Both the position numbers and the translations under genes were made by a program. A stretch of DNA of 64,000 nt, taken from Panopea generosa. Lineage: Eukaryota; Mollusca; Bivalvia; Adapedonta; Hiatellidae. The notes under the pieces are model-generated. The model searched no databases. It saw only the letters and a program-made list of their open reading frames with translations, and was not told the origin of the DNA. The stretch lies in the NCBI GenBank assembly GCA_029582155.1, contig CM055912.1, positions 1,054,001-1,118,000 on the forward strand. Direction: 5' to 3'. This document shows, piece by piece, positions 1-64,000 of the stretch. Numbering within the stretch: position 1 is the stretch's first letter; the number at the start of each line of letters is the position of its first letter.

Positions 1-382
1 ATAAGACTAATAAGTTTTGGTTACTTTGAGTTAAATGTAAGTCACTTATCCAAAGCTAAAAACTAAAATCAAGATGACTGACTGAGACTACGCCTGCCGT
101 TTTCAATACTTGTAGAAGGGAAAATAGCTAGGAGACCGGGAAAATACTAAAAGGACACATTCGAATCTAGGTTATAAGTCATAACTCTTAGCACAGTGCA
201 CTCTGGGAGAGATTGTAGGATGACGTCCTTTATTAAATTGTGGTGTCTAATTGAAATATTACCTTTTTATATTGTTCTTTTTTCCAAACAGTAATTTTTT
301 TCCGGTGATATATAAACTGAATAAATATTTACAGACAGAAAAAATATTTACGACCAAAATGTGCATGATTTAGTAAAACTCA

Positions 383-700
383 GACCGTGGCATGGTCTAG
401 TGGTAGAGCGTCCGCTTCGCATGCGGCAGGTCGTGGGTTCAATCCCTGGCCGGGTCATACCAAAGACTTTAAAAATGGTACTAGAAGCTTCCTCGCTTGA
501 CGCTCAGCATTTAGAGGAGAGTTCTAGGTCTGGTCGGCCCGGTGTCAGTATAATGTCACTGGGTGGGGTATCATACCATGTGTCTGCGGCATGATACTCC
601 AGTGTGACAGCGCTTAAAATACTGTCTCAAGTAGACACCATCGCGATATGACTGAAAAATTGTTGAAAGCGACGCTAAACACCATACAACAACTACAACA
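383..700 (+). mobile_element. tRNA-derived SINE (family 1)
   Basis: The 5' end is tRNA-like: an A-box-like TGGTCTAGTGG near 394, an anticodon stem CCGC/GCGG around TTCGCAT, and a B-box-like GGTTCAATCCC near 438. The body (about 455-660) follows, with a tail rich in CAACAAC ending near 700. The acceptor stem is imperfect, so this is a SINE head and not a working tRNA gene. Its central part (about 533-605) reappears as the monomer of the 106-bp minisatellite at 20045-20702. Confidence 0.7.
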
Positions 701-1205
701 TAATAAAACTCAATATTGAAAAATAATAACAGTAAACTGCATCCATAGAATATATCAGTTTACCAATAATGGTATCTTTGATATACCGTATTGTTTTTAT
801 GACCTATTACTACAATATCTTTTCAATTCTTTGCTTAGTAGGTGTAAACCCACCATTGATTTTTGTTCTTTTCCGAGTTTCCATAATAGATAATAGAATA
901 TGTCATTCATTTCTCTTATAATATTGACAGGGTATTTAGTGTTACCCCTGTACTTTCGTTCATGTATCCGAGGTACAAAAGTTGAGCCCATTGTCTGGAC
1001 TGGCTCCTGTTACACCATCATACATGCTTAAGAGACAATTTATGAGCTGATTTCTATTAAAATAGTCCATGCTTTTTTACCATACCACACTATGATAACT
1101 AACCAAAATTGGATTATGATGTGATCATAATTTTAGACTAGTTCTAAAGGCTTGTGATGTTAACTGGGGATAATACTGTTAAAGGGAGGTGTCTGTGTTA
1201 TATTT
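701..1205. other. AT-rich DNA without recognisable features
   Basis: Both strands read as AT-rich non-coding sequence. The only longer open frame (797-991, minus) has no recognisable motif and a composition expected by chance. Confidence 0.4.
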
Positions 1206-1209
1206 TGTT

Positions 1210-2005
1210 ATACATGTCATCTATTGTTATGTTTGGTTTGTTTTCAGAACTGAATGTGTACATATTCAGACACCTGTGTACCTGATCCATTTATTGTTAT
1301 GTTTGGTTTGTTTTTAGGACTCAATGTGTATATATGTCAGACACCTGTGTACCTGATCCATTTATTGTTATGTAATGTTTGTTTTTAGGACTGAATGTTT
1401 ATGTATGTCAAACCAGACAACTGTGTACCTGATCCATTTATTGTTATGTTCGGTTTGTTTATGTATGTCAGACACGTCCTGTGTACCTGATCCGTTTATT
1501 GTTATGTTTGGTTAGTTTTTAGTACTGAATGTGTACGTATTCAGACACCAGTGTACCTGATCCATTAATTGTAATGTTTGGTTTGTTTTTAGTACTGAAT
1601 GTGTACGTATTCAGACACCAGTGTACCTGATCCATTAATTGTAATGTTTGGTTAGTTTTTAGTACTGAATGTGTACGTATTCAGACACCTGTGTACCTGA
1701 TCCATTTATTGTTATGTTTGGTTTGATTTTAAGACTGAATGTGTACATATGTCAGACACCTGTGTACCTGATCCATTTATTGTTATGTTTGGTTTGTTTT
1801 CAGGACTTAATGTGTGCGTATGTCTGACACCTGTCTTCCAGATCCATTTATTGTTATGTTTGGTTTGTTTTCAGGACTGAATGTGTGCGTATTTCAGACA
1901 CCTGTGTACCTGATCCATTTATTGTTATGTTTGGTTTGATTTTAGGACTGAATATGTACTAAGTCAGACACCTGTGTACTTGATCCATTTATTGTTATGT
2001 TTCTA
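1210..2005. repeat. 71-bp minisatellite, about 11 copies
   Basis: The landmark TTATTGTTATGTTTGG recurs near 1291, 1362, 1438, 1496, 1566, 1636, 1706, 1777, 1848, 1919 and 1989, a period of 70-71 bp with one longer and one shorter unit. Each unit carries a pyrimidine-rich stretch ending in TTTTCAG or TTTTTAG. The array stops exactly where the LINE remnant begins. Confidence 0.9.
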
Positions 2006-2009
2006 TTTC

Positions 2010-2962
2010 TGAGATTATATGGGGGAATTTTCACCTTTTTGGGATGGTACTAGTGCAGATAAGTAGGGAGGAGTCATATGGTTTACCATTTTATAGAAAA
2101 TAATTAATTTGTGTTTCGTCCTTCAAGTTTCTAGACTTTTACACCCAACTTCTATGTTTAAGTTATTAATTAATATAAGTTTTGTTGTTCCAGTTGCAAT
2201 GCGTGCTGCTTCATGTTGAATTTTTTCTCGTGTTTTTCATAATTAGTGCAGTTATCTCAGATTGTGTTATCATATTCTAACAGTGGTCAGATAAAAGATG
2301 TATATATAGTCTCCAAGGATCTTCTGTCTAGCTGATATTTCAGTTTTATGTATTCAATATGAGAGCGCCAGGTACAGTTGTTTGATAAAAGTATAACTAA
2401 GTGTTTGTGTGATTGTACTTCTGATATTTGTTAGTTATGCATATATAGTGGTGGATGAACGGGTTGATTATGTTTCCTAGATAAGAAGCGATTCAGTCTT
2501 CGACGGATTGAAAGTTACAAGCCATTGTTTTGACCATTCAGTGATTTTGTTGATGTTGGAATTCAAAATTTGTGCAGCATTGTTTATATTGTTATTGTGA
2601 TTGATTATAAAGTATAGGCTTGTAGCATCTGCAAAAAGACGAATGTTAGATACAATATCAGATACTATGTCATTAATATAGACTAAAAATAGAAGTGGAC
2701 CTAAAATGGACCCCTGAGGCACTCCGGCCTTGATTAATGTCCAATCAGATTTGGTACAAGGCAAAATAACACATTGAACATTGCCTATCTTTTAGGTAGT
2801 CATTTAGTAAATTTATAAGCTGATCTGACATTCCTGCTGCTTTTAACTTGACTATTAGACCTTTGTGCCAAACTTTATCAAAAGCTTTGCTTATGTCAAA
2901 AAATATAACGCGAACTTCTTTACCGTCATCAATAGCTTTACTGAATATACTGTACAGATAAT
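2010..2962 (-). pseudogene. Non-LTR retrotransposon (LINE) reverse transcriptase fragment
   Basis: Read on the minus strand, this is the middle and C-terminal part of a LINE ORF2. In order it shows a DISKAFDKVWH block (about 2880), GVPQGSILGPLLFLVYIND (about 2720-2660), the catalytic motif as LFADATSLY where FADD is expected (about 2640), a thumb-like segment, and a C-terminal stretch resembling MTPPYLSALVP near 2070. At least two frameshifts (about 2765 and 2480), in-frame stops and the D-to-A change show it is dead. The style fits Jockey/CR1-like elements; the exact clade is not determined. Both ends are cut by minisatellites. Confidence 0.85.
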
Positions 2963-2963
2963 T

Positions 2964-4290
2964 ACACTTGAAACATGGATATAAGATATAACATTGAAAT
3001 CATGGAGATAAGAAATTACATTAAAACCATGGATATAAAAAAAACCACTGAAACCATGGTGATAAGAAATTACACTGAACCCATGGAGATAAGGAATAAC
3101 ACTGAAACCATCGACATAAGAAATTACAGTGAAACCATGGTGATAATAAATAACACTGAAACCATGGAGATAAGTAATTACATTAATTGAGATGCAAAAT
3201 TATATTAAAAGCAAGGATATAAGAATCTACATTAAAACATGGAGATAACAAATCACACTGAAACCATGGAGATTGGAAATTGCACTGAAACCATGGAGAT
3301 AAGAAATTACACTAAAACCATAGTGATAAAAATAACACTAAACCATGGTGATAAGAAATTACACTGAAACCATGGAGATAAGAAATTACACTGAAACAAT
3401 GGAGATAAGAAATTACACTGAACCCATGGAAATAAGAAATTGCACTGAACCCATGGAGATAAGAAAATACACTGAAACCATGGACATAGAAATTACAATG
3501 AAACCATGGTGAAAATAAATTACAATGAAACCATGGTGATAAGAAATAACACTGAAACCATGGAGATAATAAAATTACATAAATTGAAATGCAAAATTAT
3601 TAAAAGCATGGAGAAAATAAATTGCATATAAAACATGGATATAAGAAATTACACAGAAGCCATGGAGATAAGAAATTTACACTGAAACCATGGTGATAAG
3701 AATTAACATTGAAAAGAAATAAAATTAATTGAAATGCAAAATTGCATTAAAAAGATGGAGATAAGAAATAACACTGAAACCATGGAGATAAGAAATTACA
3801 CTGAAACCATGGTGATAAAAAATTACACTGAAACTGTGGTGATAAGAAATAATATTGAAAAGAAATAAAATTGATTGAGATACAAAATTGCATTAAAAGG
3901 ATGGAGATCAGAAATAACGCTGAAACTATGGTGATAAGAAATTACACTGAAACAGTGCAGATAAGAAATTACACTGGAACCATGGTGATTAGAAATTACA
4001 CTGAAACTGTGGTGATAAGAAATAATATTGAAAAGAAATAAAATTGATTGAGATACAAAATTGCATTAAAAGGATGGAGATCAGAAATAACACTGAAACT
4101 ATGGTGATAAGAAATTACACTGAAACAGTGCAGATAAGAAATTACACTGGAACCATGGTGATTAGAAATTACACTGAAACCGTGATGATTAGAAATTACA
4201 CTGAAACCGTGCTAATAAAAATTACACTGAAATCATGGTTGTAAGAAATTACAATGAAACCATGGTGATAAGAAATTACACTGAAACCAA
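2964..4290. repeat. 27-bp minisatellite, about 49 copies
   Basis: The unit is approximately CATGGTGATAAGAAATTACA plus CTGAAAC. Since 27 is divisible by three, it creates spurious reading frames of a nine-residue motif (MVIRNYTET type) at 2975-3190 and 4044-4244. Imperfect units with the interruption GAAATAAAATTGATTGAGAT recur, and a block of about 173 bp is duplicated (3831-4003 and 4004-4176). Confidence 0.9.
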
Positions 4291-4843
4291 AGTCAAAGGC
4301 TGGCAGAACTCATGTCATGGTCAATAGTCTGTTGTCTGTCTTCCTTCTGTTAACCTTTTTTCTTGTAGACACGATACTAACCCCCATTTATCATTGAATC
4401 TTAATCAAACTTGTACAGCAGTTATAAGATAAGATCTTGGAAAAGTTCTTGAACCAGCATGATTTTACTACAAATGCCCCTGCCACAGTGTCTATAAGCA
4501 CATTTTAAAGGAAACTTCATAAAACATTTCTCTCTGAAAGTTCAAGGCCTAGAATTTAGATATTTTACATGTAGCATTGCATGGAGGTCCCCTTAAAAAG
4601 TTTGTTGTAGTTGGACCCCAGTGGTTAAATTTGGGGCCACCATAGAGGTCATGGTTTTCCATAGAGGTATATAGGGAAAATGTTGTAGACACAATAGCAC
4701 ATTCTTTTTATGTGATTACTCAAGAATGGTTTGCTTTGCATAAAATAATGTCATGGTACATGGTTCATGTTTTGTTGTTTGTCCATCTGTTAACTGCTTA
4801 TTGTAGATATTATATGACCCTTAATTTAGCTCTAATAGCTAAA
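4291..4843 (+). repeat. Dispersed repeat of the 'caaatgcccctgccacag' family
   Basis: Sequence from about 4370 to 4700 matches copies at 32957-33240 and 35392-35480. Shared landmarks in order are AAGTTCTTG, AAATGCCCCTGCCACAG, TCTCTGAAAG, ATGTAGCATT, TTTGGGGCCA and TGTAGACACAAT. No gene is seen. The remainder is AT-rich filler. Confidence 0.6.
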
Positions 4844-5121
4844 GATTGATTGATCGATTGGATATTAAGCATCCTTTTAATGCCATCGAGAGCTAACAGA
4901 AGATCAGTTTTATCACTGTTTCCTGGGATCCTGAAAAGCACACCCCATCTCCACAAGTAACTGATAACTTTCTCACTTGAATGAGTGGTGAGAGACGAAT
5001 GATAATGAGACACAATGTCGTATATCAGTCATCACGAAGACTATTGCCAGGTTGGGAATCAAACTTACGAACTCTGGATTGATAATCAGAAATACTACTG
5101 ACTTAGCTAATCCAGCCCGGC
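4844..5121 (-). mobile_element. tRNA-derived SINE (family 2), reverse orientation
   Basis: On the minus strand the element starts with a degraded tRNA-like head near 5121 and ends in an (AATC)n tail, seen on the plus strand as TGATTGATTGATCGATTG at 4848. The copies at 9711-10010, 16481-16750 and inside the 37-58 kb array share the body landmarks AGCATC, CTAACAGA, GATCAGTT, TTTCCTGGGAT, ACTGATA and GTGAGAGACGAATG. Confidence 0.75.
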
Positions 5122-5656
5122 GATGGTTAAAGGACAGCAAGGCTGAAGTCATTACACATTGCCAGTAATCACCCGTCCGTTAACTTTTTCTTGAATTTAG
5201 AATAGCAACCTTATTTTAGCTTAATTGCCGAAAGGTCAGCAGAGTTAATGACATGGTACATTGTCCGTCAACTTCATGTAGTTGCAGTAGCACCCAAAAG
5301 ATCTCAATCATATTCTTAAACCAACCAGATTCAACTACATAATTTTTATGACCCCACCAGGGAGCTTATAAGCATATTTTAAAGGAAACTTAAAAAGTTT
5401 GTTCAAACCTGGTCCTGGGTTATCACAGTGGTCACAGTCTTACATATGTTAAACATCAATAAAACCTAACTTTTTGTGTGGGCACAGTAACAACCCCACA
5501 ATTTTAGAGGAATTTACAAAAAAAAAAGATCTTCTAAAATGTTCACCTGTCTAATTGTTGCCAGTAGAGTGATTCAGGCCCTGCTTCTTACCTCAACTGG
5601 ATTCAGTATGTAGTAACTTGTAGTTACCTTTTTTACTGTAAAATAAAATCTCTCAG
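5122..5656. repeat. Fragments of dispersed repeats, no gene
   Basis: Degraded pieces of the same dispersed family as 4291-4843 are visible: GTTAACTTTTTCTTG near 5180, a Ca-poor AT stretch, and AGAGTGATTCAGGCCCT near 5568, which also occurs at 35580. The end at 5640-5656 is pyrimidine-rich and leads into the CAD exon remnant. Confidence 0.45.
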
Positions 5657-5774
5657 ATTGGCAATTCCATGATGAGTGTGGGTGAGGTGATGGCTATTGG
5701 CAGAAAGTTCGAGGAAGCATTCCAGAAAGTGCTATGTATGATGGACGAGAGGTTTCGAACCTGATGTCATGGAG
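5657..5774 (+). pseudogene. CAD: CAD (carbamoyl-phosphate synthase II) exon remnant
   Basis: Translation from 5657 gives [20 protein letters not shown], then AFQKV, closely matching the conserved block around [12 protein letters not shown] in the large-subunit synthetase domain of CAD, the cytosolic enzyme of pyrimidine synthesis. After MMDE the frame breaks near 5751. In the next frame it resumes as [12 protein letters not shown], which fits the CAD continuation and not mitochondrial CPS1. The stretch is preceded by an acceptor-like CTCTCAG (5650-5656) and followed by a donor-like GAG|GTGACT at 5774, so it looks like a genomic exon copy and not a processed cDNA copy. The frameshift and the K-to-M change in MKSVGE suggest a dead duplicate. 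A sequencing indel in a live exon is the alternative, but no other CAD exon was seen in the window. Confidence 0.65.
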
Positions 5775-6344
5775 GTGACTAAACTTAACTTTATTAGTCT
5801 CTACTGGTTATGCACACTGTCAGATGGAACTATAGGTATTAACCTCTGTCTGTCTGGCTTCTGTCTTGATAGTTTACACAGTGTGCATCCAAGCTAGATT
5901 TGTGAAACGTGCATGTGGATAGAGTGCAATAATATCATTTTATTTGGACAGAAATTGTGGTTGCTTTGGTGACAAAGTTAAACTGGTAGGAAACTTATGT
6001 GTTGCTTGCTATACTCCAGTGTGTTGTATCAATTAACAAATCACTTTTAATGGTGTTCTGGTGAGGGGACCTGCATTGCCGAGTAATCTGAGATGCTGTT
6101 GTCTCAACCTCGTGCCACTGAGGACTGGTTGTGGGTACGAGGATCTTACATGAGTGCTCATTTATTAAACAGTTGGCAAATATAAAACTCTGCTGTGCAT
6201 TATATCACAAAGAATTAGGAAAAATGTTATTCAGAGATGCTATAAATAACACTGCATAAACATATATTCCACTATTGTATCTCGGGGATTAATCATTGTC
6301 ATTTAGTTGTTTGGTCAAATTTTAACACAGTCAGCATGGAAGCC
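5775..6344. other. Unremarkable intergenic DNA
   Basis: No coding pattern, RNA gene or clear repeat was recognised here. Confidence 0.4.
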
Positions 6345-7290
6345 GAGTTATACAGACAGAGCAGTAAGTGATGAATTTATACAGACAGAACAGTGAGTGA
6401 TGAAGTTATACAGACAGAGCAGGAAGTGATGAAGTTATACAGATAGAACAGTGAGTGATGAATTTATACAGACAGAACAGTGAGTGATGAAGTTATACAG
6501 ACAGAGCATTAAAAGATGAAGTTATACAGACAGAACAGAGAATGATGAGGTTATACAGACAGAGCAGTGACTGATGAAGTTATACAGACAGAACAGAGAG
6601 TGATGAGGTTATACAGATGACACAGTGAGTGATGAAGTTATACAGACAGAGCAGTGATTGATGAAGATGTAGAGACAGGGCAGTGAGTGATGAAGTTATA
6701 CAGACAGAACAGTGAGTGATGAATTTATACAGACAGAACAGAGAGTGATGAGGTTATACAGACAGAACAGTGACTGATGAAGTTATACAGACAGAGCAGT
6801 GATTGATGAAGATGTAGAGACAGGGCAGTGAGTGATAAGTTATACAGACAGAACAGTGAGTGATGAATTTATACAGACAGAACAGTGAATTATGAAGTTA
6901 TACAGACAGAACAGTGACTGATGAAGTTATACAGACAGAGCAGTGAGTGATGAAGTTATACAGACAGAACAGTGAGTGAGTGATGAAGTTATACAGACAG
7001 AAAAGTGAGTGATGAAGTTATATATACAGGGCAATGAGTGATGAAGTTATACAAACAGAACAGTGAGTGATGAAGCTGCAGAGACAGAGCAGTGAGTGAT
7101 GAAGTTATACAGACAGAGCAATGAGTGATGAAGTTGTAGAGACAGAGCAGTAAGTGATGAAGTTATACACACAGCGCAGTGAGTGATGAAATTATAGACA
7201 GACAGACACACAGAGCAGTGAGTGATGAAGTTATACAGACTGGGCATTGAGTGATAAAGTTGTACAGACAGGGCAGTGAGTGGTGAAGTA
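6345..7290. repeat. 29-bp minisatellite, about 32 copies
   Basis: The unit is about TGATGAAGTTATACAGACAG plus AACAGTGAG, with variation at the GAACAG/GAGCAG position. It grades into a pure (GACA)n tract at 7291. Because the unit contains ACAGACAG, the microsatellite probably grew out of the minisatellite. Confidence 0.9.
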
Positions 7291-7330
<40 letters not shown>

Positions 7331-7338
7331 TGACAGAC
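7291..7338. repeat. (GACA)n microsatellite, left half
   Basis: About eleven near-perfect GACA units. The tract resumes at 7517 after a 178-bp insertion. Confidence 0.9.
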
Positions 7339-7516
7339 CGGACGTTCTCACAAACGGTTATTTAAGTGGCTTAGCCATGTAAGAGAAAAAAAGCCACCTA
7401 AGACCTGTTTTTTAAGTGTCTAGAACAGCCACTTAATGTTTTTTCAACAGCTTTTCAACTGTCCATAAAAATTACTAACCCTAAACCCTAGACACTTAAA
7501 TACCCATTTGTCCGCC
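7339..7516. mobile_element. Small foldback (MITE-like) insertion in a microsatellite
   Basis: This non-repetitive 178-bp block splits the (GACA)n tract. Its ends are imperfect inverted repeats. The left end reads CCGGAC, then GGTTATTTAAGTG near 7358. The reverse complement of the right end reads GGCGGAC, then GGGTATTTAAGTG. More TTAAGTG copies inside (about 7417 and 7434) give extra hairpin potential. It has no coding capacity. A target duplication cannot be told from the flanking GACA units. Confidence 0.5.
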
Positions 7517-7553
7517 CAGACAGACAGACAGACAGACAGAGCAGTGAGTGATA
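7517..7553. repeat. (GACA)n microsatellite, right half, with one 29-bp remnant
   Basis: GACA units resume at 7517 and run to about 7541, followed by GCAGTGAGTGATAAA, a partial unit of the 29-bp array. The array therefore extended through this point before the insertion. Confidence 0.8.
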
Positions 7554-9710
7554 AATTGGAAATGATGACTCAGTTGTTCAAAACTGTGTTAGCTTACACT
7601 CTGTTATCTGAAATGTTGCACAGAACAATATGGGACGAAATGTCTCAAAACTTGGGACGAGTTGTCTAAAAATGTGAAACAGGATGTCTTAGGATGAGAT
7701 GTCTTTGGAACAAGTGCATTACTTAAGAATTACAGTATAGATAAGTTGTATGACTTAACAAAGATAGCTAAATGGTTCTTACACAAGTTTCGGAATATCA
7801 GAGACTTAGATGAACAGTTGGAGGCATTTAGAGGCAGGGTGAGTGACTTTATGTAGCAAAGATAGTTATTTATCAAGTCATTTAAATATATACTCAAACA
7901 TTTTTAGTCTTAAATGAATTACTGATCAAGCCATTTAATGGTACAGCCGAACCTGTGTAAGTGGTCACCTCTATTGAACAACCTCTTGTCTTAAGCTGCC
8001 ACATTTGTTATTTCTTTTGATTTCAGAATAAATAAACCTGCATTAATCAACAACCTGTCTTAAAAGTGCACTTTTGCTCCTTCCTTTGAATGGCTTCAAA
8101 CATGTGATATTCACATAGCTACTGTAACAGATGGTAAAGATGATAATTGCCTGTAATTACCCTTCGTCTAGGATATTCTCTCATGTATTCATATTGATGT
8201 GCTCTGAATGAAAGTCAATGTTTTAGGAAATTGTTCAGCATCTTTATAATTTCCAAGATAGATAACAAAAATAAATAATATGACCCTCACAAGTAACTCG
8301 CTGTGCAGTAATCCGTAAATGTTTGTGTGTGACTGTTTTACAAATGCTGCTATATAAAATTATTATCCATTATTACATCAGATGTTGCATAGCAAACTTC
8401 AGTTTATTAATATCATCTAGAAATTAAAGTTAAATTATCAATGGAAGTCATTTTTATGAAGCAATTAGAATACGTGTATATTTTATTATCGTATTGTGCT
8501 TATTATGGGGTTTATAACAAAGTTTTAGCATTTGAAAGTTTCTTATATATATATAAACTCTGTGATACACGTACAGAGATACACAAAACAGTATTGCTGG
8601 CTCTGAAACAGCCGAAAATGATCTGGTAAATGTGTGTACGGTAATAGTGTAGTTTAAATAGGCCTTTATTAATTCTGATATCTAATATTAGATTACACCA
8701 AGGAATTAGAAATAGATAGTTCTAAACAAATATTAACATTGAACAAATCAATTAGTAGGTTATCCATAACATACGAGATATTCTAAAAATGACAGTCATA
8801 GAAGCAGTCACTAGCCGATGTAATAATGATAAATATTGTATTGGTTAAAATAATATCTATATCACTATTGCATTTAGAACAGAAAAAAAATGCATGTTAT
8901 TTTACTACTTTCACGAGAGGGAGAGTGCATTATGAATCCTAGTGAATTATTCAAATCACACTTTGGTTTGTATGTATATCTTTGTTTCAAAGCTTGTGTA
9001 TTAGTCCAAGTAATAATTATAAATGTCATAAGCTGAATATTTTTTGAAAAATAAATAAAATCTGGAGACTTTTAATAAATATACCTGTCCCAGTTACAAT
9101 AATAACACCTTATCAATAATGGAATGTTCCAACTGGTGTCTACACATGAGGTTTTGTTAAAATCGTAATGGATATCCTTACATAAATTGAACTGTGTCAA
9201 TATTTTGGGATATGTTTCACGTTCGCTATTTAAGAAATATACAGAATTAAATATAAGCATAAGCCCAGCTTCAATGTTTCATAATTTGTTTATAGTCAAA
9301 GTTTCACATTATACTTGTAGATCTTAGATTTTACTAAAATCAGGTGGGCACGCATAATGCATGTATGTCAGTGGCGTAGCTTGATAAATTTAAAAGGGCA
9401 GGCCTAAGCCCTTACTTTTCTATGGAAAGGGTCCTTCCCCAGATTATTTTTAACATGTAAGCACATTCTCTTATAATATGTGTAATTTATTATGTAAAAC
9501 ATATCAATCAATTACAGGAATTTGAATTTTAACAGATTTTGTTTTAATTGTCTGGGGGAAAATTCCAAGCCTAGGCCAGTAGTGCTAACGCTGGTGCATA
9601 TTAAATTTAAATCTAAATAAGTCTACAAACTAGTTGGATTACTAATGCACTTTACTTTTAAAACATCCTTATTTTTCACAATAGGTCACCATACTGTATT
9701 TCAATTTAAT
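7554..9710. other. AT-rich DNA with one degraded MITE
   Basis: About 7945-8115 is a degraded copy of the CAGTCAAA-type MITE seen intact at 17055-17211; it shares GAACAACCTCTTGTCTTAAG and CTTTTGCTCCTTC. Around 9370-9590 is a piece starting GTCAGTGGCGTAGCTTG, possibly the end of a hAT-type element, but no matching second end is clear. Nothing else is recognisable, and short open frames here look random. Confidence 0.4.
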
Positions 9711-10010
9711 GATGATTGATTGATTGATTAAATATTTAGCATCATTTTTATGCCATCGAGGGTTAACAGACAATCAGTTAACCTAACTGCTGTTTCCTTG
9801 GATCCTAAAGGTTAACCAATACTGGAGCACATCCCACCTCTACAAGTAACTGATAACTTCCCCACTTAAATCAGCAGTGAGAGACGAATGCCAGTGAGAC
9901 ACAATATTGCATATCAGTCATCATGGAGACTGTTGCCAGGTGGGGATTCAAACTCACAGCCCCTGGATTGATAGTCAGACGTGTAACCAACTGAGCTAAC
10001 TGGGCCCAGC
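9711..10010 (-). mobile_element. tRNA-derived SINE (family 2), best-preserved copy
   Basis: On the minus strand the head reads GGGCCCAGTTAGCTCAGTTGG, written here in parts: the A box TAGCTCAGTTGG and, further on, a B-box-like GAGTTTGAATCC. The body matches the other family-2 copies. The tail is (AATC)n, seen on the plus strand as TGATTGATTGATTGATTA from 9715. Confidence 0.8.
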
Positions 10011-10574
10011 AAATTAATGATAACGATACCCTGACAGGTAATTGTCTGCAGGTACTTGGCTTGTCTGAATTTCGATAGCACACACGTGTTTAAAATAAAG
10101 ATACGTTCATCTCATTATTCGTTCTACATATTTTTTTCTAATTCCATGATTTGTGGTTAAACATATTTTTTTTCACTATACATAACCATAGTGCTATATT
10201 GTTGAACAAATCTTTTTTGTTCATGAAAAATTGAAACTTGTTTTGTTTTCAAATACACAATAAGCAATAATTGAAATTAAGAACAAAATTAAGAGATAAC
10301 TGATAAAATAAATGCAAAATGATCAACAATTGTATCACAAATATCAGGTTACTGTAAAAGTACTTGTAAGACCGTATTTTGGGGGTATTATAATACCTTT
10401 GACAGTCTTATAAGATGGACTTGTAATACCTGTGTCAGCGCATTTCAGTACCCCAGTCAGTACGTAGTCAGTACATAGTAAGACCGTGTCAGTATGGAGA
10501 AAACGCATGTAAGGCAACTCCCTGTACTGTCACTTTCAGCGTTTTTCAGAGTTCCTAGTGTATTCAGAAATAAA
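10011..10574. other. AT-rich DNA with a short perfect palindrome
   Basis: GGTATTATAATACC (about 10385-10398) is a perfect 14-bp palindrome. TAAGACCGT occurs on either side of it (about 10368 and 10479). No gene is seen. Confidence 0.35.

Positions 10575-10616
<42 letters not shown>
10575..10616. repeat. (TCTG)n microsatellite
   Basis: Ten and a half perfect TCTG units, the complement of the GACA motif at 7291-7541. Confidence 0.95.
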
Positions 10617-10878
10617 GTATAAGAGCACTATGAATAGTGTGTTTAACAGGAAAGTTAAAAAGATGATTGTTTATGACAGGTGTGGTGTTAACTGTTCCGA
10701 GGAACTCAGGCAGGTGGGAGTTGACTGTAAATAGTTTAAAGGGTCTCTGTAATATGAGTGGCTGGTTTGCTATAATATTTTATACAGGTCTGCTGTCACC
10801 CTGACATCATTAAAATCAGACTCCACCAAAAGATCATGTTGGGAGAAAGATTACCAGTTATTTGCAGAAGAACATTGC
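10617..10878. other. Intergenic DNA before the inverted-repeat transposon
   Basis: No coding pattern or repeat is seen in this stretch. Confidence 0.35.
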
Positions 10879-11040
10879 AATGGCTTGGCGCAAGACTGGT
10901 CCAAGACGCTATTTTTCACAAAATCACTTTTTTACATTTTTGAATAAAGCACATAGAAATACACATCTTGTGAAAATAATACTTTTATTCTTACTTATTT
11001 TAATATTGTTGCTAAGAAACAAAAAAGTCTATCTAATAAA

Positions 11041-12345
11041 ACAAGTTTTCATAGGCGCAAAACTGGTCCAAGTAGAGTTGGTCTTGTCTTGCATTTAAGT
11101 TCTGTAACATAAAACAGGTGTAAGTACAGTTGGTCTTGTCTTGCATTTAAGTTCTGTTATATAAAACAGGTCCAAATAGAGTAGGTCTTGTCTTGCATTT
11201 AAATTCTGTTACATACAACAGGTATAAGTAGAGTTGGTCTTGTCTTGCATTTAAATTCTGTTACATAAAACAGGTCCAAGTAGAGTTAGCTTGTCTTTCA
11301 TTTAAATTTTGTTACATAAAACAGGTATAAGTAGAGTTGGTCTTGTCTTGTATTTAAATTCTGTTACATAAAACAGGTCAAAGTAGAGTGTGTCTTGTCT
11401 TGCATTTAAATTTTGTTGCATAAAACAGGTCCAAGTAGGGTTGGTTTTGTCTTGCATTTATATTTTTTTACATAAAACAGGTCCAAGTAGAGTTGGTCTT
11501 GTCTTGCATTTAAATTCTGTTACATAAAACAGGTCCATTTAAATTCTGTTACATAAAACAGGTATAAGTAGAGTTGGTTTTGTCTTGCATTTAAATTCTG
11601 TTACATAAAACAGGTCCAAGTAGAGTTGGTCTTGTCTTTCATTTAAATTCTGTTGCATAAAACAGGTCCAAGTAAAGTTGGTTTTGTTTTGCATTTAAAT
11701 TTTGTTACATAAAACAGGTCCCAGTAGAGTTATTATTTTTTTGCATTTAAATTCTGTTACATAAAACAGGTCCAAGTAGAGTTGGTCTTGTCTTGCATTT
11801 ATATTCTGTTACATAAAACAGGTCCAAGTAGAGTTGGTCTTGTCTTGCATTTAAATTCTGTTACATTAAACAGGTCCATTCAAATTCTGTTACATAAAAC
11901 AGGTCCAAGTAGAGTTGGTCTTGTCTTGCATTTAAATTCTGTTACATAAAACTGGTCCAAGTAGAGTTGGTCTTGTCTTGCATTTAAATTGTATTACATA
12001 AAACAGGTCCAAGTAGAGTTGGTTTTGTCTTGCATGTAAATTCTGTTACATAAAACAGGTCCAAGTAGAGTTGGTTTGTCTTGCATATAAATTGTGTTAC
12101 ATAAAACAGGTCCAAGTAGAGTTGGTTTTGTCTTGCATGTAAATTCTGTTACATAAAACAGGTCCAAGTAGAGTTGGTTTTGTCTTGCATTTAAATTCTG
12201 TTACATAAAACAGGTACAAGTAGAGTTTGTTTTGTTTTGCATTTAAATTCTGTTACATAAAACAGGTATAAGTAGAGTTGGTCTTGTCTTTCATTTAAAT
12301 TCTGTTACATAAAACAGGTCCAAGTAGAGTTGATCTTGTCTTGCA
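11041..12345. repeat. 52-bp subterminal tandem array, about 25 copies
   Basis: The unit is about ATAAAACAGGTCCAAGTAGA, GTTGGTCTTGTCTTGCATTT, AAATTCTGTTAC. Two shortened units (about 11533 and 11873) join directly through GGTCCATT. GGTCCAAG and the CTTGC core are shared with the transposon's inverted ends, so the array probably arose by repeated duplication of subterminal sequence. Confidence 0.9.
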
Positions 12346-13690
12346 GTGAAATATTTTACTAAACCAATATTTAAAGCATCAGATAGACTTCTGTTGTTTT
12401 GAAAAGAGTTTGTTATTGCAGTGGTTTGATATATTAAAACACTATTAATAATTTAGAAATGGGTTTGGGCCACAAGTTATTCAAACATTTGATTCAGCTC
12501 TCCCCCTACAACAAATAACATATTGAGTGTCGTAGTTGTCAAACAAATAAATTTGAAAGAGAAAAAAGATAGAAATGTAAGAGTAACAGGTGAAAGAAAA
12601 GATAAAAACAAACTTAAAATAATACTAAAATCATAATGAGTTTTTTTATAAATACTGGTATTAGACTGTGATTACATGGTTAAACATAATATAACAGTAT
12701 TTATTGATAGAAAGGACAATTTTTTGCAAACATGTGTGGCATAAGATAGTGTGTGTGTGTAGGGGGGGGGGGGGGGGGGGGGGTAACTGCCTTATATCCT
12801 CCTCCTCCTCAAAGAATATGGTTTAGCAGTTATTACCATTATAGGTGTTTTGTACATATTTGAACATGGCCAACTTTGTAGTTTCTTTAAATTAAAGTTA
12901 CAATTCTCCTCCTAAATATACTATACTGAGTTCCAAATGTTTTGTTGGTATTTTCATGCGAGTTTAACTATAATACAAAAAAAGATTTCGATATTTTTTT
13001 TTTAATTCAACTATATTTGTCAAAGTACTAAGAGCAACATCAATAGAGTTTGGATTTATTTTATGGTCTGGTTGAAAGTTATTGCCCCTTTGTGTAAAAC
13101 AGCATTTTGTCAAATAAAAGCATAGTGCTTGTCTAGTTAAACAACCGAAACTGTGTTAATGACGAGATAAAACACCACAAAATGTAAACTTGTGTAAAAC
13201 AATGCATAATATGTCATCACTGTACATGCATTCCCTCTTGAAAGTTATGAAGTCGGTAAATTACCTCCCTTAACATTGAAATAAGAAAGATTTAAAATGG
13301 CGGATATCACCAGAATGAAAGTTGGCATATTTGATTTATTCACCGTTTCTGTTTGTTACTAACCCAAATTCAATTTCAGACTGCATCTTCAAAAGATCAA
13401 TTCCATATCCAAGCACACATCCGGATTTAAATGTACCCTATGGGATTTCCCATGTATTTTATCTGACAAAACTTTTGGTACTCAGTATAGATCCCTCCTA
13501 GATATTGTGCAATAACATTTATAGTATTGACAAAAATATAAGTTATATATTATAGGCACACTTAAACCTGGCTTTGGATAGCATGTGTTTGAATCTTTAT
13601 GGCAGTATTAATGCAAATTTTCTATTGGAAATGATTTTATAGGTTCAATTACACAAACTTGAAGACTCTTTGTCTGTTTGTTGGACATTT
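12346..13690. other. Interior of the 5.2-kb element, AT-rich
   Basis: Contains the 22-G run at 12762-12783 and a short start-like context AAAATGGCGG near 13296. That is followed by a 21-codon frame (MADITRMKVGIF...) that stops at 13362, perhaps the promoter and start of a lost transposase. GTAAATTACCTCCCTTAAC near 13257 is another repeat-like phrase. No convincing gene is seen. Confidence 0.35.
12762..12783. repeat. Homopolymer run of 22 G
   Basis: Preceded by (GT)5 and TAG. A run this long can form G-quadruplex structures and is prone to length error in sequencing. Confidence 0.95.
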
Positions 13691-14520
13691 AGCCTCTACT
13701 GCTGTACCAAACTATGAAACAATTTTGTATTTGAAGTTGCACAAATTACACTTTTGAAAAATATTGAAAACAATGAAGAGTCTAATGACTTTGGAGATTT
13801 CTCTGAAATACCTGATGGTGAGTACTCATGTTGTGTACAATGAAAATTTGGCATCAACATTGACACAACTTTATGAACCAGGTATATCAGATAGTGATAG
13901 TTTAGTTTGTAAGAAACTTGTGACAAAGATTATTATTTGTCTCAACAGTGTCTATTCCTGAGGTAAAGTACTGTAATTGCATTCATCAATGCACATATTT
14001 TGTCTAAACCAGAAAAAATTGAATCAGGACCAGAATTGAATGATTCTTTCATTGAAAGAGTAATATTGGGGAGTTTAATGAATGAACCAAATATATGTAT
14101 TAATATATTGACATAACCTGAACTGATGATGAAGATGTTCCATTATGCTTTATAAAATACATGCTCTAGTTTAAATCTATTCCAGAAACTTAAACATTGA
14201 TTCAACTTCTAATCAAATGATTTTGCCACAGAAACTGAAGTAACTGAATTCTGAGCATAGAAGTTCAAGCAACAAAACTTCGTTAAAGAGTAGTCAAACA
14301 ATAAATTTTGATATTGAAGTTGTTGCTAAATAAAGAAATGGATTTAAGTAAAGATGATCTTGAAAAAGTGCCGATTAGTGTCATTCACAATGAAGAGACA
14401 AATAGCAAATTTGAGAAGTAGCATTGTGAATGAATAGAGAGCTCTGTTAGCAGTTTAGCTGACAACACAACCTTATCAGCTTAAGGTAACTGATCTGGAG
14501 GAATTCTTTAAACCTATTCA
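13691..14520 (+). pseudogene. Possible transposase remnant, unrecognised
   Basis: Between the inverted ends of the 5.2-kb element, short open pieces rich in Asp, Glu, Ser and Asn are broken by stops and frame changes. One piece near 13757 includes ESNDFGDFSEIPDGEYS and another near 13840 includes TLTQLYEPGISDSDS. No catalytic motif could be identified. The placement is the main reason to suspect a transposase. Confidence 0.25.
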
Positions 14521-14859
14521 TGTTACTATCTGCTTTTGTCAGGTGAGCCTGCACTAGATATTTTGTTTAAAGAATTTCCACACTTTTTAAAGCAATGTCT
14601 ACGATTGTATGACCTATAGCTGGTGAATGCAAGAAAAATATTTTGCATTACAGGAACATTGACCTTCAAATGCCATTTACAGGAATTCATAAAAAAAAAA
14701 ATTTCTGTTTTTTTTTCCATCTAATATGATTTGGTGACATTTTAACCTCACAGGCATGGCTCATAGTTACTTTGAAGGTTGTCAAAATGTCAAAAGGAAG
14801 ATTCGAGATTCACTCTACATGTACAAAAACAACAAATTATCACAGATGAAAAATATCAC

Positions 14860-15125
14860 ATCAATAAATGAATATGCAGAATGAACCTAGAACCTTCATA
14901 CTGGCAGAAATGCAGAGAATCAGCAAATTCTGTCGTATTACTCAAATTGTCGCTTCTTACGACATGCACAAACCACATTGATCCTTTTCTTGCCATCACT
15001 GAAATGGCTCCCTAGAACCACACAGGGGTTGGTAATTTAACTACAATAATGAACATGACAAAAAACTATAAAATGAACATGACACCCATTCAGAGGATTC
15101 CTACCGCTCTGCAGAGATTGACAAT
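14860..15125 (-). mobile_element. Dispersed SINE-like repeat, reverse copy
   Basis: An inverted counterpart of 31975-32385. Shared landmarks, read on the minus strand, are CTCTGCAGAG, GGAATCCTCTGAATGGGT, TGTTCATTATTGT, AATTTGCTGA and GAACCTAGGTTCAT-type phrases. It sits inside the 5.2-kb element and so is a later insertion into it. Confidence 0.6.
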
Positions 15126-15815
15126 GAGTCTGTTCTTACCAGGGACCACAAGGGTTGTCAGTAGTCAAATATTTCAGTCTACCATCAATTTTACCTCATT
15201 CTGAGCCATAAGTCTGAGTTGGGGGTGTGTAAAGGCATATCAATGTGCTTATCATACCCAGTATGATGTTCATAAATGAAATAGGTGTAGTTTATAGGTG
15301 TAGCTAGTACTTTCATGTATAGGTAAATGGATATAGACTGGGTGATTTTGAGCTGTGCTAGGGATAGTTATAAACATAACACTGTTAAAGAAAAAAAATA
15401 AAAGCAGTAGATTTATATTTAAAGATATTATTTCGGTTAAAAAATATTACATGTATATTGTAATAGTCAATAAAATTTTGTTTCATATTTGAGATATTTA
15501 ATTTGAAAACAAACCCTTCTTGTTTGCATGATGATATATATCTTATTATTTATTTAGCTAAATTATCATTTTAATGGCAGAGGCCAATGAAGTCATTAAT
15601 AGTTACCAAAACTGACATACATAATGTACCATTTTGATTTGAAATGTTAAAATGAAATAAAAGACTTTGATTACTTTGAAAGTTATTATCTTCATAATTA
15701 TTATCATAACTCTTAAAAAGTCAGAGTTCTGTACCAAACTGAAGCTATTTACATGATAACAATTCCCTGCAAGACTTAAAAGACTGTAGTTGGTCTAGAA
15801 TGACTCTTAATGTAT
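15126..15815. other. Interior of the 5.2-kb element, no feature
   Basis: AT-rich sequence with no coding pattern. It runs up to the right-hand subterminal repeats at 15816-15930. Confidence 0.35.
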
Positions 15816-16112
15816 CGGTGCAAGACAAGCCCAGCTCAACTTGGTATTGTCTTGCACTGAAATATTTCATTCAAAATAGGTCTAAGTTGAGTTGGACTTT
15901 TCTTGCGCCAAGATATTCAGTGCAAAATGAGTCCACTTCTCAGATACACTATTTTCAGTTATAAAAATTAAATTACATAGCATAAATTCCTGTATGATTC
16001 TGTAGCATTATGTGTTGTTATGTCCTTTCCCAAATATAACAGAATATAATCAGTTCTTTGCTTTTCCTGAACAATTTTTAAAAAGTGACTTGGTCCAGTC
16101 TTGCGCCAAGCC

Positions 16113-16480
16113 ATCGAATTATTTGGTGCTACATAGATGCATGTACATTTACATCCTTTACCCAACCTTTTAAATACATGTATTATTTAACTGATAAAAA
16201 CATTGCTGCCTTTTATTATAAGTGATGTTTTTAACTTTCAGGTTCGGCGCCAATAAATAAAATAATCAAACAAAAATGTATTGACATTTATTGTGCTGAA
16301 ATATTATATTAGATGAAAATAATTTTATGAAAATATGTTACAGATGGGGTACAAGACTATAATGGTGTACTACAATCCAGAGACTACGACATGTAAGACA
16401 GACTCTGATTTGATAAGATTTCCTTTGAGGTGAAAAACCGACAGCACTTAAGGATTGATATTAACACAATAATAAAATGC
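16113..16480. other. AT-rich DNA without recognisable features
   Basis: Nothing seen beyond simple AT-rich sequence. Confidence 0.35.
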
Positions 16481-16750
16481 GGGCCCATTTAGCTTAGTCT
16501 GTAGCTTGTCTGACTGTCAATCCAGTTGCCCTACTTGGCCGCAGTTTCCAAGATGATTGATATTCAAAATGGTGTCCAATTGGTATTCATCCTTCACTGC
16601 TGCTTCAAATGGGAAATTTATCAGATGCTTGTGGAGAAAGATGTGCTTGAGTACTTGTTAACCTTCCAGGATTTCAGGAAAGAGTGGTTAGGTAAATTGA
16701 TCATCTGTTAGCCCTCAATGGCATAAAAAATGACACTAAATATTCAAACA
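16481..16750 (+). mobile_element. tRNA-derived SINE (family 2), forward copy
   Basis: Starts GGGCCCATTTAGCTTAGTCTG, a decayed form of the family-2 tRNA head. It continues through a decayed B box and body and ends CACTAAATATTCAAACAAAT, the expected tail side. It is more diverged than 9711-10010, so it is probably old. Confidence 0.65.
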
Positions 16751-17054
16751 AATAACAATTCTATCTGAAAACAGATTTATTACAAGAGCGATTTAAGAAA
16801 GCTCCCAAGTTTATCTTGCAGACAGCCTCCAATTAATATTGGAAATTTCAACTTAATTTTAAGTGGTTTTAAATATTCTTTTATAATTCTACATCTGCTC
16901 ATGGGCTCACATATTTGCATGTGATTCATGTTTACAAGTTCATATCATATGAAATTTCAACAAATAAAAAAGTCATTCTTTAATTTAGGTTTACTTAAGA
17001 ACAACTTGTTGAACGATTGATCATGAGAATTCATTTTGTCCAAAACGTCCATTT
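16751..17054. other. AT-rich DNA without recognisable features
   Basis: Nothing seen. Confidence 0.35.
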
Positions 17055-17211
17055 ACAGTCAAATCTGTTGAGCAGCCACTTGTCTAACAGCCACATTTTC
17101 TATTTCCCATGTGTGCTTTCAGAGCAAATTAAACTGTATTAAGCAACCACTTGTCTTGAAGGGCGACTTTTGCTCCTTCTCTTGACTGGCTGCCTAAGAC
17201 AGGTTTGACTA
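17055..17211. mobile_element. MITE with CAGTCAAA inverted ends
   Basis: The left end reads CAGTCAAATCTGTTGAGCAG. The reverse complement of the right end reads AGTCAAACCTGTCTTAGGCA. The ends are flanked by TA on both sides, consistent with a TA target site. The interior has CACTTGTCTTGAAG and TTTTGCTCCTTCTC, shared with the degraded copy at 7945-8115. It is non-coding and moved by an enzyme encoded elsewhere. Confidence 0.65.
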
Positions 17212-17617
17212 TATATTTCTGATAATAGAAAAATTGTTGCCCACCTTTTCAATGAAAAGTGGCGGGATATAGGTTGTAATCTCCTCCTGTTTGTCTGTCC
17301 ATCTGTAATAATTTACTACTACATTGTTTGAGTAACTCTGGCAGTTTTAATGCCTTGGGGACAATCATCAACATGAGGTTGAAATTCACATAATCTTATG
17401 GGAGGTTGTTTGGCAGGAAATTGAATGCAGTGGATTTGCTTGTCAGTTAAAACTGAAACTGCTTTATTTGATTAAACGCCTGTTCCTATACAAGTTCATA
17501 TTCAAGGTATAAAACATAAGTATAAATCTGAATAATTACAACATAAAAATTTTTTCAAATTACATAAAATCACTGCATAAATTTCAAATAAAGATTAAAA
17601 TAAAACAGACTTGTGCC
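17212..17617. other. Intergenic DNA, includes probable LINE 3' flank
   Basis: The last 150 bases probably include the 3' untranslated part of the LINE remnant that follows on the minus strand. Nothing else is recognised. Confidence 0.35.
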
Positions 17618-18460
17618 TTAAAACAATGTATAGAAATCTTGAAAATAAACTGTTTTCAGATTCTTTTTAAAACTTTCTACAAATTCAGACAACCTTATGC
17701 TCAACGGTAGACTGTTCCACAGGCTAGGACCTACTGTACCAAAACTTCTGTCACTAAAACACTTTCTTTTGTTAAATGGAATAACATAGCACCTATCTGT
17801 GGAGTCTGAAGACCTCAAACCTGAAGCACTAAAATATCTTATACAACTCTCAGATCTAATTTTATCACCAGCAATGTTTATTTCCTTTGTACTACATTTA
17901 TTCAACTGTGCTCTACTACCAAATATAATAAACTCAGTTTTTGAAGTGTTCACCTTTAGTTTGTTCTCATTCATCCAGTTGTTAATTGTCTCTGCACATT
18001 GTTCAAGTTCTTTTATCGCATGTATTTACTTGTTGACTGGTGTTGGTTAGAAACGTTTATTTGCAATATGATCATCTGCAAATCCATAAACTGAAATGCT
18101 TGGTGGAATATTATCAAATAGCGTTCTCGCGTAAGTAAGATAGGGCCAAGGACCCAAACAACTTCCTTGGGGGACACTACATTGTAGCAAACGTGGGGTG
18201 ATAAAGTTGAATTTACACTCACTCTGCAGCTACGTGGTCTGAGATACGAGTCAACCCAACATAGTGCTTCTTTCCCACAGACACCATACTGGCTTTGAAG
18301 AACATTAAGAAGTATATCATGATCAACAGTATCAAAAGCTTCACTTAGATCGATTGCGGTCAATGCAGATATCTCTTGTTTCTCCAGTTCACCTAAACCA
18401 AGGCTCAGCATGAGCTTTTGTGATCACACTGTGTCAGTAGTCCATCTGCCTGTAACCTTT
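17618..18460 (-). pseudogene. LINE reverse transcriptase remnant with internal deletion
   Basis: Minus-strand reading from about 18455 begins with a decayed SAYR.HSTETA-like block and continues SALTAIDLSEAFDTVDHDIL (about 18350), a thumb block with WVDSYLRPR, then a scrambled stretch where the catalytic (F/Y)ADD should lie. In a new frame come NENKLKVNTSKTEFIIFGS (about 17960) and a C-terminal block with SDRSFGTVGPSLWNSLPLSI ending at a stop at 17618. The joining of palm and C-terminal pieces at IRYF/SASGLRSS indicates a deletion. This is a different, dead LINE lineage from the one at 2010-2962. Confidence 0.8.
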
Positions 18461-18654
18461 GGGTAGATAGAACTCGTAGTTCAATTCTAAATTATCCAAG
18501 TAAATTAGATATATAGCCATAAGAGCTTGGCTCCTTTCTTACAATCATTCTGCAGAATTTTTGGTCTTGAATGGTCAAAATTTGCAGTAAGTCTCACACA
18601 ACATCTCACCTTTATCATTCTATATAAAATGAACTATTCATGCACAAGTCAGTG

Positions 18655-20025
18655 ATCTATGGTGATTGTGACTATATCTATCTATGGTTATTATATATGG
18701 TTATTGTGACCATATCTGTCTATGGTTATTGTGACCATATCTATGTTTTTTGTGACCACATATATCTATGGTTATTGTGACGATATCTGCCTATGGTTTT
18801 TGTCTATTGTAATTGTGACCATATCTATTTATGGTTATTGTTACCATATCTGTCTATGGTTGTTTTGACCACATCTGTCTATGGTTATTGTGACCATATC
18901 TATCTATGGTTATTGTGACCATATCTATGTATGGTTATTGTGACCATATCTGTTTATGGTTATTGTGACCATATATATCTATGGTAATTGTGACCTTATC
19001 TGCCTGTGGTTGTTGTGACTACATCTGATTATGGTTATTGTGACCACATCTATCTATGGTTGTTTTGACCATATCTATCTAAGGTTATTGTGACCACATC
19101 TGTCTATTGTTATTGTGACTACATCTGTCTATGGTTGTTTTGACCATATCTATGGTTGTTGTGAACACATCTGTCTATGGTTGTTATGACCTAATATTTT
19201 TATGTTTGTTGTGACCACATCTGTCTATGATTGTTGTGGCCACATCTGTCTATAGTTCTTGTGACAACATCTGTCTATGGTTGCTGTGACCACATCTGTC
19301 TATGGTTATTGTGGATCTGCCTATGTTGTTGTGACCACATCTGTCTATGGTTGCTGTGACAACAACTGTTTATGGTTGCTGTGACTACATATGTCTATGG
19401 TTGTTGTGATCATATCTTTTATGGTTATTGTGACCACATTTGTCTATGGTTGCTGTGACCACATCTGTTTATGGCTGCTGTGACCACATCTGTCCATGGT
19501 TGCTGTGACCACATCTGTCTATGGTTGCTGTGACCACATCTGTTTATGGTTATTGTGACCACATCTGTCTATGGTTGTTGTGACCACATCAGTCTATGGT
19601 TGTTGTGACCACATCTGTCTATGATTATTGTGACCACATCTGTCTATGGTTGTTGTTACCACATCTTCTATGGTTGCTGTGACCACATATGTTTATGGTT
19701 GCTGTGACCACATCTGTCTATGGTTGATGTGGTTGTTGTGACCACATCTGTCTATGGTTATTGTGACCAAATCTGTCTATGGTTGTTGTGGTTGTTGTTA
19801 CTACATCTGTCTATGGTTATTGACCTGTCTATGGTTGCTCTGACCAAATCTGGCTATGGTTGCTGTGAGCACATCTGTCTATGGATGCTGTGACCACATC
19901 TGTCTTTGGTTGCTGTGACCACATCTGTCTAAGGTTGTTGTGACCACATCTGTCTATGGTTGTTATAGACCACATCTATAAAAAAATATTATATGGTTAT
20001 TGTGACCACATCTATCTATGGTGGT
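18655..20025. repeat. 25-bp minisatellite, about 54 copies
   Basis: The unit is about TCTATGGTTATTGTGACCAC plus ATCTG. Variants carrying GTTGTTGTG or GTTGCTGTG are clustered, with GTTATT units dominant on the left and GTTGCT units on the right, which suggests local homogenisation. The array ends directly against the SINE-derived 106-bp array. Confidence 0.9.
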
Positions 20026-20044
20026 GCTCACCATTTAGATGATA

Positions 20045-20702
20045 GTTCTAGGTCTGGTCGATCAGGTGTCTATATAATGTCGTCTGTATTGTGACTGTGT
20101 GGGTATCATACTATGTGTCTGGCATGATACTCCAGTGTGGCTCAGAATACCTATATACATTAGACTTGCAGGTGTCTGTGTAATGTCGTCTGTATTGTGA
20201 CTGTGCGCGGCATCATACCATGTATCTGGCATGATACTCCAGTGCAGCTCAGAATACCTATATATATTACACTTGCAGGTGTCTGAATAATGTCACCTGT
20301 ATTGTGACAGCGTGGCATCATACCATGTATCTGGCATGATACTCCAGTGTGGCTCAGAATACCTATATATATTACACTTGCAGGTGTCTGAATAATGTCA
20401 CCTGTATTGTGACTGTGTGGGCATCATACCATGTATCTGGCATGATACTCCAGTGTGGCTCAGAATACCTATATATATTACACTTGCAGGTGTCTGTATA
20501 ATGTCGTCTGTATTGTGACTGTGTGGGCATCATACCATGTATCTGGCATGATACTCCAGTGTGACTCAGAATACCTATATATATTACACTTGCAGGTGTC
20601 TGTATAATGTCGTCTGTATTGTGACTGTGTGGGCATCATACCATGTATCTGGCATGATACTCCAGTGTGACTCAGAGTACCTATATATATATTATTCTTG
20701 CA
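20045..20702. repeat. 106-bp minisatellite derived from a SINE core, 6 copies
   Basis: GGTGTCTG-type landmarks lie at 20065, 20171, 20278, 20383, 20489 and 20595, a period of 105-107 bp. About 85 bp of each unit, from GGTGTC through TATAATGTC, CATCATACCATGT and GGCATGATACTCCAGTGTG, matches the centre of the SINE at 383-700. The rest (AGAATACCTATATATATTAC) is unrelated. The first unit still carries SINE sequence upstream (GTTCTAGGTCTGGTCG), so the array grew from a single SINE insertion. Confidence 0.85.
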
Positions 20703-20790
20703 TACATTTTACAGTTGGGGCTGTTTCTTTATATATTTTTATGTAAAAAAATAACAAACATATATACATATGGTTTCTGGTGTTGAGTAC

Positions 20791-20859
20791 ATCTTTATAG
20801 TGTAATGTAGCACAATTTTCTATATGAAAAGGACTCCAGGTTCAAGTCCTGGTGGAGAC
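20791..20859 (+). tRNA. tRNA-like cloverleaf, anticodon position ATA
   Basis: Folds as a 69-nt cloverleaf: acceptor ATCTTTA/TGGAGAC (one A-C mismatch, two G-T pairs); D arm GTGT/GCAC with loop AATGTA; anticodon stem with four of five pairs around CTATATG; 4-nt variable loop; T arm CCAGG/CCTGG with the canonical loop TTCAAGT. TAGTGTAATG recalls the nuclear tRNA-Gln D arm. It is more likely a tRNA-derived repeat or pseudogene than a working gene. Confidence 0.3.
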
Positions 20860-21119
20860 CTCAGCACTTTTAACCAGTGTACAACATAAACACTTAATTC
20901 TGTCAACCAGAACTATAACATTAATGCTATTGTTGTATAATACATACTTCACAGACACTGAACTAGCCTAATGATTTCCATCATCTGTCATGAAAACTCC
21001 AAATTGTTCTGATTCCTGAAATAAACACATCCAAACTTACTGTTCAAATTTTTTTTACTACCTTCATTTCATGAATTCAAAACAGATTTGCAATGTAAAG
21101 TAAGAAGCCTCCAACAGAT
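20860..21119. other. Spacer between two tRNA-like sequences
   Basis: AT-rich with no recognised feature. The two flanking cloverleaves face each other from opposite strands. Confidence 0.35.
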
Positions 21120-21188
21120 ATCCTTAGTTGGGATTGAACCAACATCTTCCATTTTAAAGACGGATGTACTTCATTGTACTATAAGGAT
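21120..21188 (-). tRNA. tRNA-like cloverleaf with ochre-type anticodon TTA
   Basis: Read on the minus strand, 69 nt fold with all 21 stem pairs formed (one is G-T): acceptor ATCCTTA/TAAGGAT, D arm GTAC/GTAC with loop AATGAA, anticodon stem TCCGT/ATGGA, and T arm GTTGG/CCAAC with the canonical loop TTCAATC. The discriminator base is A. The anticodon loop CTTTAAA places TTA at 34-36, which would read the stop codon UAA; CTTTGAA of tRNA-Gln or CTTTCAA of tRNA-Glu would need one change. The D loop lacks GG. It could be a nuclear suppressor-type tRNA pseudogene, a mitochondrial tRNA insertion, or a SINE head. Confidence 0.45.
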
Positions 21189-21690
21189 GCATCTTGAAGC
21201 TACATTACAGCACTGCACACTAAGTATAAATATAATCCTGTTTTCACTGGCTGCTATAAAAACATCATTTGTTGAGAAACTTGTTTAAAAAATAATTAAA
21301 GAACAATAACACTGCCAAAAGTCAATGGAACTAAACGCAACCCAAAAGTGGTTGCAAAACTGTATAGAAAAAAGCCAGTTTCCACTCAAATTGCAGCATG
21401 CACATGTTACCAGGCCTTCTAAAATTCCAAAATGCAAATCGGTCCAGGTTTTTTACTACCAAGAATCACACTTATTTATAAAAAATCACTAAAATTGCCT
21501 TACATTATCCATTACATGTATGCATACCCCACCCTCCATGTCAGCTGCATCGTGTATTTCTTTGTTTATTTATTAATAGGAAACGATTTCAAGTTTATTT
21601 GTGTATTATTTATAACATACTTTATCACAATGTGTACATTTAAATGACTGACATTATGTTTCCGCTTTACTGAATAATTTTCATTATATT
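21189..21690. other. AT-rich DNA without recognisable features
   Basis: Nothing seen. Confidence 0.35.
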
Positions 21691-22257
21691 AAAAATGTTT
21701 GATTGAACCGAAAGTGATGCAAGTTCCGGAAGCTGCGTGAAATAATCACCATGGAAACCAATGTAACGGTTCAACCACCAAAATAAATCATTCAGAACCT
21801 GTCCCACATCAAAACAGAATGGGTCCAGCTTTTATCACTTTCATTAATTAATGTCATTAATTTTATAATTAAAATTATTTTTTTTAAAAAATGAAACAAA
21901 CAAGTAACACCCCACGTTTTATCAAATATTTTAAAGACGCAAACAATATTCGGTCCGACCGTCCCAGCTTTGGCTAGCGGTATATCAAAGAAATATACGA
22001 ACGCAAACACAGTCTTTTGATGAACCGACAGAATGCTATGGGTCACTGATCACACATTGAAGGCGTGCTACATAGCGATAGACTCTTCCGATAAACTCCC
22101 CTAATACGGTCAATGGTTTAGTCGAAATTGACATCATTTCGCACAGCAGGTGACAAAACAAACGGATTATTGAGTCAAATGATATTGCCGCAAGGCGTAT
22201 TTCGCAGATCAGTATGGCATGGTAAGAGCAATTTATGAGATTTTATACGACCGATAG
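21691..22257. other. CpG-retaining intergenic stretch
   Basis: CpG dinucleotides are denser here than in neighbouring AT-rich DNA (for example TTCCGGAAGCTGCG, AATATTCGGTCCGACCG, TGCCGCAAGGCG). It includes a donor-like GCATG|GTAAGAG near 22218. It could be a promoter or an untranslated first exon, but no coding frame was recognised on either strand. Confidence 0.3.
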
Positions 22258-22323
22258 AAAATATCTGGACCGATTTTTTATTGAACTTTGAAAATATCTG
22301 GACCGATTTTTTATTAAACTTTG
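22258..22323. repeat. 33-bp direct tandem duplication
   Basis: AAAATATCTGGACCGATTTT plus TTATTGAACTTTG occurs twice in a row with one difference. Confidence 0.9.
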
Positions 22324-24278
22324 AAACAAAAACCGGTTTTGAACTTCAGAAATCGGTGCAAAAAACGAAAAAAAACGGCAATTTTAGAAGGCCTGCATGT
22401 TACATTTATATACATCAATATATCAAAATGAAACTCTTATCTGCTATTTTAAGGTATATCATGATTTACCAGTTGGAAGTGTAAAAAAAAAGAGTTAAGG
22501 ATCAAGGATGCATTTCACAAAAAAAAAAACAACATAGTAACAAACAAATATTTTATTACATATAAAGCAGCACTTGCGTGTTTATAGCCATACAACAATT
22601 ACCATAAACATTAAACAACAATTATTCATAATATTGTTAATATTCATCCAAATTAACCCGGATCCATAGTACCGAGTTTTGTTCCTGATGAGGCAGTGTC
22701 AGTTTCCTTACTTAATTCTTCTCCTATATATTTCTTATATGACATCAAATCCTCCGGTTTCTCTATCTTGGGAGGTTTCATCTTCAATGCATGAAATGCC
22801 TCCAATATCTTCTTCTGAGAAATTTACTTCCTTTCCTCCAGCAGCTTCTGTATCACTCATTATTACTATATTTCTATAACTATAGCTCTTCCAATAATAT
22901 CTGTCAAAATCCAGACCTTTTCACAACGTATATATTCAAACTGTCTTCATATAATTCAAAGACTGTATTCAACTTTTGATAAATAACACCTTTTCGCATT
23001 AATCAGTGTTCATCAGTTTGGGTTAAAATATTCAATCTCCAAACCTCATATATATTTCAAATTCAAATTAATCAACTTTCACTTAATTCAAAATTGCATT
23101 GTCTGAAATCTTCATATAATTCACTTAGGTTTTCACTCAACAATTCACTTAGTGTAGTAGGATCACTTAACTCACTTTTTCATTCAACTCAATATTCACT
23201 TTATATCACTAACTTAAGTCACTTTTGCATTAAATCCACAATTCAAATCAGTTCACTTAGGCACTAAGTCTCATTCAAACACAAATTCAAATATTTACTT
23301 CAATATGCCTTTCACTTTTAATTTCATTTACTTCATTATAGCACTAAGTCAAATTCAATTCTCAAGTTCTCTACACAACCAGTTTATTCTGTTTCAATCT
23401 AACTATAATTCACTTTTAAAGTCACAACATCAATCACCTTCAACTCAAATTTATTCAAACTCTATCACTAAATACCTTATGGCATTAACTATCTCATTTA
23501 CCTAAGTCAATATAGCATTCAATGAAACCAATATAAAAATATATATGTCAATATTGCTCAACATTTATTCTATATATGAATGCTAAGTTAAAATCTTTCT
23601 GCGCCGACTCATTTATTTAGTTAAGTCACTTTTGTATTTACTCATGCGTTCACTTAATATGCTTATGCAGTCACTATCAACTGATCAGAGTAAAAGTACA
23701 GTAGTACTAAAGTATTTCAAAGCTTCTATCTCAATCAAAGTGTACATTCACTTTTCACAAATGCCTACTTTCACTTTCAAAAAACCAATACACAATAACT
23801 ATCAGGTATCAATACCTCATCGATTATGATCTATTATTCTAATCCTTCCTTTCTATTGTAGTATTCTATACAATCATTAATCCATTCAATATATTGTTCA
23901 TTCAACTATGAAAAATCAATACCTGATTTCATCAATATCAAATATCAATTATCAAACTTAGTATTCAATATCAATATATTTCAATCAAATATATTTTCCA
24001 CTATATCACATACAAATTTAATGTTTCATTAAATCAATTTCAGAAATTTTAAATTAAAGAAAAAAGAAGATAGAAATTAAATTTAGTTTCAAACTTTTTA
24101 TTTCAATTAATAGTCTTATTGAATATTATTTTCCTTAATTATTCTGGACTGTATTTATTTATAAACACAAACTTACTTAAATGAAAAAATAATTTCACTT
24201 TAAATACCCACAAATGTTTATTGGTAATGTTCAACACAATTGGCAATTGTATAACTAACACCAGTCGATCACAAAACC
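22324..24278. repeat. AT-rich DNA with a TCA-biased low-complexity tract
   Basis: From about 22980 to 23800 the plus strand is strongly biased to T, C and A. Degenerate phrases such as TTCACTTA, ATTCAACT and TCACTTT recur without a fixed period. Open frames here are Ser/Thr/Phe/Ile-rich and look like by-products of composition. Confidence 0.5.
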
Positions 24279-24308
24279 TCACCTGTGAGCCTTCGGCTCA
24301 GGTGAGCT
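24279..24308. repeat. Hairpin of the AGCTCACC dispersed repeat
   Basis: CTCACCTGTGAGCC, a three-base loop TTC, and GGCTCAGGTGAG form a near-perfect stem with a two-base bulge. The same motif, decayed, opens the element at 34480. Confidence 0.75.
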
Positions 24309-26311
24309 AAAAAGGAGATCACCTTTGTAAATCAAATATGACAGGACAAAGAGGTCACATGATGAATATGTGAATAGTATACCTTTGGAACACATCTCAA
24401 ACAAGCAAAACAGGTTTTATTGAAACTTATGTAATTTCTACATCAAATCTATAGAAAACTGTTCAACCTTGAAAGTAAAAATCAGACAATATATAAAAGT
24501 TTGACCAAATGGAATATGAAAGTATTTCCAATACACAGCACTGAGGTTAAAATCAAGTTCAACCTGGTCTCATAAAATGTTTACAAACAGACTTTAAATT
24601 GGGACATTTTAAGAGATGTCTCTAAATGGCAATTTCGATGAGAATAGAGATATTAGTTAGATTGTTATAAGAAATACAAGAAATAGTAGAATAGGAATAA
24701 AGAGTTATTAAATAGGGTGTATGTTTAGTTAATGTGACATGTGACAGCTCTCTCACTGACAATATTGGCACTTTCACATGTATATACAGAAACTGTAGTT
24801 ATTCATAAACACAATTAAGCTGTGTAAACTAGTAAATATGTAAACGTATTGAAATGGCAACACTGTCTTTAACTATTACAGACTAACCGCAATTTCTGTA
24901 TAAAATTTTTTTAACTCACCAATCAGTTGATAACTGTATTTTACTGTAAAATAACCGTACTTTAACTTTAACTTTAAAATACCATAAAATGTCTTACTAT
25001 GCCACTATCACATACATTTTTCAACTGTTTTAAAAATGTTTCATCAAATATCATATATAGTTCTTCGATTTAGTTACTAAATTCACTGTTGAAAACTTCA
25101 AACAACGGTTTTTGTCACTTGTTATTGTTTTTCTCTCCCGCCGTCAAAATGAAAAGTGATAAAACTTTTCACACATCAAAATAGCACTGACACTGTAATA
25201 ATCACTGTTTATAAAAATACCTCGTTGGAGTAACTAAAATTGTCATCTGTCTTCTCCTGTTTAAACGTGAATCCAGAAATGTCCAGAAATACCAGAACAA
25301 AAATTCTGATAATGCAAAAAGAGAAAAATCTCTTTTACATGTTTAAAATCCATGATGAGGACAACTTAGCATTATAAAATAAGTCCATATTTCAAACTTC
25401 TGGTTGCTGGCTGAGTGTCATTGCTATGCTCCGCTCATATCACAATATCACAGTTAAGCGCCATTGTCACTCTGGTTGTTTTTACTGTTCTTAGTCCATT
25501 AATATTAAGTAAGTATAACTACAGGTGGGGGTAAAGGGTAGGTTCATCTCTGGTCCATTGTGTAGATAATAAGCCAAGGATATATGGTTTCAATCTCTTT
25601 AATCCAATATATCTCTAAAGATATTTAGCATCTTGAAAGTATACATTATGAACAATATCAATAATAAGGTAATACACATTACTGATACATCAAGTTACTG
25701 TATATATCATATTAAGCATATTGGATTACCGTATAGTTATATTAAGTTTATCTCTTATTCAAATAACAACAATACAGGTTAACTCATACATTTGTGTGAA
25801 GTGGCATATTACTAATATAAAACATATCTATTTAGGCAAAGTATGTCAACTTACATACACATCAAACATATACAATTACAGCTTATACATGTACATGACA
25901 AACACACAATTAGGCTTACCAAGTTGTGGACCTGAATATACTATTCCTATATACAAATACACCAGCTCAGCCTCTTCACACCACACATTACATGCTCTCT
26001 GTGAATCAGTTAGTTGTCTGTAAATGATTAAAAAGTTTACAGTGCAAATCAAGAATGATACAGTGATGCCATTTATGAAACACATGTACATTACTCAAAA
26101 TAAGCTAAACTGTCCAAAACAGAATAGGCCAAAAGCATTAAAGATAAAATCATCTGATGAGACATATTTACTTAATTGAATACATAATGAAAATCAACAA
26201 ACCTTACATCCAAATAAATCCTTTATAAAATCATTTAGATAACATTTAAACCCTCTGCAGAATCATACATTCATCCATTGTCATAACTTTCTAGGAATAG
26301 ATAAGCATGAA
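24309..26311. other. AT-rich intergenic DNA
   Basis: The first bases (AGCTAAAAAGGAGATCACC) continue the AGCTCACC repeat. Around 25130-25480 a few CpG-containing phrases (CTCCCGCCGTCAAAATG, AAGCGCCATTGTC) are seen but no gene could be built. The 100-residue frame at 25721-26023 has no recognisable motif. Confidence 0.35.
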
Positions 26312-26436
26312 TGAAACAGTGTGTATGTAACCTACTAGGAGAGGAATTTATGTAAACGGTTCAGTTAGCTCAGATGTAAGCGAAGGGTCACGATTCGAGT
26401 CCCAGACTGGCTACATATTTTTCTCGTCCTGTAACA
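26312..26436 (+). repeat. TRIM 5' LTR (125 bp)
   Basis: Starts TGAAACAGTG and ends CCTGTAACA. Compared with the 3' LTR it lacks 17-18 nt in the middle of the tRNA-like part (the anticodon 5' side), so its tRNA fold is broken. The B box remains as GATTCGAGTCC. Confidence 0.7.
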
Positions 26437-26542
26437 TTGGCGCCCAGTGAGGGACTGTGACTGATATATATTCCGAGAAACATTTCACATGATTCTGTTC
26501 TCTATGGAAATTCGGGACGAATTCCAAATTTGTGAGGGAATA

Positions 26543-26683
26543 TGTCACAGTGTGTATGTAACCTATAGGAGAGGAATTTATGTAAGCGTATGATTAGCTC
26601 AGAAGGTAGAGCATTTGCCCTGTAAGCGAAGGGTCCCAGGTTTGAGTCCCGGACTGGCTGCATATTTTTCTCGTCCTGTAACA
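26543..26683 (+). repeat. TRIM 3' LTR (141 bp) with tRNA-Thr-like core
   Basis: Starts TGTCACAGTG and ends CCTGTAACA. From about 26594 it contains A box TAGCTCAGAAGG, D stem GCTC/GAGC, anticodon stem TTTGC/GCGAA around loop CCTGTAA (anticodon TGT, Thr), and T stem CCAGG/CCCGG with B box GGTTTGAGTCC. The 3' acceptor side ACTGGCT is present, but the 5' acceptor strand does not match it. Confidence 0.7.
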
Positions 26684-27559
26684 TTATTTACTTTGTTGCA
26701 AATACCTGGGTTTTTTTCAACCAAGTTACACTCAAAATGTATTTGACTGAAGTTATCACCTTCCAGGACAATGTTTACACGAGGATATTTTTTCTAGAGG
26801 AGAATTTTATATATGCACCAGTAACTGGTACCAAAATGGCCTAAATCTTTTTTGTGTACATGTTCAACCGGGCCAAATAACACATGATTTGATGGGTGTA
26901 CGTTGTATTTGGAATGACAATCTATCAAATACAAAAAGGTAAGCAGAAGCAAAATGATTTTGTTATTTTTTTACAGTTATTTTACGGTAAGTACACCGGT
27001 AATACTGTCAAGAAGCATATAAACACATTACCTTTGATGACCATAATGCAGTTTGACCATTTTCCTACTCAAAATTAGAGATATACATACAATAAGATAC
27101 TCACAATCTTTAACTTTATTTTTATCCATATAGAAAAAAGTATTTTTTGCATATGCCATAATAATGAGGTCATTTATATTTTGCAAATTCCACATGGGTA
27201 CCCATGTATCGAGTATTAACCCCTGCATTGAATAGTTGATAATATAGAATAGTGATTAATGTAATGAATATGCATAGACAACCGCCAAATAATCACGTAA
27301 TGAAATAGTCGCTTGTCACGTGATAATTTAGCTTCAAATATATCTGTGCAATATTTGCAAATGCTGAAGTTCAGGTTTGCAATTGTTTTGACCTGTCTAG
27401 ATCTTTTTTCTTGCGTTCCGTAAACGCATATGTATAAAATGTGTGTGAATATATATGCAGGTGCTCGTATGTGTTAATCACGAGACGAAAACATCCGGGG
27501 ATGCGCTAGAAGGAACCTTTTGCTAGACAAAATCTTGTTTGCTTACATACGTTTCCGAA
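26684..27559. other. AT-rich intergenic DNA, CpG rising towards 27.4 kb
   Basis: No gene seen. From about 27290 CpG-containing phrases appear (AATCACGTAATG, GTCACGTGATAA, TTGCGTTCCGTAAACGC), leading into the promoter-like stretch. Confidence 0.35.
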
Positions 27560-27728
27560 AGTGATCGCCATTTTGTCAGTTCAGCCGAAGTATTTCTATA
27601 AACTTTGTTTTGATTGGTCAATACGGACGGGGACACCTCAGAATCAATCGGATTTCCGTAATCGTTCGAACGTTTCGATTGGGCGGAAAATTTGGCGCAA
27701 TTCTAGGCACAATTTTCACGAGGACAAA
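27560..27728 (+). promoter_or_regulatory. Probable promoter and 5' leader
   Basis: Within about 170 bp there are a YY1-like CGCCATTTTG (27567), an inverted CCAAT box GATTGGTCAA (27611), a second inverted CCAAT with adjoining GC box GATTGGGCGG (27677), and an E2F-like TTTGGCGC (27691). CpG density is far above the surrounding DNA. No TATA box is at a convincing distance. The cluster lies immediately before an ATG in good context. Confidence 0.5.
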
Positions 27729-27896
27729 ATGGCAGATGGAAACTGCAGAAAAGTTCATGTTTTTGTATTTATTTTGCATTTAACCTGGACAATATTCGAT
27801 GCATTTTCGTTTGCGAAGAAGATGGACATTCCAGCAACTGAGAGTAAATTGCCTCGAAAACAAGGGGCCGCATACAAGTCAGTTCAACTGTTCCAG
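27729..27896 (+). CDS. Probable first coding exon, unidentified membrane or secreted protein
   Basis: The ATG at 27729 has the context AAAATGG. 56 codons run to TTCCAG|GTATGT, a strong splice donor at 27896/27897. The peptide begins MADGNCRKVH, has a hydrophobic stretch of about 18 residues (VFVFILHLTWTIFDAFSF), then a polar KKMDIPATESKLPRKQGAAY segment and ends KSVQLFQ. This is either a signal peptide or a first membrane segment. The layout of one early membrane segment, then a short polar loop, loosely resembles the AIG1/ADTRP family, but the similarity is too weak to name it. Later exons were not found; they may lie beyond the repeats or outside the window. The promoter-like sites directly upstream support a real gene start. 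Confidence 0.5.
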
Positions 27897-28176
27897 GTAT
27901 GTTCAAGAAAATCTCAGTATGATATTTTTTACCGGTTTTAGATAACTTAAGAATCTTCGATATAAACACTGAAAGGAAAAAGAAATTATTTAAATTATTT
28001 CATTATTGGCTAAGTTTATTCATGTGATGGAAAATGAACTGATTTTTTCTTATTTTTTTGCTTTGAAATGAATTAAATGTTGTTTTTTATTCAACAATAT
28101 GATGAAATATAAATATACAAAATTTATATGTAATACATTTATTGTTCCTTGACGTGTCGGAGTTTATAGGTATGTC
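27897..28176. other. Start of the putative first intron
   Basis: AT-rich sequence after the GTATGT donor, with no recognisable feature before the hAT-like element. Confidence 0.35.
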
Positions 28177-29245
28177 CAGGGCTCGAATTTAAGCACTCGC
28201 CACTCGCAAAATGCGAGCTGTATTTTGAAAATGCGAGTTGAAATTACTTAAGCTGGCATTTTTTTGCGAGTGGATTTCAAGTTGAGAAAATTACTGATTG
28301 TATTCATTTTATTGTTTTTTGAAAAAAAAACAAGTATTATCCTGGTAAAAATAACGGATTCTTGTCAATTTTACCAAATTACCCCCTGGCAGCATGATTG
28401 TCAATGACGTGTATTAAATATTTAATGTGTAGACTGCGTCCAATTGTTTTTGATATCGAGTTTATTCTTCAAAAAAGGAAGTAAAGTTAAAACCCGTCGA
28501 CAACATAATGAGTAGACTGCATCTAGCTTGATCGATCGCGCACTCACTCTATAAAATAAAAGTTAAGTTGAAACCAGTCAACTTTATTGTTTACATATTT
28601 TGTCAGCTGTTAAACTTGACAATGACAAAAACGGTGTGTCAATTGTAGAAACCATGCGATCAACAATTACTATGATAACTATATTACTATGATATCAGAA
28701 CATTTATACATGTTACTATGATATCAGAACATTTATACATGTTAAACAATCGTCCTTGGCTAGATCAAGATCTTATTTTAAAACGAAAGGCCATTGGCTA
28801 TATTAATTCTATAAATAGAAATGTGTATATGTCCAATCTCAGTCTCTGTGTACTTGTTATTGTTGAATCCATGATTCATATTTTGGTTTTGTTAAAAGTG
28901 TTTATTTATGATATATCATTGTATGCATTTATTTATGGTAGTATAATAAATAACAAAGACAATTTTATTTTTTAAAATATTTTGTTTTGTAAAGTACTGC
29001 TTTGAATTTTACCATTACATATATAATAACCTTGATACCATTGTCTATAAATAAAAAAAAAAGCTAATAATGCATATTAAATAACATGCAGACTTTGAAA
29101 CAATTAATTTTGTGTTTATTTAGACATTTAGGACTACAAGTTTCTGCGAAAATTGGTTTGGCTAGTTGTTTTCAAATTTGGCCAGTTAAAACTTTAGGCA
29201 CTGGCCAAAATTGCCAGTGCCCAAAAAAGTTAAATTCTAGCCTTG
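28177..29245. mobile_element. Non-autonomous hAT-like element
   Basis: Begins CAGGGCTCGAATTTAA and ends with the inverse of CAAGGCTAGAATTTAA, matching about 13 of 16 positions. CAGGGCTCGAA is a common hAT-type end. The flanks GGTATGTC and ATTATGTA share TATGT in register, consistent with a decayed 8-bp target duplication. The interior (about 1.07 kb) is AT-rich and non-coding, with a 29-bp duplication at 28686-28742. Near both ends are phrases repeating the end sequence (CACTCGCCACTCGC; GGCACTGGCCAAAATTGCCAGTGCC). Confidence 0.6.
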
Positions 29246-29484
29246 ATTATGTATACTTTCTTTCTCCTTTCACTGTATATCATTGCTAAAAGGATGTTGA
29301 CACTAAATGCATTTAAATAACTACCAAAAAGATATTGTGTTGCAACGTCTCAGGAAATGTGTTCATTCACTTTTAAATAGAAATAAATCTACATAAACGA
29401 AATCGTGGAGTTCCATCCCTCGTCTATATTGTAGTGTATATGATTATGTCGCCATTCAAATTAGATCACATTAAATTAAATATA
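29246..29484. other. Short intergenic stretch
   Basis: Nothing seen. Confidence 0.35.
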
Positions 29485-29750
29485 CTGTCTTCTAAGGCCT
29501 GGTTAAGGCATCCATATCGGAAGTGGGAGTCAAAGGTTCAAAACCTAGTGGGAACGCTTGGGTTTTGTCTGATGCGGTTGATTGCTGACTCAGCAGCTAG
29601 AAAAATTGAGGGATACCGAATGTCGAACAGTCAGACACTTGGAAGGATGTCTTTTGGGAAGTAACTGTGTACAACATAAAGGTCTTATAAGGCCGGTATG
29701 GCTGGCCCTTTCAATAAGGGTGACACTATAATAAAACACTTTATTTTTAT
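29485..29750 (+). mobile_element. tRNA-derived SINE (family 4)
   Basis: A tRNA-like head with GGTTAAGGCATCC and a B-box-like AGGTTCAAAACC near 29536 is followed by a body and a tail near 29700-29745 reading CCCTTTCAATAAGGGTGACA and AATAAAACACTTTATTT. The A-box region is decayed. Confidence 0.5.
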
Positions 29751-29863
29751 TCTTCAACCAAAATGGTGTCACAAGATTTCGATCACATGACTGAAAAAAG
29801 ATGTAATGTGTAAAACAATTTTTTATCAGTATTTTAGCTTGATTAGAATATATATTTTAAATA

Positions 29864-30030
29864 TGGAGCGGTGGTTCAGTGTTAGATAATCAGAGCTATG
29901 TATGGTGTCCTTGAGCAAGATGCTTTTCAGCATATGCTTAGTACTGGTTCTAACCAGGAAGACTTTGAGCATGATTTGCCTGAGTTGTAAGAACTTGTTT
30001 CACAATCGAAGTAAAATAAATAAGTTTTAA
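29864..30030 (+). mobile_element. SINE fragment (family 5)
   Basis: Starts GGAGCGGTGGTTCAGTGTTA, a tRNA-like head lacking its B box. It continues with GGTGTCCTTGAGCAAGATGC, a phrase typical of one SINE class, and ends TTCACAATCGAAGTAAAATAAATAAG. A deletion removes the middle of the tRNA part. Confidence 0.6.
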
Positions 30031-30585
30031 ACTTCATATATTAAACGCTGTGCATTAATCTCATTATAATATTAATAGAAAGACGGTAAATTGCAAAATA
30101 ATAGAGCCAACACATTTGTTTCGGCCATATGAGTTTGAGTGATTGGAGTGACCATAATTATAAAAGGTGGGACAAGGTTGAAAACAAAAAATGTTGGAAT
30201 TTTTTTACAGAAAAGGTAGAAACAAAAACATAATAATAACATAGCATAGAAATTGAAATATGATGGAGAAGTTATTCATGAGTGGCAAAATTTTCATATT
30301 GATATTTAAGCAAGTTACACTTTAATGGTGCTATTGAAAGTTTAAAATGACAATATATTCTTGTCTTTTTTTGTTGCTACAATCATTAATCCCATTAACA
30401 TTTAAATGCACTATGTAAAGTTGAAAAATGACAACAAAAAGTCAAGTTTATGCTCATTTTATTTTGGTGCTATAGTTTGGTAAACACCTAAAATGGTTCC
30501 ATTTTAATCTTAAAAATGTAAGAAGTTAAAGCATGAAGGGATACACCGCACTCACTCCCTTTTGTCCAATGTCTACCATAGCGCA
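30031..30585. other. AT-rich DNA without recognisable features
   Basis: Nothing seen. Confidence 0.35.
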
Positions 30586-30748
30586 TTAACAAATTCCTGG
30601 GGAAGTGACTGGCGTTCTCTTTGACCATCCACCATCACATATCACAGTTATGCATGGGACACCATCGTCAAAATTACCCTTTTCAATCGCAAGTCTCCTT
30701 TCATCCACTCCTGCCATTGTAAATTCATCCTTCAACCCACCTACACCC
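30586..30748 (-). pseudogene. Mutator-like transposase fragment
   Basis: The minus-strand frame reads GLKDEFTMAGVDERRLAIEK, then GNFDDGVPCITVICDGGWSKR, then stops at 30586. The pattern of an acidic/basic helix with LAIE.G, then DGVP.ITV..DGGWSKR, is the conserved core of the animal Mutator-like transposase domain, where the Asp after ITV is a presumed catalytic residue. Only about 50 codons survive; the continuation after SKR is lost by frameshift and stop. No matching terminal repeats were found nearby, so this is an isolated relic. Confidence 0.6.
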
Positions 30749-31430
30749 TATATTATCATGAATTTGTGGAATGTTCATGCTTACATTTAAAACACGGGCA
30801 AAAAGAACAGACCTTGGTAAACTCCACATCTGATATTTTTTCAATATTTTGTTTTTAAATCTATGCTCAACTCATCATATATAACAAAAAATAAAATAAA
30901 TAAAAAAGTGACAAACTGTTTTCAGAGAGCCCCAGATAACATTCTAAGCCGATGAGTAATTACTCCTCAAAATCAGAGTAGAACAGTATTCTTGAGATTT
31001 TCAGAATAGTGATGTGTATTGCGCATTTTGATATACAACCAGTGAAGGGATGACACTTTAATGTTAAATCATTAATAAATTATTGTTTTTATCAACAGCT
31101 TGCTGGGCAAACTGCAATTGCCATTAGACCATCCTTAAATTGTTTGACATACTCCTCCCTTCTCACTCAAAATTGCAGCTACCCAAACTCTGTTATTAAC
31201 TTTCATAGTGTTATTTTTTTCACAATTTTAGTCCATTTTTCTTTAAAATGACTGCAAAATAAAATTTTAGCAAATCTACCTACCCACATGAAAAATACTA
31301 GGTTGGAGTACAGCAAGCAAATGTTTTTTAAGGATAGTCTTACATAATGGTTTTGTCATTTTTATTAGGACCATCGTTGGTCGTTTTTGTTTGAATGCAG
31401 GTTACATGATTTACCATTTCCTTTAATAAA
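30749..31430. other. AT-rich DNA without recognisable features
   Basis: Nothing convincing. CTACCTACCCACATG near 31276 recalls the CCTACCTACC phrase at 63495. Confidence 0.35.
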
Positions 31431-31540
31431 CTCCTGACCTAGCCCGATTAAGTAAGTTTTGAATGGACAGCTTTATTATTATTTGGCTATCAGATCTGCT
31501 GTCCATGAAATATTTTTAAAGGCTCCTTAGAGACGTGTAA
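31431..31540 (+). repeat. Dispersed hairpin repeat, forward copy
   Basis: GGACAGC (31464) and GCTGTCC (31500) flank TTTATTATTATTTGGCTATC and AGATCT. The inverse copy lies at 60420-60545, with the same hairpin arms and AAGGCTCCTT at the outer end. Confidence 0.6.
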
Positions 31541-31974
31541 TATGTCACTAACTCCTGACTTTGACCTAAGCAGAATCATCATCTTTTTTTATGAAAAACA
31601 AACTTAATTTAGTTTGTTTTTGAGTTTTTTTTGTGTCATGTTTACAGTTTATTTGTTGACAATCACTTTATTGATACTTTTATTTTGTGGCAAAATGTGA
31701 TGGGGTGGTACTAAAATTCGGGTCATGTTCCAACTGGCCAAGCCACATTCCGGCTGCAAAGAAAAGACGAGTTCCGGCAGAGTTTTACTGGTAACTTTTA
31801 ATTCCTATGTCTCATTTGACTGCCAAACCTACATTAAAAAATAGTTCCGGTTTTCAACAAAACACTGTTTTTTTAGGCACATTTACTAATGACATTTCTT
31901 TATCAATTCTTGATACATGGTAAGTGTAATCAGTACATGTATTTGTAATAAATAAGCCCGTGTAGTTCCAGCTA
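31541..31974. other. Intergenic DNA without recognisable features
   Basis: The phrases GTTCCAACTGGCC, CATTCCGGCTGCAAAG and AGTTCCGGCAGAG near 31726-31785 form a decayed short motif series. No coding function seen. Confidence 0.3.
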
Positions 31975-32385
31975 AGAATAGAATCAATGCCGATCTCTGC
32001 AGAGGGGTAGGAATCCTCTGAATGGGTCTCGTGATCATTTTATCATTTTTGTCATGTTCATTATTGTGGTTAAATTAACAGTCCCTGCGTGGTTCCAGGA
32101 AGCCATATGAGTGATGGTTAGAATAGAATCACTGGCTTGAACATGTCGTAAGAAGCAACAATTTGAGTAATACGATAGAATTTGCTGAAACTCTGCAGTT
32201 CTGTAGGTATCAAGGTTCTAGGTTCATACTGAATATTCATTTGTTGATGTTTTGTTATTATCGGTACATTAATTTGTTGGGGTTTTTTTACATGTAGGGT
32301 GAACCTGGAATCCTCCTGTTGGCATCAAATAACCTATAATGTGTTGGTACGTCGTAAAACACCATTCGTTTATTCATTGTAATAA
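31975..32385 (+). mobile_element. Dispersed SINE-like repeat, forward copy
   Basis: The inverted counterpart of 14860-15125. It ends GTCGTAAAACACCATTCGTT followed by TATTCATTG, a tail form common to short retroelements. The head is not clearly tRNA-like. Confidence 0.6.
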
Positions 32386-32956
32386 ATATAGCAGTTGAGG
32401 AGAAAGATAAATGTGGCCACATTTTTTTCGTTGTTGAAGCAGCACTGTGCTTGAACTGGTAGTTGTGTAGTGATATAATGTTAAGAGGCCAAATTTTACG
32501 TTGTGAGAATAATATTTAGGCCAAAACAAAACAATACTGTGGTTCCGGTTACCCGACCGACCCTGTCTTTTTGGCCTGGCACTAAATTATTTTATGGCAT
32601 TTTCTGGCAGTCACAAGCCGAATTGACTACTTTCCAGTTTCCGATACAGGAATACGGCATAAGGTAAATCCAATAATATTTTCACAAATGTATAATTCAC
32701 TGCTTGCAAAACGGTTTTTCGTGATATTGGAAAAGCATGGAAAATGGCCTTTTTCTGCGGCGGCAGTTCTGGCCATTATATTCAGTGCTCCAAGAATAGG
32801 ATAGCCCGATGTCCGGGGCTTGTCAAATCTGGGACTGGGCATGTGCCTTTTTCAAAGTTACTTGCACGCCAGGCTTGTCTTAAAAAATCAGACAAGCTAG
32901 TTTTCACAATACATTACATAACAGATGTGAAAGTTTGGTTACCATCTGTTATGTAA
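32386..32956. other. Dispersed repeat with two hairpins
   Basis: GCTTGTCT, TAAAAAATC, AGACAAGC (32874-32898) is a perfect 8-bp hairpin. ATTACATAACAGATG (32913) and CATCTGTTATGTAAT (32943) form a perfect 15-bp stem around a 15-nt loop. The frames at 32627-32956 have no recognisable motif. Confidence 0.45.
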
Positions 32957-33350
32957 TCACAAGATCTTGAACAAGTTCTTAATTTAGCATGATTCAACCA
33001 CAAATGGCCCTGCCACAGGGCCTATAGATACAGTTTAAGTAAAACTTAAAAAAACATTTTCTCTAAATGTTCCAAGGTCTAGACTTCAGATATTTTTCAT
33101 GTAGCATTACATTGAGGTCACCTAATAGGTTTGTTGAAATCGGGTTCCTGGGGTCAAATTTGGGGCCAACACAGTGATCTCTGTTTTTAATAAAATTATA
33201 CAGGAAAAATGTTATTTTCATGTAGACACAATTTTTAGCTTTACTGGCCAAACCAGCAGCGTTTATGTCATGGTAAATCATTTGATGCCGTCCTCTGTCT
33301 TTCGGCTGTTAACCTCTTAACTCTTTACTTCATAGAGATATTGCAGCATT
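32957..33350 (+). repeat. Dispersed repeat of the 'caaatgcccctgccacag' family
   Basis: Matches 4370-4700 in order and orientation: AAGATCTTGAACAAGTTCTT, GGCCCTGCCACAGGG, TTCTCTAAATG, CATGTAGCATTACAT, TTTGGGGCCAACA, ATGTAGACACAAT and a GTTAACCTCTTAACTCTTTA end. Confidence 0.65.
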
Positions 33351-34084
33351 GCCTTTCCTACCAGATACAGGTAGAAGGAAACAGATGTCAATAAACCAAT
33401 ACCCAGCTGATAAGGTTTCTGCAACATTCCCATAGGGGATATTTAAAAATACATGCCGAATTCACACCCAGTTCATTAAAGTCATTATTTCAGTAAGAAA
33501 TATTGATTTTATACTTTTTTTGTGAATGTAAAATTTGTTGCAAATAAAATTTTCTTTCTGGTGATATAAAAATTATTACTTTGTGGCAATTGAATAATGT
33601 GATATATGGGTAGAAACTAAATAGATTTTATTTCATTTTATTTTTTCTTTAAATTCAACACTAATTTATATATATCTTGCTTATAAAGTTAATATTTCCG
33701 CAAGATATATTGAATGAGATACATTGTCTCTATTAACTTTGTTACCAACCCCAAGACACTCTCCACCCTCCAATTTTTTTTTTATTGTATTAAAACAGCA
33801 CAACCCTATTTATTAAACTCTGGCATGTCCACACCCAGATTTTAATTTTTTTTTATTAAATTAAGTGCATTTCAGCTAGTTAGCCATAGCCAGACATAGT
33901 GTATATTTTTGCCCTTATAATCCTACTTGCACATACATAATATAGATCTACTATTTTGCTAATAAGAAAGATGGTTTCATTCATACAGATATATCTGTTT
34001 TTCTGATTGTACATTACGATATACTAATTGTTCTGTGACAAGGCTAGAATAGTCGAGTTGATGTGTTCTTCAATATCTCTATTT
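33351..34084. other. AT-rich DNA without recognisable features
   Basis: Nothing seen beyond poly-T/A rich sequence. Confidence 0.35.
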
Positions 34085-34450
34085 CTTAGCTCTCTGTAAC
34101 AAAGTCTAAGGAGAGCTATTGTCATGACACCGGTGTCATTGTCATCGGTGTTGTCTGTAGACACCCAGGTTAAACTTTTGCGTTTAAGTTAAAGATATCT
34201 ATCCAAACACTCATTGGATGTGAATGAAACTTTGCATGTGTGTTCACCATCATCAGTGGAACACACACAGACAAGAACTATAACACGGGATTGCATTTTG
34301 GCACAGTTATGGCCGTTTTTGGAGGCGAGCTTTGTTTGTCTTCTGACTATTGTTATTCATGCACTATATTAAATGTTGAACATATTTTTAAACACTCCTC
34401 ATACATGTGTTATGTGTTTTGTTGTTACATTAGTGAGGTACTCCATGGCT
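34085..34450 (+). repeat. Dispersed repeat starting with an AGGAGAGCTATTGTCATGAC phrase
   Basis: AGTCTAAGGAGAGCTATTGT, ACACCGGTGTCATTGTCATC, TTTTGCGTTTAAG and GTTCACCATCATCAG are spaced as in a dispersed molluscan-type repeat. There is one copy in this window. The open frame at 34240-34458 is incidental. Confidence 0.4.
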
Positions 34451-34479
34451 TTGTTTAAGTAATTGTATTGATTTTTTAG

Positions 34480-35269
34480 CTCACCCTGAGCCAAAGACTC
34501 ACACGTGAGCTATTGTGATCGCCTGGTGTCCTTGGTCTGCGTCTGTTGTTAACTTTTAGCTAACAACTTCTCCTCTGAAACCAATTTTGATATTACTTCT
34601 CAGACATGTTCCTTGGGTGACCCTCTACAAAGTTTGTTCAAGCGATCTTGATTTGTCAAAAAACACAGCGGCCAGGGAGTGGGGTTAGTTTACTATATAA
34701 GCTATAGTAAAAACTTAAAAAATCTTCTTGTCAGAAACCACTGGCTCGATTTTCAAATAATTTCACAAAAATGTTCTTTGGAGGATCTTTCGCCAAGTTT
34801 TTCAAACTAGTGATTTGTCAAAAAACAGGCTGCCAGGGTGTGTGATTAGTTTACTATATAAGCTATAGTAAAAACTTAAAAAATCTTCTTGTCAGAAACC
34901 ACTGGATCAGTTTTAAAACAAGTTTGCAGGAATTATCCTTGGGTGACCCTTTACCAAGTTTGTTTAAGCCGTTGTGATTTGTTAAAAAACATGACCATCA
35001 CAGTGAGGTGCTAGTTTACTATATAGGCAGATATAGTAAAAACTTCAAAAGCCTTCTTGTCAGAATCTACTGACCTGATTTCAATGTAATTTTACTGACA
35101 TTTACCATTGGTGAACCTCTAGTTTGAACTCTCAAAATTCTAACTACTTGCCCATCTCATTTTTCTGGAATTTTGAGTGTCCATGTATTATATAATCTAC
35201 TTAAGTTGGGTGACTCAAGGTCAGTCAGGTAAGCGATGTAGGGCCATCTTGACCCTCTTGTTTAAACTA
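34480..35269 (+). repeat. AGCTCACC dispersed repeat with internal ~180-bp tandem units
   Basis: Starts AGCTCACCCTGAGCC, AAAG, ACTCACACGTGAGCT, a decayed hairpin like 24279-24308. It contains three internal units, each with TTTGTCAAAAAACA, GTTTACTATATAAGCTATAG, TAAAAACTTAAAAAATCTTC and CAGAAACCACTGG. It ends AGGTAAGCGATGTAGGGCCA plus TCTTGACCCTCTTGTTT. Confidence 0.65.
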
Positions 35270-35905
35270 AACACCATCATGTTTAAAAAGTTTACCTCAC
35301 TGGCTTTAACCTACTTAATAGATTTGGAAAAAAGATTAGCGTCTGCACCCGCTTGCGGTGCTCTTGTTGTTATAGACGCGATAGCATAATTACATGATCT
35401 TGGACAAGTTCTTAGCAAACACAAATGCCCTTGCCACAGGGCTTATAATACATAAGTTTTTCTCTGAAAGTATACGCCATAGACTTTAAGTTAGATATTT
35501 TATTGTAGCATTGGCCGATAGTTATATGACCACAACATATTATGGTGGGAGGAGGAGATTCCTTGCTGTTTGTTTCAAGTAGAGTGATTCAGGCCCTCAT
35601 GAGCCTGTCATTTATTAATTTCCAGCACTTTTCATAAACACTTGGAGTTATATATTAAAATCAACATTTCTGTCAGAAATTAAATTTCCCCCTCTGTATA
35701 GTGCTCATGTAAAACTTGTTGTTTTATATATTGCATGGCAATTGCATATAGTATTCACAGTGTACTTCTGTCCATCCGAGTTTCCAGCCAGTAACTTTGA
35801 CATACATTGATTTTGATTGATTTTAAAAAAAAAAAAACTTGGCACATATAATAAACATGACATGACAATGAGTCGGTGTAAAACCTAGACCCCTTACCTC
35901 AAACG
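35270..35905. repeat. Fragments of dispersed repeats
   Basis: 35392-35480 is a third, truncated copy of the family at 32957. 35578-35596 (AGAGTGATTCAGGCCCTC) is a repeat end shared with 5568. 35765-35905 begins the 'stretch with GTAACTTTGACATACAT' family that continues after the MITE. Confidence 0.5.
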
Positions 35906-36131
35906 TTAACCCTTTACTTCATATAGACGCCTTTGGACACCTCTAATATAGACGCCTTTTGATACCAAATATAGAAGGCTTTTGAATTATTGGGTGAATT
36001 ATGTTTATATTAACTGACAGAGTGGAAAACAGTGCAGGAAGTAACGAGCAATCTGAACTCTTCCCACACTGTTTTCAAAGGCCTTCTGTGACTGGTGCGG
36101 GAAAACGCGTATATATGGAGTAAAGGGTTAA
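35906..36131. mobile_element. TTAA-flanked MITE, 226 bp
   Basis: The left end reads TTAACCCTTTACTTCATATA then GACGC. The reverse complement of the right end reads TTAACCCTTTACTCCATATA then TACGC. TTAA on both sides is the target of piggyBac-type transposases. The inverted repeat is about 22 of 25 bp. The interior has AACAGTG and CACTGTTTTC, adding a second internal inverted repeat. Non-coding. Confidence 0.7.
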
Positions 36132-36660
36132 TTAAGGTCACTTTGTTTGACAACACTTTGAGTCTGAGATTTCTTGTCCAGTCTCTAACTTTATAATATA
36201 TTGATGGATTTCAAAATCATTTGGCCCAATTAATCAACAGGATGTGTGATGTCTATAGGACTTATCCCCATACCTTAAAGATCAAGGTCAAATTTTATGT
36301 TTGTTTCACAACAAATCTGAATCTGTTTGAGATTTTGTGTCCAGTCTGTAACTTTGTCATACATGGATGGATTTAAAAAACACTTGATTCAGTGTATCAA
36401 CATGACATGACCATGGGTAGAGCGTAAGACCAAGAACTGTACATCTAAGGCTAAGGTCACACTTCAGTCTGTTTGTGAGTTGAGTTTGGTCTGTTACATG
36501 AAGGGATTGTAAAATAACTTGACACAAGTGATCAGCATATCATTATGTGTTGTGTGCAATACTCAGCCGTGTACATCAGATGTCAAGTTCAATTTCACAA
36601 AAAGGTCAAGGTCAATTCCTTTCTTTAATATTTGTAATTATTTTTAAAGAGAACTTGGGG
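36132..36660 (+). repeat. 'gtcaaggtca' dispersed repeat, about three units
   Basis: Each unit of about 170 bp has GTCCAGTCTGTAACTTT, ATGGATGGATTT, ACTTGATTCAGTG or AACTTGACACAAGTGATCA and a closing AAGGTCAAGGTCAA. The last 300 bp (from 36353) are homologous to 37315-37640 inside the first A module. Confidence 0.65.
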
Positions 36661-37060
36661 ATTGAGGACATGTGACAAGTTTACCAGTGACATTTCTTGT
36701 ACTTATTTTAGAATAGTCCTGCAAGTACTCTGTTCTCTGGACAGGCCTTGCATTCAACCAGGTGGGAGAGGGTGTTTTATGTTAAGAGACAAATGTATAT
36801 TTTTGGATGTGTTTTACTTTCTGTTGGGAATGATATATATGTATTGCTTTTGAGAGGCTTCAGCGTTTTGTAATGAGACAGAAACATGTGATGTCAGGGA
36901 GCATGTTTGTTGATTTTTTGTTGGGAGAAATTTATTGTGATGTTAGAGAAAATGTTTAATTATTTTGTGTTGAGCTAGATATTGTGGTGTTGGTGAGAGT
37001 TATTGTTGATTTATTTTGGGTGAAACTTATTGTGATGTATGGAAATATGTTTGATAATTT
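36353..37060. repeat. Left edge of the modular array (seed copy)
   Basis: 36353-36752 is a diverged single copy of the stretch seen in A modules at 37315-37645. At 36753 (CTTGCATTCAACCAGGTGGG) it jumps to the sequence that ends every C module (compare 40628), followed by about 300 bp of TTGTTGGGAGAAACTTATTG-type subrepeats. The junction at 36752/36753 is probably the original duplication breakpoint. Confidence 0.6.
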
Positions 37061-37769
37061 TGCATTGAGCTAGATATATATTTGATGTTTGTGCGAGTGT
37101 TTGTAGTTTTTTGTTGTGTTGGGAATTATAATATGTATCATTATTGAAAGAAATATATATGTAATGTTTGCGAGAGTGTTTGTAGTTCTTTGGATTGAAA
37201 ATTTAGCATCAGTTTTATGCTATCAAGGGCTAACAGACGATCAGTTAACCTAACCAGTTTCCTGGGATTAACCAGTACTCGAGCACACACCATTTCCGCA
37301 AATAACTGATAAACTTTGTCATACATGGATGGATTTAAAAACACTTGATTCAGTTAATCAGTCTGTTTGTGAGTTAGAGTTTGGTCTGTTACATGAAGGT
37401 ATTGTAAAATAACTTGACACAGGTGATTGTCATGTTGTGTTGCATGCAATACTCAGACCTGTACATCAGATGTCAAGTTCAATTTCACACAAAGGTCAAG
37501 GTCAATTTCTTCCTTTAATATATGTTATTATTTTTAAAGACCACTTGGGGGTTGAGGGCATGTGACAAGTTTACCAGTGGCATTTCTTGTACTTATTTTA
37601 GAATAGTCCTGCAAGTACTCTGTTGTCTGGACAGGCCTTGTTTCAGGACATTTTTTGGATATTACATTATTAGAAAAAGTACTTAATATAATACATGATA
37701 ATTCTTTCACATTAATTTTCAGGGTCATGTGTCCCACAATATTGACATTATTCTTGTTTTTATTTTCAG

Positions 37770-37828
37770 GACAGGTTTTGCCCCCACAAGTCTTTTGATT
37801 GCCACCATGCTTTTGCTTAATGCTTAAG
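37770..37828 (+). other. Exon-like cassette in A modules (copy 1)
   Basis: A pyrimidine-rich TTCTTGTTTTTATTTTCAG acceptor precedes 59 bp ending AAG|GTAGGA. Inside is GCCACCATGC, an ideal start context, but the frame MLLLNA stops at once. Copies lie at 41642-41700, 53580-53638 (the stop TAA has become TAC) and 57599-57663 (6-bp insertion). It could be a real alternative or untranslated exon, or chance splice-like sequence. Confidence 0.3.
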
Positions 37829-37930
37829 GTAGGAACGTCTAACTTTTTTCACAGAATTTGGGGAGATATTCACAACATGAAAATAGCTGACGTAGCTGTT
37901 TGGTTGTTGAATTTTCCTTTAGTTTATGAA

Positions 37931-38149
37931 GGGTTCTCTGTGGTTGAGTGGTCTGAGGCTCTGTCTCGAGACCACTTACATATCACCACTAAGGTTGTAG
38001 GTGCAAGTCACCCTCGCTCAAAAAAACTATGTGAGAAAGCTGGCCATTTAATTACAGGACGTGGTTCTGCTCGGATTCATTCTGAGGTTTTCCTCCACCA
38101 ATAAAACTGCCATATATTACCTAAACATAGCATTAAACCCCGTTCAAAA
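37931..38149 (+). mobile_element. tRNA-derived SINE (family 3) in module A-1
   Basis: The head TCTGTGGTTGAGTGGTCTGA with GTCTCGAGACCAC resembles a tRNA of the Ser/Leu type. The B box is decayed (GGTGCAAGTCAC); the copy at 57771 keeps GGTTCAAGTCAC. The tail ends TAGCATTAAACCCCGTTCAA. Other copies: 41804-42021, 53742-53959 and 57771-57989. All spread with the module. Confidence 0.65.
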
Positions 38150-38164
38150 GTGTTTTTCATTTTG

Positions 38165-38665
38165 AAATATGCAAATTGTTGATGAGTGTTTTTTCCTATT
38201 TAGGACTGTATAGCTGGTGAGTGTTTTTTTTTATTTGGAAATGTGTGTATCGTTGGCGAGTATTGTTTTGTATTAGGAAATATGTGCATTATATGTCAGA
38301 GGGGTGTTCAGTATTTGGGAATATGTACCTTGTTTTTGAGAGTGTTGTTTTGTATTTGTAATGTGCGAATATGGACATTGTTGGTGAGTGTTGTTTTGTA
38401 TTTTGCAATATGGACATTGTTGGTGAGAGGATTGTTTGGTATTTGGGAATATGAACATAGACTGTGAAAGTGTTGTTTTGTATTTGGGAATATGAACATT
38501 GTTGGTGAGAGTGTTGTTTTGTATTTGGAAATGTGGGCATTGTTGGTGAGAGTGTTGTTTAGTATTTGGGAATATGGACATTGTTGGTGACAGTGTTATT
38601 ATGTATTTGGGAATATGGACATTGTTGGTGACAGTGTTGTTTTTAATTTGGGAATATATGTTTTG
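38165..38665. repeat. 41-bp minisatellite in module A-1
   Basis: The unit is about GTTGTTTTGTATTTGGGAAT, ATGGACATTGTTGGTGAGAG, T. Because 41 is not a multiple of three and the unit has no stop in any minus-strand frame, overlapping open frames of repeated HIPKYKTTLSPTM type appear (for example 38273-38779). They are not taken as genes. Confidence 0.85.
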
Positions 38666-39559
38666 GCACTCTTTATCAAAAAGTTGTACAACGATGTACA
38701 TAATATAAATTATTCTTTGTGAACCAGTTATACAAGGATGTACATTATAAAAATCACTCTCTGTAAACCAGCTGTACATTGATGTACATTATACAAATCA
38801 CTTGGTAAACCAGCTGTACAAGGATGTACATTATGCAAATTACTCTTGGTAATCAGCTGTACATTATACAAATCATTCTCTGTAAACCAGCTGTACATGG
38901 ATGTACATTATACAAATCACTTGGTAAACCAGCTGTACAAGGATGAACACTATACAAATCACTCTTGTGAACATGAAGAAATCGCTGGAAGCCTTTGTAT
39001 TGTTGAGAGAGAGAGCTTTTTTGCATTGAGCTAGATATATATTTGATGTTTGTGCGAGTGTTTGTAGTTTTTTGTTGTATTGGGAATTATAATATGTATC
39101 ATTATTGAAAGAAATATATATGTAATGTTTGCGAGAGTGTTTGTAGTTCTTTGGATTGAAAATTTAGCATCAATTTTATGCTATCAAGGGCTAACAGACG
39201 ATCAGTTAACCTGACCAGTTTCCTGGGATTAACCAGTACTCGAGCACACACCATCTCCGCAAATAACTGATATATTCTCCACTTGAATCAGTGGTGAGAG
39301 AAGAATGATAATGAGACACAATGTCGTATATCAATCATCACGTAGACTGTTGCCAAGTGGGGGATTGGAACTCGCAGCCCCTCGATTGATAGATGCGTAC
39401 CGACTGAGCTTATCGGGCCCGGTGTAGTTTTTTTGGAAGACTTGCACCCTTATGGTCATCTCAAAACAGAAGACATGATGTATCATCTCATGGAACAATT
39501 TCCACACTGATGGTCATCATACAGCAGACTGCATGATGTCGTGATCTCTTCAACAAGGT

Positions 39560-40410
39560 CCAATCTGAAGGTTATCACACAGAAGATATGGTGAATCAAC
39601 TGAGGTACACTTGTCTTACTGATGTACAAGATGTGATATTGTAATACTGGGAATAGAGAAATGACATTATTTACTACAGAAATATGATATGTGACTGCAA
39701 CAAAAGGATAGACAAACTGACACTCTCCATCACAGAAACATACCACGAGACTACACCATTGGAATAAGAAGATTGTCACTGACTATTTCAGAAGCATAAT
39801 GTGTAACTACAGCACTGATATAAAAGGACTTTTGCACTATACACTAGAAGTATGATTTGAAAGCTCAACATTTGGACAGAAATATTGCCATTTTGTGACA
39901 AAGAAATATGATGTGAGAATACAACACTAGGGCAGAAGGTTAATCAAACTGTAAGACAGAAGTATGGGAGACATAGCAACTGGCCCAATGCTTACGTTTC
40001 ATATTAATACTCTGTGTTAAAGATTGATTAAGTTATTGTCCATGTGTTGCATTCTCGCATCACATTTCCATGTTAGAGAGAGGCAATATAACTTTCCTTG
40101 TGTTGAACTTCCAAATTATACTTCTAGTGTACAGTATGACAATCCTTCTGTATTAGTACTGTAGTTTCATATTATGGTTCTGAGGCAGTGAGTAACAATC
40201 TTTTTGTTCCACTGATGTTCTCTCGTAGCATACTTCTGTGATAGAGAGTGTCAATTTGTCTATCCTTTTGTTGTAGTCATGTATCATGTTTTTTTGGTGG
40301 ATAATGGTATTTCTGCATGCCCAGTGCTACAATATCATATTATGTACATCTGTGAGACAAGTTTGCCTTGGGTGATATACCATATAGTCTGTGTGATGAC
40401 CAGCGGTATG
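39560..40410. repeat. Long inverted repeat of 57-bp subunits (module C-1)
   Basis: Left-arm phrases such as ACAAAAGGATAGACAAACTG (39700) face their reverse complements (CAATTTGTCTATCCTTTTGT, 40254) about a centre near 39985. Arms are about 410 bp and roughly 75-80% identical by eye. Each arm is built from degenerate units of about 57 bp (CAGAAATATGATATGTGACT-type phrases), direct within an arm and inverted between arms. Copies: 43393-44243, 46489-47339, 48400-49250, 51497-52347, 55519-56368. Confidence 0.75.
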
Positions 40411-40424
40411 GAATGTTTTTCGCT

Positions 40425-40560
40425 GATAATTTTCGTCTGACAGGTTCCACCTCTTCAATTCGAGTCCCTGGACCCATTTCTGGACGCAAGGATTGTTGTT
40501 GGCGTTTCGTTGTTGCAGTAGCCAGAATTGCCGCGATGAAGGAACTTGATCGGATTGGAT
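40425..40560. other. CpG-richer unique cassette in C modules
   Basis: About 135 bp with many CpGs (TTCGCTGATAATTTTCGTC, GGCGTTTCG, GCCGCGATGAAGG) in otherwise CpG-poor DNA. It is identical or nearly so in all six C modules (44258, 47354, 49265, 52363 and 56382). Open frames on both strands have no recognised motif. It could be a captured promoter or exon fragment. Confidence 0.35.
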
Positions 40561-40931
40561 TTTTACATCAGTGGACATCGGAGGTCATCACGCAGTGGAC
40601 ATGATTTATCATCTCTGGAACACTTTCAACCAGGTGGGAGAGAGTGTTTTATGTTAAGAGACAAATGTATATTTTTGGATGTGTTTTACTTTCTGTTGGG
40701 AATGATATATATGTATTGCTTTTGAGAGGCTTCGGTGTTTTGTATTGAGAGAGAAACATGTGATGTCAGGGAGCATGTTTGTTGATTTTTTGTTGAGAGA
40801 AACTTATTGTGATGTTAGAGAAAATGTTTAATTATTTTGTGCTGAGCTAGATATTGTGGTGTTGGTGAGAGTTATTGTTGATTTTTGTTGGGTGAAACTT
40901 ATTGTGATGTATGGAAATATGTTTGATAATT

Positions 40932-42856
40932 TTGCATTGAGCTAGATATATATTTGATGTTTGTGCGAGTGTTTGTAGTTTTTTGTTGTATTGGGAATTA
41001 TAATATGTATCATTATTGAAAGAAATATATATGTAATGTTTGCGAGTGTTTGTAGTTCTTTGGATTGAAAATTTAGCATCAATTTTATGCTGTCAAGGGC
41101 TAACAGACGATCAGTTAACCTAACCAGTTTCCTGGGATTAACCAGTACTCGAGCACACACCATTTCCGCAAATAACTGATAAACTTTGTCATACATGGAT
41201 GGATTTAAAAACACTTGATTCAGTTAATCAGTCTGTTTGTGAGTTAGAGTTTGGTCTGTTACATGACGGGATTGTAAAATAATTTGACACAGGTGATTGT
41301 CATGTTGTGTTGCATGCAATACTCAGACCTGTACATCAGATGTCAAGTTCAATTTCACACAAAGGTCAAGGTCAATTTCTTCCTTTAATATATGTTATTA
41401 TTTTTAAAGACCACTTGGGGGTTGAGGGCATGTGACAAGTTTACCAGTGGCATTTCTTGTACTTATTTTAGAATAGTCCTGCAAGTACTCTGTTGTCTGG
41501 ACAGGCCTTGTTTCAGGACATTTTTTTGACATTACATTATATTAGAAAAAGGACTTAATATAATACATGATAATTCTTTCACATTAATTTTCATGGTCAT
41601 GTGTCGCACAATATTGACATTATTCTTGTTTTTATTTTCAGGACAGGTTTTGCCCCCACAAGTCTTTTGATTGCCACCATGCTTCTGCTTAATGCTTAAG
41701 GTAGGAACGTCTGACTTTTTTCCCAGAATTTGGGGAGATATTCACAACATGAAAATAGCTGACGTAGCTGTTTGGTTGTTGAATTTTCCTTATAGTTTAT
41801 GAAGGGTTCTCTGTGGTTGAGTGGTCTGAGGCTCTGTCTCGAGACCACTTACATATCACCACTAAGGTTGTAGGTGCAAGTCACCCTCGCTCAAAAAAAC
41901 TATGTGAGAAAGCTGGCCATTTACTTACAGGACGTGGTTCTGCTCGGATTCATTCTGAGGTTTTCCTCCACCAATAAAACTGCCATATATTACCTAAACA
42001 TAGCATTAAACCCCGTTCAAAAGTGTTTTTCATTTTGAAATATGCAAATTGTTGATGAGTGTTTTTTCCTATTTAGGACTGTATAGCTGGTGAGTGTTTT
42101 TTTTTAATTTGGAAATGTGTGTATCGTTGGCGAGTATTGTTTTGTATTAGGAAATATGTGCATTATATGTCAGAGGGGTGTTCAGTATTTGGGAATATGT
42201 ACCTTGTTTTTGAGAGTGTTGTTTTGTATTTGTAATGTGCGAATATGGACATTGTTGGTGAGTGTTGTTTTGTATTTGGCAATATGGACATTGTTGGTGA
42301 GAGGATTGTTTGGTATTTGGGAATATGAACATAGACTGTGAAAGTGTTGTTTTGTATTTGGGAATATGAACATTGTTGGTGAGAGTGTTGTTTTGTATTT
42401 GGAAATGTGGGCATTGTTGGTGAGAGTGTTGTTTAGTATTTGGGAATATGGACATTGTTGGTGACAGTGTTGTTTTTAATTTGGGAATATATGTTTTGGC
42501 ACTCTTTATCAAAAAGTTGTACAACGATGTACATAATATAAATTATTCTTTGTGAACCAGTTATACAAGGATGTACATTATAAAAATCACTCTCTGTAAA
42601 CCAGCTGTACATTGATGTACATTATACAGATCACTTGGTAAACCAGCTGTACAAGGATGTACATTATGCAAATTACTCTTGGTAATCAGCTGTACATTAT
42701 ACAAATCATTCTCTGTAAACCAGCTGTACATGGATGTACATTATACAAATCACTTGGTAAACCAGCTGTACAAGGATGAACACTATACAAATCACTCTTG
42801 TGAACATGAAGAAATCGCTGGAAGCCTTTGTATTGTTGAGAGAGAGAGCTTTTTTG
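40932..42856. repeat. Array module A-2
   Basis: Same order as A-1: truncated SINE family 2 (41060-41183), exon-like cassette (41642-41700), SINE family 3 (41804-42021), 41-bp minisatellite (about 42037-42495, one unit shorter than A-1) and TGTACA minisatellite (42514-42797). Differs from A-1 by scattered single-base changes and small indels only. Confidence 0.8.
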
Positions 42857-45800
42857 CATTGAGCTAGATATATATTTGATGTTTGTGCGAGTGTTTGTAG
42901 TTTTTTGTTGTATTGGGAATTATAATATGTATCATTATTGAAAGAAATATATATGTAATGTTTGCGAGAGTGTTTGTAGTTCTTTGGATTGAAAATTTAG
43001 CATCAATTTTATGCTATCAAGGGCTAACAGACGATCAGTTAACCCGACCAGTTTCCTGGGATTAACCAGTACTCGAGCACACACCATCTCCGCAAATAAC
43101 TGATATATTCTCCACTTGAATCAGTGGTGAGAGAAGAATGATAATGAGACACAATGTCGTATATCAATCATCACGTAGACTGTTGCCAAGTGGGGGATTG
43201 GAACTCGCAGCCCCTCGATTGATAGATGCGTACCGACTGAGTTTATCGGGCCCGGTGTAGTTTTTTTGGAAGACTTGCACCCTTATGGTCATCTCAAAAC
43301 AGAAGACATGATGTATCATCTCATGGAACAATTTCCACACTGATGGTCATCATACAGCAGACTGCATGATGTCGTGATCTCTTCAACAAGGTCCAATCTG
43401 AAGGTTATCACACAGAAGATATGGTGAATCAACTGAGGTACACTTGTCTTACTGATGTACAAGATGTGATATTGTAATACTGGGAATAGAGAAATGACAT
43501 TATTTACTACAGAAATATGATATGTGACTGCAACAAAAGGATAGACAAACTGACACTCTCCATCACAGAAACATACCACGAGACTACACCATTGGAATAA
43601 GAAGATTGTCACTGACTATTTCAGAAGCATAATGTGTAACTACAGCACTGATATAAAAGGACTTTTGCACTATACACTAGAAGTATGATTTGAAAGCTCA
43701 ACATTTGGACAGAAATATTGCCATTTTGTGACAAAGAAATATGATGTGAGAATACAACACTAGGGCAGAAGGTTAATCAAACTGTAAGACAGAAGTATGG
43801 GAGACATAGCAACTGGCCCAATGCTTACGTTTCATATTAATACTCTGTGTTAAAGATTGATTAAGTTATTGTCCATGTGTTGCATTCTCGCATCATATTT
43901 CCATGTTAGAGAGAGGCAATATAACTATCCTTGTGTTGAACTTCCAAATTATACATCTAGTGTACAGTGTGACAATCCTTCTGTATTAGTACTGTAGTTT
44001 CATATTATGGTTCTGAGGTAGTGAGTAACAATCTTTTTGTTCCACTGATGTTCTCTCGTAGCATACTTCTGTGATAGAGAGTGTCAATTTGTCTATCCTT
44101 TTGTTGTAGTCATGTATCATGTTTTTTTGGTGGATAATGGTATTTCTGCATGCCCAGTGCTACAATATCATATTATGTACATCTGTGAGACAAGTTTGCC
44201 TTGGGTGATATACCATATAGTCTGTGTGATGACCAGCGGTATGGAATGTTTTTCGCTGATAATTTTCGTCTGACAGGTTCCACCTCTTCAATTCGAGTCC
44301 CTGGACCCATTTCTGGACGCAAGGATTGTTGTTGGCGTTTCGTTGTTGCAGTAGCCAGAATTGCCGCGATGAAGGAACTTGATCGGATTGGATTTTTACA
44401 TCAGTGAACATCGGAGGTCATCACGCAGCGGACATGATTTATCATCTCTGGAACACTTTCAACCAGGTGGAAGAGAGTGTTTTATGTTAAGAGACAAATG
44501 TATATTTTTGGATGTGTTTTACTTTCTGTTGGGAATGATATATATGTATTGCTTTTGAGAGGCTTCAATGTTTTGTATTGAGAGAGAAACATGTGATGTC
44601 AGGGAGCATGTTTGTTGATTTTTTGTTGAGAGAAATTTATTGTGATGTTGGGGAAAATGTCTGATGATCTTGTGTTGAGCTAGGTATATGTTGGTGATGG
44701 TGTGTATAATTTTTTGTTGAAAACTTTAGTGTGGTGTTTAGAAAATGTTTGTCTTTTGTGTTGAGTAATATGTGTGGTTTTAGAAAAAAAATGTACATTT
44801 TGCAAATTACTCCATGATCAACCAGCGGTACAAGGATGTACATTATACAAATAATTCTCAATCAACCAGCTGTACAAGGATGTACATTATACAAATCACT
44901 TTTGATCAACATGAAAAAACCACTGTAAGCCTTTGTATTGTTCAGAGAGTGTTTTATGTTTAGAAAAAAATGTATAGTTTTGGATGTGTTTTACTTTGTG
45001 TTGGTAATGATATATTATGTATTGTTTTTGAGAGACTTCAGTGTTTCGTATTGAGAGATATATATATGTGATTTCCGGGAGAGTGTTTGTTGTTTTTTGT
45101 TGGGAGAAATATATTGTGATGTTGGGAAAACTGTCTGATAATCTTGTGTTGAGTTAGATATATGTTGGTGAGATTGTGTGTAATATTTTGTTGAAAACAT
45201 TTGTTAGGTGTTTTGGAAAATGTTTGTCTTTTGTGTTGAGTAATATGTGTGGTTTTAGAAAAAAAATGTACATTTTGCAAATTGCTCCATGACCAACCAG
45301 CTGTACAAGGATGTACAGAATACAGATCAGTTTTGATCAATAAGCTGTACAAGAATGTACATTTTACAAATCACTCTTGAAACAGCTGTACAAGGATGTA
45401 CAGGATACAAATCACTTTTGAATAACCTGATGTACAAGAATGTACACTATACATATCGCTCTTGATGTACATGAAGAAATCACTGGAAACAATATGGATT
45501 GTTGAGTGTTTGATGTTGAGAGATAAGTACATGTATTGTTTGCTTTGTGTTGAGAATAACATATATCTGTAATGTTATTGAGAGATGTATGTGATGTTTG
45601 GGGGTGTGTTTCTTGGTTTTTGTATGGATAAATTTATTGTGATGATAGGGAAAATGTTTAATAATTTTGTGTTGAGCAAATGATGTGATGTTGGGGAGAG
45701 TGTTTGTTGACTTTTATTGGGAGAAATATATTGTGATGTTAGGGAAAATGTTTAATAATTTTGTGTTGAGCTAGATATTGTGGTGTATGGGAGAATGTTT

Positions 45801-45949
45801 GTTGACTTTTGTTGGGAGAAATTGATTGTGATGTTAGAGAAAATGTTTAATTATTTTGTGTTGAGCTAGATATTGTGGTGTTGGTGAGAGTTATTGTTGA
45901 TTTTTGTTGGGTGAAACTTATTGTGATGTATGGAAATATGTTTGATAAT
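42857..45949. repeat. Array module C'-1 (C plus 1.2-kb B insert)
   Basis: SINE family 2 (42984-43253), inverted repeat (43393-44243) and CpG cassette (44258-44393), then an extra block (about 44640-45830) of TTTGTGTTGAGCTAGATAT-type subrepeats with two TGTACA minisatellite patches (44791-44910 and 45268-45470). The reading frames at 44637-45562 follow these repeats. Confidence 0.8.
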
Positions 45950-47862
45950 TTTGCATTGAGCTACATATATATTTGATGTTTGTGCGAGTGTTTGTAGTTT
46001 TTTGTTGTATTGGGAATTATAATATATATCATTATTGAAAGAAATATATATGTAATGTTTGCGAGAGTGTTTGTAGTTCTTTGGATTGAAAATTTAGCAT
46101 CAATTTTATGCTATCAAGGGCTAACAGACGATCAGTTAACCTAACCAGTTTCCTGGGATTAACCAGTACTCGAGCACACACCATTTCCGCAAATAACTGA
46201 TATATTCTCCACTTGAATCAGTGGTGAGAGACGAATGATAATGAGACACAATGTCGTATATCAATCATCACGTAGACTGTTGTCAAGCTGGGGATTGGAA
46301 CTCGCAGCTCCTCGATTGATAGATGCGTACCGACTGAGCTTATCGGGCCCGGTGTAGTTATTTGGAAGACTTGCACCCTTATGGTCATCTCAAAACAGAA
46401 GACGTGATGTATCATCTCATGGAACAATTTCCACACTGATGGTCATCATACAGCAGACTGCATGATGTCGTGATCTCTTCAACAAGGTCCAATCTGAAGG
46501 TTATCACACAGAAGATATGGTGAATCAACTGAGGTACACTTGTCTTACTGATGTACAAGATGTGATATTGTAATACTGGGAATAGAGAAATGACATTATT
46601 TACTACAGAAATATGATATGTGACTGCAACAAAAGGATAGACAAACTGACATTCTCCATCACAGAAACATACCACGAGACTACACCATTGGAATAAGAAG
46701 ATTGTCACTGACTATTTCAGAAGCATAATGTGTAACTACAGCACTGATATAAAAGGACTTTTGCACTATACACTAGAAGTATGATTTGAAAGCTCAACAT
46801 TTGGACAGAAATATTGCCATTTTGTGACAAAGAAATATGATGTGAGAATACAACACTAGGGCAGAAGGTTAATCAAACTGTAAGACAGAAGTATGGGAGA
46901 CATAGCAACTGGCCCAATGCGTACGTTTCATATTAATACTCTGTGTTAAAGATTGATTAAGTTATTGTCCATGTGTTGCATTCTCGCATCACATTTCCAT
47001 GTTAGAGAGAGGCAATATAACTTTCCTTGTGTTGAACTTTCAAATTATACTTCTAGTGTACAGTGTGACAGTCCTTCTGTATTAGTACTGTAGTTTCATA
47101 TTATGGTTCTGAGGCAGTGAGTAACAATCTTTTTGTTCCACTGATGTTCTCTCGTAGCATACTTCTGTGATAGAGAGTGTCAATTTGTCTATCCTTTTGT
47201 TGTAGTCATGTATCATGTTTTTTTGGTGGATAATGGTATTTCTGCATGCCCAGTGCTACAATATCATATTATGTACATCTGTGAGACAAGTTTGCCTTGG
47301 GTGATATACCATATAGTCTGTGTGATGACCAGCGGTATGGAATGTTTTTCGCTGATAATTTTCGTCTGACAGGTTCCACCTCTTCAATTCGAGTCCCTGG
47401 ACCCATTTCTGGACGCAAGGATTGTTGTTGGCGTTTCGTTGTTGCAGTAGCCAGAATTGCCGCGATGAAGGAACTTGATCGGATTGGATTTTTACATCAG
47501 TGAACATCGGAGGTCATCACGCAGTGGACATGATTTATCATCTCTGGAACACTTTCAACCAGGTGGGAGAGAGTGTTTTATGTTAAGAGACAAATGTATA
47601 TTTTTGGATGTGTTTTACTTTCTGTTGGGAATGATATATATGTATTGCTTTTGAGAGGCTTCAATGTTTTGTATTGAGAGAGAAACATGTGATGTCAGGG
47701 AGCATGTTTGTTGATTTTTTGTTGAGAGAAACTTATTGTGATGTTAGAGAAAATGTTTAATTATTTTGTGCTGAGCTAGATATTGTGGTGTTGGTGAGAG
47801 TTATTGTTGATTTTTGTTGGGTGAAACTTATTGTGATGTATGGAAATATGTTTGATAATTTT
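45950..47862. repeat. Array module C-2
   Basis: SINE family 2 (46081-46350), inverted repeat (46489-47339) and CpG cassette (47354-47489). Together with C'-1 it forms a 5.0-kb unit that is repeated next door. Confidence 0.8.
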
Positions 47863-50800
47863 GCATTGAGCTAGATATATATTTGATGTTTGTGCGAGTG
47901 TTTGTAGTTTTTTGTTGTATTGGGAATTATAATATGTATCATTATTGAAAGAAATATATATGTAATGTTTGCGAGAGTGTTTGTAGTTCTTTGGATTGAA
48001 AATTTAGCATCAATTTTATGCTATCAAGGGCTAACAGACGATCAGTTAACCTGACCAGTTTCCTGGGATTAACCAGTACTCGAGCACACACCATCTCCGC
48101 AAATAACTGATATATTCTCCACTTGAATCAGTGGTGAGAGAAGAATGATAATGAGACACAATGTCGTATATCAATCATCACGTAGACTGTTGCCAAGTGG
48201 GGGATTGGAACTCGCAGCCCCTCGATTGATAGATGCGTACCGACTGAGCTTATCGGGCCCGGTGTAGTTTTTTTGGAAGACTTGCACCCTTATGGTCATC
48301 TCAAAACAGAAGACATGATGTATCATCTCATGGAACAATTTCCACACTGATGGTCATCATACAGCAGACTGCATGATGTCGTGATCTCTTCAACAAGGTC
48401 CAATCTGAAGGTTATCACACAGAAGATATGGTGAATCAACTGAGGTACACTTGTCTTACTGATGTACAAGATGTGATATTGTAATACTGGGAATAGAGAA
48501 ATGACATTATTTACTACAGAAATATGATATGTGACTGCAACAAAAGGATAGACAAACTGACACTCTCCATCACAGAAACATACCACGAGACTACACCATT
48601 GGAATAAGAAGATTGTCACTGACTATTTCAGAAGCATAATGTGTAACTACAGCACTGATATAAAAGGACTTTTGCACTATACACTAGAAGTATGATTTGA
48701 AAGCTCAACATTTGGACAGAAATATTGCCATTTTGTGACAAAGAAATATGATGTGAGAATACAACACTAGGGCAGAAGGTTAATCAAACTGTAAGACAGA
48801 AGTATGGGAGACATAGCAACTGGCCCAATGCTTACGTTTCATATTAATACTCTGTGTTAAAGATTGATTAAGTTATTGTCCATGTGTTGCATTCTCGCAT
48901 CATATTTCCATGTTAGAGAGAGGCAATATAACTATCCTTGTGTTGAACTTCCAAATTATACATCTAGTGTACAGTGTGACAATCCTTCTGTATTAGTACT
49001 GTAGTTTCATATTATGGTTCTGAGGTAGTGAGTAACAATCTTTTTGTTCCACTGATGTTCTCTCGTAGCATACTTCTGTGATAGAGAGTGTCAATTTGTC
49101 TATCCTTTTGTTGTAGTCATGTATCATGTTTTTTTGGTGGATAATGGTATTTCTGCATGCCCAGTGCTACAATATCATATTATGTACATCTGTGAGACAA
49201 GTTTGCCTTGGGTGATATACCATATAGTCTGTGTGATGACCAGCGGTATGGAATGTTTTTCGCTGATAATTTTCGTCTGACAGGTTCCACCTCTTCAATT
49301 CGAGTCCCTGGACCCATTTCTGGACGCAAGGATTGTTGTTGGCGTTTCGTTGTTGCAGTAGCCAGAATTGCCGCGATGAAGGAACTTGATCGGATTGGAT
49401 TTTTACATCAGTGAACATCGGAGGTCATCACGCAGCGGACATGATTTATCATCTCTGGAACACTTTCAACCAGGTGGAAGAGAGTGTTTTATGTTAAGAG
49501 ACAAATGTATATTTTTGGATGTGTTTTTACTTTCTGTTGGGAATGATATATATGTATTGCTTTTGAGAGGCTTCAGTGTTTTGTATTGAGAGAGAAACAT
49601 GTGATGTCAGGGAGCATGTTTGTTGATTTTTTGTTGAGAGAAATTTATTGTGATGTTGGGGAAAATGTCTGATGATCTTGTGTTGAGCTAGGTATATGTT
49701 GGTGATGGTGTGTATAATTTTTTGTTGAAAACTTTAGTGTGGTGTTTAGAAAATGTTTGTCTTTTGTGTTGAGTAATATGTGTGGTTTTAGAAAAAAAAT
49801 GTACATTTTGCAAATTACTCCATGATCAACCAGCGGTACAAGGATGTACATTATACAAATAATTCTCAATCAACCAGCTGTACAAGGATGTACATTATAC
49901 AAATCACTTTTGATCAACATGAAAAAACCACTGTAAGCCTTTGTATTGTTCAGAGAGTGTTTTATGTTTAGAAAAAAATGTATAGTTTTGGATGTGTTTT
50001 ACTTTGTGTTGGTAATGATATATTATGTATTGTTTTTGAGAGGCTTCAGTGTTTCGTATTGAGAGATATATATATGTGATTTCCGGGAGAGTGTTTGTTG
50101 TTTTTTGTTGGGAGAAATATATTGTGATGTTGGGAAAACTGTCTGATAATCTTGTGTTGAGTTAGATATATGTTGGTGAGATTGTGTGTAATATTTTGTT
50201 GAAAACATTTGTTAGGTGTTTTGGAAAATGTTTGTCTTTTGTGTTGAGTAATATGTGTGGTTTTAGAAAAAAAATGTACATTTTGCAAATTGCTCCATGA
50301 CCAACCAGCTGTACAAGGATGTACAGAATACAGATCAGTTTTGATCAATAAGCTGTACAAGAATGTACATTTTACAAATCACTCTTGAAACAGCTGTACA
50401 AGGATGTACAGGATACAAATCACTTTTGAATAACCTGATGTACAAGAATGTACACTATACATATCGCTCTTGATGTACATGAAGAAATCACTGGAAACAA
50501 TATGGATTGTTGAGTGTTTGATGTTGAGAGATAAGTACATGTATTGTTTGCTTTGTGTTGAGAATAACATATATCTGTAATGTTATTGAGAGATGTATGT
50601 GATGTTTGGGGGTGTGTTTCTTGGTTTTTGTATGGATAAATTTATTGTGATGATAGGGAAAATGTTTAATAATTTTGTGTTGAGCAAATGATGTGATGTT
50701 GGGGAGAGTGTTTGTTGACTTTTATTGGGAGAAATATATTGTGATGTTAGGGAAAATGTTTAATAATTTTGTGTTGAGCTAGATATTGTGGTGTATGGGA

Positions 50801-50957
50801 GAATGTTTGTTGACTTTTGTTGGGAGAAATTGATTGTGATGTTAGAGAAAATGTTTAATTATTTTGTGTTGAGCTAGATATTGTGGTGTTGGTGAGAGTT
50901 ATTGTTGATTTTTGTTGGGTGAAACTTATTGTGATGTATGGAAATATGTTTGATAAT
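47863..50957. repeat. Array module C'-2
   Basis: Near-identical to C'-1: SINE family 2 (47991-48260), inverted repeat (48400-49250), CpG cassette (49265-49400), B block (about 49648-50838) and TGTACA patches (49799-49918 and 50275-50478). Confidence 0.8.
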
Positions 50958-52870
50958 TTTGCATTGAGCTACATATATATTTGATGTTTGTGCGAGTGTT
51001 TGTAGTTTTTTGTTGTATTGGGAATTATAATATATATCATTATTGAAAGAAATATATATGTAATGTTTGCGAGAGTGTTTGTAGTTCTTTGGATTGAAAA
51101 TTTAGCATCAATTTTATGCTATCAAGGGCTAACAGACGATCAGTTAACCTAACCAGTTTCCTGGGATTAACCAGTACTCGAGCACACACCATTTCCGCAA
51201 ATAACTGATATATTCTCCACTTGAATCAGTGGTGAGAGACGAATGATAATGAGACACAATGTCGTATATCAATCATCACGTAGACTGTTGTCAAGCTGGG
51301 GATTGGAACTCGCAGCTCCTCGATTGATAGATGCGTACCGACTGAGCTTATCGGGCCCGGTGTAGTTATTTGGAAGACTTGCACCCTTATGGTCATCTCA
51401 AAACAGAAGACGTGATGTATCATCTCATGGAACAATTTCCACACTGATGGTCATCATACAGCAGACTGCATGATGTCGTGATCTCTTCAACAAGGTCCAA
51501 TCTGAAGGTTATCACACAGAAGATATGGTGAATCAACTGAGGTACACTTGTCTTACTGATGTACAAGATGTGATATTGTAATACTGGGAATAGAGAAATG
51601 ACATTATTTACTACAGAAATATGATATGTGACTGCAACAAAAGGATAGACAAACTGACACTCTCCATCACAGAAACATACCACGAGACTACACCATTGGA
51701 ATAAGAAGATTGTCACTGACTATTTCAGAAGCATAATGTGTAACTACAGCACTGATATAAAAGGACTTTTGCACTATACACTAGAAGTATGATTTGAAAG
51801 CTCAACATTTGGACAGAAATATTGCCATTTTGTGACAAAGAAATATGATGTGAGAATACAACACTAGGGCAGAAGGTTAATCAAACTGTAAGACAGAAGT
51901 ATGGGAGACATAGCAACTGGCCCAATGCTTACGTTTCATATTAATACTCTGTGTTAAAGATTGATTAAGTTATTGTCCATGTGTTGCATTCTCGCATCAC
52001 ATTTCCATGTTAGAGAGAGGCAATATAACTTTCCTTGTGTTGAACTTCCAAATTATACTTCTAGTGTACAGTATGACAATCCTTCTGTATTAGTACTGTA
52101 GTTTCATATTATGGTTCTGAGGCAGTGAGTAACAATCTTTTTGTTCCACTGATGTTCTCTCGTAGCATACTTCTGTGATAGAGAGTGTCAATTTGTCTAT
52201 CCTTTTGTTGTAGTCATGTATCATGTTTTTTTTGGTGGATAATGGTATTTCTGCATGCCCAGTGCTACAATATCATATTATGTACATCTGTGAGACAAGT
52301 TTGCCTTGGGTGATATACCATATAGTCTGTGTGATGACCAGCGGTATGGAATGTTTTTCGCTGATAATTTTCGTCTGACAGGTTCCACCTCTTCAATTCG
52401 AGTCCCTGGACCCATTTCTGGACGCAAGGATTGTTGTTGGCGTTTCGTTGTTGCAGTAGCCAGAATTGCCGCGATGAAGGAACTTGATCGGATTGGATTT
52501 TTACATCAGTGAACATCGGAGGTCATCACGCAGTGGACATGATTTATCATCTCTGGAACACTTTCAACCAGGTGGGAGAGAGTGTTTTATGTTAAGAGAC
52601 AAATGTATATTTTTGGATGTGTTTTACTTTCTGTTGGGAATGATATATATGTATTGCTTTTGAGAGGCTTCAATGTTTTGTATTGAGAGAGAAACATGTG
52701 ATGTCAGGGAGCATGTTTGTTGATTTTTTGTTGAGAGAAACTTATTGTGATGTTAGAGAAAATGTTTAATTATTTTGTGCTGAGCTAGATATTGTGGTGT
52801 TGGTGAGAGTTATTGTTGATTTTTGTTGGGTGAAACTTATTGTGATGTATGGAAATATGTTTGATAATTT
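50958..52870. repeat. Array module C-3
   Basis: Near-identical to C-2: SINE family 2 (51089-51358), inverted repeat (51497-52347) and CpG cassette (52363-52498). Confidence 0.8.
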
Positions 52871-54996
52871 TGCATTGAGCTAGATATATATATGATGTTT
52901 GTGCGAGTGTTTGTAGTTTTTTGTTGTATTGGGAATTATAATATGTATCATTATTGAAAGAAATATATATGTAATGTTTGCGAGTGTTTGTAGTTCTTTG
53001 GATTGAAAATTTAGCATCAATTTTATGCTGTCAAGGGCTAACAGACGATCAGTTAACCTAACCAGTTTCCTGGGATTAACCAGTACTCGAGCACACACCA
53101 TTTCCGCAAATAACTGATAAACTTTGTCATACATGGATGGATTTAAAAACACTTGATTCAGTTAATCAGTCTGTTTGTGAGTTAGAGTTTGGTCTGTTAC
53201 ATGACGGGATTGTAAAATAATTTGACACAGGTGATTGTCATGTTGTGTTGCATGCAATACTCAGACCTGTACATCAGATGTCAAGTTCAATTTCACACAA
53301 AGGTCAAGGTCAATTTCTTCCTTTAATATATGTTATTATTTTTAAAGACCACTTGGGGGTTGAGGGCATGTGACAAGTTTACCAGTGGCATTTCTTGTAC
53401 TTATTTTAGAATAGTCCTGCAAGTACTCTGTTGTCTGGACAGGCCTTGTTTCAGGACATTTTTTTGACATTACATTATATTAGAAAAAGTACTTAATATA
53501 ATACATGATAATTCTTTCACATTAATTTTCATGGTCATGTGTCGCACAATATTGACATTATTCTTGTTTTTATTTTCAGGACAGGTTTTGCCCCCACAAG
53601 TCTTTTGATTGCCACCATGCTTCTGCTTAATGCTTACGGTAGGAACGTCTGACTTTTTTCCCAGAATTTTGGGAGATATTCACAACATGAAAATAGCTGA
53701 CGTAGCTGTTTGGTTGTTGAATTTTCCTTATAGTTTATGAAGGGTTCTCTGTGGTTGAGTGGTCTGAGGCTCTGTCTCGAGACCACTTACATATCACCAC
53801 TAAGGTTGTAGGTGCAAGTCACCCTCGCTCAAAAAAACTATGTGAGAAAGCTGGCCATTTACTTACAGGACGTGGTTCTGCTCGGATTCATTCTGAGGTT
53901 TTCCTCCACCAATAAAACTGCCATATATTACCTAAACATAGCATTAAACCCCGTTCAAAAGTGTTTTTCATTTTGAAATATGTAAATTGTTGATGAGTGT
54001 TTTTTCCTATTTAGGACTGTATAGCTGGTGAGTGTTTTTTTAATTTGGAAATGTGTGTATCGTTGGCGAGTATTGTTTTGTATTAGGAAATATGTGCATT
54101 ATATGTCAGAGGGGTGTTCAGTATTTGGGAATATGTACCTTGTTTGTGAGAGTGTTGTTTTGTATTGGTAATGTGCGAATATGGACATTGTTGGTGAGTG
54201 TTGTTTTGTATTTGGCAATATGGACATTGTTGGTGAGAGGATTGTTTGGTATTTGGGAATATGAAAATAGACTGTGAAAGTGTTGTTTTGTATTTGGCAA
54301 TATGAACATTGTTGGTGAGAGTGTTGTTTTGTATTTGGAAATATGGGCATTGTTGGTGAGAGTGTTGTTTTGTATTTGGGAATATGGACATTGTTGGTGA
54401 CAGTGTAATTATGTATTTGGGAATATGGACATAGACTGTGAAAGTGTTGTTTTGTATTTGGGAATATGAACATTGTTGGTGAGAGTGTTGTTTTGTATTT
54501 GGAAATATGGGCATTGTTGGTGAGAGTGTTGTTTTGTATTTGGGAATATGGACATTGTTGGTGACAGTGTTATTATGTATTTGGGAATATGGACATTGTT
54601 GGTGACAGTGTTGTTTTTAATTTGGGAATATATGTTTTGGCACTCTTTATCAAAAAGTTGTACAACGATGTACATAATATAAATTATTCTTTGTGAACCA
54701 GTTATACAAGGATGTACATTATACAAATCACTCTGTAAACCAGCTGTACATTGATGTACATTATACAAATCACTTGGTAAACCAGCTGTACAAGGATGTA
54801 CATTATGCAAATTACTCTTGGTAATCAGCTGTACATTATACAAATCATTGTCTGTAAACCAGCTGTACATGAATGTACATTATACAAATCACTTGGTAAA
54901 CCAGCTGTACAAGGATGAACACTATACAAATCACTCTTGTGAACATGAAGAAATCGCTGGAAGCCTTCGTATTGTTGAGAGAGAGAGAGTTTTTTT
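52871..54996. repeat. Array module A-3
   Basis: Truncated SINE family 2 (52999-53122), exon-like cassette with its stop codon lost (53580-53638), SINE family 3 (53742-53959), an expanded 41-bp minisatellite (about 53975-54635) and TGTACA minisatellite (54658-54942). The longer 41-bp array explains its extra 200 bp. Confidence 0.8.
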
Positions 54997-56889
54997 GCAT
55001 TGAGCTAGATATATATTTGATGTTTGTGCGAGTGTTTGTAGTTTTTTGTTGTATTGGGAATTATAATATGTATCATTATTGAAAGAAATATATATGTAAT
55101 GTTTGCGAGAGTGTTTGTAGTTCTTTGGATTGAAAATTTAGCGTCAATTTTATGCTATCAAGGGCTATAACCTGACCAGTTTCCTGGGATAACCAGTACT
55201 CGAGCACACACCATCTCCGCAAATAACTGATATATTCTCCACTTGAATCAGTGGTGAGAGACGAATGATAATGAGACACAATGTCGTATATCAATCATCA
55301 CGTAGACTGTTGCCAAGTGGGGGATTGGAACTCGCAGCCCCTCGATTGATAGATGCGTACCGACTGAGCTTATCGGGCCCGTTGTAGTTTTTTGGAAGAC
55401 TTGCACCCTTATGGTCATCTCAAAACAGAAGACATGATGTATAATCTCATGGAACAATTTCCACACTGATGGTCATCATACAGCAGACTGCATGATGTCG
55501 TGATCTCTTCAACAAGGTCCAATCTGAAGGTTATCACACAGAAGATATGGTGAATCAACTGAGGTACACTTGTCTTACTGATGTACAAGATGTGATATTG
55601 TAATACTGGGGATAGAGAAATGACATTATTTACTACAGAAATATGATATGTGACTGCAACAAAAGGATAGACAAACTGACACTCTCCATCACAGAAACAT
55701 ACCACGAGACTACACCATTGGAATAAGAAGATTGTCACTGACTATTTCAGAAGCATAATGTGTAACTACAGCACTGATATAAAAGGACTTTTGCACTATA
55801 CACTAGAAGTATGATTTGAAAGCTCAACATTTGGACAGAAATATTGCCATTTTGTGACAAAGAAATATGATGTGAGAATACAACACAGGGCAGAAGGTTA
55901 ATCAAACTGTAAGACAGAAGTATGGGAGACATAGCAACTGGCCCAATGCTTACGTTTCATATTAATACTCTGTGTTAAAGATTGATTAAGTTATTGTCCA
56001 TATGTTGCATTCTCGCATCACATTTCCATGTTAGAGAGAGGCAATATAACTATCCTTGTGTTGAACTTCCAAATTATACATCTAGTGTACAGTGTGACAA
56101 TCCTTCTGTATTAGTACTGTAGTTTCATATTATGGTTCTGAGGTAGTGAGTAACAATCTTTTTGTTCCACTGATGTTCTCTCGTAGCATACTTCTGTGAT
56201 AGAGAGTGTCAATTTGTCTATCCTTTTGTTGTAGTCATGTATCATGTTTTTTTGGTGGATAATGGTATTTCTGCATGCCCAGTGCTACAATATCATATTA
56301 TGTACATCTGTGAGACAAGTTTGCCTTGGGTGATATACCATATAGTCTGTGTGATGACCAGCGGTATGGAATGTTTTCGCTGATAATTTTCGTCTGACAG
56401 GTTCCACCTCTTCAATTCGAGTCCCTGGACCCATTTCTGGACGCAAGGATTGTTGTTGGCGTTTCGTTGTTGCAGTAGCCAGAATTGCCGCGATGAAGGA
56501 ACTTGATCGGATTGGATTTTTACATCAGTGAACATCGGAGGTCATCACGCAGCGGACATGATTTATCATCTCTGGAACACTTTCAACCAGGTGGGAGAGA
56601 GTGTTTTATGTTAAGAGACAAATGTATATTTTTGGATGTGTTTTACTTTCTGTTGGGAATGATATATATGTATTGCTTTTGAGAGGCTTTAGTGTTTTGT
56701 ATTGAGAGAGAAACATGTGATGTCAGGGAGCATGTTTGTTGATTTTTTGTTGGGAGAAACTTATTGTGATGTTAGAGAAAATGTTTAATTATTTTGTGTT
56801 GAGCTAGATATTGTGGTGTTGGTGAGAGTTATTGTTGATTTTTGTTGGGTGAAACTTATTGTGATGTATGGAAATATGTTTGATAATTT
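54997..56889. repeat. Array module C-4
   Basis: SINE family 2 with a short internal deletion (55135-55380), inverted repeat (55519-56368) and CpG cassette (56382-56517, one T lost in GTTTTTCGC). It carries more private changes than C-2 and C-3. Confidence 0.8.
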
Positions 56890-58870
56890 TGCATTGAGCT
56901 AGATATATATTTGATGTTTGTGCGAGTGTTTGTAGTTTTTTGTTGTATTGGGAATTATAATATGTATCATTATTGAAAGAAATATATATGTAATGTTTGC
57001 AAGAGTGTTTGTAGTTCTTTGGATTGAAAATTTAGCATCAATTTTATGCTATCAAGGGCTAACAGACGATCAGTTAACCTAACCAGTTTCCTGGGATTAA
57101 CCAGTACTCGAGCACACACCATTTCCGCAAATAACTGATAAACTTTGTCATACATGGATGGATTTAAAAACACTTGATTCAGTTAATCAGTCTGTTTGTG
57201 AGTTAGAGTTTGGTCTGTTACATGACGGGATTGTAAAATAACTTGACACAGGTGATTGTCATGTTGTGTTGCATGCAATACTCAGACCTGTACATCAGAT
57301 GTCAAGTTCAATTTCACACAAAGGTCAAGGTCAATTTCTTCCTTTAATATATGTTATTATTTTTAAAGACCACTTGGGGGTTGAGGGCATGTGACAAGTT
57401 TACCAGTGGCATTTCTTGTACTTATTTTAGAATAGTCCTGCAAGTACTCTGTTGTCTGGACAGGCCTTGTTTCAGGACATTTTTTGGACATTACATTATT
57501 AGAAAAAGTACTTAATATAATACATGATAATTCTTTCATATTAATTTTCAGGGTCATGTGTCCCACAATATTGACATTATTCTTGTTTTTATTTTCAGGA
57601 CAGGTTTTGCCCCTACAAGTCTTTTGATTGCCACCATGCTTCTGCTTCTGCTTAATGCTTAAGGTAGGAATGTCTTTAAACTTTTTTCCCAGAATTTTGG
57701 GAAATATTCACAACATGAAAATAGCTGGCCGTAGCTGTTTGGTTGTTGAATTTTCCCTATAGTTTATGAAGGGTTCTCTGTGGTTGAGTGGTCGGAGGCT
57801 CTGTCTCAAGACCACTTACCTATCACCACTAAGGTTGTAGGTTCAAGTCACCCTCGCTCAAAAAAACTATATGAGAAAGCTGGCCAGTTACTTACAGAAG
57901 GACATGGTTCTACTCGGATTCATTCTGAGGTTTTCCTCCATCAGTAAAACTTCCTATATTACCTAAACATGGCATTAAACCCCGTTTAAAAGTGTTTTTC
58001 ATTTTGAAATATGCAAATTGTTGATGAGTGTTTTTTCCTATTTGGGACTGTGTGTATAGGTTGTGATTGTTGTTTTTTTGTTTGGAAATGTGTGTATCGT
58101 TGGTAAAGTATTGTTTTGTATTAGAAAATATGTGCATTGTATGTCAGAGGGGTGTTCAGTATTATGGAATATGTGCCTTGTTGGTGAGTGTTGTTTTATA
58201 TTTGGCAATATGTGTATTGTTGGTGCATATTGTTTTGATTTGGGAACATGTGCATTATTGTTAAGAGTTGTTTTGTATTTGGGCATATGGACATTGTTGA
58301 TGAGAGTGTTGTTTTGTATTTGCAATATGGACATTGTTGGTGAGAGGGTTGTTTGGTATTTGGGACTTTGAACATAGACTGTGAGAGTGTTGTTTTGTAT
58401 TTGGGAATATGGGCATTGTTGGTGATATGGTTGTTTTGTATTTGGCAATATGTGCATTGTTGGTGAGTGTTGTTTTGTATTTGGCAATATGGACATTGTT
58501 GGCGAGAGTGTTGTTTTGTATTTGGCAATATGTGCAATGTTGGTGAGTGTGTTGTTTTGTATTTGGGAATATGTGCATTGTTGGTGAGTTTTGTTTTGTA
58601 TTTGGGAATATGGACATTGTTGGTGAGTGTTGTTTTTTATTTGGGAATATGGACATTGTTGATGAGATGTTGTTTTGTATTTAGGAATATGGAGTATCGA
58701 CATTGTTGGTGAGTTGTTTTGTATTTGGCAATATGGACATTGTTGGTGAGAGGTTTATTTAATATTTGGCAATATGAACATAGACTGTGAGAGTGTTGTT
58801 TTGTATTTGGGAATATGGACATTGTTGGTGAGAGTGTTGATTTGTATTTGGGAATATGGACATTGTATAT
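56890..58870. repeat. Array module A-4, right edge of the array
   Basis: Truncated SINE family 2 (57019-57142), exon-like cassette (57599-57663), SINE family 3 (57771-57989, the least decayed head) and the longest 41-bp minisatellite (about 58005-58870). There is no TGTACA block or following C module. Minus-strand frames of 221 and 131 codons (58038-58703 and 58261-58656) are translations of the minisatellite. It is the most diverged A module, as expected of an array edge. Confidence 0.75.
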
Positions 58871-59395
58871 AATAATGGAAATGATTTTGCCTGTATCTTC
58901 ACAGAAGTATTGTTTGGTGAAGGAGGTTCAGATTTGTAAAAAATGACTGGGTTCCTCTATCTTAAGGGGTCAGGAGGGGCCACAAAAGGGTAAAAATCTG
59001 GAATTACTAAAGAACTGGTATGTCAGATTTGTTCATATTTGGCATAGATTATCCCTTTGTGTAGGGGTTTGGTTGCAGATAAGTATTTAGGTGCTTAAAT
59101 TGATAGGGGTCCTGTAAGGGGAAACTTCACATGGATATGTCTAGTGCATAGGAGTCTATGCAGAAGATTTTTTTTTTTCGGTCTGAAATTCGAAATGGCT
59201 GCCGTTAATAAAAATAGTTCAAAATTTAAAAAATCTCGTCATGAACGGCCCAACAGATTTTCAAAATGTTTATGTAGTAATGATGACCAACTATAGTTTT
59301 TGTGAGATTTGTTGAAATGGTGTCCCTAGGGTTTAAAATGACCCCGCCCCGAGGATTCAACTAGGGGACACATGTCATTATATATATTTGGAAGG
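58871..59395 (+). repeat. Dispersed repeat, copy 1
   Basis: Shares with 60905-61345 the ordered phrases AAACTTCACATGGAT, GGTCTGAAATTCGAAATGGC, CAACAGATTTTCAA, TAGTAATGATGACCAACTAT and AATGGTGTCCCTAGGG. Two copies in the same orientation about 1.9 kb apart. Confidence 0.65.
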
Positions 59396-60419
59396 CGAGC
59401 AAAGCTCTGACTTCCTTAGCTGTTGTGCAGCCCTAGCAATCTGTTATACAAACTATGTATGGCAGATCCCACCATATTCATCTGACCGATAAAGTAGTTC
59501 ACAACTTTCAACCGCATTTAATGTAGCAGAGGACGTATTGTGCAACAAAAGTTTCAAAGTTTTTTATTCATTGCGGATATTTTTCTTTACAAAAGATCAA
59601 AAATACGATACAGGAAGCATACAATTTCCATGGAAATTCGGAAGAAAACTTATCTCGCTGTGCTCTTAAAAAACGAAGCAATTTTCATTGATAAAAAAAA
59701 TGTTTTATACATTTACTACTATGTGCATAGTCATGTCATCTGGTGGGGGTGATACAATCTCTAACACCATTCATGTAACCGTTAATGGGGTGAAATATTG
59801 ACATGTTTTCGTGAAATATTGACATGTACTCGTTATTTGAGTAAATAGTGATTGTTAGTGAAATTTTATTCACTAGAAATTGTCCTCTTAATTTTGATAG
59901 TAAAATAACGAAATGAGGTTCAGGGCTACATTTGTTGTTTATAGAAAAACACGCCAATCTGTCATCTTACGGAAGCAGTGTATTGATGAACATATTTAAC
60001 GGTTAATTAGGTCATCCGACCGTTATGTTTGTTGTGTTTCTGTGTTGTAATTTTTAGATTGATTAAATCTAGGTCACGCAACATCATTTATAATGCTATG
60101 TATTGATTATTTATGTTGTTGATTTAAAGCTATATGAGAATCGAACATAACTCAAGTCAATATACAGTAAATCTATAAGTAGGTCATGTTTGTTTTGGTC
60201 TAGACAAAGAGTTATGGATATGTGTTGTATATTCTCAGACAATCAGGAACATTTTGTGCTGAATGCGTTTCATTATCCATAAATCATAACTATTGAACTG
60301 GAGATATTGAAATTGACTGGAGTTGTACATCACTACTCAATTTTGATTTTAGAGAAACATCAGAATATGAAGGTTTGTTTGTGAAGCTTTCATATAGGTT
60401 GTTCTAAAGCGACATATTG
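59396..60419. other. Intergenic DNA without recognisable features
   Basis: Moderately AT-rich. The frames at 59540-59752 and 59736-59957 have no recognisable motif. No splice-supported exon seen. Confidence 0.35.
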
Positions 60420-60545
60420 CACGGTCTAAGGAGCCTTTTGACATTTTTTATTTTTGCGTCTCCCGAGACAGCAGATCAGATATCAAAATAATAAAAAAGC
60501 TGTCCATCCACGCCTTAATCATATCAGACTAAGGTTGTTCATATT
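60420..60545 (-). repeat. Dispersed hairpin repeat, reverse copy
   Basis: The inverse of 31431-31540, with ACAGCAGATCAGATATC and AAAAAAGCTGTCC as hairpin arms. It ends only a few bases before the frame at 60519-60863 and may overlap its start. Confidence 0.55.
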
Positions 60546-60863
60546 GGTAAGTTTTATGTGGAGATGTGGAAAGGAATCCTGGACCACCACGTTACAAGTT
60601 TAACAAAATGTCCTGAAATGGATTTTTTCACCAGGGTCATCAAATATTCAATCAATTTTCACACGGAAGACATGTACCATGGTGTTTGCATTTTTTCAAA
60701 TGCATTATTAAAACCATTTGATAGCTACTGTTGGAAAAGTATTGATATGGACTCTGTATTGTATGCAGGAAATTATTTATATAGATACACAAAAGAAATA
60801 TTAAACACACCACATTCTTTTCTAAATCCTAACGAATTGCTTTTTAACATATCAGAAATCTAA
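60519..60863 (+). CDS. Orphan reading frame, possible exon or relic of an OTU-like/tegument-like protease protein
   Basis: 114 codons are open from a stop at 60516 to TAA at 60861; the first ATG is at 60564. Composition is protein-like. The stretch FSNALLKPFDSYCWKSIDMD, SVLYAGNYLYRY, then FLNPNELLF follows a pattern (Cys, small residues, W, D-(I/M)-D-x-(I/V)-L, G-(N/D)-x-L-Y, L-P-like end) known to me from uncharacterised cysteine-protease-like domains of invertebrate proteins, some linked to Helitrons. The Cys of YHGVC could then be the nucleophile. No His/Asp partner is visible. An acceptor-like ATATCAG precedes codon three. It could be a real exon, a gene fragment or transposon cargo. Confidence 0.35.
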   Translation, partial: SYQTKVVHIGKFYVEMWKGILDHHVTSLTKCPEMDFFTRVIKYSINFHTEDMYHGVCIFSNALLKPFDSYCWKSIDMDSVLYAGNYLYRYTKEILNTPHSFLNPNELLFNISEI

Positions 60864-61350
60864 CTAAGTTTTCCAATTTTTCGAACCTACATTTTCGAAT
60901 AAACACAAGCAGCAAGCCTTCCCTCAGGCCTTTGATTTTTTTGTTTAAAGGAGACTTAGAATTTTACATAGGGATACTATGGGAATCAGTACATTCTCTT
61001 TTTCTTTCATATCTTCTGAAACCATTAGGCCAATTAAACTGAAACTTCACATGGATGTTTCTGTTGCACAGGAGACTATACAGAAGGTGTTTTTTTTTTC
61101 GATCTGAAATTCAAGATCGCCACCATTACTAAAAATAGTCCAAAACTTAACAAATCTTCTCATGAACGTCCCAACAGATTTTCAATATGATTATGTAGTA
61201 ATGATGACCAACTATAGTTTTGTAAGATTTGTTCAAATGGTGTCCCTGGGATTAAAATGACCCCACCACGATGTTTCTATTGCATAGGAGAATTTCAAAA
61301 AGTACTATGGCCACTATGAGTCGGTAGAGCGTTCTTGGGCCTCTTGTTTG
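60864..61350 (+). repeat. Dispersed repeat, copy 2
   Basis: The partner of 58871-59395. It ends GAGCGTTCTTGGGCCTCTTG plus TTTGA, the same type of end as the AGCTCACC repeat at 35269. Confidence 0.65.
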
Positions 61351-61489
61351 ACATGTTGCACATTCTAACAACTACAAAATTGTTTGTTTTTACAGCACTC
61401 GTTGATGGCTTTGTTTACCTGAAAACGTCACACCTTTAACAGCAGTCACAAATCGGCTCGTTGGATATGTCATAAATTTTTCGACTTTT
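61351..61489. other. Short spacer
   Basis: Nothing seen. Confidence 0.3.
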
Positions 61490-62995
61490 GAATCTGTTGA
61501 ACCCCATGCCCCAGTTTTGATCTACTGAAGCCCTGTCCCCTCTAGATCTGCGGAAACTCCTGCCCCCCTCTTGATCTGTTGCCATTGTCCCACTCTAAAT
61601 CTGCTAAAACCCCTGTCCCTCTCTGGATCTGCTAAATCTCATGTCCCCCTCTGGATCTGCTGATGTTCATGCCCCCCTCTGGATTTGCTGAAGCTCATGT
61701 CCCCCTCTGGATCTGCTGAAGCTTGTGTCTCCCTCTGGATCTGCTGAAGCTCATGTCTTCCTCTGGATCTGCTGAAGCTCATGTCTTCCTCTGGATCTGC
61801 TGCAACTCATGTTGCTGAAGCTCATGTCATCCTCTGGATCTGCTGAAGCTCATGACTCCCTCTGGATCTGCTGAAGCTCATTTCTCCCTCTGGATCTGCT
61901 GAAACTCATGTTGCTGAAGCTCATGTCTCCCTCTGGATCTGCTGAAGCTCATGTCCCCCTCCGGATCAGCTGAAGCTCATGTCCCCCTCCGGATCTGCTG
62001 AAGCTCATGTCTACCGCTGGATCTGCATAAGCTCATGTCCCCCTCTGGATTTGCTGAAACTCATGTCTTCCTCTGGATTTGACGAAGCTCATGTCACCCT
62101 CTTGATCTGCTGAAGCTCATGTCGCCCTGTGGATCTGCTGAAGCCTCTATTCCCATCTGAATCTGCTGAAGCTCATGTCCCCATCTGGATCTGTTGAAGC
62201 TCATGTCCCCCTCTGGATCTGCTAAAGCTCATGTCTTCCTTTGGATCTGCTGGATTTCATGTCCCCCTCTGGATCTGCTGAAGCTCATGTCCCCTCCACA
62301 TCTGCTTAAGCTCATGTCTTCCTCTTGATCTGCTGAAGCTCATGTACCCCTCTGGATCTGCTGAAGCTTATGGCCCCTCTGGATCTGCTGAAGCTTATGT
62401 CCCCCTCTGGATCTGCTGAAACTCATTTCCCCCTTTTGATCTGCTAAAGCTTATGTCCCCCTCTAGATCTGCTGAAGCTCATGTCTCCCTCTAGATCTGC
62501 TGAAGCTCATGTCCCCCTCTGGATCTGCTGAAGCTCATATCTCCCTCTGGATCTGCTGGAGCTCATGTCCCCCTCTGGATCTGCTGAAGCTCATGTTCGC
62601 CTCTGGATCTGCTGAAGCCTCTATTCCCCTCTGGATCTGCTGAAGCTCATGTCCCACTCTGGGTCTGCTGAAGCCTTTATTCCCATCTGGATCTGCTGAA
62701 GCCTCTATTCTCACCTGGATTTGATGAAGATGCTGTCCCCACTCTGGAATTGTTGAAGCCCCTGTCCATGCCTCTCTCCCCTCCCCCCCCCCCCCCCCCC
62801 CCCCCTCTTCTAGATCTGCTGAAGCCCCTGCCCTCGCCCCCTCTTGATCTGCTGATGACCCTTTCCCATCTGGAATCTGCTGAAGCTCATGTCCGCCTCT
62901 GGATCTGCTGAAGCCTCTGCCCTGTTTTGGATTTGCTGAAGGCCCTGCCCCCACTTAACTATTCATGTCCCTGTCCTCCTTTGGATCTGCTTGTG
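61490..62995. repeat. 28-bp C-rich minisatellite, about 50 copies
   Basis: The unit is about CTCTGGATCTGCTGAAGCTC plus ATGTCCCC. It contains a run of 23 C at 62783-62805 and units of altered length nearby. The minus-strand frame at 62535-62954 (repeated HELQQIQRGI/ASADP and a Gly run from the C tract) is a by-product. Confidence 0.9.
62783..62805. repeat. Homopolymer run of 23 C
   Basis: Lies inside the 28-bp array. Together with the 22-G run at 12762 it is one of two extreme G/C homopolymers in an AT-rich window. Confidence 0.95.
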
Positions 62996-63469
62996 ATGTA
63001 GACGTGAAGATCTCCGGATGTATTTGTAGTTTCTGATGTGTTTTATATACAGTGTATATAGAAAAATGCTTAAGAACAATCATTTTCTTTCTCTACATTT
63101 TGAAAAACCCTTTTATGATGAAATAGAGTAAAACACATCTTCATTGCCATATTTAAACTTACTTTGGACACTTTTTTAAATGCCAACAGTTTAAGTAACT
63201 GCTGTCCAATTTACTAATACTAGTTATTCTGTATATAGTTTCATTTTGTCAATTAAAATAAACACAGTTCAGTTAATTATATATAAGTGTTATACAAATA
63301 CTATTCATTTTTACAGTTTTCTTAGTTTTCAGTCCTACACTTTTATGAGCAATGCATTGAGCACATTTAAAACATTTAAAATAAATTATGTTGTTGTATT
63401 GGAATAGCCATATCAGTTAATAAAATGTTGAGTTTTCTCTGTTTATCAATCATGTATGTCTTATGGATT
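62996..63469. other. AT-rich DNA without recognisable features
   Basis: Nothing seen. Confidence 0.35.
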
Positions 63470-63535
63470 TCAAAAAAAAAAAAAAAAAAAAGCCTACCTA
63501 CCTACCCAGTTCTAAAATCTAGGGTCGGGCAAGGG
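63470..63535 (-). mobile_element. 3' end of a short retroelement (poly-A/T and CCTACC motif)
   Basis: About 20 A followed by GCCTACCTACCTACCCAGTT and CTAAAATCTAGGGTCGGG. The CCTACC series next to a homopolymer is a recurrent repeat terminus. The element body was not delimited. Confidence 0.4.
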
Positions 63536-63791
63536 GAAACAGAGATATTTTTAAGTGTGGCCTAATGTATATATTATGCATTAGTCTTAAAGGCTTAGCT
63601 GCAGTCTCAACATATGTTTACTCTTTGACAGTGTAACTGTTTGTTTGTGTTTATATTAATTAAAGAGTGGTTTAAAAACATTTGTTCTGTAACTTCTCAG
63701 TGTGTATCAATAATAAATATGTTTTTTTTTATATATGCAAAAAAGAGGTAATATTTTTTAGCTTGACACAGGAAGTCTATCAGGTCTAAAA
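63536..63791. other. AT-rich DNA without recognisable features
   Basis: Nothing seen. Confidence 0.35.
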
Positions 63792-63860
63792 GTCTTTGTA
63801 GTACAAGAAAGTACAAACTCCTTCTAGGAGTGAGATGTCAGTTCAAGTCTGACCTTTGAC
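63792..63860 (+). tRNA. tRNA-like cloverleaf, anticodon position TCT
   Basis: 69 nt: acceptor GTCTTTG/CTTTGAC with three T-T mismatches in the middle; D arm GTAC/GTAC, loop AAGAAA; anticodon stem AACTC/GAGTG with loop CTTCTAG; variable loop AGAT; perfect T arm GTCAG/CTGAC with loop TTCAAGT. TAGTACAA..AAGTACA and AGATGT are shared with 21120-21188, and both are followed by CTG...GGCTTC, which suggests one tRNA-derived repeat family. Confidence 0.3.
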
Positions 63861-64000
63861 AAACTGATAGGCTTCCATTAATTTTTCATATAAAGGCTTT
63901 TAAGTGTGCAATGAAGTAGACTTTTGTTTTAAGTGTGGCTTATTTATACATATTTAACATTTAAGCAAATTTTAAGTTATGTTTCGAAAATCTTCAAAAC

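Follow-up and report, generated by a model that had tools for sequence, protein, structure and literature searches.

Miniature LTR retrotransposons (TRIMs) with tRNA-derived LTRs have been described as Helenus (TRIMp3), the tRNA-derived sequence in the LTR being the naming criterion (Kojima 2024, PMC10886601). That study reports Helenus in six animal phyla; five orders of pteriomorphian bivalves account for 51 of the families. The bivalve families include tRNA-Thr predictions and have Lys among their primer types, these not being stated to be the same families (PMC10886601). In animal Helenus the primer-binding site (PBS) region is shared with Gypsy elements only, the families are flanked by 4-bp target duplications, and box conservation across Helenus families has been reported (PMC10886601). 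The same study found no complementarity between the tRNA-like sequence of the LTR and the PBS (Kojima 2024, PMC10886601). In the paper collection searched, this was the only paper from 2024 on to treat Helenus as a tRNA-bearing LTR retrotransposon, and among the matches listed by wider searches no other was, by its title, a work on tRNA-bearing TRIMs. Another TRIM, biv-TRIM, has repeats of 202-218 bp, an internal region of 77-80 bp, a mostly GGGGAGA tract and no clear PBS (Satovic et al. 2019, PMC6934838).

Within the window, the whole 64,000-nt stretch of Panopea generosa DNA analysed here, a 372-bp element at 26312-26683 consists of two TG...CA direct repeats (125 and 141 bp) enclosing 106 bp (Table 1). 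Judged on its sequence, it is in all likelihood an old, decayed copy of a Helenus-type TRIM, that is, of a non-autonomous LTR retrotransposon (probability about 0.88). Its LTRs enclose a short internal region (125/106/141 bp) and the whole stays under ~1 kb, the tRNA-derived sequence by which Helenus is named is recognised in the 3' LTR (RF00005, 33.3 bits), and a tRNA-complementary PBS follows just past the 5' LTR, matching tRNA-Lys ends at 14/18 positions. The initial annotation had drawn the same boundaries, which proved exact, and the sequence bears out its reading of a TRIM whose LTRs hold a tRNA-like stretch with a Thr anticodon, the tRNA-like part being intact only in the 3' LTR. Its suggestion that this type lacks a standard named family was wrong, as the element fits the Helenus naming criterion (Kojima 2024, PMC10886601).

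Table 1 Features of the element, with positions in the window
Feature	Position	Strand	Remark
5' LTR, TG...CA, 125 bp	26312..26436	+	tRNA-like part interrupted by a 17-nt gap when aligned with the 3' LTR
A-box-like site, 5' LTR	26366..26377	+	10/12 to consensus; end cut by the gap
B-box-like site, 5' LTR	26392..26402	+	10/11 to consensus
T5 run, 5' LTR, possible Pol III terminator	26418..26422	+	
Internal region, 106 bp	26437..26542	+	
Lys-type PBS, 1 base past the 5' LTR end	26438..26455	+	14/18 to tRNA-Lys ends
Weak polypurine tract abutting the 3' LTR	26534..26542	+	8/9 purines
3' LTR, TG...CA, 141 bp	26543..26683	+	
tRNA-like sequence, 3' LTR, anticodon UGU	26594..26653	+	Rfam RF00005, 33.3 bits
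A box, 3' LTR	26595..26606	+	11/12 to consensus
B box, 3' LTR	26639..26649	+	10/11 to consensus
T5 run, 3' LTR, possible Pol III terminator	26665..26669	+	

Alignment of the two LTRs gave 112 matches and 11 mismatches (5 transitions and 6 transversions); gaps take up 18 positions of the 5' LTR and two of the 3' LTR. The local alignment score of 178 compares with a maximum of 55.5 over 500 mononucleotide shuffles. The LTRs have diverged at 11 of 123 aligned positions (K2P 0.095), to which a 17-nt gap is added. The 17 nt missing from the 5' LTR begin inside the last part of the A box, so that this LTR has lost what follows of the D arm together with the anticodon arm's 5' half.

The tRNA call in the 3' LTR exceeds the Rfam gathering score (33.3 vs 29 bits), with an E value of 0.00012 when 2 kb was searched and 0.004 when the full 64 kb was searched, and the Rfam alignment places CCUGUAA in the anticodon loop, giving the anticodon UGU (Thr). 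No tRNA was called by Rfam in the 5' LTR, even at E values up to 10, and ARAGORN called none in either LTR. The initial annotation had given each LTR a tRNA-like sequence with A box, B box and Thr anticodon; this holds for the 3' LTR, where these parts are intact, and is too strong for the damaged 5' LTR. As read from the alignment, the 5' LTR is a damaged homologue of the tRNA-bearing 3' LTR. Neither LTR folded unusually well as RNA (z = -1.16 and -1.45, with 28/200 and 19/200 shuffles folding equally well), and the fold of a trimmed 3' LTR (z = -1.96, 6/200 shuffles as good) was unconvincing.

The promoter boxes were scored against A-box and B-box consensuses (Table 1) and lie 44 nt apart in the 3' LTR and 26 nt apart in the 5' LTR. 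With the element excluded, no other 141-base stretch reached both box thresholds when the window was scanned on both strands in 20-base steps. In detail the boxes are degenerate: TAGCT is present in both LTRs, the published YGG appears as AGG in the 3' LTR with neither form in the 5' LTR, and the published GGTTC is replaced by GGTTT and GATTC in this element.

Three other tRNA-like folds, each of 70 nt, were found in the window at 20791-20860 (+), 21119-21188 (-) and 63792-63861 (+), with the ARAGORN anticodons ATA, TTA and TCT, respectively. All lack the usual GG in the D loop, have D arms that are alike and are of what we take to be mitochondrial style. Run on short stretches, Rfam scored them at 33.3, 64.1 and 39.4 bits, respectively, and of the three the whole-window run listed only that at 21119-21188. 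In pairwise local alignments, two of the three pairs aligned best in the tRNA part and the third gave a short, weak match in the flanks. ARAGORN made no call in any of 10 first-order Markov control sequences.

Target duplications were sought over 4-20 bp, with no mismatch permitted under 8 bp, one at 8-11 bp and two at 12-20 bp, and with ±3 bases of slop. None was found around the whole element, where the flanking bases are TGAA and TTAT; the 4-6-bp duplication that the initial annotation had asked for is thus absent, as is the 4-bp insertion mark reported for animal Helenus, which is not a naming criterion. An apparent AACA/AACA duplication was rejected because it requires boundaries inside the LTR. 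The identical test found no duplication around either repeat alone. A blastn search of the window with 26251-26750 as the query returned, beyond the query itself and its two repeats, only matches with E values of at least 1.1, and so no second copy.

One tRNA-derived SINE inserted twice, in separate events, with the PBS-like stretch arising by chance or forming part of the SINE, would be in keeping with the single copy in the window and with the lack of a duplication around the whole. That lack gains this account nothing, however, because the single repeats are also without duplications; the initial annotation had set against its own reading the case of SINE insertions with a duplication each, and neither repeat has one. 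The two repeats also share their end points, with TG opening and CA closing each, a single base separates the first repeat from the PBS, the purine tract abuts the second, and an A-rich tail follows neither. Independent SINEs are therefore not favoured, given the absence of a duplication for each repeat and the shared TG and CA ends, and we regard them as very improbable.

A 4-bp duplication may have decayed in a copy as diverged as this one, or recombination with another copy may account for its absence. Recombination between two members of one TRIM family would leave the type of element unchanged, in agreement with the Helenus-type identity, and would account for both the absent duplication and the LTR differences (11/123 aligned positions and the 17-nt gap). 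Plain decay of a 4-bp duplication accounts for the same facts, however, and the element carries no positive sign of recombination, so that a recombinant origin seems unlikely.

The PBS was compared with general 3' ends of tRNA-Lys-TTT and tRNA-Lys-CTT, not those of the host, and matched each at 14/18 positions with the first 8 exact. The Lys-type PBS that the initial annotation had placed at the start of the internal region is thus confirmed, beginning one base after the 5' LTR. Allowing up to 3 mismatches, this string occurs nowhere else in the window and is unique; no match was obtained in any of 100 shuffles. The purine tract annotated before the 3' LTR is weak, GAGGGAATA having 8/9 purines, a content equalled by 2.4% of the 9-mers in the window. 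A hairpin between the PBS and the 5' LTR was considered and rejected: it had z = -1.04 in the cut piece 26388-26460 and did not form in 26350-26460 (z = +0.92).

The complement of the PBS also matches both LTRs at 10/12 positions (GTCCCnnACTGG), in the 3' half of their tRNA-like part, and this pairing looks to be in the T-arm/acceptor-strand register of a tRNA. Without gaps, at most 12 of the 18 positions match in the 3' LTR and 11 in the 5' LTR. The complementarity is weak because shuffles reach an equal score: 227 of 5000 shuffled PBSs did so against the 3' LTR and 128 of 5000 against the 5' LTR, as did 185 of 5000 shuffled 3' LTRs against the PBS. Predicted duplexes with the PBS were more stable for the tRNA-Lys ends (-27.9 and -27.1 kcal/mol) than for the element's own LTRs (-21.0 and -17.6 kcal/mol). 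The simplest explanation appears to be the likeness of two tRNA-derived stretches. It is highly doubtful that the element brings its own primer, with a short Pol III transcript that terminates at the LTR's T5 priming at the PBS, competing for it or masking it. If true, such self-priming would contradict Kojima 2024 on the absence of complementarity (PMC10886601), and the bivalve Helenus families already published could show whether such possible pairing between PBS and LTR recurs.

From the arrangement of promoter boxes, T5 runs and PBS, a Pol III step in the life cycle of intact relatives appears probable. Their transcription by Pol III would use the tRNA-like promoter in the 5' LTR and begin immediately upstream of the A box. 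Each LTR here has one T5 run, 3' of the tRNA-like part; most Pol III transcripts should stop early at the first, and reading through it would be a required step. Those transcripts that pass the T5 of the 5' LTR would end at the T5 of the 3' LTR, making the terminal repeat R the segment from just before the A box to T5 and leaving the last 14 bases of the LTR as U5. Minus-strand reverse transcription would then be primed by host tRNA-Lys at the PBS, with a Ty3/Gypsy element providing reverse transcriptase and integrase in trans. With its 5' LTR promoter damaged, this copy has probably lost activity. The imperfect boxes would suit a TRIM transcribed by Pol II, in whose LTR a dead SINE sits without acting as a promoter. 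Against it, the element (26312-26683) contains neither TATAAA nor a polyadenylation hexamer (AATAAA or ATTAAA), TATATA occurring at 26465 in the internal region, and the boxes are reported to be conserved across Helenus families (PMC10886601); we consider such a Pol II TRIM decidedly unlikely.

The window also holds reverse-transcriptase fragments on the minus strand, of LINE type by their look. That at 2480-2791 scored 36.5 bits for RVT_1, above the curated cut-off, and that at 17621-18423 scored 19.5 and 19.1 bits in two frames, below it. The Pfam search covered a sample of 10 of the 192 stop-to-stop ORFs of at least 55 aa outside the main tandem arrays; RVT_1 was found in three, two further matches had E values of 0.07 and 0.098, and the other seven ORFs gave none. 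A protein search with one of the reverse-transcriptase fragments found 5 relatives among 9 candidates, and one with the ORF at 60519-60860 found no relatives. A local array of large duplications with minisatellites inside spans 36753-58866, its direct matches exceeding 1,800 bp at 93.0-99.7% identity and its inverted matches measuring ~837 bp at ~76%. Minisatellite arrays with base units of ~25-71 bp lie at 1218-2002, 2960-4289, 6346-7338, 11059-12352, 18655-19977 and 61519-62915.

Among other known systems, plant Cassandra is likewise a miniature LTR retrotransposon whose LTR carries a Pol III promoter, but this element has a tRNA-like sequence in place of the 5S rRNA sequence of Cassandra. 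No 5S rRNA match was obtained at 25500-27500 with E values up to 10, and Cassandra identity is ruled out on this basis. With biv-TRIM (Satovic et al. 2019, PMC6934838) the element shares being an animal TRIM with a short internal region; its sizes (125/106/141 bp) differ, and the conserved internal 14-mer of biv-TRIM matches the element at best at 9/14 positions, so that this identity was rejected (PMC6934838). tRNA-derived SINEs (SINE2) have similar tRNA-like A and B boxes, whereas the TG/CA repeat ends, the adjoining PBS and purine tract and the lack of an A-rich tail set the element apart from them. Exact DNA patterns of the PBS, the tRNA-like core and the LTR 3' end had no matches in a viral contig collection. 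In a prokaryote contig collection the LTR 3' end had one match, in Caloramator, which was taken as chance (~0.5 expected by our own arithmetic).

Counting against a Helenus identity are the missing target duplication, the departing boxes, the weak purine tract, the 14/18 PBS and the single copy in the window. The element differs from described Helenus in lacking the 4-bp duplication, in its degenerate boxes and in its weakly supported 10/12 complementarity between PBS and LTR, where Kojima 2024 finds none (PMC10886601). It resembles Helenus in its TRIM order, its length of 372 bp within the Helenus range of 311-1263 bp and the tRNA-like sequence in its LTRs, and both the Thr type and a Lys-type PBS are known among bivalve families (PMC10886601). 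In genome annotation, copies of this sort can swell the count of tRNA-like calls, as in the case of rust fungi (Kojima 2024, PMC10886601). We take the element to be an unremarkable, decayed representative of a kind already known, the Helenus described in 2024, and a further case of a Pol III tRNA-type promoter joined to LTR-type copying.
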